In this document: positions 1 to 64,000 of the stretch, one piece after another
How positions within the stretch are numbered: position 1 is the stretch's first letter
Layout: each line of letters begins with the position of its first letter
Source: Heliocidaris erythrogramma
Taxonomy: Eukaryota; Echinodermata; Echinoidea; Camarodonta; Echinometridae
Reading direction: 5' to 3'
Assembly: GCA_025617745.1 (NCBI GenBank)
Contig: CM046853.1
Coordinates: 9,378,974 to 9,442,973, forward strand
Length of the DNA: 64,000 bases
Program-made: the position numbers and the translations under genes
Notes under the pieces: generated by a model
Seen by the model: only the letters and a program-made list of their open reading frames with translations
Databases searched by the model: none
Told to the model about the DNA's origin: nothing

Positions 1-74
1 CAGATCCCCCCTCCCAAATGGTGAGTGTAATACATGTATATTTGTAAAATCAGTACTGATTTTCTTATTTAATA

Positions 75-241
75 GATAAATCTATATACCTACCTATTCT
101 GCTAGTCTCCTGACTACGCTACCCAATCGAGAACTAACACAAAAGAGTCACAATATTGTGTGTGTAACCCATTGTTATCCCCTTCGTCACTCACCCGCAT
201 GAATACGCAACGGCCATCTTCCTCTATTGCGAGCAACCCCA
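75..241. repeat. Inverted terminal repeat of element 1, left
   Basis: Reverse-complementary to 5765-5940. Shared landmarks are gactacgctaccc, gtcacaatattgtgtg, cattgttatccccttcg and acgcaacggccatcttcctc. The arms differ by several substitutions and small gaps. Confidence 0.9.
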
Positions 242-295
242 AGTACCGGTAATAAAACATGTTGCTTGCAAGGCGAGAGGAAGGAGGGAGGGTCA

Positions 296-391
296 TAGGT
301 AGGTATATAGATTTATCTAGTAAATAAGAAAATCAGTTCTGATTTTACAAATTTACTGCAATAAATCATATATACCTACCTATTATGCTAG
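296..391. repeat. Internal complementary region of element 1
   Basis: Its reverse complement reads as the right end of the element joined to the left end, passing through the junction at about 350-352. In DIRS elements this region serves as template for completing the ends of a circular DNA intermediate. It differs from the left end at a few positions, for example in the sequence around 52-68. Confidence 0.85.
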
Positions 392-444
392 ACTAGCAGC
401 CATTCAAACCGGGTGGCATGTTTTAAGTGAAGAAGGGAACAGGA

Positions 445-1445
445 TTACAGAGAAGACACAGCCGCCTTCAAGGTGGCTGACGCAAATAATTCCTCTCCTG
501 CAGGAACATCCCTGAGGTAGCAAGAAATGAAGGAATTGGGTGAACGCCAATAGGCAGCGCTCAAAATATCATTAAGTGTCACACCTTGAAAAAGGGCCCA
601 CGAAGTGCTAACACTACGAGTGTCATGAGCATTGGGTTTACTATATGATAAGAGAGCCTCTGGGCCGGCGGACCGAATAGCTTCAACAATCCATCTAGAA
701 ATGGAATCAAGAGAAGCAGGAGAAAAGGGCTCTCGAGTGATCAGAAACAACTGATCATCTTTGCGACGTGTCTTAGTCTTATCAATATACCATTTAAGAG
801 CTCTAACAGGACACCTTGTCCTCGCGCACTGACAAGAAGTCAGATAGTGAACAAAGAAAAACTTCAACAGGGCCAGAAGAAGCCGTCTGGTTTTGGCAAT
901 GAAAGAAGCTTTAGGAATCAATCTAACACCTTTTCTCTCCCAACGAACATGACCGGGAGTAAGACAGAGGGCATGAAGGGTACTGCGCCTCTGACCACAG
1001 GCAATGGCTACCAAAAAGAGTGTCTTCAACGTAAGATGGTGAAGCGAAGCTTCACTTAACGGTTCGAAAGGAGGCTTAGCCAGGGCTTCTAGAACCCGAG
1101 GCAAACTCCAAGAAGGGACTAATTGAGAACAAGGGGGACGTTCCAGAAAGAAAGACCGAATCAATTCACTCAACAGCTGGAATTAGAAATCCCCGAGCCA
1201 TCCGGAAACCCCGAATGAATGGCACCAATTGCAGACCGGTAACCTCGGATAGTAGAGATAGACCTTCCTTTGTTAAACAGCGAGATTAGAAAATACGCAA
1301 TTGAACCAATAGGAGCCTTAGACAGGGTTTGATCCCGTGCCTTACACCACTGAGAAAAGGCTGAAAGATGGGAATTGTAAATTTCCCTCGTAGAGACTCT
1401 ACGACTGGACATTACAAAGTCTGCGGCCCTTTCAGAAAGACCTGA
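445..1445 (-). pseudogene. Tyrosine recombinase of DIRS-like element 1, one frameshift
   Basis: The product would cut and rejoin DNA to integrate the circular intermediate. The N-terminal core-binding domain is read at about 1170-1445 (STRxxY, then a WC and a STIRGYRSAI motif). The catalytic domain is read from about 1173 to 445 in a different frame, so one frameshift near 1170 separates them. In the catalytic part (242 residues) the arginine lies in GQRRSTLHAL (R62/R63), the HxxR box is HDTR (H183, R186), and the nucleophile is Y219 in FISCYLRD. All catalytic residues I can recognise are present. The segment follows RNase H on the same strand, as expected for DIRS. It ends before the internal complementary region. 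Confidence 0.85.
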
Positions 1446-2180
1446 CTGTCTCGCAGATTCTCCGATAGGGGCCAAGCAGTCAAATGAAGGGACGCTGGAC
1501 TGTGGTGAAGAATCCCCGAAAGGGGTTGCGACACCAGATCCTACCTCCAGCGGGCCCCAGCAATTGTAAATGAGGGAAAAGACCTCTGGATGGAGCTTCC
1601 ATTCTGATGGAAGACACCTGCCCCGGGATAGGAAGTCCGCAATGAGGTTTTCCTGACCGGGGAAGAGGCAAAGAGGCAACAGGCATGATCCCCATGTGAT
1701 GACACCACTTCCACAGTTGCGCTGCTAAGGCATCCAGGGTGGCAGAACTAGTGCCTCCCTGCCGACTGATATAAGCCACAACTGTGACATTATCCATAAG
1801 AATCAGAACTGAACGACTGAAAAGTTGTCTTCTGAAGTGAAGCAGAATTAAGAAAACTGCCATGAATTCCAGGACATTGATATGGGGTAGAGTCCCAAGA
1901 TAAGACCAATCCCCTGAAACCGTACTGCCGTTGCAATGTCCGCCCCACCCTAGCCGAGAGGCATCTGTCGAGACTGAGATCGACGGAAGGGGGGTACGGA
2001 AGGACTTGCCTCGCGCGAGAAACTCCGCATTCGACCAACGGGAGAGAAGGGATTTGATTTCTACTGGTACTGGAATCCAGACCAAGAGAGAATCCCTGCA
2101 CGGTTTGTAAAACCTGAGGAGATGCCTTTGAAAAGGTCTCATAAGGAGCCGACAATCCTCTAGAACATCGACCAGACTGG
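1446..2180 (-). pseudogene. RNase H domain of DIRS-like element 1, with deleted C-terminal region
   Basis: An open frame covering 1480-2454 carries a DIRS-type RNase H, of which about residues 92-320 are in the true frame. Acidic residues are visible in STDASRLGWGG (D164), HINVLEFMAV (E196) and ILMDN (D221). The frame differs from that of the upstream reverse transcriptase, so there is a frameshift at about 2180-2230. After the PGQENLIADFLSR motif (near 1620-1660) the DLFAT...YAFPP stretch seen in element 2 is missing. The reading jumps from WG...LE almost straight to the recombinase N-terminus, which I read as an internal deletion. Confidence 0.8.
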
Positions 2181-3147
2181 CTAGATATAAGATAACTGAA
2201 GCCACTGCCTGGCCCTGACCCTTCTGGCCAGAATCAGCCTGCGAGCCGCTGAGACAATAGTGAGTATTCTGTCTCGACTGGGCCGAGCCAATTGATTCTG
2301 AATATCTAACACTGCCCCCAAAAAAACTGGTCGGCGTGTCGGAATCAATTGTGACTTTCCCCAATTTATTAGGAAACCTAAGTCTTGAGTGACTCTGACG
2401 AGCATGCGTGCCTCGTCTAAAAGACGATCTTGCGACTCCGCTAAGAGGAGCCAATCATCCAGATAGCAAAACAGCCGAAGGCCGCGGCGCCTCAGCAAGG
2501 CTGCCAAGACAGCCACTACCTGCATAAACACCCGAGGGGCTGGACGCAGCCCGAAGGGAAGAGCGCGAAAGCGGAAAGTCTCTGAAAGGAAGGAAAAACC
2601 CAGAAGGTCGCGTGAAGCGCGATGAATAGGGATATTGAAATACGCATCTTTGAGATCTATCGATATCGCGTAATCCTTCCTCTTGATCAACGAGAGAATT
2701 GAGGCGAGAGTTTCCATCCGAAAATGTACCGGAGGAATGAATTAGCTTATTCTTTTCAAATTCAGTATCAAACAGAGTTTTCCCGAGCGCTTGGGAATAA
2801 CGAAAATCGGAGAAAGAGAAAGACACGGCTGGTCTTTCACCCTATCTATAGTCCTTTTGTTCAACAGAGATTTGATCTCCGTTGAAGCGTGACAACGAGC
2901 CTGGGCAGACATGGGAGGTGAACGAGATCTTATAGACCCTCCGGGGAGCGAGGTTGATAGATATACAGAAGAATTCGTCTCGCACTACGGAGAGCACGAA
3001 GGCGTCCCCGGTGATGGCCTCCCAAGCCGGAAGAAAAGAATGAATTCGGCCACCTACCATATCGGACTGAACAAGCGCTCGGGGAAGACCGTCAAAGACT
3101 AGGCTTAGCCTTGTGCGAACCAGTTGCCTTGCCCCGCAGAGAGCCAC
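2181..3147 (-). pseudogene. Reverse transcriptase of DIRS-like element 1, frameshift and stop
   Basis: DIRS-type reverse transcriptase. The N-terminal part (GGRIHSFLPAWEAITGDAFV, about 2990-3060) is in one frame. A frameshift near 2900-2930 moves the reading into the frame holding the FVIPKRSGK motif (near 2780-2800), and a single in-frame TAA at about 2742 interrupts it. From 2717 to 2181 the palm is open: DLKDAYFNIPIH (catalytic D21 of that frame), LPFGLRPAPRVF, and YLDDWLL (D87, D88), followed by GKSQLIPTRRPVFLG. All three catalytic aspartates are intact, so inactivity here comes from the frame breaks. Confidence 0.88.
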
Positions 3148-4087
3148 GACTACCTCTCAAAGAGGCCCTGCCACGTCCACCTCTCCCGCGAGGGGGGTAT
3201 GACTGAACATCAGCAGGCAAGGCCACAGAAACTCGACTGTGTTGTCCCGAAGTGGGAGCAACAGCCCTCTGTCAGGAAGGAACCCGCGTCGGCTTAAAGG
3301 GAGCGCGGAACTGCTTTGTCATCTCAGTGATCTGTTTCCACGCATCAATCTCCCTTTGAAAAACTGTAGCGAATTGTCCGCCAAAGAGCGAGGGGCCCCG
3401 AGAAGGGACATCCCGGAGAAGTGAAGAAATGTCAGTCTCCTTAACCCCGAGGGCGGAGAGGGCCAAAACCCTACGGCGGTTCGTAATCGAAGCAGCCGCA
3501 CTGGAGAGTTGTGACCACTGCAGACATGAAAGAGTATGCAGCAGGTCATCAATAACCAGCTTATCACCATCAGTGAAAGCCTTGAAATGCGGCCAAGCGC
3601 ATACCGGTTCTGACTTGGCCGCCGACATTGCCCAAACGTCTATCCTCGGCCTTAAAGGAAGAGGAAGTAAGTGGATTGGGGGAACGCACCTCCAAAATCT
3701 CCGGAGAGAGAGAGACTTAGCTTTGAAAAAGCTATCCTGATCTTGGGAATTAAAGGCAAAGGCCTTACACTTAATCAAAGCAGGGTGCTTAACAAGAAGC
3801 CCGGATTCAATGCGGTTATACTCCGCCATGAATTCCTCCGTGAGGGAAATACCCTCAGAGGAAACCTGCTGTCTGAACCAACGAGAAGTCGAACCCTGCA
3901 CGCGGGCTGACTGAAATTCAGGGAGATATTTGGTCAACAAGGCAACCGCCTCCACCCCACAAAGGGAGAGCGATTGAGGCCCTGCCTGCTCCAACAATGT
4001 CGATTCAGAAACCGAAACTTGAGAAGCAGATTCCAATTCTGGCTCCGCTTGATTTGATTGGGACAATGGTCCACGAACAATAGCCAA
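3130..4087 (-). pseudogene. Gag-like C-terminal region of DIRS-like element 1
   Basis: An open frame of 271 codons (3272-4087) matches the gag-like region of element 2 in layout, ending with a LFGGQF motif and a basic WKQITEMTKQFRAPFKP segment. It is followed at about 3130-3195 by an arginine/glycine-rich stretch (RGRGGRGRAS...) that could bind nucleic acid. There is no zinc knuckle. It lies just upstream of the reverse transcriptase on the minus strand. It is assigned as gag by position and by similarity between the two elements, not by a known motif. Confidence 0.65.
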
Positions 4088-4179
4088 ATCAGGTGGATAC
4101 TCCCATGGGCCACTATACGTCTCCTCACCCGACGGAGCCCCCGAGGGCTGCGGGTATAGGAGACGCGAGAGACCCCGTC

Positions 4180-5355
4180 TCAGACAATGAGGTAACGAGG
4201 CAAGTCGGGCCGAATAGTCTCAGTGTCAGACCCTGGAAGAGGAATAGAAGCAGGGTCTGTGGTATCTGGTGAGAGGGACCAGCCCTGCCGCTGAGCAAAA
4301 ATCCGCATCATGCTAAGTATTTCAGATTGAGAAGGATCAGACGGGGCAGCAGCGGGCAAAGCCTTGCTTCTCTTAGTCCCCTTAGATGCGACCTTCTTAG
4401 GCTTCTTTTTAACTGGCTCAACAGGAGCCGAAGCCGTGACCCGCTTCTTAATTAGGGCGTCTGACAGACTTCGGGCGGTTCTCCGAAATAACTTCGGAAA
4501 CACGAACCAAACCCCCATCGGAGGGATGCCCGCCTCCCTCCAGGGGAGAAGTGCGCTGAGGGTATGTACCCAAAGTCGCGCACACACTACCCTTACTGGC
4601 TGAGCAACAAGAAGCTACAGCCACGGGTCGGGCGCTCGAGGCGCCAAGATGCGAGGGCAGACTGGGACAAGGTCTCAGTATTCGCCCATGAACTACTAAT
4701 AGTATGTGGAATCACTGTTGTTCCACCTGTGGGAGGCAATAGGAGACCACTAGTAGTCGCGCACTCGGGTGACAACACCTGATGCTCCGTAGAGCGCCCA
4801 TAGTTGTTGGCTTGAGCCTTCCCATCAGCTGGCAAATGCGACAGCCCGGGTAGTACTCGTTCATCGGCCGGGGGCTAGGGTATGAAAACCCGTGCCCGTG
4901 AGCTGCCCCGCAGTAGTGGCACTAGTCTCCCCTAGCGGATTTATGCGAGTCGTCGCAACCGTGCGGGAAACAGACGTCCCTCCTTCTGGTCTGTATGACC
5001 GGGGGATTGGATTTATGATATCCAAACCACTAGAACTTGACGTCAACCGCCCCGAAGCCACGGGCTTCGGGGTTGACGTCCCAAGCTCAACTAACGCCAC
5101 CCGCCCCGAAGCCGCGTGCTCCGAGGCTGGCAAACTCTGCGGGGTAACACCACTGGGCAACTTAGCTGCAGCCCTCCTCCCTCCCCCATGTACGAAAGTA
5201 CTAGGGAGATTTCTGGAAGGCCGAGTCGTCTTGCTAGACGACTCTTCAGAAGAAGCAGGTCTCCGTGACCTAACTGCTTCTTCTTCCGAACTTATATTGC
5301 TGCAATAAAACAGACAATAAAAGTATACAAAAATATGAAATACTTTAGAAAGCAC
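4180..5355 (-). pseudogene. Gag-like N-terminal region of DIRS-like element 1, broken
   Basis: The first protein-coding block after the leader on the minus strand. It is read in pieces: 4861-5355, 4593-4835 and 4180-4587, separated by stops and frame changes. It is rich in Ser, Pro and Thr. The last piece has a lysine-rich patch (EPVKKKPKKVASKGTKRSK, about 4370-4430) that resembles a nuclear localisation signal. It has no recognised domain. The role as a nucleocapsid-type protein is inferred from position only. Confidence 0.5.
5039..5080. repeat. Near-perfect hairpin in the gag-like region of element 1
   Basis: The arms GACGTCAACC...CCGAAGCC and GGCTTCGGGGTTGACGTC pair with a small bulge and a loop of about 3 nt. 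Confidence 0.7.
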
Positions 5356-5593
5356 GCAATAATAAACCTAAAAATTTTGGGGAAACGCACAAAAATTCTA
5401 CAGACAAACACCGTTTAATACAAACACCGAATCTAACAGGATCGGGTCAAACAGAGACACGAGCAAGACACAGAGAAATAACTACGTGGGGCTGCCTGAA
5501 ATAACTGCCTGAAAAGGAACATAAAATATCCCTTGCAAATGGCAAAAAGTGACATAAAAACACAAGAGTACTATAATCTAGAACGAAAATAAG

Positions 5594-5695
5594 TACAGAA
5601 TAGTGCTTTTAAGGGCAGAATAGTGTTTTAAGGGCAGAATAGTGTTTTAAGGGCAGAATAGTGTTTTAAGGGCAGAATAGTGCTTTTAAGGGCGT
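5594..5695. repeat. Short tandem repeat in the leader of element 1
   Basis: About five copies of a 19-21 bp unit built on gggcagaatagtgttttaa, in the untranslated leader between the right terminal repeat and the gag-like region. Confidence 0.9.
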
Positions 5696-5764
5696 AAAAG
5701 CGCGCTGAAAAGATACAAAATGACCTGAATTCAGGAGCGCCGTGACTCGACAACCTAACTCGAC

Positions 5765-5940
5765 GGGTGCGAGCAAGAAAGAGGAAGATGGCCGTTGCGT
5801 ATTACTGCGGGTGAGTGGCGAAGGGGATAACAATGGGATTGCGGGGGGTGCGCACACAATATTGTGACTCATTTGTATTAAAGTTCTCGAACGGGTAGCG
5901 TAGTCAAGGGACTAGCATAATAGGTAGGTATATCTGATTT
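5765..5940. repeat. Inverted terminal repeat of element 1, right
   Basis: Reverse complement of 75-241, as shown by the matching gatggccgttgcgt, cgaaggggataacaatggg and cacaatattgtgactc words. This is the 5' (leader) end of the element on its coding strand. Confidence 0.9.
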
Positions 5941-6046
5941 ATTGCAGTAAATTAAGCCGATAGCGGTAAGTGCACGCACTTCGGGCCATTTGAATAGATC
6001 CAAGCTACCTAAATAAGCATTCTTGAGAACTACGTGTATAACTTAC

Positions 6047-6149
6047 GTAGGATCTGGTATCCCAGTTGCGCTGCAACTCAGCACAAGTGGTAGACGTTTG
6101 TCTCCATAAACCTGATCAGGGTGCACCACTATAGAAGGTGGAACATCAT
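6047..6149 (-). CDS. Exon 2 of an immunoglobulin-superfamily gene (first half of Ig domain 1)
   Basis: A 103-nt internal exon. The acceptor is AAATCCTACAG (minus strand, AG at 6151-6150) and the donor is GTAAGT (6046-6041). It starts with 2 nt completing a codon, then 33 open codons, then 2 nt (phase 2 at the end). The peptide begins DVPPSIVVHPDQ and reaches RLPLVLSCSATGIPDP: the A strand, the B-strand cysteine in LSCSATG and the G-x-P-x-P turn that precede the C-strand tryptophan of an I-set Ig domain. The Trp and second Cys must lie in a later exon outside the window. The start phase matches exon 1 at 15710, giving signal peptide then Ig. The PP-x-I start and the turn recall first Ig domains of L1/neuroglian and contactin-type adhesion proteins, but the family is not certain. 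Confidence 0.86.
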
Positions 6150-6420
6150 CTGTAGGATTTAAAAAATTATTGGTATTTTCATATTAGACGAGATTCATAT
6201 GTGTACTTGCTTCTGCTACTAATAATGCTGCTACTCCTATTGCTACTACCACTCTCAACAAGGGTGACTACAGTTACTGCTACTTCTACTACTACTACTG
6301 ATTCTAAATGTATTTTTAATGCTACTAACACTACTACCATCATTACAACCAAATACTTTGCTACTGTACTGAAAACCTTTCAGAAAGAGTGGAAGCAACA
6401 TCCATTTAAAAAATCACTTT

Positions 6421-6630
6421 ATGTCTCTGCTTTCTTCTTCACCTTCTCTTTCGATGCATCCCTCTCATTTTCTGTCTGCCTTTTTTTTGTATCCTGTAAT
6501 TTTCTTCCTTTTCCTCTCTATTTCTGCCTCCCTCTATTTTGCTTTCTTTCTTTCCCTCTATTTTACTTTCTCTACCTCTCTTTTCCTGCATTTCTCTCTC
6601 CCCCTCCTCCCTCCCTCCCTCACTCACTCA

Positions 6631-6661
<31 letters not shown>

Positions 6662-6720
6662 CCTCCTCTCTCATTTTCTCTCTTTCTTACCTTTTTCTCT
6701 TCTTAATCCTTCCTGTACCC
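6421..6720. repeat. Pyrimidine-rich tract with (CT)n microsatellite
   Basis: About 300 nt, almost all C and T on the plus strand, with a pure CT run at about 6630-6656. Open reading frames across it (Leu/Ser/Phe-rich) are compositional. Confidence 0.95.
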
Positions 6721-9700
6721 CTAATTTTCACAATACTGCTTCTAGAACATGGAATAATTTCCCAACATTATAATGACAACAGTCAATTTTAATGAAGGGC
6801 AAAATCCCTGCCCCTCCACTTTCATTCATTAACCCAATTCTTTTAGTTATTCGCCTGTAAGTAAAATAGGCAGGGATGCCATAATATTTCAAAAAACGTA
6901 CTATAAACATGTATCCTAATATGGTAACTTAATATCACATAGACAGAGACATAAGTCCCTGTAAATTCATATAATTTAATCCAGTTTGCAGCATATTTAT
7001 AATAAATTACCCCCTCCTCCAATAACCAATCTCACATCAGCCTGGATCAAACTACAAGGCAATACATGTTCTGCCAGGGTCAAACCAAGGAGGTACTAGG
7101 CAAGCTCCTTGGTCAAACTGTGCACTACACAAAAGTAATTTGTTTTTCAAGCAATGAGAAGGTATTCCCTTGGGGTTTATAGATCATTTTTGCTTTTGCT
7201 ACCGGCAGGTGGCGTACATATGGGTGTGCACATTGGCACTATGCTTGCAGGGAACCACATTAGTGACCAATCACTGAAGAGAATACTTATTTTTCCTTGT
7301 AATTCATCATTTCTTTCCCATAATTCTTATATGGTTCTCGATCATCCCAACTTTAGATAATCATCTCCCATAAGTATGGGGGTCTAAATTGGGAGCGACA
7401 ATCCTTGAAATTTGATTTAATTTTGCAATCTGTCATAGATTTAGAAGTCCGTAACTGCTGAGAAATGCCAGCTGGGGGTGGGTGGATCCATATTCTATTG
7501 GACACTGAACAGAAAGGTAAGATACTGAATCTTTTTTTTTCTTCCATACCTTTAAATGACAAAAGTAATATAATTAATCTCATATGTTCATATTAGATTT
7601 CTTTCTATTAGTAGTCTTCAAAATCAAGACCCCCCAAGATCATTTTCAGAAGGCAACAGCAGTACAACATCAAGATTTTCAAAATTTAAGTAGCTATTTC
7701 ACATACCTCATAATTTCTATGAATAGAATAAACACACCTGTCCATAAAACAAAAACTAACATTGGTCTTAATGGGTGACTGATTTCAAACTCACACCCAC
7801 ATAAATGCTTGAACAATTTGTAATGTAGGCCTGAATAAGTCATAGTCAAAAAGTATCCCGACTATTCTTTTCAAATAAATGTATACAAGTTTTAGTCCAG
7901 TTTTCATATGACCTGTTCATATAGGTACTTGATCTTTCAATTGCTGTAGGTGGTTAAAATTTGATATTGCTACAAATATTTTGTGACAAAGAAAATCTTG
8001 TATTCATTTTAAAAATTCAAAATAGGTTAATGACTTAAAAATTCAAATATCATCAAATTATATCCATTCAAGAATGTAAAAGGCAACGTGATAGAAAAGT
8101 TATCTAATAATGAAATTAAATTGCATCTTAAGAGTCAAAATAAAACTCTCGTTTTTTCCTGCTCTCGTTTTTTCCTGCTGAAAAACATGGTCATCTGGTT
8201 TGTGAAGAAGCACACACGATATAGCCATATAGCTGTATAGGCCGCTGGGGCAAGGAAAGCTAGATAAATATTGCTCCAGACTCTGCACCTTCACACACTA
8301 TGTACATTAGCTTCTTCACCTATTACAGGGATTTGATTTCCCCCCTTGACATTTCAAAATCAAATGGGGGAAGAATATTAAACAAACGTATTGATCAACT
8401 GCATCTGAATATTGGATTCAGAGAGAAATGTGAGGACTGTAATTTGAGGCAATATAAACATAGGCCGCCATTACACGCATCGACCAACATTGTTTTAATT
8501 CCCACATTGATGAAGAGGGAAGATTTGGGGCTTCTAAATAAATAGACTTTAGTGGGTGTAAATCTTTCTTCAGAGGGCAATGTTTTGTAACTTGATATAT
8601 TCTTAATTTTATGGGAAGGAAATTGTCTATTTTGGCTTGGAATTAAGAAGTGATTGATATTCAAATGATTAAAAGTCCCCTAATTATTGGACGATAGTAA
8701 CTTGTCCTGGCTACTAGGGTACCAAACAAAAGAGTTATACATCTCAAACCTGCCTTAATTTGAATACGATTCTGACACACTCCTTGAGTATATTTGAATA
8801 TTTAATCATTGATATGCATTATCTCATCATTTTAATGTTATTATCATAATCTTACCTAACCTGCTACAGAAAACTATGGAAAAGGTGGCTTACGATTGGT
8901 TAGAACAGAAGTAAGCAGTACAAAAGAATCACTGCACTTCAAATATCTTTTTTCTTTACCTGAAGTATACAGCATTTGTCAAAAAGGATAGTTACCTCTC
9001 ATGTTTCACAACTTGATCAAATTGATGAAAAACAACCTGAAGATTTTTCATTCAATACATGAACTGAAATAAATATATAAATATAGTAAACATATAAGGA
9101 AAAGATCAAGCAAGGTTGAGCCAAGTAAATTAAAATTCTTTGCTAGACATCGCCCCCCCCCCCCCCCCTCCCTCCGAGTAAACATTCTATCCTGATGTAT
9201 TTTGATTAGAAGAGAACCAACTCTCTTTTGTCACCCAATGAATCAAGAGCAAGAGGGTAGCGTTAGAAACATGAATTCACTAATGGAAAATGCTAATGCG
9301 GCCCTTGCGCTATGCCAGGCACGATTTCCGTCCAAATTACAAACCACTTCCGTATTGAACCCTGGACAACCTGCCAAATGGACTTTGATGAAAGTATTGT
9401 TTTTTTCATGAGCCTTTTTCTTTCCCAAATCCCTTCCTTAGCAATGACCTTTCCCATGTCTTTCCCTATGTCAAGTCTAATCTTTTACTAGCCTCTTCAC
9501 CAAATTGACAGGTGTTATTTTACAAAAGAACAAGATGATTATATTCATGCTTTGTGTGCTCAAAAATTTGAAGAAGTAATTGTACCAAGTAGCAGACGTC
9601 TAATTAACTACATTTGATGCTTCATTCTTTACATAAACTTGTGATGACTTACAAACAACTTGGAGGACATCTGAACATGTTTTCCTGTCCATCTATACAC

Positions 9701-10740
9701 ACATATTGTGTACAAAATGTCGAAGACAATCATTTTGTATCATACTTGGTTCTAGTGATTGTCTCTTGGCATTATGTTGCACTCATGTTTCACCTACTTT
9801 CTCCCATTTCTTTTCTACATTTTCTATACCTGTCATATCAATCTCTCTTTTGTATAGCATATCTCAATATCTTCAGTCTTTCATAGTTCATACCCAAGAT
9901 ATTTTGCTTTGGTTCTAATATATTTTCTTCTTCTTTACACTCTACCTTTCTCTCTCTTTCTCCTTGCCCCTCTCTCTGCCCCCACCCCCATTTTCTCTCT
10001 CCCATCATCTCAACTTCTATACTAACCGAAATATAAATAATAATATAATTCTTGCAATCACTAGATACAAACCTATGAATTGCTACCTGATAACATTATC
10101 TTGGAAGGTAAAAATCTCTTAATAGTTCAAACCGGTTTGAATATTGGTTGAGATGTTAACACACTTTAAATTGGAACATATTGCAGTTCATGTTCAATGG
10201 TATGTACTCAATTAAAGCTGTTAAATCTTTCTTTATAGGTAATTAATTCATAATTATTATTCGCTTTAGTAAAGAAAACTTTGTAATAATCATCGTTATT
10301 ACTAGTAGTAACTGATCATTATCATTTAAATACCTGAAAAATTTAAAATATAATAGCAAGACATTACAAAGTGAGATACCACCATTAAAAGGTATCATGA
10401 AAAGCATTAATGCAGTATTTGTAGTGCAAAGTAGCGGTAATTTAAACTTTAAGCTACAAGCATTATGTTATGCAAAAAAAAAATGGGTATTAGATAACAG
10501 TCTGGACGCTGTTGTGTTCATCATGTACTCCAGCTATAAATAAAAGATCATTTTAGCCAAAACCTTTTAAGTTTGCGCTCAGCAAATCTGGTCATATCAC
10601 GGTGAAATCCTTAGCTGCCATTATTTATGACCCTAATTCCTCTTGTTATTACCATCTGTATGTCTATGCTAAGCACATGAAAGCTTTTGCCCATTTCCAA
10701 TGAATCTTTTAACCTTGAGTTTATCTATAAACTGTTACTG

Positions 10741-10820
10741 TTGAGAGCCAGAAAGGCGTTAACTCTCATAAGTTTTACACAGAGTTAACGTCCTTCTTGC
10801 TCTTAGCAGGCAATGTATAC
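10741..10820. repeat. Foldback repeat, copy 1
   Basis: Arms TTGAGAGCCAGAAAGGCG... and ...CGTCCTTCTTGCTCTTAGC flank a loop of about 14 nt with GTTAACTC/GAGTTAAC at the stem base. It belongs to a seven-copy family in this window. Confidence 0.85.
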
Positions 10821-10905
10821 ATATCACATGGGCATATATTCTGAAATAACCATGCATGCATATATGGCTTCCTGACATTTCATTCCGTATAATCTGGTAT
10901 TAATT

Positions 10906-11049
10906 GATAAATACTAATCGAAATGGAAATCATCATTAGTAAGAACTTCAAACTGAATATTAAAAAAACATGGATGTATTTAAAAACCAAGTTAATTTGA
11001 ATTTGAAATCATTAGAAATATGTAACTGAAATAATATCATGAAGGTGAT
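10906..11049 (+). repeat. 144-bp dispersed duplication, copy A
   Basis: Nearly identical to 12666-12809 in the same orientation. Roughly the first 120 nt match without a difference that I can see; the last 25 nt differ at a few positions. Confidence 0.93.
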
Positions 11050-11261
11050 CTACAAACTGTAATGAGTAAAGAGACACATGAATTAATCAATTTATGGTAC
11101 TAAGTACATGAAGTGATGAATAAGTTTTACTGTACACATGTATATTTAAAAGTAACGCACAAAGAACACATAAGGCAAAATGGTGGATAGCAGTTTTTTT
11201 TTACACAGATACAAAAAAAGCTTGACATGCAGCAATGTCCAGACTTTACCAAATATCACAG

Positions 11262-11345
11262 ATCTGCAGCATGCCAGAAGGATATTAACTCTGTCCAAAA
11301 TGATACATGTTAACCTCCTTCTAACACTAAACAGACAATATATGT
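11262..11345. repeat. Foldback repeat, copy 2 (degenerate)
   Basis: GCCAGAAGGATATTAACTC and ATGTTAACCTCCTTCTAACAC pair imperfectly. It is followed by the family's trailing word CAGACAATATATG. Confidence 0.7.
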
Positions 11346-11439
11346 GAGAATGTAACTGAACATTTATTTTATTTTTACATGATGAAAGCCCATTACCATC
11401 CTTGTGTGAAAGTGCTTTTTTTCAATGATAATCATATTC

Positions 11440-11760
11440 TGAAATCCCAAACTGCTGTGGATCACATGGTTTGCGATTCAAGTCCTGCCGCAGCACTAAT
11501 GTCCTTTGGCAAGACATTAATCTACATTTGCCACTCTCCAACCAGGTGTTAAATGGGTACCCGGTAGGGTGCGAATGTCACTGTGACTGGAATAGTATAT
11601 GTGCGCCTGTAAAATGGCAGCCAGACTGGAATGCTCCCTTGTGGAGTGGAGAATGTGCATTATAAGTGCAGAATCGTAATAGGATCCAATAACCGAGGTA
11701 ATAATACACTGTAAAGCGCTTTGAGCAGTTGCTAACTGGAAAGGCGCCATATAAATACAG

Positions 11761-11790
<30 letters not shown>
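11440..11790 (+). mobile_element. tRNA-derived SINE with ATT tail
   Basis: A degenerate B-box-like region (gcgattcaagtcc, 11472-11484) is followed by a body shared with the copy at 59140 (gtcctttggcaagac, atttgccactctcca). The tail block holds gcgctttgagcag and ggcgccatataaatacag and ends in (ATT)n at 11761-11790. The A box is not clear. No protein is encoded; the Asn-rich reading of the tail is an artefact. Confidence 0.8.
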
Positions 11791-11792
<2 letters not shown>

Positions 11793-12614
11793 AACTTGTG
11801 TGATGAATCTATCCAAAAATATTGTTAAAAACAGCTTTTAAGAAAACTTAAAGCAGGAATTTTTCCTTAAAAACCTTATTTCATAGGTTTGCTTGGCAGA
11901 TGCAAGAAAAACAAGAAGTGATATTTGGCACAATACTCTACAAGTTATTTTTTTTTTAGAAGAGATATTACACTAATTGCTCGGTTCCCTTATTACCATA
12001 CTGCCAGCAACACATTGAATTTTATTAAAAATCATGCCACTTGAAACATTACAAAGAATAATAAAGCAGAAGAGCAAAGCAAAGGAAAACAATACAACAT
12101 CAATACACACATGACATAATAAACAAAAGAGGAAACATTCCCTGTGATGTCAGCTGAAATAAGCATATCAATTGGCAAGCAAATAAATATCAAGCATAAA
12201 AGTAATTGGGGAAAATTATACCTTCACTTGGTAGTTGGGCTTTTGCTCTTGGGAAAACTAAAATTCAATTTTGAAGAGGATGGTAGCAGGAAAAGCAGAA
12301 ATAGTCATCACAAACAAACATTCATCATTATAATAATCATAGAACTGTACTAGCAGGTTATATTACGTTTTCACTGCACAGTAATTTGAGATTCATATCT
12401 CCCACCACTGCTGGGCAAGGTCTTCAGCAGTAAAATTTTAAAAAGGGGGGCTGAAGGTAATTATCCCCCTGAACTCTATAAACAATAAGATAATTTAAAA
12501 GATAGAAACAAAGGCTCGACAATAAATCTTTTATTAGGTGTCAACATTGGAATTTTCAGGGTTCAAGTGCCATGGACCAATGTTAATATTTTGACGATTT
12601 CGGGGGTCCATAGA

Positions 12615-12848
12615 GATTTTTGTGAATACATATCTCCCCCCCCCCCCTCCCCCGTCCCCAAAATAGATAAATACTAATCGAAATGGAAATCATCATTAGT
12701 AAGAACTTCAAACTGAATATTAAAAAAACATGGATGTATTTAAAAACCAAGTTAATTTGAATTTGAAATCATTAGAAATATGTTACTGAAATTATACCAC
12801 AAAGGTGATTTTTGTGGATACATATGTCCCCCCTCCCCCGTCCTCAAA
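12615..12848 (+). repeat. Direct repeats of about 45 bp flanking the second 144-bp copy
   Basis: The left repeat (12615-12662) and right repeat (12807-12848) share gatttttgtg, atacatat, a C run, tcccccgtcc and caaa. The 144-bp segment lies exactly between them. Confidence 0.8.
12666..12809 (+). repeat. 144-bp dispersed duplication, copy B
   Basis: Copy of 10906-11049, placed between two C-rich direct repeats. It contains no terminal inverted repeats of its own. Confidence 0.93.
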
Positions 12849-14052
12849 GTGTTCAGCCCTGAATTAACTGTAATTTAAAAAAACAAAATTCTGTCAATGG
12901 GTTTTCATTCAAAAATTCTGAACTCCATACTTTGAATGAAAGGTAGCCCTTAATAAAATTCAGGTTTTGACCCTGCAGGTCTTGTTGTATCAAAGAATAT
13001 AGTTGCAGCAGTTGAGAACATGAATGTCAGACAAAAATGTCTTCACTGCCATGCCATATAGCGGGATAAATGTGCCCATCAAAGAACATTACAAGGATGC
13101 AAGCTACAGATTATCTTCTCACTACTGTAAATCAAATACTGCCTGGGGAATATTTTGCTGTGGGATGATATATTTGGTATAATAAGCTGCAAAAAGAAAA
13201 GAGACCATACTGTTAAAGGCAAAATAACACATAACATCATATACAGAAAAGGTTGTCAAAGTAGAAGGTATTCTGCTACTAATGAAATAAAAGATTCTAA
13301 ATGGAACTTTACACATGGAGACAAAACACATCATATATTTTTTGGTCTAAATTTGAGTTTGTTAATGGCATAATATAAATATACTGAAGTGAGATGTTCC
13401 ATTGGACACAGGAACTATCAAGTGTATATCTATCTAATGATATACCTATAAAACAATAACAAGCATATGATAGTACTTCCAAGAGAGAAAAACATTGTAT
13501 CTGCATCACTGTATTCATGTTGATGTTAATAATCTACGTATGACTGATTCAATACTATTCAAAAAGATAAAATGAATTTAGTTTCTCCACATTCCAATAT
13601 TCAGTTGTTCCTTCTGAAAAAGAAAAGTAAAGATATTTTCTTCAGAACTAAACAAGAAAATTTAAGCTGGTAAATGCTTTGTCTTTGTCTCTGTAGCACT
13701 TAAAAAAAACACACAGTATGAACGACATGTACATGTATATGATGGCAATGATTTGAGCAACCAGTTTTAGAAATATCTCTATCAGAGGGGAAAAAATCTC
13801 ACAGGGTCCTCTCCCTCCATTAAAAATAAAATATATTTTGTTCAGCATTACTGAACATTTTATAACATCAATAAATGAATGTATATTTTATTAATAAAGA
13901 TGTAAAGTCAAAATAATGACATTGAGCTTTCATGCTCAATAAAAGGAGTCAGTCTCGGTTCGATTTGTTCATTATGAACTATCCTATGTGTGTTTGTATA
14001 CAAGTATTTGTGAGAGTATGTTTGTGTGTGTTTGTGTGAGTGTGGTGGGGTA

Positions 14053-14068
14053 GGGGGGGGGGGGGGGG
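14053..14068 (+). repeat. Poly(G) run
   Basis: 16 consecutive G in a TG/G-rich stretch (about 13985-14090). Comparable homopolymers lie at 9153 (C), 21290-21306 and 21357-21372 (G), 22008-22020 (C), 28433-28447 (C) and 56683-56698 (G). Confidence 0.95.
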
Positions 14069-15709
14069 TGGGGTAGTGGTGATGGGGGATAGATCGGAGA
14101 CTTCTAAAGAGCACAAGAGTATTGGAGACATGATGGCTATGATTGTATTTGAGAGAGGAATAATGCACGAGTCCAGTTCATTTGAACCAAGGTAGTCATT
14201 AAAAACTAATCACTTGCTCCCTTTAAAGAGAAACAAATATTTGTCCGACTCCCACATCCTCTTGGTGAACCAGTGGGCACAGGATCAGAGCTCTAGAAAA
14301 CAAGCTTGACTATGATAGATAACCTAATAAAGCTTGGTGTATTTTCTTGGTAGACAGCTAATATTTTATGCACCAAAGATCGGTTGCCATGGAAACCTAT
14401 TTCATTCCCAGACTGGTTGGCTGTTTGATGAAGGAATGAATGTTTGCTCAGTCTTAGCTGCATCAATCAAAGGAGGGAATTGTAATTTTCCATCTTTTTG
14501 GAGGGTGGGGGAAGGAATTGCGCTATAAATAAATGTTTTAGCACTCTTTTGTGGTGAATGCATAGTATTAAGTTTCACCAATGTTCTAAGTGCAAAAATG
14601 AGCATTTTCAAAAGTATTTGTAATTGCTCTCCTCCTCACATTATGTCTGCTCAATATGAAGAGAAGGAGATAACAAAAAAGAAAAAAAGAAAAGAAAAAA
14701 GACATTTGAAGAAGTGGAAAGATGGGAGGGGTTGGAAACAGATAAAGAGAGAGGGAGAGATAGAGAGAGACAGAGATAGAGACAGAGATAGAGACACAAT
14801 CAGAGTAAGTCCAAGGCATACAGACAAGATTGGGAAGGAAGAGAGGATGGAAGATAGGAAGGCAGACGGAACATATCAAATGCACCCTGATCCAATTAAA
14901 TTGAACGGGAGGGACTCCATGAAGAATTATGTGACTTAATGCTCTTGAATGGGCTCATCTATGTCAAGTTTGATTCAAGACCTATAATTATTCTAAAGTA
15001 ATTACACAACTGATCTGAGGATATCGCTGTTTAATGACATCTTTTATATTTCAAAAGTCCATATTTAATAGGTTTTCTGTGCCTGTACCCACTGCTATAA
15101 TAATAAAATAACCTAATATAAGAGAGGAAATGTATGAATATGAACATGGTCAAAAGTTATCATGTGGCTCACTAGAGTGATACAACTTGCAAAGCATGAA
15201 ACATTTGTCTATGTTTGTTTGTTTGTTGGCACGCTGATAGAGAGTTTCCTTGTATGTTTTGTTCCTGATAATTTCACACAAAAACAGATAGCTTTTAATA
15301 CAATTCTTTCTTTTTTTTTTAAATTGAGCTAAATACAAAGTAACCTACAAAAATGTTGCCAATAAGACATGATACGCCTGAAGGAGAAAAAAAAATGATG
15401 ATAGAACCCATTATTTTTCTGCATTTTCTTGTTTTAGGTCTATTTGTTTTGAAATCCACATTGAAAGAAAAGCAATAGGAAAGAGAATGAGAGAATTTGC
15501 AAATGCATAAAAGACATGTTGATTTTAAAATGTATTTTTCAACTCTTGCACGAAAGTCATAAAAATATTGTGCTACAAACTGTTTGCTTAAAAAACACAG
15601 CAATAAGATAACTGCACATGTCAGAGCAGCAATATTGAGAAACAAGCAATTACAAACTTATCAATGAAATAGAGAGAAAGGTAAAATACTGGCAATCTGG
15701 ATTACTTAC

Positions 15710-15767
15710 ATGCAAGTGTCAGAGCAGCTAGACATACTAGCAGACAGATGGTATTGAAAGTGTTCAT
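15710..15767 (-). CDS. Exon 1 coding part of the IgSF gene: start codon and signal peptide
   Basis: ATG at 15767 in a good context (CCAAAAATGA, A at -3), then 19 codons, MNTFNTICLLVCLAALTLA, and one extra base before the donor GTAAGT (15709-15704). This is a classic secretory signal: short n-region, hydrophobic h-region, and T-L-A at -3 to -1 for signal peptidase. The cleavage point falls on the exon border. The exon ends in phase 1 and joins in frame to the phase-1 start of the Ig exon at 6149. I chose this ATG because no ATG precedes it in the exon. The mature protein would begin with the Ig domain, so it enters the secretory pathway and faces outside the cell. Confidence 0.86.
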
Positions 15768-15895
15768 TTTTGGTTGGTGAGATAGTTAATGATCCAATAA
15801 ATAAATCAAGGTGTTGGAGGGGTCTGTCTTTATCTGGCTCTCGCTCTCTCTAGTTCTCCTCTATGGCAGTGGAAGCTCCTTAGCTTTATTCCAAC
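15768..15895 (-). other. 5' untranslated part of the signal-peptide exon, with splice acceptor
   Basis: A pyrimidine-rich tract followed by TTATGCTACAG (AG at 15897-15896) marks an acceptor, so the transcript should have at least one further 5' untranslated exon at a higher coordinate. The 128-nt leader has no upstream ATG. Confidence 0.65.
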
Positions 15896-16183
15896 CTGTA
15901 GCATAACAAGAAAGATAAACAAAATGGTTAATGATAACACCTCTATATATAACTGTCTTGTACTCATGTTAAAATATTACAAATTATGAAAGAGTATATT
16001 GAAAGAACAAAGTGCGGTGATTTCCACTCATCTAATACAAAAATAGAAAATCACTCAATTGGTTAAGAGCTTCCTTTCCTTTAAATAAATAACACACTCT
16101 TACTTCCAAAAGTGCAGGTAGATGTGAAAATAAAAGTAAATTTTTAAGTGTGAAGATTTACACAGATGATAGTGTACATATTT

Positions 16184-16216
16184 ATATATATACATACATA
16201 TATATATGTACATGTA

Positions 16217-16261
<45 letters not shown>

Positions 16262-16263
16262 AC

Positions 16264-16299
<36 letters not shown>

Positions 16300-16337
16300 G
16301 TGTATATATATATATATACACATGTATATATATACTA
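16184..16337. repeat. (TA)n array with interspersed acatg
   Basis: About 150 nt of TA repeats broken by ACATGTATA-type words. It is strongly self-complementary. Readings such as IYIYIY on both strands are artefacts. Confidence 0.95.
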
Positions 16338-16353
16338 AAAGGCTAATAATATA

Positions 16354-16510
16354 CAGTTTATGAGCTCCAGTAGACATATATTCTTTCAGCAAAAGAGAAA
16401 ATAGATCTGCACATGTAGCCTGACAAGGAAAGTTCTTCACTTTATTAGGTCACGGATTGAATACAGAAGAACTCTGATAGAGGTTCTGACTTGAAAAGAA
16501 CATTTTTTTC
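16354..16510 (+). repeat. Diverged direct repeat, copy 1
   Basis: Shares agcaaaagag, ctgca, gaaagttcttcact, gaggtcac-like and attgaatacag words in the same order with 16725-16880. Confidence 0.75.
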
Positions 16511-16724
16511 CGGGTGATTCAAGAAATATATTACACATAATAAATAAGTAATCATAGGTGTAGGGATTCATAAACTCACATATTCACGTGGTACAGCACA
16601 ATGGCCTACAGAGTGTTTTACTGAGGTCTAAGCTTAACAAGTGAAGTGCATTGTGAATTTTTCAAAGCACCCACCTATACTTAAAAAAGCGTACTTAAAC
16701 TTCCAAAAGTGTGAAACTAGACTA

Positions 16725-16880
16725 GAAATCTAGTTTCTGAGGAGGCATATTCTATCAGCAAAAGAGGAAGTAGGTCTGCAAGTGAAAGTTCTTCACTACA
16801 TGAGGTCACATATTGAATACACAGGAGCTCTGATAGAAACTCTGTGAATTCAAAAGACCATTTTTTCCCATTTTGCACCC
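16725..16880 (+). repeat. Diverged direct repeat, copy 2
   Basis: Partner of 16354-16510, about 370 bp away and visibly diverged, with several small gaps. Confidence 0.75.
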
Positions 16881-18025
16881 CACCCCCAGTGCACTAAAGA
16901 ACTATGTGACACACTGGTTGTATATCTCATCTTTAGTATAATGCTCTAAGAGGGGACAATGCCTACATAAAAAAAAAATATATAATCAAACTGCACCAAT
17001 ATGCGAATTTTTTTTACCGAATTGGTATTATAAAAAGGTAGGATTTAGAGAAAAATTAAAAAAAAAGGATTAATGATAAATTGAGGTTAAGATGCAAAGC
17101 AATGACAGAAAAACCAAAGGAAAACTTTGGTAGATAGGAAAACACTAATCAAGATAGCTATAAACAAATTTTCTACCAGTTTGCCAAGCCCTCCCTGGTG
17201 ACTGTTTTCACATTAGGGAAGAACGAAAGGAGGTGATACAAAGTCCTGGATTGAGAGGTATTACCGAGATGGAATTGGGAGCCCTGCAGAGTAATCCTAC
17301 CGCACCTCGCCACGCTGATTGATTCTGATCACATGACTCATAAAGAAAACATTCAAGACAGCACATCCCTCAATTGTCTTGGTCTACTTGGCTCACTCTC
17401 TCTCCTCTCCTTCGCACATTATAAGACATGCATCAGGACAAAGGAATTGCACGTTCAAATCTAAATCACAGCATACTGAATATCCTGTGATTTATTACCA
17501 ACCTACCCCACACAAAAGCTTTCACAAGAACCTGATTATGCAGAGTCACATTTCTTGTATCAGACTCATCAGTATGCCATGATAGGTGTTTCTTTATGTC
17601 TTTTGTTGGACAAAAATCCTGGATGTTTTGGCCATGAGTAGGATGATTTAGAAGCCATTTGTCTCATCTCCAAGATAGGGTTTAACTCATAGCCATTACA
17701 TGATTTATTCACAACTCAATGTTACCTTTCTGTTGTTCTTTTCCTTTGTTACTGGAAACATAAATTGGATTCATGTTTCTCTCAACAAAATCGTAGTTCA
17801 TAACAGCTTGGCTTTTGATTCTTAGAAAAATCATTGTAAATTGTTGACGATTGATGAGAGTTGTTCTAAGAAAAATAGATGTGCCACCCCCAACAAAGAA
17901 ATTGGTGTTTGATAGGTGGGGTGTGGGAGAAGATTACGATACATGTAATTATTTGGCATCCATTATTTAAATACCAAATGTATTACCAGACGGTTATTCA
18001 TCCTATTTTCTTTATCTAATCCTAA

Positions 18026-18289
18026 CAATAGACCGCTTCGGTAATGTATGCAAATATTATACATACCTTTCAAACAAAGGTTGTTCTCGACAAGCTGAAA
18101 ATTGCCAGTGGCTTGCGACATAGCAACAAATAATGTATGCAAACTGGATTCCAAGCATTGAGGCTTATTTATAAAAAGCAGGTTAATGGAATAGCTCATC
18201 ACTAGGTGCTCAGCGAATATATGTGCATAAATTTATGTGCATAAATTTATGTGCATAAATTTGTATACATTACAGAAGCGGTCTATTGA
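18026..18289. mobile_element. Small element with 30-bp terminal inverted repeats (MITE-like)
   Basis: Left end CAATAGACCGCTTCGGTAAT and right end ATTACAGAAGCGGTCTATTG are reverse complements over about 28 of 30 nt. The interior has no coding frame. Three copies of a 14-bp unit (tgtgcataaattta, 18222-18262) lie inside the right end. I see no obvious target-site duplication. Confidence 0.8.
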
Positions 18290-21221
18290 GCTGACATTAT
18301 CAGGGGGAATTATATATATATATATAAAGCAGAACTTTTCCTGGGGTTACATTTTAAAATTAATTTTCCCATCTGCTATCAACAACCTTGTTAAAATCTC
18401 CTTTAAAAGCCAGAGTGAAGTTAGAGAAGATGCTTTGTATCACTTTTGTATTGCATAACTGGTATTCACTCCTGACAGGTACAATTAATGATTTCTGCAT
18501 GACAGAACATATTCACATTTTACTATCTTCCCAAATGGCATCACAAAATATCTTGCCTATTAACTTGGCCTCATTTCAGAGTTGTTCCATCATTCATGAC
18601 TAGAGCCATTTGGGAAATACAGAGCAGTCTCTCTGGATTAAGACTGGAACTAGAGCATGACTAGTAATCTACATAAGCTGTCCTACAAGATTCCAAATAC
18701 AGCTCAAAATGATGTTTGTGCACTGTGGAAAGGCTATGAACTTCAATCTCAAACAACTCTGATATAATATTTTATGATAGGATCAATTATGAGAGAAGAT
18801 GGCCATTTTTACACACCTGTAATTGCATATCGTGCCCATTTTAAAAGGATTTGGTAAGTGGGTATATACTCTTTTTTTTAATTGCATGGAATTTATTATC
18901 AAATTGTATGACAAGAAAACATAACTACATAACCAAAGTCTGTTACGAGTGATACTCTGATGAGAAAGAGAGAGGAGGAGCATGTGGATAAAAAATAAAG
19001 GGAAAGTTTTCAGATAATGCATAATGCACAAAATACACCAAAAATATCTGGCTGAATATTATATTAAAATGCAAACCCCCTGCTTTCATATTCAAAATCC
19101 ATCAAAAAAAAATAAATCATTGCATATTTGTAGCACTTGACACTATTCTAAGGTGACTGAAATAAAAATTTTAAAAACCATTATTGATTTTAGTCTTGAT
19201 GAATCACCTGCTTCTGTGTCCATCTATTACTGGCTATCTCCATCATGAAAAAAATAACCCTTTCACAGTCCATTTGATATTGGTGTTTCTCCCAACTGCT
19301 TCATGTTTAAAATAAAGGGGGATGTTAAAATATGTACTAGTAATAGTATGAAGTTCTATAACACTCTATGAAATTCTAAAATGGGATGGCAGTCTGCAAC
19401 ATAGTGAACTGGAAGTCATCACTAATACAGACATGTCCACTTTAGACATCCACTGTCTGTGATATTAAGTGCCTTCCAGCAAAGTTTCTATTCTAAACCA
19501 GTTTAGCAATTTGTTGCCTGAAACAATAGGATCACTCTCTCTCTCTCTTTTCTACCCCTCTCCGTCCTATGCTCATCTCTCAACTTGCAATAAAAAGCAT
19601 GCATCACATCTCCATGGAATTGACATTTCAATTACTCAAGATATGCACAACCAAATTGACAAGAAGCTTGTTGGAATATCAGACTGTTACAGTACATTAT
19701 CAGAAACAGCTTTCTCTGCTAGTGTCATGGCAAAATGAATAGACAAAGAGTAACTAGCCTACATTTACAGCAAGCCTTTTCAAGCACTTTTTAGTGCTTC
19801 AGTCCAAATACAATAAGAATCGTCTTATTTTAAGAAGAGCACCAAATAATTAAAATATGGAAATTTGGTGTGTGTACGTATGAATATGAAAAACTTTAAT
19901 CTCTATTTGCCCTATACATTTCAGATAAAAGTGGATGGATCCAATTGGGGAAGTTCTCTTTCAAACTCAAATTTCCTAAGCAGAGGAAAATATCCCTTCT
20001 GTCCTAAACTACAATATGATGATTACACAAATTCACATTACACTGGAATGGCCATTACAAACCTAACCTGTGCAAAGTGAACTAATAACTTAACATGAAC
20101 ATTTATGGTACCCGGCAGTTCTGTGCAATGAATCATAGACACACAATGGACGATATGATTTTTACAGATGAAATCTACTGAAGAAATCTACTGAAGATAG
20201 CGACATACTATGACAATACGCATATCAATAGATTTATAGGACAACATGCTACACATGCATAATGTATGAAAGCCTTTTATTTTTGGCAGATGTATATTGA
20301 ATATTACAACACACAATATTCAATTTTCGTTTTTAGTCTTATTTGCTTTTCTCACAAATAACTTTTTTAAAAGAAGCACTGATCACTGATCTGTGTCAAC
20401 TTTAATGAAAATACTAATTCATTTTTTTATTGCAAAAGAAGAACCAATACAGTTCTGTTCATCTTAATATCTGTAATGTGATTGTAAAATTGCAACCACT
20501 AATCATAATTACCTTTCCAAAACGGGCATATAGTACCGGTACAGGTCCGTTTTCAATAATGTGATTGCCCCACACCTGGGAATAAAACATGGCTTGCCCT
20601 TTTACCATTTATTATTCATGCATTATAGGCTGGTATAGGATGACAGTGGAGAGTGAGGAGGAGAAAAAGTACGATGAACCTATAATATAGTTGTGGCGGC
20701 CTGATATAGAGGGGAAAGCACACAATCATTATAAATTGGATGGATAACCAGCACAGTGCTTCACATAGCACTCGCCATTAATATTTAATGTTTGCCCTTT
20801 TGATACGACAGTGTGCAGAATGCAACTTGGATATGGTGGAGTTGAGATGCAGAAAGGCATAATGTGCATTCATCAATGATTTGTTTTCTATGGCATTAGC
20901 ACCATTCTGGCTCTGAGTACTTATTATTTGGAAGTAGGAGGGTCCATTGATTTCCTTCTTGACTGCAACATGAAATTGAGAGGAGATGAGATTTGAAAGT
21001 CATCGGTAGATCACTGTTACAGTGAACTCCAATTTAGAATTTGAGGGGTGATAACCCTCTTTCAGAAATATAAAAAAGCTGCTGGATTGCGGCATAATAT
21101 TGAATGAGAAATGAACATTGAATGACAAAACAAAATTAAGAGTATGAACAAAGGCAAAAGGAGAGATAGCCAAAGCAAGAAGATATACATGTATATATAG
21201 AGGGAAGAGCGAGGGACGGGA

Positions 21222-21372
21222 CTGGGAGAAAGAAAGAGAGAGAGAGAAAGAGAGAGAGAAAGAAAGAGGGAAAGAGAGAGAGAGTGGGTGGGGGGGGGGG
21301 GGGGGTGAGTGTGAGAACTAGAGAGAGAAAGATAGTGACAATAATGCAGGATGGATGGGGGGGGGGGGGGGG
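21222..21372. repeat. (GA)n tract and G runs
   Basis: GA-rich microsatellite followed by two poly(G) runs of about 16 nt. The protein reading on the minus strand (Ser/Leu/Pro repeats) is compositional. Confidence 0.93.
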
Positions 21373-24204
21373 AGTATTCTACAAATGACCTAATAGGCCT
21401 ATATAGAGAAAAGTCAAATGTCAGAATTCTAGAGTTCATTTCTGCTCAGGACCAATTTATAAATCAGGCTGCTAGGCTAATTATACATAGGAATTCCAAG
21501 CATGTAGATGCTGAGTAATGAGTTCCCCTGTATAAACTCAAGATATTACATGCCCCAAGTCAGTCACCAATTGTAATACAATACACAACAAGTTCATTAA
21601 TGACCGTTACGGCCAATTTGTCAAGACTACAATAGGCCATGCTTGCTGGTGAAAGGAATTTGCTCAATTATTTTGCCATACTGATTTCTGGGTGGATGGT
21701 TTGTGAGGTTCTAATACGTATGGAAGTACAATCAAGCACTTAATGATGCGTTTGTTGAAATGAGACGTGATTGATTCAATGAGGTATTACAGTTTTGGAA
21801 TTGCTATGTCTGTTCGGATGGCGATGACCGCAGACAGATGGAGAAAGGGGAAAGGGGGGGGGGGTCATGTCTACCACAGCAATGGAACATCTTGGGACAA
21901 GAACGAATTAAAAAATAGACAAGATGGTGAGGAATAAAGATTCAGAGAAAGGTAGAAAAGGTCAGAGTAAGTGAGCAAGCATGAGAAAGAGGGGCAAGAG
22001 GGTAACCCCCTCCCCCCCCCCCAAAAAAAAAAAGGTGGGAAGGAGGGAGGGGAATAGCCAAAAAAAAAATAGCTACCGGTAAAATGGAAAATGGGCTGTT
22101 TATGGGCTGTTTATGGGCAGTTTCCACAAAGAATAGATATGGAGAGGTTATTGCAGGGAAGAGAGGGTGCATATTTATCGCATTCACCAAACAAAATTTT
22201 TCATGATTTTTAAAGCATAGCTTGAAAGAAGGGAGAATATAATGTTTCAATATTATTTGAAGAGGTGATTTCCAGAATGCCAGTATTTGACCTGTCAGCA
22301 TTTAATGCGATGAAAAAGGCCTATGAATGCTAAATTAACAATATATGAGTAGGACACACAAAATTTAATATCAGCTACCAAAGCAAACAAACCAAGCAAT
22401 GCCAAAGAGTCTCAAGGTTAGGTGTATGGCTGGAAAAATAATCCATTTCTCATCCATTATTTCAACAACAAACACCGCCCACATGGAGTTGAGCTGTTTA
22501 GCATACAAGATGACATCATAATGGCTTTTCAGGGACTAGTATTTCGGCGTCCTACATTTCCCTTATAATCTACCACTATTGGACGACAGGATGCTCACAA
22601 TATTATCTTAGCCATATTCGGTGATTACAAAGCATCCAAGGGCACACCTTTTATTCTAATCAAGTACAAGACAAGAAAAAAAATAATAGAGGAGAAAGGC
22701 ATGAGCCTGCACATGTGCTGTATCCTGGAGTTTGACTTAATACAGGAAGCCATAGTAAGCCAGAATGAAATTGAATCCAGTAAAGTCAAATGACATATTG
22801 TAAGGCCTATTTACTGCAGTACCTGGTAGTAACCAATCAAAAGTGGTTAAAATAGTGATACTTATGACCTAACATGATAGAAAATATGGGATCCCATGTT
22901 TTTACAGCTTCCATAGTTAAAATCGGTTATTAAAAAAAATTTAAAAAAAATTGTAAATGGGTATCTCAACTTGGTTTTATTGTAAATGAGCCCAAGTCTT
23001 TAAAGAGTAAATTTCAAATGAAAGTCACTTTTGTTTTAAATCCATCATTGTATTGCAATATTCACATGTCATGACTATCAATAAAACCTCACACTTAATG
23101 AAGGCTTATTTCTTTAAAATACAAAATAAACAATAATGCTTGACAATAATGCTTGAAATGACATGATAATGTAAATAGGATAGTGGGCTGATTTCATACA
23201 AAGAATGGTATCCATGACGACTCATGCATATTGTTGAAAGAACGGAAAAAAAATTGGGATGTTATGCTCTACAAAATTACCAAGAGGAAACCACCAACAT
23301 GACCTTTAACACCTTTTATGTTTTTCTTACCCAAAAGTACTTTAAATTTGGTTGCTTTGCCTTGATTTTTAGTTTGTTGGTTTTTAAAGAGATATTTCCC
23401 ACGATGCAACTGGAGATATGTGCTAGGGTTGAGTATGACTTTTTTGTAATGGAGCATCTCTGGGAGTAAATGATTATGGGATAGAGATGATTTCTCATAT
23501 TATGCAAGTCATATTGCCTACGGATTACATGAATATTAGCATTAAATACGGTTTAAAAGGGTAAAGAAGACACTGACATATATAAATATTCTGTTATGAA
23601 GTGTAAATACATAAAGGATACCACAATGTTCCAAAGGGGATTGACACAGTGGTAAAAATCTAACAATATTGAGATGAGGGGAAACAAGCGTGCTTGCAGT
23701 AACTGTTAGTTTTCTTAGGGAGTTTCCAGACGACATGAGTGGCAAGGTAGAAGGCACATTCTATAAACTAGCTGTCAAATGCCTAGCGTATAAATGTGTG
23801 GCATAAACAATTGAAAATGTCATGGGTTTGACAGAATTTTGATGGGTTGTTAGAGGAGCGGAGATAAGAGGTACACCAACCAGGAGTTCCGGAGTGTGTG
23901 AAATGAAAAGCTATGAAGGTTATCATTTACAGAGTGTGTGGCAATTGTAGGCTCATTTTAGGTTTTGATTTAGCAATGAAAGTCAAATGATATAATGTCC
24001 TTAAACAAGACATAGCAATTCTAAAATGCACGAGACTATAAAAAGGTCATTAACTATAATCAACACAAGACAAAACAAATCAAATTATGTTATTTTGAAA
24101 ACGGTTCACAATATTTTAAACATTTTAATTGCTATATTTATAGATTTTTGAAGATAGATATGATATTCAATATTGAAAACCAAAAGGGTGCTAAGTCTGT
24201 ATTC

Positions 24205-24250
24205 AAGGATACAAGTTAATGCCCTTCTGGCTCTCGGCAGACAATATGTG
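24205..24250 (+). repeat. Foldback repeat, copy 3 (right arm only)
   Basis: AAGTTAATGCCCTTCTGGCT followed by CTCGGCAGACAATATG matches the right arm of the family. The left arm is eroded. Confidence 0.7.
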
Positions 24251-25945
24251 CTTGTCATTCCATGTCATACGCAGCAGGAAAGAAATGACAAGGTCTTCTT
24301 GAAAGGCATGCCTTAACACATGAAATCATACTGGGGTAAGTTTACCATTACCCCCCTACAAAGAGGCATAGGTGGGACAAGAGACAGAAACACATACTCG
24401 TGAAGCTGAGTAAATATATCTCCTACAAATAGCACAGAAAGTACAGGCAATGGGGTTGAATGAAAAGAATCACCGCGAAAACATTTCTCTCTAATTGGCA
24501 CCGTGCAGCGCCCAGACCTAGCCCCACAATGAGATACTCTATTTCACCTCCTCCTCTTTCGCTATCCCATGCCCCAAGACCGGAAAGATGTTTTCTTTCT
24601 CCCGCATCCATTGCACTCACACACTTGGGCTATTTGAGCTGTGAGGTCATCTCGGGTTGCTAGTAGGATGATCCTTGCACATCACTTCAATTAGGGAGAG
24701 TACAGAGAAAGGGGGAGGGGCAGAAAAGGTGCGGCAGTAGATGAGGAAGGTGTGGTTGTAAAAAAATAGAAACAGAAATATTGAAACATATATAATCATT
24801 CAATGATAAAAAGAAAGGCAGATGAAGCCAAAGAGAAGAGGGAAGAAGAAGCAGCAGAGAGAAAAATCAAAGGAGAGCGTCACAGAAGAAAAGGGAGACA
24901 GAGGTCTAAAGAGAGAGGGGGCAGTGAGAGAGATAGACAGAAAGAGAGGGAGAGAGAGAGAGACAGGCAAACAGACAGACAGAGAAGGACAGGGAAAGAG
25001 AGTGCAGGTGAAAGAGAAAGCAGGGAATGGTCCACTGGTGAAAGGCTATTTGTATTAGAGTCTGTGTGTTGATTGGAATAAGCATCAGATGATAAGATAA
25101 CATTTGCTGGTGCGGTATCAATGATGAAAATATTATGAGAGATAACTGTGATGATAGTCTGATGGTGATACATTATCTCGGGTCTTATCAATGAAATAAG
25201 TACATTGTAAAGTATTATGTAATGTTTAAAACATTCAATTATCTACACTAAACAAACTGCTCATATGCAGTCTATGTACTGATATCACATAATAAGTCAA
25301 CATCAGACCAAGATAGCATTATTGATAAAACATTTCTTATCAAGAATATAAATGTTCTTACTAATATATCATAGCAAAAGAGTTACATAAAATACCCATA
25401 CTGGTACTTTTAATGTTATATTGAGGACATTGCTCAATCATGGCATGGCATTTTTACACTTTGGATGTGGTTTGGAAAATGACTAATTCTGACTCATAAA
25501 TCTATAACCTCAATGACGGCAGAACATCTTGACCATATGAAGAACACACCATTCTCTCTTTCTCTTAGTAGTGAAGAACAAACCAATGCAACTGCATGTA
25601 TTTATCAATGGGTTGTGATTGGTAGTGATCAGTGAGTATGTCATCTGAAGTATCAGATGAAGGATGACCTCACTGAGAGATGGATGGAGGTCTGTATTAA
25701 GGAGACTATAAAGGAAGGTATCTTCAATGTCTACCAGATGTCTGAGGCATCTATGTCTCAATGAGGATACATTTTTAATCCTCCCCTTGACATGAACCAA
25801 CCCTCCTGGGCTTCAAGCCATGAACTGACAAGCAAACCAGCATCCAATATGGCTGCCAGCCATTCTCATTCCTCTTTCTACGCTGGAGAGGGCATGCTTT
25901 CATAATGTGCGCAAACACGCAAGTTAAAAACATTACCCTTCATCG

Positions 25946-25974
25946 ACATCATCATCATCATCATCATCATCATC
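25946..25974. repeat. (CAT)n microsatellite
   Basis: About nine CAT/ATC units. Confidence 0.95.
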
Positions 25975-28900
25975 ACAAAGAGTGATTAGATTACCTCTTT
26001 CAAGAGAGCAGAATTTGAATTGATCCATTATGATCACCATTCTCTTACATTTCATTTCACCATTAATATTTACACAATAACTTTTTTAATAACTTATTTT
26101 TAACTCATATAAAAAACAAAAATTATGCTCAGGACATTTAAATGTCATTATCAGAGTATTTTGCTATCATCAATATCTTCCGAAACTGAGCTATCCATAC
26201 ACAATGACAGGTTTATGTCATATTTCTATGAAACTTTGATATGGTATCACGGGTGAGAACCCTGAAATGATCTTGACAAAGTTTCATACTCCTTTTTAAT
26301 TTTCTTCTTTCTCTCATGAATCAATCATATCTGTCCTTCCATTTCTTCACTTGCTAATTTTAAAAATAGCTCTTGGTTAAATTTCAACCCTACCTTCGTC
26401 TCATTTCCGCTGCATCCATAAATCAATTTTTTTTTGCATGATGAGACTTTGCTCTCCTAATGGTTCTTTCATGTCTTCAAGAATTCCATCTGCCTGGCTA
26501 CAGGCAATAAATGTAAAAAATTATGTCCTCGTGTCTCTTACGGATATGTCATGAATACATTCATTACTTCTACATCTAGGAAAGAAATTCTCATAAGATG
26601 ATGTCTGTATACTGCCCAATTTTATGCACCTGTTCTCTTTGTCAAGTTTTTCACTTTGTTTTTTGATGATACCAGAGTAATGACCCTTTAAATTGCTACC
26701 TATCTAGCTCCTTCATTAACTGAAGTAATAGAATATTATATTGTGAGGTTTGCCACTAAGTTCATCCGATTTAGTAAATAGAAAAAAGACTGAAAGAAGG
26801 GCAAATTACATCTCCTCTTTAATTTTATTTAAAAAAAAACAAAATAATTGTTTCAATAAAGAATTATGCCATGCTATCTTTAGTATGGCTATCGCTATAT
26901 TCAAGAAGGGCATTAACTATATCGGTTTCATATTCCGAAGCTTTCTTCTGTTCAAGGATAGAAAAAACATCTCTGTTCAAGAATGCTATATGATTTTCTT
27001 AAATTTCTCCATGATATGTATGATCTATATGCTATCACTTCATACAACTGATATGATTACTTTCTGTTTACAATTGTCTATAAAAACCTTTCAGTAGATC
27101 TGTATTCCTCAGGTTTTGTCTACATAGTTTCTTTCGATTCTGCTACATTTTATATACTGTATCTCTTTCTCCTTCAACTCATTGTCACATCCAGACCAAT
27201 CACCAGTTCTCTCTCTCTCTCTCCACTCCCCATCTCTTCATCAAACATTTGTGTATCATACTTTTCTTGGCTAATCCTTTCATTCCCAGACCCCATCTTT
27301 TTCTTTTCATCTTCTTGCTCCCTCTTCCCCCGCATTCCCTCGTTGTCGGCCATTAATCTAATGTAGTGGGGAAAACCATGCAATATGAATCTAATAAGCA
27401 TCATCTCCTCTCTCACATGCTTTTCCGTAGAAATGTTTGTACGCATGTTATGTCTGGCGCATCTGAACCGCACACACAGAAATACCAATACATCTGTGCC
27501 GTATATCTAATCAATACAGGATAGATGCCTTATTTGCTGCATGCTAAACTTGATGAAAAATGGAGGCCCCTACTTTAAAGGGTAAAATAAAATAAGGAAT
27601 TCCCTTCGTACATCATTCGTACATCATTAGTACTTCATGTACAATGTGAAATATTCTGAAATCAATCCAGAACATCAGAAGGGAGATTGTGCATGTAAAA
27701 GCTACCTTTTCCTCTCAGCCAAAATTTCACCATACACAGTGTCACAGGTGATCTTAATGATATATTCATATTCTCATTACCCTTTTCCATTTTCGTTTAC
27801 AAGTACATTAGAAATGCGGTATCAACACTACATTTTCTTGGAAATAAATCTAAACAGTCATGCAGTGTGCTGATGAAAATGATCTGCAGCATGGATCCAG
27901 AGCAAATTAATTTAATTTCAGAGCCGGTTCGGCCATGGCATTTCTGATTGCTGCATGGGAGCCAATTGTTAGTCAATCAATAAATTGATTGGAAGATACC
28001 ATGGCTATGGCTAGAATGGAAATAGAATGCAAGGCTATATTCTATTAGCAAACAAGCATTACTCGCTGACTTTCCGTAAATTGTATGTGGGGTATTTCCA
28101 AATGTAATCAGCTCAAGTTTCCCTGTATAAATAATGTCGATAAACAATAGTTGGTAATATTTACCAAGTGCTAACTTACTGCTCCAAATGAAGTGAGATC
28201 AAAGAATTATTTCATCCTCATGGAATTTTATCAACTTTTGAAATTGAAATAAAATTCATTTGAAATTTGAAACAGACTTATAATTTCATGCTAGCAAACT
28301 CCTTGCATATAACAGCCCCCCCCCCAAAAAAAATCATATTTTTAAAAGAGTGTATAAGACACCCCATTTAAATGTCAAGTTGTATCCTCAACACAGCTTT
28401 CTTGTTCTTTATTGCAGTATATCATACATGTTAGCCCCCCCCCCCCCAACCCAGTGAGGAGCCCCATCTTATTGCTATAGGCCCTACAGGGCCAAATGAC
28501 TAAAGTTGTTCTCTTAACATGTTCCTCCAAGCGTTCAAAATGTGAAGTGGGTTGCATTATTGATAGTCAACCGCACCCTCTAGGCTTTTCTCCCTTCTAT
28601 CTATATGATCACCTTGACATTATTTGTCCAGGCTCTGTTCACACTCCAACACTTAATCCCATTAGCTTGATCATAATAACTTTTCACCTTCATGATCATG
28701 TCAAGGGTATGACTAATGAAGCCCTTCTGTGTAGAGCTTGAATTATTTAATCTCCTCATTTTTGGCATTTAGCTAGGGTATGGATGGGCTTACTCCTGTA
28801 ATGAATACCATCCCACATACTTAAGCCAGAAATTCTTCAACTTTAATGTTAAGCAGATGTTCGCACTTCAATCTTCATTACATATATCAACAGAATAAAA

Positions 28901-30743
28901 CTATCAATATGTTATATAATTCCCAAGCCGAAAGAAACATTAAAACATAATGTGAATTAGAAGAAAAATATATAATAAAAATATGTCTTATCAAAAAAAT
29001 ATTGAAGACAATAGTGTAAAGAGGGTGGACTTGTGTAAGAGGTTCTGGAGTAAGATATTTAATATAGGATGGATAAGTGCATATGAGCATGTTATTACTT
29101 AGTTTACAAGTATGAACATGAAACTGGAGAAGCAGTCATGATGCTAAGAGGGTGAGTGATGGTGATTAATAGGAGGCCTATTCTTGGGATGAGATTCAGA
29201 CCATGCTGAAGAAGAGAGAGTGAGAGAGAGAGAGAGAGAGAGAAAGATGCGGATGGGAGGGTGTGGTTTAAGTGACAGGATATCTGCATCTCAAACATCT
29301 TCTTAACCAGAGAGTAGGAGAGGAAGTCTGATGATCTAATCAATACATCATCAGTATAATCCTTGTTATAACTTGGTATATCATATATGTTCGTTTGTCA
29401 TCATATCCTGACAATCTTGTCTGTCATTATTGATCACTGCATACATGGAGGTACTACCAAGTCTCTCTCCAATCACCGGAAGTGTCCAAACAACTCTCTT
29501 TATAATCACCAACCTCATCATCATAGTAATCATCAACACCATCATAAACTTCATTATTAACACTACAAACACTATAATGTCATTACTACCATAAGAATGA
29601 TAGTATCTTACAGATCCTGCTACTACTATAATACTACTGGGACCTATTCTGAACATCAATGTTAAACTTTGGTAACTTGAACTTTACCCTGCAAAAGCAT
29701 TATATCAAAAGCATTATATCAAAGATTGACAGATCTAAAATGTAAAATGATAAACAATGTTTTGATTGATGACTTTTTCGCACTAACATCAAAGGCATTA
29801 CAAACTTTCATAAACCATCTTTCTACTTGCCCCATTATCAATTTCACGGCAGATTAAGCAAGATATGATATGTCTCTTTCAAATCTAGCAGCACCCACTT
29901 AAATAAAAGAAGACAAACCCAACGAAAAGAAATGAACATAACTTGAGCATAGCTTAAAACCAAATACTACAATAAGATAATTCCAATCAAGGAATGTCCT
30001 AAATAAAGGTATAGGCCCACCTTGATAGTTCAAATAACAAGCATGAGAGACCATGAAATAACCAGAGATAAAACCAACTGAAAATCTTAGAACCTAGTTA
30101 CTTCTTCCATATGAAAGTCTGGTTACCTACAAAAAGAAATAATTACTTTGCAACAAAATACAAGGTTATCTTTGAAAAAAAAAAGTGTTTTAATAATTTG
30201 TGTTTTTCACAAATCTTGTACCAAATGGAAAGCTCTTTAAGACCATGATAATCCCAATAATTTTACCACTTTGTTCCACATTTTTTTTACTCCCAATGTA
30301 AATGGAAGCATTCAAATCGGCATGCACAATTTACACTCCAGAAAACTATGAATAATGATTTAGGCCATAAATACCTTAGAGGTTGATTTGCAAACATTCA
30401 TTCTTTGTGTTCTCCTCAGTCAAAATCATATAAATATTGTATGACCAAATAGTTTGTAAGCTGACACTATTGACAAAGTGGGCATAGAGTGTCGTTTGAT
30501 TGATCTATACCCTCCTATACCTTAAATCAACATATACAGAGAGCATTGTCCAGGCATTACAATTCATACTTAAGTCAACTTAAGTCAACTTAAGCCAATC
30601 CAATTTGGTGATCACTTATTGCCTTTCATGTAGTATGAATCATACATCTATGTATCAAAATGGTGGTTGACAAATAGTCTGACCAATCAAATACTTTGGA
30701 GAATGTTTCAATAATCATTTTTGAACAGATACACCGTTAAAAT

Positions 30744-31906
30744 GAGTGTTGGTTAAAAATTACTTTTAATCTTGCGTGGGTTAAAACTATTGTTGATTAA
30801 AACAGTGTTCTCGGCTTTCCCGCCAAAATGATAGTGCTAACTGTCAAGACACTTTATTTTTTTGTTGGTTAAAAGTTTGATCAAAGTTGATTAAAGTAGC
30901 AATCTCGTGACCGAACAGTGCATGCGCATATGGATTTTGAACAAATTCGCTGCGCACAAATCTGTAACAGAAATTGTTTGCGATAAAAATGGAAGGCGTT
31001 GTCATTCAAGTCGCTGCATGACTGGGGACATTCAAAGAGCTTGTCGGCGTGTTTGAAGGTGAGAAACTCTTCTTCATATTTGTGATTGTTTTCTACCTTA
31101 ATCTTGGGAAGAAATAGATCTACAATATGCTCTTTCTTTCTAAATTTAAACGGCTTGGGAGCAAGTTCAACCTGCTCGATCTGGACTAGACGTGGCTAAG
31201 CCAGGCCCACCAGTAGATCTACTGACTATGCCTACGGTAGCGAGGAAGCGACGCAGGCGCGATGGCGGTGTGTTCAACTTCGCGCATGTCCATATTTCGC
31301 GGACAGGGCAATAAGACAAAAACTGAAACTAGAACATTTTTTGAGAAAAAGATATAGCATCAATGTAGGCGTAGGCATGGTCAAGTCTAGTCCAGGTCTG
31401 AGCAGGTCGAACTTCCCGAACTGCTGAACGTAGAAAGCAAGATCACTGAGTAGATCTATTTCTTGATAAGACTAACTATAGACAACAATTACAGATATGA
31501 AAAGAGTTTCTCCGGGGAGTTTCTCACCAAATAAAACTCACCAACAAATGGTTAAACATTTAACCAACAACTTGTTTAAGTTTAATCAACACCATTTTAA
31601 CCAATGTTGAGCAAAATGTGATTAACCAACAAATGGTTAAACATTTAACCAACAAAATAAAACTAACCAACAAATGGTTAAACATTTAACCAACAATATG
31701 TTTTAGTTTATTCAACACCGATTTAACCAACGTTGAGCAAAATATGATTAACCAACAAATGATTAAAACTTTTAATCAACCACATGTTAAACTTTAATCA
31801 ACAGGCCGTTGATTAAAGTTCTAACCTACAAATGTGTGGTTCACCTGGTAATCCTCGGTTGATTAAAATTTTAACCAACAAGATTAAAAATTTTAATCAA
31901 CGTTCT
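30744..31906. mobile_element. Foldback-like repeat with TTGGTTAAAA-type ends
   Basis: The two ends carry imperfect inverted repeats (GAGTGTTGGTTAAAAATTAC at the left; a reverse-complementary TTTTAATCAACGTTC at the right) and the interior has many further GTTGGTTAA/TTAACCAAC and TTGATTAAA words, including two copies of caacaaatggttaaacattt. Its body is GC-richer and CpG-containing (31160-31310). No transposase is visible. It is probably a non-autonomous mobile element. The 1715-bp tandem duplication starts inside it, so its last 1.05 kb occurs again at 38762-39811. Confidence 0.55.
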
Positions 31907-32152
31907 AACATATAGGTTACCATTGAAAACTAATTCTTGTGAGAGAGAATTTGAATATATTTATAATGCTACCCAAGGGCCATTTTCTTCATAAGCAATA
32001 CAATAATCAATTAAATACTATGAAAAGAGAATGCTTCAATAATATTTTCAACAGTTAGGTTATGACTAAAATTAATTCTTGTGAGAGAGAATTTAAATAC
32101 ATTTACAATACAATCCATGGGCCACCTCCTTCATAAACAATACAATAATCAA
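30857..32152 (+). repeat. 1715-bp tandem duplication, copy 1, first part
   Basis: 1296 nt that match 38762-40057 in length and, on reading, in sequence with no difference noticed. The rest of copy 1 (419 nt) is at 38343-38761, beyond the inserted DIRS-like element 2. Confidence 0.95.
31928..32146 (+). repeat. About 141-bp tandem units, interrupted by element 2
   Basis: Units begin near ttcttgtgaga at 31934 and 32076, period 142. The second unit is cut by element 2 and resumes at 38343. The intact array is in the second copy at 39835-40200. Confidence 0.85.
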
Positions 32153-32191
32153 GAAAATTATAACTAATTTTGTTATTTACTAGATAAATCT

Positions 32192-32332
32192 ATGTATCTA
32201 CCTAATTGCTAGTTTCCCAAACTATGCCGTCATTCGAGAAAACCTAAGTCTAAAACGCGCAGCCCCTGCCTGCGCGCGCGTACTCCCCGTCCACCAATCC
32301 AATCGCGCCACCGCCATACTCTTCCTCTTCCG
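32192..32332. repeat. Inverted terminal repeat of element 2, left
   Basis: Exact reverse complement of 38181-38321. It contains a CG-rich core (gcgcgcgcgtactccccg) and the cttcctcttcc word. Outside this block the two ends differ. Confidence 0.95.
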
Positions 32333-32393
32333 AGCAGTCAGAGACAGAATCTAGGACATGTCAGACAAGGAGAGGGGCTGGAGGGAGGGACAT

Positions 32394-32486
32394 AGGTAGA
32401 TACATAGATTTATCTAGTAAATAACAAAATTAGTTATAATTTTCTTGATTTACAGCAATAAATCGATGTATCTACCTAATTGCTAG
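32394..32486. repeat. Internal complementary region of element 2
   Basis: The first part (32394-32451) is the reverse complement of the left end 32147-32205 and the second part (32445-32486) of the right end 38301-38342. They overlap at TTGATT (32445-32450), the complement of the junction core AATCAA. It therefore records the circle junction with one copy of the core. Confidence 0.95.
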
Positions 32487-32559
32487 AATAGCACGGATAA
32501 AAACCCGGGTGGCATGTCCCAGGACGGGAGTAACTAACGCGGGGCAGACAGAGACGACG

Positions 32560-33542
32560 AAGCAGCTCTCAACCCAGAGGTTTCAAATCCAACCTCACCC
32601 GAAGGAGCATCCTTAAGATAGAAGGATGTGAAGAAAGTAGGGGAACGCCAAAAGGCGGCCCTCAAAAGTCTTCCAAAGGGATGAACCTGACAAAGCGCCC
32701 AGGAGGTAGAACACTCCTAGTGTCATGCGCTCTGGGAGGCTTCCCAGACAGGAGAGCCTCCGAACCCGCAGCTTGGATAGCCTCGACAATCCAACGGAAG
32801 ATAGTCTCCCGTGATGCTGGGGAAGAAAGGTGATGGAAAAAGAGAAGAGCTGATCATCCTTACAAAAACAACCGTAGTCCTATCCAAGTACCATTTGAGA
32901 GCCCTAACAGGGCACCAAGATTTATCCTCCATGACGGAAGAGAATTCCGACAGAGGACTCAAGAACACTTCGATTAAGCCAGAAGAATCCGTCTGATTCT
33001 TGGCACTAACGAAGGTCGAGGGACAAGACGTACACCTTGCCTTTCCCATCTGATATGCCCGGGGGCCGTAGAGAGAGAAAGGTGTTCTTAATCGGGAGAT
33101 GGTGTAACGACGCTTTGCAGAACGGCCCAAAGGGCGGTTTGGCCAAGGCGTCCAAAACCAAGGAAGGCTCCACGCAGGAGTCAACTGGCGATATGCTGGG
33201 CGTGTCAAAAGAAAGACCTCAGCAAATGAGTCAGGAAGGGAGAGATTGAAACTCCCGAACCATCAGAAAAAAACCAAGGTGAACCGCAGTAATAGCGGAC
33301 CGGTAACCACTAAGTTAGAGAGGGCCCTGCCCTTATCGAAAGGAGTAATAAGGAAAATTGCTGTAAAAGCACCCACCGGGGCAGAAACGGGGAAAACAAA
33401 CCCCTTCTCCCCAACAAGCATGGAAGGTTTCTAAACTCGAGTTGACAACAGCTCGGGTAGAAACTCTTCTGCTCTGGACTATGAACTGGGAGGCTCTCTC
33501 TGAGAGTCCTCGCTTCCTCCCCAATAGCGGCCAGGCGGTCAA
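32560..33542 (-). pseudogene. Tyrosine recombinase of DIRS-like element 2, broken
   Basis: The N-terminal portion is recognisable at about 33400-33542 (GLSERASQF...SRRVSTR). The catalytic part is read at 32723-33208 with CPVRALKWYLD shared with element 1. The HxxR box HDTR lies at 32716-32727. A 1-nt loss just after it shifts the frame before the FWRSPTFF...FYLKD segment with the nucleophile tyrosine (codon 32618-32620). The first catalytic arginine is not in a clean frame. At least three frame breaks make it inactive as written. Confidence 0.75.
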
Positions 33543-33549
33543 TGTAGAG

Positions 33550-34014
33550 CCGCCGGACGATGGTGGAGGATCCCCGACAGGGGCTGATCTGAGGACTGCT
33601 CTCCATAGAAGGGAGAGAGGCCGACCGTCCAGCAGAGACAGAAGAAGAGGAAACCAAGGTCTCCTCGGCCAGCAAGGTGCTATGAGCAGAAACCCACGCC
33701 TGATCCTCCTGAATCTTCCCCAGGAACTGAGGAATTAAGGAGATCGGCGGAAAGGCGTAACCCCAGAAGTTCTTCCCTGAAGGGAGAACGCATCGAGGGC
33801 CCAAGCTTCCGGATCTCGCACTCGAGAGCAAACTCGGGAGGCGATGATTCAGAGCTGTCGCAAACAGGTCTATCTCCAGATGGGCGCAGACTGAACTGAA
33901 GTAGTCGAAGACCTCTTGATTCAGTGACCACTCGGAGGGGGGACACATGTCCCGGGACAGCAAATCTGCAATCAGATTGTCCCGCCCGGGAACATAGGAG
34001 GCGATCGGAATCAC
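33550..34014 (-). pseudogene. RNase H C-terminal and DLFAT/YAFPP region of element 2
   Basis: An open stretch beginning with VPGRDNLIADLLSR, then IDLFAT, LPS and WGYAFPPISLIPQFLGKI. This block lies between RNase H and the recombinase in DIRS-type elements, where a methyltransferase-like domain has been described; I do not see a DPPY-type motif and do not claim activity. It is the portion that element 1 has lost. Confidence 0.6.
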
Positions 34015-34540
34015 TCGGTGAGGCCGACACCACTCTTAAGTTTGGCGGTTAGAACGTTCAGGGTAGCGGGAAGAGTCCCGCCCTGCCTGTTGATGTAAGC
34101 AGCAACAGAGGTGCTGACCGTCAAAATCAGGACGGAGCGACCTACAAACATGTTCTCGAAAGGTGGAGAGACATGAGGACTGCCATCAATTCCAACACAA
34201 TAAGTGGGGCAAGGTGCACAGGTGTGACCAGTCCCCCGAGACCACCTGGTCCGAACAGGGCGATAAGTAGGCGTTTGATCTCCTCGGAGAGAGGAATCCA
34301 CACCTTGAGCGAGTCTACACTGGGCTTGAAAACTTCAGAAGATGAAGTTGGAAAAGGCCTCATATGAAGCCAACAGTCTTTGAGGACATCCCTATGGCTC
34401 GATAAGTGGTCCAAGAACTGGTGCCATCGGCCTGCCCGAACTCGACGTAAGAGACGAAGAGATCGAGCTAGAAAGACAATTGCGTGAATTCTCTCCCGAC
34501 TGGGGCGGGTAAGTTGGTTCACAATGTCTAATTTCCGCAC
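34015..34540 (-). pseudogene. Reverse transcriptase end and RNase H of element 2, deleted
   Basis: The open frame 34142-34540 shows the tail of the reverse transcriptase connection (RPSRERIHAIV, ...DCWLHMRPF) and then VLELMAV, the second acidic site of RNase H. The expected TDAS...GWGG strand with the first catalytic aspartate is missing, with FGPGGLGG in its place, so a deletion plus frame changes removed it. The third acidic region follows in another frame near 34090-34130 (VLILTVSTSVAAYINRQGG), where the usual MDN is not seen. Confidence 0.65.
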
Positions 34541-35430
34541 TCTAGGTAAATGGGTCTGCGGGTAGGAGTCAACTCCTACTTGTCCCAGTTGGCTATGAAT
34601 CGTACTTCTTGCGTAGCACGGAGAAGTAGGGCCATGTGCGACTGAAGGACGGACACAGAGCTCGCCACCAGGAGCCAGTGGTCCAGGTAAGTGAAAAAGT
34701 CTCAGACCGCGATCCTGAGGGAAGCGGCTAGGGTAGAGACTGCTCGAGTAACACTCGAGGAGCCGGTTTCAGGCCGAAATTTAAGGCCTCGAACCGGAAA
34801 GTTTCGCCTTGAAGGAGAAACCTAGAAGGTCCCTTGAAGAAGGGTGTATCGGTATGTGAAAGTATCTTTCAAGTCTACCGAAATAGCCACATCTGACGGT
34901 CTGATCGCCGGGAGAATCGAGGCCAAGGTTTCCCTGTGGAAAAACCTCTCTTGGTATGAAGGAATTGATGACCTCCATATTCAAGATCATTCTGAGCTTC
35001 CCCGAGCATTTGGGAATATAAGATAGGGGAGAGGCACAACTGGGGTGGTCTCTTACCCTTTCGATCGCGCCCTTTTCCAGCAGCTCTTGAATCTCGGTGG
35101 AGATGTGCTCTAGAAAGGGGGCGATAGTGTAGGAGGGTTGTGGTGGACGGTTCCGTGTGGGAGGGGCTTTGCGAAAAGTATGCAGAAGCCTCCTCGCACG
35201 AAGGGGAGCACAAAAACGTCGTCGGTAATTCCTTCCCAGGCGGGAAGGTACTGAAGACGGCCGCCAACCCTCTCCTCCAACGCTCGGGGCGCACCTGTGC
35301 ACGGGGCAGCTGGAAGCGCCACCGCGTCTAGGAGGCGGAAAGACAGCCTGGGCCTGCGGCTTAGGAGCCGAGGACTTAAGGCGTTTCAGAAGTTCCGTCG
35401 CCTGCTTGCGTGAATCAACCTCAAGTTGAA
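34541..35430 (-). pseudogene. Reverse transcriptase of DIRS-like element 2, catalytic site altered
   Basis: The N-terminal part is open (IQELLEKGAIERV, SYIPKCSGKLRMILNMEVIN), followed by a frame slip across the DLKD region and return at HIPIHPSSRDLLGFSFKAKL (about 34800-34850). The active-site box at 34675-34689 reads Y-L-D-H-W instead of Y-L-D-D-W: the codon 34678-34680 is CAC where GAC is expected. The enzyme would be inactive even without the frameshifts. The same box is intact in element 1. Confidence 0.8.
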
Positions 35431-35585
35431 TCACATCAGGCCCCTTACCTCCAAAGAGGTGAAGGCCGGAGTGCGGGACCCTGGCCAGGAGGGCAGGTAT
35501 GTCCGCATCCGCAATGCCCAGAGAGGAAAGCATAAGTTCCTCCTAGCATTGGTGGCTATTGCTGTCGACACAGACAGTTCCAACC

Positions 35586-36192
35586 ACAACGAGCCTGTCC
35601 AGGACAAGGCTTCGTCTAGCAACAGGATGTCCGAGTCGGACATCTCGAGGTGCTGACTCCTAGCGCGAAAGGAAAGGAGCGTACCCAAGTGGGCAGTCAG
35701 CCTCAGGCCAGTCCTGGAATGAGCTTCCATTAAGGACGGGAGCTTCTCTATCTGGCGTAAGGTGTACTCTTAAAGTTGACACCAAGCCTACCACCTACAT
35801 GTAGGAGGTCACTGGAACAGGACTTTCTCGTAATTTAATCGAGTGTCCTGTCGAGAGAAGGTGAAAAACCCAGCCGAGGGACGGTTTTACAACGAGCCTG
35901 TCCTTGGACAAGGGGCTTCGTCTAGCACAGGATGTCCGAGTCGGACATCTCGAGGTGCTGGCTCCTAGCGCTAAGGGAAAGGAGCGTACCCAAGTAGGCA
36001 GTCAGCCTCAGGCCAGTCCTGGAATGAACTTCCAATAAGGACGGGAACCTCTCTATTTTGGCGCAAGGTGTACTCTTAAGTGGACACCAAGCCTACCACC
36101 TACATGTAGGAGGTCACTGGAACGGGACTTTCTCGTAATATAATTCGAGAGTGTCCTGTTTAGAGAAGGTGAAAACCCCGGCCGAGGGACGG
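35586..36192. repeat. 303-bp tandem duplication inside the gag-like region of element 2
   Basis: Copies 35586-35884 and 35889-36192 share gatgtccgagtcggacatc, ggtgtactcttaa and cctaccacctacatgtagg with modest divergence. The duplication is not a clean multiple that keeps the frame open. Confidence 0.93.
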
Positions 36193-36698
36193 ACCCTACT
36201 AAGGATGCAAGAGGCTGTGAGGCGAAGTCATTGAAGACTCGCTTACAGTCCTCCGTAAGAGGGATGCCCTTGGAGGGACGCTCACCTTGAAAAAGGAGAG
36301 ACGGATGTCCCGGATCAGCCCGACTCTGTAAAAGTGTCGGGAAGAAACTTCTCCAGCAGGGCTTGAGTCTCTACCGCCAAGGACCCAAAGGCCTGGGGTG
36401 TAATCTCAGCCTGTGAAGAGGCATCATCCTCCGAAAATCCAGACTGAAACCTGATCCCAAGAAGGGCGGTGTAAGCAGTCCCAGGATTCCTCCCCAGGCG
36501 GAGCACCAAGTGCCGCTGGAATGGGAGTAGCCCCGACCGGACGATCAAAGCTGAACGTGGTCGAGAGACGCCCGAAGTGGGGCGGTAAGGCTCTAGTGTG
36601 TTGGAAAACAAACACAATGAGCCAGATACCTGAGAAAAGGAACCGGATCCCAACCCACTAGAAGCAGTGGTGGTAAACAAGGGAAAACCAGTGTTCCT

Positions 36699-36880
36699 AG
36701 CCGGATAACCGGTAAAAACCGGTATCCGAACCGGATATCCGGTAAAAACCGGTATCCGAACCGGATATCCGGCAAAACCGGTATCCGAACCGGAACCGGT
36801 ATCCGAACCGGATATCCGGTATCCGAACCGGAACCGGTATCCGAACCGGATCCGGTATCCGACCCGGACCTGGGTCGGGT
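36699..36880. repeat. Palindromic minisatellite in the gag-like region of element 2
   Basis: Units of 12-30 nt built from CCGGATATCCGG, accggtatccgaaccgg and ggtaaaaaccgg. It encodes reiterated FGYRF / VRIPVFTGYP-type peptides on the minus strand. Confidence 0.95.
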
Positions 36881-38180
36881 CGGGTACAGGTATCCCCCCT
36901 TCCCCCTTGGGGGGAGGGGTTGGAGTCAGGCGTGGTGGGGAGTACAGACACAGAGTCTGACCAACCACTCCGCTCCACAATGATCTTGAGATAATTCAAA
37001 AGTTCATGGGAGACGCCTAACTCAGAAGAAGTGGTCGCCCCTTGGGGGCTAACTTTCTTCTTCTTGGTCCCCCCTGACACATGAGGTGAACACACAGTCG
37101 GTGTCAAGGGGAGAGAGTCCGCCTCGCCTGTTGGCTGGGCAGTACTCTGGCGCTTACGCTTCTTGGGCAGGTGGGCATGTTTATCGCCCCCTTTACCCTT
37201 AGAAACGGGCACCGCCTCCGTAGTAGGCCCTGAAGGGAGTACTTTTGGAGGATCACGACTCTCTTTTTCCCTTACCCGCCTTGCTTGTTGTAGAAGCGTG
37301 CGGAGAGACAAAAGGAGCCGATCCCTGAGCAATCACACCTATGGCTAGAGAGCGAGGAATGATGCTCGAGCGAGACGAACTGTGGGCAGGGATAACACCC
37401 ACAGTTTTATCGGTGAGAGGTATTGGCCGGAGGCACTCACTCCCACCGTTATACAAGTCTCTATCTTCGAGAGAGGTATTGGCCGTGTTCCAGCACTCAC
37501 TCTCTCGGTTTTCCCCGCATGAGTTGGTCGTCAAAATAGACGGCGAACTCATAACGGGGCGAGCCGTACACGAAGTAGGCCCTAACTTACCTTAGTCGAA
37601 GCTCCGTGGAAGTTATAATGTTGGTGCGAGATTAAATTCTCGCAGCCAACCCTTCCAAGGCTGGGCGAGTCCCCTTATAAGTATTAAATACTGGGGAACG
37701 CCAGCCGAACGGAGACCTCGACATGGCTGAAATTAAAGACAAGCAACAAATATAGAAATCCATTTATAGTAATAAATTTATTATTATTACAAAACAGTAT
37801 AGATCTATATAAAGGTAACAACCAACTCACAAGACGGAGTGGGAATAAACTCCTATTACGGAGCACAACGTATGATAAGACCGCTTGTCTAAGCGCGTTG
37901 AATCAACCACCTACAGACACGGGGGCTAGCCCGACGCAGTGTACTAGTACACCGTCTGTGAATAAAGCCACGAAAGTGAGGAAAAACGGCAAAGTAATTT
38001 CATTAATTTACCGTGAAGGAGGTTGACTCAGGAAAAATCCGATACACCAAAATGAGTGTGAAAACATGGTGAACGGGATTTTTATTGCGAAAGGCAACCA
38101 AAAACGCTTTTGGAGGTAAAAATCTCGCAATTTAGGTTAAGACTTAGCTTCATAGATGTCACTTCTCTGACGGGCGAGAA

Positions 38181-38321
38181 CGGAAGAGGAAGAGTATGGC
38201 GGTGGCGCGATTGGATTGGTGGACGGGGAGTACGCGCGCGCAGGCAGGGGCTGCGCGTTTTAGACTTAGGTTTTCTCGAATGACGGCATAGTTTGGGAAA
38301 CTAGCAATTAGGTAGATACAT
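38181..38321. repeat. Inverted terminal repeat of element 2, right
   Basis: Exact reverse complement of 32192-32332. Beyond it the sequence ends in gatttattgctgtaaatcaa, which differs from the left end, as is usual for DIRS ends. Confidence 0.95.
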
Positions 38322-38342
38322 CGATTTATTGCTGTAAATCAA

Positions 38343-38761
38343 TTAATTACTTTGAAAGAGAATGCTTCAATAATCTTTTGAACATTTAGGTTATCACTAA
38401 AATTAATTCTTGTGATAGAGAATTTAAATACATTTACAATACTACCCAAGGGCCACCTCCTTCATAAACAATAAAATAATCTCTCAACCCACTTAGATAG
38501 AAACTTTTAAGTGTATTCCTCAGGCGGATGTTACCCTCACAATCTTGGAAGAACAAAATAGAGTTCTTCCTGAAACTAAAATATCTTTAATGATCAGCGT
38601 GTTACACTTATTACACTGCTGGAATATATAACACTGTCTGAGCTTATTAATTTTCAATTAACACAAGACAGCACATCGATCTTACCCAGCCAACATTAAT
38701 TCATAATAGGGATAAAGAGTCTGCAATGTTTGATTAATTCTATTATGTACACTGTGGACAG
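38343..38761 (+). repeat. 1715-bp tandem duplication, copy 1, second part
   Basis: 419 nt matching 40058-40476, resuming the host sequence after element 2. Confidence 0.95.
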
Positions 38762-40476
38762 TTTTTTTGTTGGTTAAAAGTTTGATCAAAGTTGATTAAA
38801 GTAGCAATCTCGTGACCGAACAGTGCATGCGCATATGGATTTTGAACAAATTCGCTGCGCACAAATCTGTAACAGAAATTGTTTGCGATAAAAATGGAAG
38901 GCGTTGTCATTCAAGTCGCTGCATGACTGGGGACATTCAAAGAGCTTGTCGGCGTGTTTGAAGGTGAGAAACTCTTCTTCATATTTGTGATTGTTTTCTA
39001 CCTTAATCTTGGGAAGAAATAGATCTACAATATGCTCTTTCTTTCTAAATTTAAACGGCTTGGGAGCAAGTTCAACCTGCTCGATCTGGACTAGACGTGG
39101 CTAAGCCAGGCCCACCAGTAGATCTACTGACTATGCCTACGGTAGCGAGGAAGCGACGCAGGCGCGATGGCGGTGTGTTCAACTTCGCGCATGTCCATAT
39201 TTCGCGGACAGGGCAATAAGACAAAAACTGAAACTAGAACATTTTTTGAGAAAAAGATATAGCATCAATGTAGGCGTAGGCATGGTCAAGTCTAGTCCAG
39301 GTCTGAGCAGGTCGAACTTCCCGAACTGCTGAACGTAGAAAGCAAGATCACTGAGTAGATCTATTTCTTGATAAGACTAACTATAGACAACAATTACAGA
39401 TATGAAAAGAGTTTCTCCGGGGAGTTTCTCACCAAATAAAACTCACCAACAAATGGTTAAACATTTAACCAACAACTTGTTTAAGTTTAATCAACACCAT
39501 TTTAACCAATGTTGAGCAAAATGTGATTAACCAACAAATGGTTAAACATTTAACCAACAAAATAAAACTAACCAACAAATGGTTAAACATTTAACCAACA
39601 ATATGTTTTAGTTTATTCAACACCGATTTAACCAACGTTGAGCAAAATATGATTAACCAACAAATGATTAAAACTTTTAATCAACCACATGTTAAACTTT
39701 AATCAACAGGCCGTTGATTAAAGTTCTAACCTACAAATGTGTGGTTCACCTGGTAATCCTCGGTTGATTAAAATTTTAACCAACAAGATTAAAAATTTTA
39801 ATCAACGTTCTAACATATAGGTTACCATTGAAAACTAATTCTTGTGAGAGAGAATTTGAATATATTTATAATGCTACCCAAGGGCCATTTTCTTCATAAG
39901 CAATACAATAATCAATTAAATACTATGAAAAGAGAATGCTTCAATAATATTTTCAACAGTTAGGTTATGACTAAAATTAATTCTTGTGAGAGAGAATTTA
40001 AATACATTTACAATACAATCCATGGGCCACCTCCTTCATAAACAATACAATAATCAATTAATTACTTTGAAAGAGAATGCTTCAATAATCTTTTGAACAT
40101 TTAGGTTATCACTAAAATTAATTCTTGTGATAGAGAATTTAAATACATTTACAATACTACCCAAGGGCCACCTCCTTCATAAACAATAAAATAATCTCTC
40201 AACCCACTTAGATAGAAACTTTTAAGTGTATTCCTCAGGCGGATGTTACCCTCACAATCTTGGAAGAACAAAATAGAGTTCTTCCTGAAACTAAAATATC
40301 TTTAATGATCAGCGTGTTACACTTATTACACTGCTGGAATATATAACACTGTCTGAGCTTATTAATTTTCAATTAACACAAGACAGCACATCGATCTTAC
40401 CCAGCCAACATTAATTCATAATAGGGATAAAGAGTCTGCAATGTTTGATTAATTCTATTATGTACACTGTGGACAG
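38762..40476 (+). repeat. 1715-bp tandem duplication, copy 2 (uninterrupted)
   Basis: Matches 30857-32152 plus 38343-38761, exactly 1715 nt in both. The border bases (gtggacag followed by ttttttt) show no microhomology between the unit's start and end. It contains the empty target site AATCAA at 40052-40057. Confidence 0.95.
39835..40200 (+). repeat. About 141-bp tandem repeat, 2.5 units
   Basis: Units start near cttgtgag/t at 39841, 39983 and 40124 (spacing 142 and 141). Shared words are gagaatttaaataca, cccaagggcca and gagaatgcttcaataat. The DIRS target word caataatcaattaa occurs in the first and second units. Confidence 0.88.
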
Positions 40477-43400
40477 GATATAAATTGAAATTGGAATTAG
40501 ATAAGGAAAAAGTAAGAAGAATGAAAGCAGGTTATAATTTCACTCTGAACTGTCCTATTTAGTTTAAGGAATTGAAACTGCAGGACAATTCTGATTTAAC
40601 ATTCAGTGTATCCTATATACATTCAACCACATAAGAATGATATTCTGATAGTGTACAGAAAGTTTATGTTGATGGACAATAGATTGAACCCTCCCTATAC
40701 CAGCATAGCTCTAATAGGAGTCATGACATTTCCTGCAAAGGTTTCATCACAAATGCAGGAAAATTGCATGTATATTACCATTGCCATTTTGGAAAGTGCA
40801 CTCAACACTAACATGTACATATCTACATGAGATGGTTCTGAAGCAAAATCCTAATTCTGATTTCCTTTAGGTACGGGGCAAGAGGTTGAGAGTACAAGAT
40901 ATGAATTCATCAGCCCACAGAGTATCGTTGTTATCCCAAGGGAGACAGCTATACTGCTTATGGAGATTGCCCCCGCATCCTATTAGCATCTAGGTGTGGT
41001 TGCAGTGGCATCATCGCTACACTGCACGCAGTGAAGTACAAGGATGCTATAATCTTCAGGTGTCTTTTGCTTTCATACTGTCACTCTAACCAATGATACA
41101 AATATACTCCCTATTAATGCAAACATAAACACATCCAAACACACATACAGACAAATTTGGGGATGACTCATATACTTATGCAGAGGTTCCTGAGCAAAAA
41201 CACAATTAGCATTTTTGAGGAACGGCGTCCACTGATGTAAATGCACCGGTGTGTATATCGCAAGCATGCATGAAAATGAAAAACCAATATACACTACCTT
41301 CTTCAATAACAAGGACCCAAACGTCCAACCCTCAAGATATTGTTACAATCCTAGAGTAGTAGCTGCCGCCCAATGGCGGAGATACATATATGGTGAAAGC
41401 TGGGAAATTCAGAGAATAGAGATCAATATTGAATTCCAGTTAGAATCGCAAAGACAACGTGAGGTTTCACCTTCCATCAGCACGTTAGAACCATATTTCC
41501 ACAGGAGATAGTGGAGATGGAGAAAGTGGATGACACTACATGAATCCTCCAATGCTGGGTAAAAAGCAGAGATGTAATACCGCATCACCACCGCCCATGC
41601 ATACACGCACACCACACTGCACCTGCAAAACAGCCATACACACACACAAACGCTACTCACATTTCTAAGCACACACTCTCAATAAAAAATGCATGCAGAC
41701 TGAATACATTTTCAGGAGTACCCCACACACACAATACATATACAGAACACTTATTTTATTTTTTCAGGGGGCTTATAGTAGAGTGGAACCTATTGGCAGA
41801 GACCTTTTAAATAATAGGAAAATATATAGCCTGTCACTTCACCAGGAACCATGTTATCATAATTCTTATTTTAGTTATCACATTCTTTCTGCTGTCTCCT
41901 CAGGAAATATTTTGCAGCCTTACATCAAGGAGCTTCAGTGTGTTTTCGAGGTGACAAAAATGAATGTTTTGCATTTCTGTCTATTACCATGGGGATGGAA
42001 TTTATAATATGAATACAAAATAGTGTTTACATTATACATTTTGCTATAAAGCAGATAGATTGGAACTGATATCACAGTTGAAGCACAAGTGGGAATCAAT
42101 CAATTGAAAATTGTTAGGACACCTGAAGGACTGAGCTTGTCATTTTAGATCTCATAAGAGATTTAATTTTATTGTACATACCGCTAATAACTTTTTATAT
42201 TTATTTATTTCCAATATTTTAGTTTATATTTCTTTATTTCTAATATATTCATTGTTTTTGTTGTTTTTGAGAGGGGGTTACCAATGCTCAGGATTCATTT
42301 TCTCCAAGCAATATGGTATTAGATGAAGAAATGATGGGTAAAAAAGACATCTGAGCAGAGTTAACATTAATTTTCATTAACATCATACAGACTATTAACT
42401 ATACCCAAACGAATTTGGTACTTTTGAGTCACCCGCAAAATTGCCAGCCAAGTGACAGCAAAATTAATGGTAGCATTTAAGCTAACATTGGCAGCAGGCA
42501 GATGCTTTCTAGAGCCAAGGCCTAAGGGTATGTGTCCAGTCAGTCATTGCCAACAGACATCACTTCTAAAGGACTAGTACAAAGAGGGCTTGATAATTGT
42601 TTCTATTGTCCAACGAATGGCTTAAACTATGATAAACGGTTGGTTTCATACGTCCCTAATCTATCTATTTAGCCTCATGATTGTGTATTGAGAGTGAATA
42701 TACTGTGATTCAGTTTTTAATCTATGTCTGAGCAAAAATAGCAGCACCTTGGCTTGTGGTATATTACCTATAATTTACAGTAGATTGACGCACTTAGGGT
42801 GGGTATGTCCAATGTTATTCAATTACTTTTGCAAATTTTCTACAGGTCACTACATACTATAGCTATCTTAATGTAAATGTGCATAATTCTCTTCTCTTTT
42901 AAAACAATATAGACTATGAATGTGGTCCATACATTACAGAAATCATGTTAAAAGTTTGTGTATTTTTTTTTTTAATCAAGGAAACTTGATATTCAGGGTT
43001 TCCTGACCTATCCTTAATCACATAGAAAGAGGGTTCAACTGCTCTTTGATATGTTATTACTTCCTCTCCCACCTTCGAGTATTTCCGTTATTGATGTCAC
43101 TGTATTATCTGATAGGAACTACAGCTACTTGAGGTATCCATATAGTAGAGTTGTCAAACGTGCCACTGACCTAGCTTAGTACTTTAATGCACAGGAAAGT
43201 CCAATTTCATGGTTAGGGAATGCCAACCCTGAAAAATCTACATCCATCACGAAGTCAGATATTAAAAAGTGGATTCACAGGATGGTTATTCAAAGCAATC
43301 TCAGTTCTATGCACATAATGGATAAACTAAACTTTGCTTTCACTTAAAATAAAATGATTGTTTTGGGAACACAGAGACCCGATCCAAAGCCACAAGTGAA

Positions 43401-43700
43401 ATTTGCAACACTGACATAAATCTAGGTACGCAAATCCCAGACTGAAAAACCTGTAATGTATCTAAAACTGTAATTATTTTTTCAGAGTAATATTCCTCTA
43501 CTGACAAAGAGTTCTGCATCAGAGCAATGTTAATGATAAATGCAATATTTAATCATTCATAAACTTTTCTTGTACTTGCCTAATGATAGTACAGCTACCT
43601 TTGCTTAGCTCAATAAAAATCATTTTTGCGTGTTCATATTCAAAAACAAAAATAAAACAAAGAATGAATACAGTAAAATTGATACTATACTAAGTCTCAC

Positions 43701-43770
43701 CTTGTCAAAACATTGATCTCTCCTAGTGGGACCAACCACAGAAGATATGCCACCGGCTGTTCCACTCAAA
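43701..43770 (-). CDS. Possible internal exon, unidentified
   Basis: 70 nt bounded by a pyrimidine-containing acceptor (TCTTGATATTGCAG, AG at 43772-43771) and the donor AAG|GTGAGA (GT at 43700-43699). One frame is open: one base, then 23 codons starting LSGTAGGISSVVGPTRRDQC and ending on a complete codon. GC content is above that of the flanks. I do not recognise the peptide. It might be coding in another minus-strand gene or an untranslated exon of the IgSF gene, whose first exon must lie at higher coordinates. Confidence 0.3.
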
Positions 43771-45073
43771 CTGCAATATCAAGATCTATAGATGAGAAGA
43801 ATTGGGAGAATGGAGGGGAAAATAGTATTGTTAATAAGCTATGATGATGGTACACTGAGAAGGACAAAGGGAGGAAGTTCCTAATAGATTCATTGATGAA
43901 TACTGGTGTTTCCAAGTAACTTTGTATTGTCCTTCACCAGGTAATCAGGACAATGTGTATTGTGAGAATTGGATTGATCCTGAATTGTGAATGAATGTCA
44001 CCATGATCCTGTTCCCATGTAAGAACTACCATGTACAATGTGTGATTCACCTCCATGGTTAGTTGGTTATACAACAATCAAAATGTGGTACCATCTCATA
44101 AATAATCTCTCAGTTTTTGTGGGAAAATGTGGGATTTTGCCACATTGTAATACAGTAACAATAATCTTTAATACTCCAAAATCCTAGTCCTCAAGGACAT
44201 CAATCCAACAAAACACATTACTGGACATCCATCTGAATATGTTTGATCTTTGAAACAATGTGACAACTAAAAAAGCTATTAGTATAGTTTTAAGAGTAAA
44301 CAAGGTGAGGTTTTGGAAACATAGTTCAGATACCTTCATGTGACCTCATCAAAAGCCAAAAGTGAAAGCTTTTTTTTAGTTTGACAGTTTTGTTCCCACG
44401 GTCAGACCAGCACAGTTTGTTGCTGTGATTTGGAAGTGGTAATAATTAATACATCTAAAGTTTGTTTAATCTAACTAAAGTATATGAGGAAGTTGGCAAA
44501 CTGCTTCATTTACCATGGAGGGTTAGGTTACAAAAATAAATTAAGAGGAAAATTGCAGACAATATCTACTGAAAAAATACGGAACTGATTAAAAAAAGAT
44601 AGATTAGCATGCAATAATGCCAAACTAGATCATGTAAACATGTTTTGCATCACAGAATTAAAATACATTTCCCTCATACTATGCTAAATGAAACAAGCAA
44701 AACTCTGAGAAGGAATGAAATATGACAAAAATAGGAGTAAGAAAACATGAGAGATGAGAAATTTGTATATTTGACAGAAAAACATCACAGCTATGAATAT
44801 CAATTTTTACAAACACCATATTTGCTTTGCAACATATGCATCCTTAATGGCCTATGCATCAGAATCGAAAGTTCCTCCAATGTCCTGCAGATTCAATCTG
44901 CATGAGAAGTTTGGGCTGGCACTCAAAGGGTTAAATTCATCCCAATGTCTATCTCCAAACCCACCTTCCCTTGGCTCCTCCGAAGTGCTAATGAGTCCAA
45001 ACCCATACTTCCTTTCATTACCTGTCTTAAGATCTCTCTCACTCTCTCACTCAGGTATTGAATGAAGTAAGAT

Positions 45074-45110
45074 GGATAGGGAGGGGAGGGATAGGGAGGG
45101 GAGGGAAGGG
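45074..45110 (+). other. G-quadruplex-capable tract
   Basis: At least six runs of three or four G with 1-3 nt loops (gggaggggagggatagggag...). Confidence 0.7.
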
Positions 45111-47219
45111 AAAAGGTCCTCTTCTCATTAGCACCTTTTCTAATCACACTTAAATAGGATCCTGCATGCATAAATCAAGACTTTCAATATTACTACAGCC
45201 AGGCTTCAGATGGTTCAGTGTAATCTACAATGGGAATTATTTCATGAAATGCTCACAACATATCACATTATACAACATTTATGTATGAAGTGCACATAAT
45301 GATCTCGTTGGACCCTACTGTCATTTCATTCATTAAAAGAATGAAACTGTTAGACTGGGATACAAACAAATCTTATAAAAATAAAAAGCAATTGGAAGTT
45401 TAACTCATTGCTGATATAAATTTCAAAGAATCTAAATATCTACCAGACTATTTACACAGAATTTTGGTGGAATAGATTCTTGAATTGCATTCAATCGCAC
45501 TATTCAATTTCAACAAGAAATGTTGCTTTTTTACCTCTTCTTACCTATCGCCTTCAAAATGACAATAGATTTAAAAGGACAAGCCCATTACAATACAATT
45601 GATGTGCAGTAAATCACGCCATAAAATGCTTGCATGTGATCCAGTTTTATGGCTGCACTACAGTAGAACTATGTCCTAAAGTACAGAATATCAATCAAAA
45701 TATATTGAAAGCAGAAAGTTTGAGTGCTTTCTATGACAGTGCAGTAACTGCAGTGCAAATGAATGTTGACTTTTCCCAGGATGTTTATAAACATAAGAAT
45801 ACATGTTCATGATATACCATACATCATGTATGTTCTGAAGGCTTATTATGATGTGTATTATGCAACCTTAATGTATTAAGAAAGTGTAAACGAAAACATA
45901 TTGCAAATGGGACGCAACGTACTGTGCCTAATTTACAATATACTCCTTTTGCAATATAGTGTATGAAATAAATAGCAAAGCAATGCAAGGGTTGTTAAAT
46001 TTAGTATTTTTTTCTAGTATCCACATATATGTACAGGTATACAGAATATGTATTTCAATAATATATTACATTCATGTTATTAAATTCCACAAGGGCTTCC
46101 ATGCTTGCCAGCTGCTACACATTGCTCAAAGACCTTGGGAGAACACCAGAGAGTGCCCAATAGCAATGACTGCTTTCCATATCACATTGCAGGACAATAC
46201 TGAACAGCAGGCATCACTATGGTAATAACGGTTTCTAAAAACATTGCAATGTCTCTGTTAACTCATGCAGTCTCAGGAGAATTGATACTTGACAAGGCTC
46301 TGCGTGGTAGATTCATTGTTATCAGCACAGCACATTATTTACAAATCACATGATTTATTACTTTACAGGATGCTCTATTCAGACAAAGGAATACAGTTTT
46401 TTTTATAAAATAAGAAAATGTTCCTCTAAGCTGAAATCACATTTAATCTTGAGCCCTTGTATTCTCAAGTTCAGCACCCTTGCCATATGCAGAGTACTTC
46501 ATCATGTCTGAAAAAAACACTTGGGCAAACAATAAACACAAAAATGATATAATATCTCAAATATCCAGCAAAACTCATTTTCTTCTGTACGTCTCTTTTG
46601 ATATCTAGATCACATTTCTCACTACTAAATCAAAGGATCGGCATACTGCCAGCATCAATTCAACCTGAATCTCGAACTTTTCCCCCCGTTTTCATCAAGT
46701 ATCTTCTAAACTTGGTTGAAGTAGAAGCAGCTTGTGTATTCTGTGAGTTGAGTGAACTTCTAAAGTTTCCTCCCAGATGGTAACAAAAGCTTCTCTTTCC
46801 CTAAATCATTGATGGCTGGGGCATGGACTTCCCTCTCCATACCATCCAACATATTAGGCACAAAATTCTTTCTCCAAACTATCCAACACTGAGGCACAAA
46901 ATTCTTTCTCTAAATCACCTACAGGGAGTGTACAAACTTCTCTTTCTCTAAATCATCCATGGATAGGGCAGGGACCAATGGATTAGATATTGCCCAGACT
47001 TGACCTTTCACTATTTTGAATCTTTTACCCTTCAAAAGTTTTTGGGGAAAGGATCTTCTTTAAATGAAAGGTTTAGGAGTATAATGTATCTAAGCGCTAA
47101 TGTAGTAAGATTCCTCAGTATTTCCACAATAATCAAATCAAATTAATGTAGGCTTATATATGGTGGTTAAAAATGAAAAATAAATCAAGAATATACATAC
47201 ATGTAATCATCCTGTTAAC

Positions 47220-47262
47220 AATAATAATAATAATAATAATAATAATTATTATTATTATTATC
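47220..47262. repeat. Inverted trinucleotide array (AAT)n(ATT)n
   Basis: About eight AAT units followed directly by about five ATT units, which form a perfect hairpin. Confidence 0.95.
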
Positions 47263-50200
47263 ATTATAGGTAGATAATGTGAATATTGATTTAAACTAAA
47301 TCCCATGGAATGTCTTCTCCAAAAATAATTGCCCCAGTATAGGAAATTTTCAGAAATTTTGTTGATTTGTCCTGAATAAGAATAATTTAGCTACTAAACT
47401 TTGTTTGCTTTAATGAATCAATATCAATAATAAAACATCTAAAGGGTCAACTTGAAAAATGATTCAGACATGTATGAAATCTCAGTGTCCAGACCTGACT
47501 GACCAAGGTTATCTATCATCACAAGATCAGATGTGGGCTAATTCCCAGTTCCTTGTTTCACCATGGTTTCACTCCCTCCAACTGGAGAATATCAATGACC
47601 AGCTGTCAAGGTTTATTGCAGAAATATGGAGATCGATAACTCCCAATAAAACTGAAAGGTCACTATAAGAACTGAGACTGGTTTAATTTGGTACTAACTG
47701 AAGAGTCTAGGGATTTGAAATTGTAGGTTTGTAACATGTGAGCAATATGAACTTGACCACACAAAAAATGTTCAATTCCAGGGAATATGATACACTAACT
47801 CAATTACTGAAACATTGAATTGCTAATTCTTTTCCTAGATCCCTCAGATACCAATGACTACACAACTCAAAGATTTGTATTAGTTACATGTACATGTATT
47901 AATATCTGCCCATTATAGTCAATTCTCATGTTGAAACAAAGAGTCCACACTTGCTCATAAATATTGGGCGAGGCTTCCACTTTGGCAATATTTCAATCTT
48001 TCAAATTACACACCATGCTTCATGAAATACCATCTAAGAAGGTATGGGAAATTCCCGCTCCATGATGAATTTCTGTTTTAGCAACCTCTACGACCTTTCA
48101 TATTCTAACCATATTACCTGTTAAATTCAATACAGGCTGTTGGTGACATGGCTGGCACATTTTGTTTGCTGTTGGGATGGTGTTGGCTTACATCACTTTG
48201 GATTTGTTGCAATTTGTGACCAAATATGCGACATTTAGCACATTTTGACAGTGTGGGATGTAAACAACCTCTGATTTCCCTGGACACAAGTCTTATGATC
48301 CTAGTTTAGAAGATATCATGTTTTGTGTTTCTGTTTCCAAGCTTCCTACACATGAAACCATACTTTTATTGAATATTGGTTTGATTGTAAAGAATCTGCA
48401 AACCACATTATTATATTGAGCTATTCATAATGATCTTCCTAATACCTCAATACTAGAAGAATAATTCTACTATCAAATATAGACAAGAAAGAGATTGAAA
48501 AGTGAAAGTTGTTCCAAAAATATAGTATAGGTTGTCAAGTATGTGGACTTATTTCCACATCCACATTACACAATATGTAGATGTACATTCGTACCTCAAG
48601 CCATTAGCTTTTAGCTAATTATGACTACCTGTTGGTACGATATGCATCTTTGAACATATACTAATATAATCCACTGCTTTGTGTATTTGACTGTCCTTCA
48701 CGTCCATTACTAGTAATGATCCATGCGGATGAATTAAAGATGGTGTTAACTACAGAATTTTCCTGCACAGGATGAGTAAGCATACATGACTTGTGCACAT
48801 CATGCACCTGTCATAACTAAATTCTGAGTAATACTGAAATATGGGTTTCTCATGTGTAAACCCTTTAATGATATAAGTGTGAGTTACATCTGCTCACTGT
48901 TCATAATGTTTTGTCATTGAACTGCATCATTTTGCTCTAGATACATAACCAATCTTCATCCAAACAGATATGAGACAGTATTATACACAAAGGGCTTAAA
49001 CAGAATATCCTCAATCCTACTCCACATGTGCAAGCATCTCAGTGCCTGAAAGGTATAGGAAGAAAGAGAGTGAGAGCACACTTCTAATGGCGGCTATTCA
49101 GATGTACGATCAGATATCAGAACATAACAATATTTGGTATTGAGGCTATTCTACACCCAAATGGCCTGGATCTCATTCTCTCTTTCAAATATCTACACGT
49201 TTGCAGTTTCTGCTTCACCCATCCATCCTCTATTCTTTTCTCGGTAAAAATGTGATACACAAAGCTGCGCTCAAAGCAGTCAGGCAAACATGAAATTGAC
49301 ATTTATTCAGGAAACGTTTTCAGCAGTGGTCCGCCTATGAATAGCTGCTATTATGCAGCGTCACCAAACACCTACTTATAATTCTGTCTACGAAATGAAA
49401 ATGCCGACAGTAACAAACATGTGTACATTAATATGTTTGCTTGGTATATTTACAAAATGTCTATGGTTTTGCGAGACGACAAAGAAACCAGAGAGAAATG
49501 TTTCCTGAAAGCCTCTGAAAGCCTTAATCAGAATACGGAAATTTAACAACAATACCACTAGAGTACTTCTCTTTCCTTATACATGGATTTCAGGTTTTAA
49601 AAAAATGACACATTTAATCACTTAAATTGAAAAACCAGATGAAAGGAGGTAAAAACATTATCTACAGAGTTAGACCACCACTGTATCTCTACCTTCACTT
49701 ACAAGTGATGACTCATTGTTGGTGGAAATCAAAAATATGATGGATTTATTTTTTATATATTATAGTCATATCACCTTGGGTCAATAACACATAAGCGACT
49801 GTTTTGTTCCCTAATGGCATTGTGTGGCGCCAGATGAAAAAGTGGTGTTTGAAAAGAAGGCCAATTAAACCCAGAGATCCAATTTAATATTAGAACACAT
49901 CACACATATACAATGCTTGGGTAATGCAAAGGGGCCTTGATATCATTATACACATCTAACACTGAATATGTGATCAAAGCTCTTTCAAAATTCTGTCAAA
50001 ATGTGCGCAATAACACAGACAATCCAAATAAGTCAATGTGGAAATTCTAAATGAAATACCAGAATAAGCAAGAATAACTCAGCCTGTTTATGAACTGAAA
50101 AAAATTAAGTTAACAAATCATCTATCAGAAGGCTGCTCATTTTGCTTTTATAAAATGTTATCTAAAACGTATTTATAAACAAAAAACAAAAAACAAAAAA

Positions 50201-51560
50201 CTGTCCTCTGCCAATACAACAAAATTGTATATCTCAAAGAAATGTTCAATATCAGAAGGGCAAAAATAATGATGGAAATTGATTTTAATAAACTTGAGAA
50301 TGACATAGACCTGACATTACTTTCTTATAAGAATCTAGCTTTATCACCCTATAAACCACAAAACTAATGACCAAAAGAAATTGGTTAGACTTATTGGTCT
50401 CTGGAGTACATTTAAGATGTCACTATTCTAGTTTCGTTTTTCAAATGATAAAAATTGTACACAAAGAAGAACAGAGAAAATGCTACAGGGGCTAGAGTGA
50501 GAGAGAAAATGTGGGAGAGAAAGAGATAGAGAAAGAGATAGGAGACAAAAGAAGAGACAGAGAGAGATAAAAAGAAATGGTTAGCAATGCATCAGGTATG
50601 ATAAAAAGCAATAAAGACTGTCTTTAAAGTACTCAACATATTTTAGGCTTGGGTGCATAATCAATCCAAAATATCTTAGACACCAATATAACCAGGAGAC
50701 TAAACATTGAGAAAAATATATTTGACAAAAATCAAATTTGTTGAGGGTCAAAGCCAATAGTTTTGCAAATGCACTTAAAAGTGAATATTGCTTTTAACAC
50801 ACTATATTACAATCAATTGGCAAGAAAGGGTGCAAGTTGAAGAAAAGTAGATAATATATGTATTACCTACGTATAAATAAGGATTACATTAAAAATCATT
50901 TATATCCTGCATTTCTTTAATAAGTTGGCTGTCTTTAGGGTCATGTAGATCATTATGATAATGGAAACCTTACTCATTCCCACCACATGACTTGTGAGCA
51001 AGGGGGAATAAAAAAAAAGCTCCCAGAAAAGGATCCAAGGGTGCAAATGTCAGGGAGAGGGGATCAGGAAGCACATGCTACTCAGTCAGTCAGCTTAAAG
51101 GGATACATGTGAAAGCTACCCTTGCTTTAAAATGAGGGCAAGGTAGAAAGGATTAACATATTTCATTTATGACTAATTATTCATAATATACTACTATAAT
51201 TCTTTGATTTGTTTTTACAAGTTTCTAGGTACTGTAACCTTTGGCTTAGAAAAAAAACCCACTTCTTACAGTAATACAAAGAATATGCTAACTAGTATTA
51301 TCTTGCTTAACATAGTACACATGTTAAAGTCATGTCTTGTTTAAAATAGTAATTTGGACTAATGCCAATGGTGTGAGTAAAGAACAGAACAAAAAGTACT
51401 ATCATGACTACCAATGCCTGAGATAGTGCACAGGTTTATATGTACCATAATGCATATGTGCATTTTTATCACATTCTCCACATGAGAGTAAACCAATTAT
51501 CAGTCATCATGCTTTGTAATTAAGAAGTGTAACAATGCAGAAATAATGAATTACACGACC

Positions 51561-51612
51561 ATACAGCCAGGAGGGCAACTCCCTTTTGGCTCTCAGCTGA
51601 TGATATATGATT
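51561..51612. repeat. Foldback repeat, copy 4 (short)
   Basis: CAGCCAGGAGGGCAACTCCC followed by TTTTGGCTCTCAGCTGATGA. The stem is short and the central GTTAAC region is lost. Confidence 0.6.
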
Positions 51613-53223
51613 TTCTTTTTAAATTCATGAATCCCTCTTGCCTACAAACCATCCTACTCTATTGTCATGAAGCAGGAGAGTTCTGCCAAGAAGAGCAGAA
51701 CAACCGAAATACAACAAAAATCACTTACATTCCTTCCGCAGATATCTATCTCATCAGTGTGATGTATACCGAAGTCTCCTTAATATCCAGACTAATTTCC
51801 AGTATAAAATATCCTACTGGTTAAAACCGAGTCCAGCTCTTCTGCTCACATTGCTTCATACATGAGTGTGAGAACCACGCTTGAAGTCCTACCGGTACTA
51901 CGCAACTAGTGCAGTATAGTATGGCAAGCCGGCTGAAAGCATAGTGAGGAGGAAGAGTGAGTAATAAGCACTCACAGCAGCACGCACTGACCAAATTCCT
52001 GGCTCTGTGACTTTCTCTCTCTCTCTGTTCAGTCTTCGTGTCATTCACTGCAGGACTGAGTGAATTACCCACGCCCACCTCCTTCAGTTATGCAAAGACC
52101 CTTTTCCTGACAAAGCTAGTCCTTGATGAAGTACACCAAACATGAAGAGATGGTATAAAAGACTCAACTCACTCTGAACATAACAAGGTCATAAAAGATT
52201 TAATACAAACACATACAGGTGGATGCTAAAGGCCTATGAAATTGTGGAAGATATTTTCTACATGAAACAGAAATTTTATTACATAGTTTAATGATATTAC
52301 AAAAGTTCATAACACTATTTGACTTATTTGAACAAGGAAATTACAACACTCTTGCTTTTGACTTCACATTCCTTATTTCATAAGTCTAAAAATTGTATAA
52401 GTAACTTTGATGGGTTCATAAATTTTAAGTAAAATTTAAGTACCGGTACATATAATAATCATAAAATACAGACACAAAGCAATTTTATGATTCTCTAAAT
52501 ACAGTTCTTGAATTGTGACATCATCTTGTGACAATTGCTTGTGAGTGTAACAATTTACCATATCCTCTTCATCAATGGGTAGTAAAAAAAGGTACCATTG
52601 AGCTACAAGTACATCACAGGAAGGCATAAACTACAGTACAGTGCTGGAATTGGTAAAAATAATTTTGGAGAGGTAACAAATAATGACATATCACACAATA
52701 AATAGAGTAGTAAATCGTTGTGAATATCTGCAAGGCTAGTTCATCCCACCTATATTCTTTTATAAACAGAAAAACAGTACTGTTGTCATATTTTACAAGC
52801 TCCATTTTCGCATACGATTCCAAACCATATAGACACACAGCGCACCTGAGAAAACATGTGTGGTTGAAAAGGGAACATTTGAAAGCTTTACTTTTGGACT
52901 TTGACTTTGACTGTATGCTTGCAACCCCCATCCCACTGCTATTGGCTACATAATTTTTTCCACCTTACCAAATACATGAAAATTTGAATGATCTATTTAT
53001 ACATTACATGATATTAATGCTTCCTCTTAAAATTGTAGTCTACCCCAGTGCCATTAACGTTCCACTGGGGAACCATGGCTATACAGAAACAGTCATCCCA
53101 AATATTTTACCGAAAAATGAGTCATAATCAAGTGAAGCGTGTCTTCTACCACGCTTCTACCACCATCCCAACCTCCTATCTACGTACTTTATCCTTTGAT
53201 ACATCGCTCTTTGATCCCCCCAG

Positions 53224-53321
53224 GCGGGACCCCGCAGGGATGTTACAAAGGGATCTACAAGTTCATTGACGAGCTAGATACAATGGAAGCTGACAAAAAG
53301 CAATGGTGGTTTGGCTTTTGA
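53224..53321 (+). CDS. Candidate 3'-terminal coding exon, unidentified
   Basis: Preceded by a strong acceptor (pyrimidine-rich tract then ccccccag, AG at 53222-53223). The exon reads 2 nt, then 31 codons from GTPQGCYKGIYKFIDELDTM and on to ...KKQWWFGF, then TGA (53319-53321). The stretch is clearly GC-richer than its flanks, and a canonical AATAAA follows 99 nt after the stop. The two other frames stop earlier. I do not recognise the protein. Upstream exons on the plus strand were not found, so it could also be a gene fragment or retropseudogene. Confidence 0.5.
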
Positions 53322-53419
53322 TTTTATTGGCTAGATATGCAGATTCTCTTTTTACAGTTACAGTTCATTGCATGTGCCTGTGCACTTGGTATCTTTATAA
53401 GACAGCTTGGATTACCTTC

Positions 53420-53425
53420 AATAAA
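53420..53425 (+). terminator. Poly(A) signal AATAAA
   Basis: Canonical hexamer in the probable 3' UTR of the exon ending at 53321, followed by a GT-rich stretch (aaaggtgtaattt). Confidence 0.5.
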
Positions 53426-54249
53426 AACCACAAAGGTGTAATTTATTAGCGGTTAAACTTCTTTTCAGTTTCAGGATCCGAATCTAGGAACACCAATCAC
53501 AATTTCACTTGTTATGATGATTCATTAATATCATCGTCAATTCTTTGAATAAAAATAATTTTAATGCTCTGAAATTGGTAGACATAGCATAGGGAATGAT
53601 AAAAGCAGCCTACATGTAGGAATGCTTTTGCGACAACAAATTACATAAATAACAGGGTAAAAATTGAAGAAAAAAAATCACAAGGGCTAATTTTAAACTT
53701 TGGAGAGAAAAAAATCACCCATTAAAAATTTTCAAAAGGATTATTTTGTGGCTCACAGGGCTATTTTTATATTTAATTGTTTTCTCTCCAGTGTTAATTG
53801 TTATATAGGGCTGCAAGATATAACAATAATATCGAAATATCAAAATATTGAAATACAAATGTTTATTCGATATTTAATTTTGCCATTGACCTAATTATTT
53901 ATGACCTCATTATATAATACAGTAAAGTAATGGATGAGTGCAGTTTAAACATTTGACTTGTAAACAGGGCAGCAAACGGATGGTTTCTCCTGTTATGATA
54001 TTTGCATATACTTATGAAACCAGGACAAAAGTCGATTAGGCTTTACAATTCTCACTGTTCTCTGAATGATTTTAATGCAAGTTTTTGTCCTCCAAGTAAA
54101 CATCATTAGCTGTTTAATGTTCCTTCTGTAACCATGATTCATGTGGTTAACCGCTGTAACTGACAACATTAAACCTTAAAACCTTAATAATGCACAAACA
54201 CATTATAGTCCGTTGTTACACAAAATAGCCTGAAATCTATCTCATATCA

Positions 54250-54332
54250 TATGTTGAGAACCAGAAAGTCATTAGCTTTGACAAAGTATATGAGTTAACA
54301 TCCTTCTGACTCTCAGCTGAAGATATGTTCAT
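54250..54332. repeat. Foldback repeat, copy 5
   Basis: TGTTGAGAACCAGAAAGTCA pairs with TGAGTTAACATCCTTCTGAC...TCTCAGC. The loop is about 20 nt. Confidence 0.8.
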
Positions 54333-54555
54333 GTATTGTTTGGTTTTTTCATTACAATTTAATAGACACTATAGCCATTACCATACATTTTATCTTTAAA
54401 AAAAAATCAACAGAATGACTTACAGAGCAACTATCCAAGCCATGTATGTAATGGATGACCTTGTTGCCATGGTAATCAATCTCATCATATTTCAAGCTGC
54501 ATCTAATTGGCAAGCATGCACATAGTCTATTTGCTCTGAGGCAAGGAACTATTTA

Positions 54556-54988
54556 GCTACGTTCATACGGGACTCATGGTTTCGAAACTTTAAGTTAGCG
54601 AAACTAAGTTAACGAAACCATTACTCCCTAACCCCAACGAGGGTTCACACGAGCCTGAAACAACGAGCTGTAACTGCAAGCGGAGTGATCGTCGTGGTTA
54701 ACCTCGGAATTAGATACTAGCGATTGTGTGTACAGTACACATACAGATCCTGTGTTAATAATTTTCGCGAAGGGTATGACCGGAAATTTAACTTGAACAG
54801 CGAGGTCATCCTTAACCACAAGCTTGTGAATCTTAAAGTTTAATCCGTTCACATGGGCCGTAACTCCAATGGAGGACCCCCCCCCCCTGTTCCTGGTTTC
54901 GGCCTTAACCACGAGCTTGCTTGTGGTTCTAGAACTACAAGTAAAAAGAACTACAAGTGAAACAAGCTCCCATCGTGTGAACGTAACT
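54556..54988 (-). mobile_element. TIR element of about 0.43 kb, copy 1
   Basis: Ends gctacgttcatacgggac and (reverse complement) agttacgttcacacgatggg form imperfect inverted repeats. It is rich in acttgtagtt/aactacaag words. A 94-codon open frame inside recurs partially in the inverted copy at 62765, but it begins and ends within repeat sequence, so I treat it as non-coding. Confidence 0.75.
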
Positions 54989-55569
54989 TTTGTCTTTTAT
55001 CATGAGCTAATATCGTAACTGATATGGACGGTGTGTACCTTACTCATTATTTGAACTTTTCAACTTGCCTGGACAATTTCCCAACCTAGCAGTGTGCTCT
55101 GAGCAAGCTGCGAAGAGATGAAGGAGGGATGCATGTTGCATGCAGGTGGAGGGACAAACTGAAATTCTATTAATAAATTACTCCACATATTTACAGACTA
55201 GATTGGGCTTCACTTCATGGTAGAATAAATTTATATCTGTTCATATTTTATTATTCATTGCTCACACGTATGCATGCATCAAAGCAATAAAAATTCAAAG
55301 CCACCATTGAACTTGGCAAAATTTTATTGCATGCAAATTGCCATATATGTAGGTCTACATATTTACAATGTAAAACAGAATGCAGCTATCAAGAGAGAGA
55401 AAAGCTACATAAATCAGGATGATTCATTGTGTCTGTGCATGAGCAGGGGAGAGAAAGCAAAATAGAAGAGGATAAACATATCCTTACAGGTTAATGGGTT
55501 TTGGAAGATGGAAATAATATTTTCATTTCATTTTCTGCAACTTAGTTTCCATTTTTGCCACTTAATCGT

Positions 55570-55645
55570 CTGCTGAGAGCTATAGAAGGGTGGAACTCTA
55601 CATGAGATGATGAGTTAATGCCCTTCTGGCTCTCAGCACATGGGA
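55570..55645. repeat. Foldback repeat, copy 6
   Basis: TGCTGAGAGCTATAGAAGGG opposite GAGTTAATGCCCTTCTGGCT and CTCAGCA. Confidence 0.75.
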
Positions 55646-58600
55646 TAATAATCCCAATAATGAAAGCAACAAGCACATCATTTTCTGTCACGTATACACA
55701 AGTTCCTTGAACATGAACATTGCATGCACTGGAGACCCACATGATGATAACAAACTTCCAAGAGTAATTGGTTCACTGGAAATCCTAGATTTATGCCCTA
55801 AACATCTGTCATCATCGCTCACTGGTTCATCTCTTTACAAGAAACATTAAACCTTACTCAAGAGTTACTGGAGGCATCAAGAGAGGTAGATGATGAAGAA
55901 ATGGTAAGATGAGAAAGAATCATTAAACTACATGTATTTACCTTTACATGGTTCTAATATCTCTTTTCTGTATGGTGTGATTGAGGGGATAGACTGATAC
56001 TTTGTGTGAAAGATATAACTTTAGATATCAATGGCAGAATAGTCAAGCAGATCTCTACATGTTCCTATTTTTACAAGTGTCTTTTAGTCTTTTTAAAAAA
56101 CAAAGGAGACAGATAAAAAAGGTGCTGAAAATTAAACTCAGATACAAAGTTGCAGCAATAAGATATACACTATAATAAGGACATCCACAAATATACAATA
56201 TGGAAAGGAGAATGAGATTTAAATCTAGCTTGAGAAGTATAACGTATATCGACAATACTACGGAAAGACAGATCGGGATAGCACAAGCTGACATAGGGAA
56301 GGAATTGAATTCAATCTGTCAGTGCAGATCACAAATTTCATTTAAGAAGATTAAACTGCCTCTGCCGAGCAGTGAAGTGATCTTGTCCGCCCGTCTAGGT
56401 GCATATGTAGCTAGAATTGACACTTTATGAGAACAGAGAGCTGCTACTATAAAAAAGGCATTGGCAAATGGAAATAATTTATTGAATAAGTAAGGTCAAC
56501 TCCAACACTTATCTTAGCTATAAATAGCAAAGTGATACAAAGGAATATGAATATATGAATATACAGCTGTGGTGTACTATTATAGAGTGTATTCCAGCAC
56601 TAAAGAGTAATTTTTTTTTTGAAAGTGGCTCTTGATTGTATACAGCACATTCTTTACAAGACAAAGAGAATGTTGTAGAAATGGGGGGGGGGGGGGGACA
56701 ATTACCATACCATATGAAAGTAAACAATCACAAGCACTGAATTCTTTCCCTTCATAGACATTTTGACAGAATCTCATTATAAAGAAAACCGTTTTAGCAA
56801 ACTCTTATAAAACGGTAAGTTTGCTGGTCCCAAGTGTTTGTATTCTGTCATTTTTTAGCCCTGACATATTAAGGTTTCAGTATATAACAAGGTTATATAC
56901 TTGGTCTCATGGAGTTTTTACAATGTTCTTACAATGAAACTTAGGTTTTCAAACTTCTTTCATATTACATCCCCTTTGTAATAATCAAAGAATGGACAAG
57001 TAAATCAACCCTGCCACCTCCTCAAGTAAAATTTTTCCCTCATCAAGTTCACCAACAAATTGTTGATTCGTTCCATGTCTGGAAGTCCTCCTTCCATACG
57101 TCAGCTAGTCTGTAGCCTAGAGGGACACAGATTCTATCTCCATCCATCTACAGTCTACATTTACATGGCTTTCAGTTATTAAAGGTTCACATGAATTTCC
57201 AAAGAAAGAACCTATGTCACTGTGGAGGTGACAAACAAACAAACAAACCAGAATGACAAATTCTTGACATGTCAAGCTGTAGTAGCACGAGTCAAAAGGA
57301 TGACAGAAAGAAGGCAAAAATAATGAAGATTTGATTCAGTCATGCAATACAGCTCCTCATGATGCCAGTAATATGAAGGAGATTTCAAAGGTAACAGTAA
57401 TACAAGTGTAAATAACATATATAATAGGAAGGATTAGAAAAGGTCAGGAATTAGGTCAACACATCAATTCCAAGTTTGGTGCCAAAAGAATGGATAAATG
57501 AAACTGCTTATGTTATTGCACGTCACATGAATTTCCCTCTTTTCTTCCAGACTATGCAATTACCTCACAAGGTTTGACATCATGTTTCCTTTTCTTGTTT
57601 GCACAGATTGTAGGTATCAATTTCTCTGCACTTACCAGTTCCTATTCTTTCCTCTTTTGGACTTCTTATAACAATAGTTTCCAACATGGGTAAGGCAACT
57701 AATACTTTCTTCCTTTTTTTTATTACTATTGCACATGCCTTGTGATTATATAAACTGAAAGTGAAATTGATTCTTGCACTGAAATTGCGCAATGATACAT
57801 GTAAGTGTACTTGTTGATCAATCTAAAAGATTACAGAAAACACGACTCTTTGAAGCTTGATATACTGTATACACAGAAGCACATTAACTGATGTTCCAGG
57901 GAAATAATTCAGTTGGTTCTTTAGCGTTCCCAGATCCTACAAATACATATTTTATGTATTAAGTGTTACACTTTCAACTTGTAATCAAACATCTTCCTGC
58001 TAGCATTGGTAACCATTTTTTGCTCAAGAAATTTTGTCCCTGTTCATTGTTATAAATCATCCAGCACCTCGTTTTCTCTATTTCAAAACAACCTTTGAAA
58101 GTCATATAAATGTGGAGAAAAGCATTTTTCATATAACCCAGCCTCTTTATATTGAAGTACCCTTACAGTCTGAGATATTTCTTTATCTTTGCCATCAATC
58201 TCTAGGCAATACATTTATATATATGTAGCAGGAACATGCACTCAAACTCCTGTTGCCATGCCGACAAACATCCCACGCATCTGAACGAACCCAACTCCAT
58301 GTTGTCATATTACCAAAGGTCAAGATTCTCTTTCAACTGAGAGAGAATGTGTTTAAGAAACAAAAAGAGATGTGATCATTTTCCAAGTTGAAATAAAAGA
58401 AGGATTGAAGCACAGACACTTTTGGGGTAGAGCACAACCGCCTGTGCCCCTTTTAAAACCAAATCCTACATATTTTAAGTAAAGAAAGGAAAAATGTGCC
58501 CTCCCAAATTGTGTTTCATGCCCTCCTTTCTCATTTAAGACCTCCCCCCTTCCCCTTTTACAACATCCTGGATCTTCCCCTGATTGGAAGGACAAAGACC

Positions 58601-59139
58601 TGGAGGAGACTAGGACTGACTAGTCTATCACCACTACAATCATCATCATCACTGTCAGCTCTGGCTTAGAAGATATTTCACACCGTTTCATAAACAAGGA
58701 GTTGCATCTTCTAGGATTCTCTACATATCTTATTCACTCACTTTTGAGCTTGGATAAATACCTTCTGTTTAAAAAGATTCTTTTCTTTATTATGGTTGTG
58801 TGAAAGTGTATCTGCAGCCCTTTTAACATTACATTATAAACACAGCATGAGCATGCTCATATGGTTCACATGGCTTGATATCACATTACTTAAACACTCT
58901 AAGGAGTGATCCATGTGATATGTTCACACAATTTCATTACTGGAACACATATGTCCTGATTGCTTTTAAATTCAATGTTCTAAAGATGTACCAACATGGC
59001 TAACCAAACATGATGCACTTACAATGATGACCGGACAATTTTAGTTGGCAGATGTGCATCAATGAAAACTGAATAGATTTAAGCAATAAAGTACAAGAGT
59101 CAAGTGCATTTGGATATGTAAGTCTGGCTGTAAAAGTAT

Positions 59140-59345
59140 TATGTAGAGGTGTTGTGGTCTAGTGGATAAGTCACCGGACTGTAGATCACCAGGTACGGGG
59201 TTCAAATCCCACCATGGCACTAACGTCCTTTGGCAAGACTCTGATCTACATTTGCCACTCTCCACCCAGGTGTAAATGCGTACCTGATATGCTTGAGCGC
59301 TAGTTACTTTGGCGGCTCGGCTATAACCAGCGTAATAAGTTAGTG
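59140..59345 (+). mobile_element. tRNA-derived SINE, 5' portion
   Basis: Pol III promoter boxes are visible: A box tggtctagtggataagtc (59155-59172) and B box ggggttcaaatccc (59196-59209), in normal tRNA spacing. The body (gtcctttggcaagac, atttgccactctcc) matches the SINE at 11440. The 3' half with the ATT tail is missing. It is not a functional tRNA gene: no complete cloverleaf follows the B box. Confidence 0.85.
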
Positions 59346-60737
59346 TGAAGCAAGATAATTTTTTTTAATTTGTTCAAGGGACAATAATTAATTTTGTACA
59401 TTTTTATTCTCCCTCTGCTAGAAAACATTCTAATACTGTGTCACTTAACATTTTCTTGCTTGCTACATAAGTATGATAAATGGTCTCTAGGATCAAATGG
59501 TTCTTTTACACATATATCATATTTATCTTCTTACTATAAACATCAGTAACAATTGCTCAGACACGATTCCAGTTCTCCCAAACCAAGTTGGAATTTTTTT
59601 TTTTTAAACCTGTGCACAGACTGGTTAAACAGAGTAAGGGAATTGAATTTAACAAAGATGGATCTGATGCACGATTGCACGATGTAAAATACATGAGTAA
59701 TGTATAACATGCCTGAACAGCTTTATTGATTTGCTCCAAGATGGATGCTCTGATTTGGCAAAGGGAGACAATCTTGGGAAAAGTACACATCAGAATAAGT
59801 TGTGGGTGAGTGAACCTATAGGTAGCTTTATGCGTCACACTTGTCAATCAAGGGTAGAAAAAAAGAAGACATGTAAAAGTCAGTGTAGAAGAGTTCCATG
59901 TAGGATTTAGTATTAACGCGGTATTCAAAAATTTGCTTGATGACATCATAATGGCATTGAAACAAGACTGTGTCTATCATTTCTTTGTGTGAATGAATAG
60001 TCTTCTATCAGGTAAGTTCAAGGTCAGCAACGATGACTAAAGGGTACCGATCGAAATAAATCTCATTACATATCAAGCTGTGTTGAAAATTGCCTTCGTG
60101 AACATGCTTAGACAAATCTGAATGCCCTCATACAGGAAGTATATATCTCAAATATGATTCAGATGATACCAGTCAATGCCTTTAGGCTTATTATGATATA
60201 ATGAAATATAAAACATGACATTGATTCAAAAGATCTGCATTTCCTATTAAATTGACCTCATTTTGAATACGATTGGATGAGCAGTTTAATCAAATCAGTT
60301 CTTGTTGGACTAGTAATATTTACAAACACTGTAACTCTGGCGAAGATGGATTAATCAGACAGGTATACTTTGAAAGTTAAATGATATTTTGGATCACATA
60401 AACTAGATAGGGGATACAATATTGATTATTGTGTAAAAGAAATCGAAAGTTCACCAACATATATTTATGTCAACATGGTCTGGTATCAAAACTAACTTTA
60501 CTTTATATATTTTTACATGATTGGTCAAAAGTAGCCACAAGGGTCTGACAAAACACTTTCTCATTGTGTTAGGATTTCTGCTTGAATGAGCAGGGTAACA
60601 TCCTATATTCAGGATTGGTTGCGGAGAGGTCAGAACTAGTCTCAACATAAGTCTATATAAGACCTTTCTTCTAGGTCAGTCTTCGTAATCTTGCCTAAAC
60701 TGAGTAAATATTTGATAGAGATATGAGAATTGATGGG

Positions 60738-60795
60738 ATAAAATAAATCTCATCATGAGAAAGAGCAAAATAAATCTCATCATGAGAAAGAGCAC
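60738..60795 (+). repeat. 29-bp tandem duplication
   Basis: Two copies of aaaataaatctcatcatgag plus aaagagc, then a partial third. Confidence 0.9.
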
Positions 60796-61477
60796 AATAA
60801 ATTGGAATGGTGTTCAAATTACATGAGCTTCATCTTCATCTTCCGGAAAAAATGTCCTGCTCCAGTCCAGATTTTCCCACAGTCCTACTTTACAAGTCTT
60901 CATCACAGTGCCTCCATCAATGTTTGTTCCCATAAACAACCACAGCCCACATGGTCTGAATTAAAAGCATTCAACTATGGCCAGCTTGTTGGACTCGTTG
61001 AAAACATGAAGTCCTATTAAAGATAAAATTGAGTTCCGGTCATGTGATTACATTGTGAAAGAAACTGTTTGGAAGCAATTGGGAAAGGTTGATCATGTCT
61101 AAATAAGGATTGGTGTATACTGTGAGGTTTGGAATCATCAAAATGATAAGAAATCAACCCAAACTTGCTCAAAAGCACATGCACCGCACACAGAAATGGG
61201 CATATATGGGAGTGCACACTTCAGCTATTTTTTCGTCATATTTCCAATATAAGGGCATTTGAAGAGAAATCCTTTTCAGAGGACATTTCTACTATGATGT
61301 TCTTCCAAACTGAATTCAAAGGAATGAGAAAGTTCACAATTTATTTTTCACTCCCAGAACTCAACCTTCCCTTTAAAACATGTTTGACTGCCATCATGAA
61401 AAACAACCACTAGCCCACTGTTTATCATGAACATACTGTGTTATTGAACTTGAATATATGCCTGTAACCATGAACAT

Positions 61478-61562
61478 ATCATCTGTTTGGAGCCAGAAGG
61501 GCGTTAACTCATATACTTTAACACAGGGTTAACGCCCTTCTGGCTCTCAACAGACAATATAT
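61478..61562. repeat. Foldback repeat, copy 7 (best preserved)
   Basis: Left arm GGAGCCAGAAGGGCGTTAAC and right arm GTTAACGCCCTTCTGGCTCT pair almost perfectly. Outer arms extend toward catctgtt and cagacaatatat. Confidence 0.9.
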
Positions 61563-62764
61563 CTGCATTATGACCTTTCTTTTCAAAACTATTTCACATG
61601 CCTAGTGCATACATCATGGATTCATTGTGAAAATTTGTGTTTCCACTATGAAACTCCAATAAACTTTGATCAGTGTTTTTATCTAGGTGCCCCTTTTAAA
61701 TTAGCCCCACCTGTACTGTCACATGTTTTTAATTTAGTCTATATCATCCAACTTAAGTAGGGCCTATACTGTGTGGATACAAAATCTAATTTACACTTCA
61801 TAAGCCAATGTCATGAAAGAGTACATAGTTCAGTCAGGCCAGGTAGCAATGCGGCCTTAGTTACTTGTAGCAGGCAAGGTGCATAGAGCATGTTAGGGAC
61901 ATTAGTCATGATTAGAAGTCAACCTCAGTTCAAGCTTACAAGCAACAGATGGCAGCAATTGTTGCCAACATGTCAGTGTCATGCATTACGAGTCAAGGCC
62001 ATGTGAACGTGATAGGTAATTGGAATGTCCAGTGGCAGGTCAACATGTACAATAAGAAAGAACAAAAGAGCCGCACGGCCATTACAGATCTACAGATTCG
62101 GGAATTCTAATCAGGATTTTTAACTTCATTCTACAGAGCATTTGAAGATAAAAAGCCTGACAAACAGCAGCAATGGCTTCAAAACGTGTGAAATTTGCCC
62201 AAAATCAAAAGAAAAAAAGATATGCTTATATACTTCATTACATTGAGAAATGTAGTTCGTTCCTGGGTATCTCAAATAGCAAATGCATAAATGTAGCTCA
62301 TCTTTCATCATAGCAAATACTGTTAAACATTGTATTGAAAGGTGAGCTCAGACAGGCCTCTCAGTGAGATGACAACTATGGAAAATTCACACTCAAAGGT
62401 CAAAACTTGACAGCTCTGCAAATCTCTATAACTTCAAAATATGTATTTGGACTACCAAAAATGCCCACCTTTCACACATCATAACCTGTCACACAGATGC
62501 TCTCCGACCTTCCTACACCCTCCATCAACCTTTTCTTTCTTCTTTCTCCTCTCTCTCGTTCTCACTCTCGCTTTCTCTGTCCCCATCAATCTCCCTAATT
62601 CTGTAACATTTCTCTAATTCATTTTCCTTTAACAGTTAATTTCCAAATATCTCATGTCAACATCTATTCTCCCGTACTTCCGTCTTCCCTTTCCATTTCA
62701 TAATAATATCTAATTCAATGCTAGCAATTACATCATCTTCTTGCCTTCATTCACTGAATCAGTC

Positions 62765-63152
62765 AAAAGTTACGTTCACACGATGGGAGTTAAACTTTAA
62801 GTTTCGCTTGTAGTTTCAAAACTTTAAAGTTAACTTGTAGTTATCTTGTAGTTTCGAAAAGTCTACTTGTAGTTCTAGAACCACAAGCAAGCTTGTAGTT
62901 AAGGCCGAATCCACGAGCAGTGGGTGGTCCTCCGTCGCAGTCTCGGTTAGCGATGACCTCGCTGTTCAAGTTAAATTTCCGGGTTTTCGCGCGAATTATT
63001 AACACTGGATCTGTATGTGCACTGCACACACAATCGGTAGTATCTACATCCTGGGTTAACCATGAAGATCGCTTGGCTTGTAGTTTCAGCTCGTTGTTTA
63101 GGGCTCATGTGAACCCTCGTTGCGTTTAGGGAGTCGTGGTTTCATTAACTTA
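62765..63152 (+). mobile_element. TIR element of about 0.4 kb, copy 2 (inverted relative to copy 1)
   Basis: Starts agttacgttcacacgatggg and runs as the reverse complement of 54556-54988 (shared ttgtagttctagaacca, gctgttcaagttaaatttcc, attattaacactg). Its far end is truncated before the terminal repeat. Confidence 0.8.
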
Positions 63153-64000
63153 AAGGAGAATTAACCTCAAACAATAAAGACGATAGTGTTCAAATGTGTT
63201 ATTTATTCCTACTTGTTAGACTATATGGCTTCGCGTCAAAATATACGAGATCGATACGAATCAAGATTTTCTGAGCAAAATTTATCATCTGCTAGCAATA
63301 TGTATCGTCTGCTAGCAATACATGGGGGCTGCCATTTTTTTTATGTGTACAAGAAGATTTTCTTAATCCAAATGCCCAATTGCCTTTTTCAAAATTAAAA
63401 ACCCATTTGAGATTTAAAATATAGAATAGATATGTCAATTTATTTTTAAACTGAAGATTTCCTTATATATTTCTGTTGAAAATCGATATTCGCTTAATAT
63501 AAATCTATTTTCTAGATACTGTGACGCAATGGACGGAGCAAATTAATTCAAATTTTATGGATGCTTCTTCCCTGAGCATCTATAGCGGCAAACTATGCAT
63601 TCACCTGCTTTCGGATAATGGGACTTGAAAAGTCAGAATGCATGCTGCATATATTATGCTCTGCTCTGTTTGGCAAACCCAAGAAAATAGATTTTTGTTA
63701 AGCAAAACCAGACAATTTAAAAGTATCATTATAAAGATTTAATTTTTATAAATCATGTAAACACCCACTTTATATTTTTCGTCACATATGGGATTTTAGG
63801 TAATGAAGAAAATCAATTTAGGTCTTGGATTCAAAATATCTTCCTGACCGGAACATTTCTCAATGGTTCATGTACAAATCCAAATCAGCAAGAAAATGGC
63901 AGCCCCCATGTAAATGAGTAGTAGACGATACCGGGTGTTGGAATATCTTTATTATACCCTTTTCTGATATCTTATTGGAAAATGATTTAGGCCAATAAGT

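What the first reader, a model, noticed from the sequence alone, without database searches (positions are those of the whole stretch)
32147..40057. Empty and filled DIRS insertion site side by side, fixing the crossover to AATCAA
Left junction: host ...ataatcaa then element gaaaatt. Right junction: element ...tgtaaatcaa then host ttaatta. The second tandem copy reads ...ataatcaattaatta with no element (40052-40057). The internal complementary region (32394-32486) is the complement of right end plus left end with a single AATCAA. So one core in the circle plus one core in the target gives one core at each junction, as expected for a tyrosine-recombinase crossover within six matching bases, with no true target-site duplication. 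Such a complete four-part record in one locus is rare.
Basis: partly seen in the sequence, partly recalled or inferred. Interest (0 to 1): 0.9.

Follow-up and report, generated by a model that had tools for sequence, protein, structure and literature searches.

The report
DIRS retrotransposon crossover point mapped
A jumping element sits in one of two otherwise identical DNA repeats, and comparing it with dozens of sister copies in the same genome shows that it joins the chromosome at one exact position rather than through a shared six-letter sequence, which hints that only one DNA strand is exchanged.

Summary
A 6190-bp DIRS1-like element interrupts the first of two adjacent, otherwise identical 1715-bp repeats; AATCAA is at both junctions, in the empty copy and once in the internal complementary region (ICR). 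The inference "crossover fixed to AATCAA" fails: the window fits seven split points equally. In core-free searches CAAG follows the left junction in 97 of 100 listed copies and AAT stands at the right in 99 of 100. Of 56 copies read at both ends (98 tried), left bases 1-3 are AAT in 29, right bases 4-6 CAA in 8, and both junctions AATCAA in 4. So the element is CAAG...TAAAT (32150-38339), joined at one position, AAT|CAA, without target duplication or obligatory core. Preferred target: A-3 A-2 T-1 | not-G+1 A+2 ... T+8. The reciprocal product expected from two-strand exchange across a 6-nt spacer was absent from 99 listed right ends. Best guess: the recombinase exchanges one strand of a cDNA whose ends abut on the ICR, as integron integrases do. 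The position is strong; the single-strand step is inferred.

The parts
32150..38339 (-). DIRS1-like retrotransposon, 6190 bp, corrected limits CAAGAA...GTAAAT; coding sense on the - strand
   Evidence: Removing exactly 32150-38339 gives the empty copy; limits within the 6-bp ambiguity set from copies elsewhere in the genome
32147..32149 (+). Host-derived AAT at the left junction (target bases -3 to -1); AAT in 29 of 56 copies read at both ends, otherwise AAA, TAT, AAC, GAT and others
32150..32155 (+). CAAGAA, element-encoded start of the left end; proposed 6-nt spacer of the recombination site
   Evidence: CAAG in 97 of 100 listed left junctions; the other two bases lay inside the search pattern; spacer role is inference
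32184..32332 (+). Left inverted terminal repeat arm, 149 nt, 99% complementary to 38181-38329
   Evidence: pair I1
32393..32486 (+). Internal complementary region, 94 nt: reverse complement of the right 39 nt plus the left 55 nt, abutting exactly at AAT|CAA
   Evidence: the joint reads AATCAA in all 56 of 60 loci in which the ICR pattern was found, which are 42 distinct elements
34784..35542 (-). Reverse-transcriptase-like open stretch; the coding region is split over several frames in this copy
   Evidence: two homologues with precomputed PF00078, 54-55% identity over 42-47% of the query; no Pfam match of its own
38181..38329 (+). Right inverted terminal repeat arm
   Evidence: pair I1
38337..38339 (+). 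AAT, element-encoded end of the right terminus
   Evidence: 99 of 100 listed right junctions; 56 of 56 in the paired set
38340..38342 (+). Host-derived CAA at the right junction (target +1 to +3); CAA in 8 of 56 paired copies
30857..32149 (+). First host repeat copy, part left of the insertion
38340..38761 (+). First host repeat copy, part right of the insertion
38762..40476 (+). Second host repeat copy, empty; insertion point equivalent to 40054|40055
   Evidence: identical over 1715 bp to copy 1 without the element

Best explanation
32150-38339 is a DIRS1-like tyrosine-recombinase retrotransposon of a family with several hundred copies in this genome. SHOWN: in nearly all copies read, host DNA joins the element at one position. 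Host bases end, the element starts CAAG, the element ends TAAAT, host bases resume, and at the sites with an uninterrupted relative nothing is gained or lost at the join. No shared core is obligatory; AATCAA at both junctions needs a target that happens to match on both sides. The target is preferred as A-3 A-2 T-1 | not-G+1 A+2 ... T+8. INFERRED: the element's two ends are held end to end on the ICR, so that GCTGTAAAT|CAAGAA|AATTATAAC forms a recombinase site with imperfect inverted arms and a 6-nt spacer. The recombinase cuts and exchanges only the strand that reads AAT|CAA. That is the window + strand, antisense to the ORFs, hence the first cDNA strand. The other strand of the site is the ICR itself, an internal part of the same molecule. 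Replication then resolves the product, as with integron attC sites. Likelihood: crossover at AAT|CAA about 0.95; single-strand exchange about 0.45.
For: Left junctions, pattern without the core: 313 matches, first 100 listed, CAAG in 97 of 100, bases 1-3 variable. Right junctions, pattern without the core: 335 matches, first 100 listed, AAT in 99 of 100, then variable; CAA in 8 of 93 distinct rows. Paired ends: 56 of 98 elements usable; right AAT 56/56, mismatch to the circle on both sides in 23 (left CAA is 56/56 there by construction, since the 3 listed rows without CAAG were left out). Where the ICR could be read (42 distinct elements) its joint is AATCAA, including 3 elements whose left junction is TATCAA or AAACAA, so the variant bases come from the target and not from variant circles. 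Three insertions in the ends of another DIRS family have an uninterrupted relative in the window; joined flanks align with no gap at the join, AAT|AGG (two) and GAC|TAG (one). Target preference: -2 A 90 of 94 and -3 A 79 of 94 distinct left rows; +2 A 65/93 (p 8e-14), +8 T 68/93 (p 5e-16), +1 G 1/93, against an assumed background of 0.32 A or T and 0.18 C or G. Reciprocal product (AAT + CAAGAA + host at the right end): 0 of 99 right rows; the one other row of that form proved to be an ICR with a small deletion. Related families in fetched loci show the same polarity in a few cases: ICR AAT|CAG with an apparent left junction GAA|CAG in L118; several right junctions AAT followed by different bases. 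In Table 3 of PMC3266345 (section read; counted by eye) 10 of 28 elements have start different from end; in 7 of the 8 with a 3-bp junction, the start is the one matching the circular junction, the polarity found here. [quoted passage not shown] paper not held).
Against: No biochemistry. The inverted symmetry of the target rests mainly on T at +8; a permutation test of the dyad was not significant (358 of 2000 permutations reached the observed value), and with it the assignment of the exchanged strand is uncertain. Published accounts picture a double-stranded circular intermediate (PMC5941688, passages), and PMC5633606 (passages) says circular intermediates were verified. The lists are the first 100 of 313 and of 335 matches, from contigs C1 to C5 only. 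The whole-genome count of the reciprocal product could not be run. The left pattern fixes spacer bases +5 and +6, so it under-samples reciprocal left ends; the right list does not have this fault. AcasDIRS1 in Table 3 goes the other way. The recombinase domain is weak: no Pfam match in this copy, and a sub-threshold PF00589 match in the window's other DIRS family.
Confidence: 0.6

Rival explanations
1. One reading: recombination within six obligatory matching bases AATCAA shared by circle and target.
For: AATCAA at both junctions, in the empty copy and once in the ICR at this locus.
Against: Only 4 of 56 copies read at both ends have AATCAA at both junctions; one target checked against a relative is GAC|TAG. 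Seven split points fit the window.
Confidence: 0.02
2. The published DIRS model: recombination between a 3-bp circular junction (here AAT) and an identical target triplet.
For: AAT is favoured at the left: 29 of 56 paired copies and 56 of 94 distinct left rows, against 4% before CAA in window background. 18 of the 28 elements in Table 3 of PMC3266345 have equal end triplets (counted by eye).
Against: 27 of 56 paired copies have another triplet at the left while the right end keeps AAT. Identity is a preference, not a requirement.
Confidence: 0.08
3. Standard two-strand exchange of a double-stranded circle across a 6-8 bp spacer, followed by strand-biased repair that always leaves the circle's spacer at the left end and the target's at the right.
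For: Canonical tyrosine-recombinase chemistry; circular intermediates are reported for DIRS-1 (PMC5633606, passages); the circle junction has imperfect inverted arms (7 of 13 positions) around 6 nt.
Against: Unbiased segregation of the spacer heteroduplex should give both products about equally; none was found in 99 listed right ends, about 93 of them distinct.
Confidence: 0.27
4. Linear cDNA with ends CAAG...TAAAT is ligated bluntly into a site-specific double-strand break, without recombinase strand exchange.
For: Single-point junctions, no gain or loss at the join; linear cDNA is the subject of a cited 2020 title.
Against: Clean ends in 97 of 100 left and 99 of 100 right junctions, and a target preference reaching from -3 to +8, argue for a recombinase; end joining usually trims ends (general knowledge).
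Confidence: 0.1
5. The side-by-side empty copy is not a tandem duplication but the other haplotype of a heterozygous insertion, placed in tandem by the assembler.
For: The copies are identical over 1715 bp, directly adjacent, and differ only by the insert.
Against: Haplotypes often carry some differences over 1.7 kb (general knowledge); the window holds no N. It would not change the crossover analysis.
Confidence: 0.35

Closest known systems
DIRS1-like retrotransposons (DIRS order)
   Same: Inverted terminal repeats, ICR complementary to both ends, longer terminus at the 3' end in coding sense, RT-like coding, no target-site duplication, some insertions inside other DIRS copies
   Different: The accepted statement is recombination at an identical 3-bp junction; here the junction is a single position and the triplet is only preferred
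Integron integrase acting on folded attC
   Same: One-sided product resolved as if a single strand were exchanged; a site made by fold-back of one strand would allow only one productive strand exchange
   Different: Bacterial, not a retrotransposon; single-strand use is demonstrated there and only inferred here
Cryptons
   Same: Tyrosine recombinase, integration of an end-joined molecule
   Different: Cryptons are reported with 4- or 6-bp terminal direct repeats as recombination substrates (PMC3212892, passages); here a 6-bp repeat occurs in only 4 of 56 copies

Membership tests
DIRS1-like retrotransposon | Inverted terminal repeats | tested here: met
   149-nt arms 32184-32332 / 38181-38329, 99% complementary
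DIRS1-like retrotransposon | ICR complementary to both ends, near the 3' end in coding sense | tested here: met
   32393-32486; the RT-like open stretch is on the - strand
DIRS1-like retrotransposon | Terminal extension at one end | tested here: met
   By length: the left terminus runs 34 nt beyond the ungapped ITR arm (32150-32183), the right only 10 nt (38330-38339). A gapped match carries the complementarity further at 95%, so the limit between divergent ITR and extension is not exact
DIRS1-like retrotransposon | Reverse transcriptase / RNase H | tested here: inconclusive
   No Pfam match in this broken copy; homologues with PF00078. The related family at 41-5952 has RVT_1 E 1.6e-19; RNase H only E 0.29
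DIRS1-like retrotransposon | Tyrosine recombinase | tested here: inconclusive
   No Pfam match here; related family PF00589 E 0.0095, below cut-off; the two elements are 68% identical over 709 aligned nt that cover much of that region
DIRS1-like retrotransposon | Methyltransferase domain | not tested
   No targeted search made
DIRS1-like retrotransposon | No target-site duplication | tested here: met
Published 3-bp core integration model (a mechanism claim, not a membership feature; Table 3 of PMC3266345 itself lists members with unequal end triplets) | Identical triplet at both junctions | tested here: not met
   Left triplet AAT in 29 of 56, right in 56 of 56
Crypton | 4- or 6-bp direct repeat at both termini | tested here: not met
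   AATCAA at both junctions in 4 of 56
PAT / Ngaro | Split direct repeats instead of inverted repeats | tested here: not met
   Inverted repeats with an ICR; the direct repeats found are internal or in the host
Integron-like single-strand recombination | Only one strand exchanged | tested here: inconclusive
   One-sided products in genome copies; no strand-specific assay possible

The most novel reading that the evidence does not exclude
DIRS retrotransposons integrate single-stranded cDNA. The ICR folds back on the two cDNA ends to build a recombinase site whose second strand belongs to the same molecule, so only the AAT|CAA strand can be exchanged productively and replication finishes the job. 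This would be a eukaryotic counterpart of integron attC recombination. It would give the ICR a direct role in recombination, and the '3-bp core' would be a target preference rather than a required homology.
Probability: 0.4. Interest if true: 0.85.

Novelty: new member of a known kind. Interest (0 to 1): 0.58.

Why it matters
How DIRS elements integrate is described in print as proposed but not experimentally demonstrated (PMC5941688, passages). A family with several hundred copies lets the exchange point be read from junctions alone: one position, no required core, a target motif from -3 to +8, and a one-sided product. That corrects the 3-bp-core description for this family and turns an old question (double-stranded circle or single strand?) into a direct test. 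Seven searches of the held paper library listed no title or abstract start proposing single-strand exchange for DIRS (rows listed of papers found: 25 of 100; 20 of 26; 15 of 36; 12 of 12; 10 of 28; 96, 8 of 11, on integrons; 10 of 10). The most relevant 2020 paper is not held, so novelty is uncertain.

Tried and rejected
Rejected: a six-base core, because 52 of 56 copies read at both ends lack it at one or both junctions. Rejected as evidence: the first whole-genome search, whose query contained AATCAA and so favoured copies with it. My early reading that CAA is a 3-bp core (from left junctions alone, note) was dropped when the right junctions varied there. A dyad permutation test was not significant. 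Pfam scans of this copy's broken ORFs found nothing useful. Not finished: whole-genome counts of the reciprocal product, and junction lists for the window's second DIRS family, because the genome machine did not answer. 39 of 98 elements had no right end within 450 bp of the expected place and were not pursued; 3 were set aside, one for two right ends and two for an altered end. Three of the 100 listed left rows were left out of the pairing because CAAG was missing; by eye one lies in an ITR/ICR fusion and the other two look like small indels.
Full report
Check of the observation. The window holds two adjacent copies of a 1715-bp host repeat, 30857-38761 and 38762-40476. They are identical except that the first carries a 6190-bp insert. 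AATCAA stands at 32147-32152, 38337-38342 and 40052-40057. The ICR at 32393-32486 is the reverse complement of right end plus left end with one AATCAA. However, joining the flanks gives the empty copy at seven split points, from three bases left to three bases right of 32149|38340. By itself the locus shows only that the exchange lies somewhere in six bases.

Sister copies. The window is at C1:9378974-9442973 of a 1.06-Gb assembly with 26 contigs. A 27-base end motif without the core has 1128 exact matches; a full copy has two, one at the end and one in the ICR, so there are several hundred copies. To avoid bias I used patterns that leave out the core. The left pattern had 313 matches. In the first 100 listed, CAAG follows in 97, while the three bases before it vary (AAT in 57, AAA in 19, and others). 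The right pattern had 335 matches. In the first 100 listed, AAT is present in 99 and what follows varies; CAA follows in 8 of 93 distinct rows. Both lists stop on contig C5.

Pairing the ends. From the 97 listed left ends with CAAG plus one I took 901 bases around the expected right end. The first 20 were chosen for having a left core other than AATCAA; the remaining 78 complete the list, so the set as a whole is not selected for bases 1-3. A right end was read in 59, of which 56 were usable, the window copy among them. Right bases 1-3 are AAT in 56 of 56; left 1-3 are AAT in 29; right 4-6 are CAA in 8; both junctions are AATCAA in 4; both sides differ from the circle in 23. Left bases 4-6 are CAA in 56 of 56, but here by construction; the unfiltered figure is the 97 of 100 above. 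The reading that fits is that the element is CAAG...TAAAT and the exchange point is AAT|CAA. The ICR joint read AATCAA in all 42 distinct elements (56 of 60 loci) in which it could be read. They include three with a variant left junction (TATCAA in L009, AAACAA in L031 and in L049), so the variable bases come from the target and not from variant circles. The ICR was not read in the other paired elements.

Paralogous empty sites. Three insertions lie in the ends of the other DIRS family seen at window 41-5952. Their joined flanks align with that family's right end with no gap at the join: targets AAT|AGG twice and GAC|TAG once. The relative is diverged and there are small gaps elsewhere, the nearest a 3-nt gap some seven bases from the join in one of the three. 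GAC|TAG agrees with AAT|CAA at two of six positions. So no base is gained or lost at the join and no core is needed.

Target preference. Among 94 distinct left rows, A is at -3 in 79, A at -2 in 90, T at -1 in 62 and A at -1 in 26. Among 93 distinct right rows, +1 is G once, +2 is A in 65 (p 8e-14) and +8 is T in 68 (p 5e-16), against an assumed background of 0.32 for A or T and 0.18 for C or G. The informative stretch runs from -3 to about +9, so it extends to the right of the exchange point; the best symmetry centre is between +3 and +4. A permutation test of that symmetry was not significant (358 of 2000), so the symmetry is suggestive only. In the element the corresponding stretch is GCTGTAAAT-CAAGAA-AATTATAAC; 7 of 13 positions of the two arms match as inverted repeats. 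Arms around a 6-8 bp segment are the usual plan of tyrosine-recombinase sites (PMC3212892, passages).

Mechanism. If both strands were exchanged at the two edges of a 6-nt spacer, the spacer would be mismatched in both junctions. Replication would then leave two kinds of copy: circle spacer at the left with target spacer at the right, or the reverse. Only the first kind is seen. One right row of 100 reads AATCAAGAA (C3:35554257); I fetched the place and it is an ICR with a small deletion, near a left end on the opposite strand. That leaves none of the reverse kind in 99. With the spacer to the right of the exchange point, the exchanged strand is the window + strand, which is antisense to the ORFs and hence the first cDNA strand. 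On that strand the two ends abut exactly on the ICR, with the joint at the exchange point. The ICR is then the other strand of the recombination site but belongs to the same molecule, so exchanging it would break the element internally. Integron integrases recombine single- with double-stranded partners and need replicative resolution (abstract start of PMC4792948 in the listing). I propose the same logic here. Steps shown: exchange position, no obligatory core, one-sided products in the copies listed. Steps inferred: the recombinase is the agent, the strand identity, single-strand exchange, replicative resolution.

Comparison with print. PMC3266345 (Background passages and section 10) describes recombination between a 3-bp circular junction and an identical genomic triplet. 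In its Table 3, 10 of 28 elements have unequal start and end triplets (counted by eye). In 7 of the 8 with a 3-bp junction the start matches that junction and the end does not; AcasDIRS1 is the exception; two have 2-bp junctions. That is the polarity found here (in coding sense the start is the element's own triplet and the end is the target's). PMC5941688 (passages) says insertion mechanisms are proposed but not demonstrated. A 2020 paper on linear single-stranded cDNA intermediates is known from these calls only by its title in a reference list; it is not held.

Verdict. The element is an ordinary DIRS1-like retrotransposon by structure, although domain evidence for this broken copy is thin. 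The useful result is the exact exchange position and the one-sided products, which make the mechanism testable.

Noticed in passing
window 41-5952: A second, related DIRS-like element with its own ICR near 297-391, coding on the - strand (RVT_1 E 1.6e-19, weak Phage_integrase match). Its ends fit the same rule...GCAGTAAAT at the right, TTTGTAAAATC at the left.
   Followed up: partly
G000 C1:42858675-46101251: 51 of the 94 C1 matches to the left-end motif lie in about 3.2 Mb of a 78.6-Mb contig; C3:35.5-37.9 Mb also looks dense. Possibly pericentromeric, as reported for DIRS-1 in Dictyostelium (PMC5633606, passage).
   Followed up: no
L086, L091, L063; G000 C1:43554473, C2:70059128: Insertions into the termini of other DIRS copies, two at the same AAT|AGG site of another family; two further rows with one and the same flank look like an insertion into the element's own right end.
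   Followed up: partly
window 35586-35884 and 35889-36192: A direct repeat of about 305 bp, 91% identical, inside the element.
   Followed up: no
window 31882-32150, 38355-38481, 39787-40196: The insertion lies in host repeats with units of about 142 bp; several units contain AATCAATTAA.
   Followed up: no
window 36700-36870: Short GC-rich repeat of GGTATCCGAACCGG type within the element.
   Followed up: no
G000 C2:14582707 and 14600376; C4:19246572 and 19351670; C4:40772613 and 40775686; C1:43554443 and C2:70059158: Pairs of copies with identical host flanks in the bases listed, suggesting segmental duplication after insertion.
   Followed up: no
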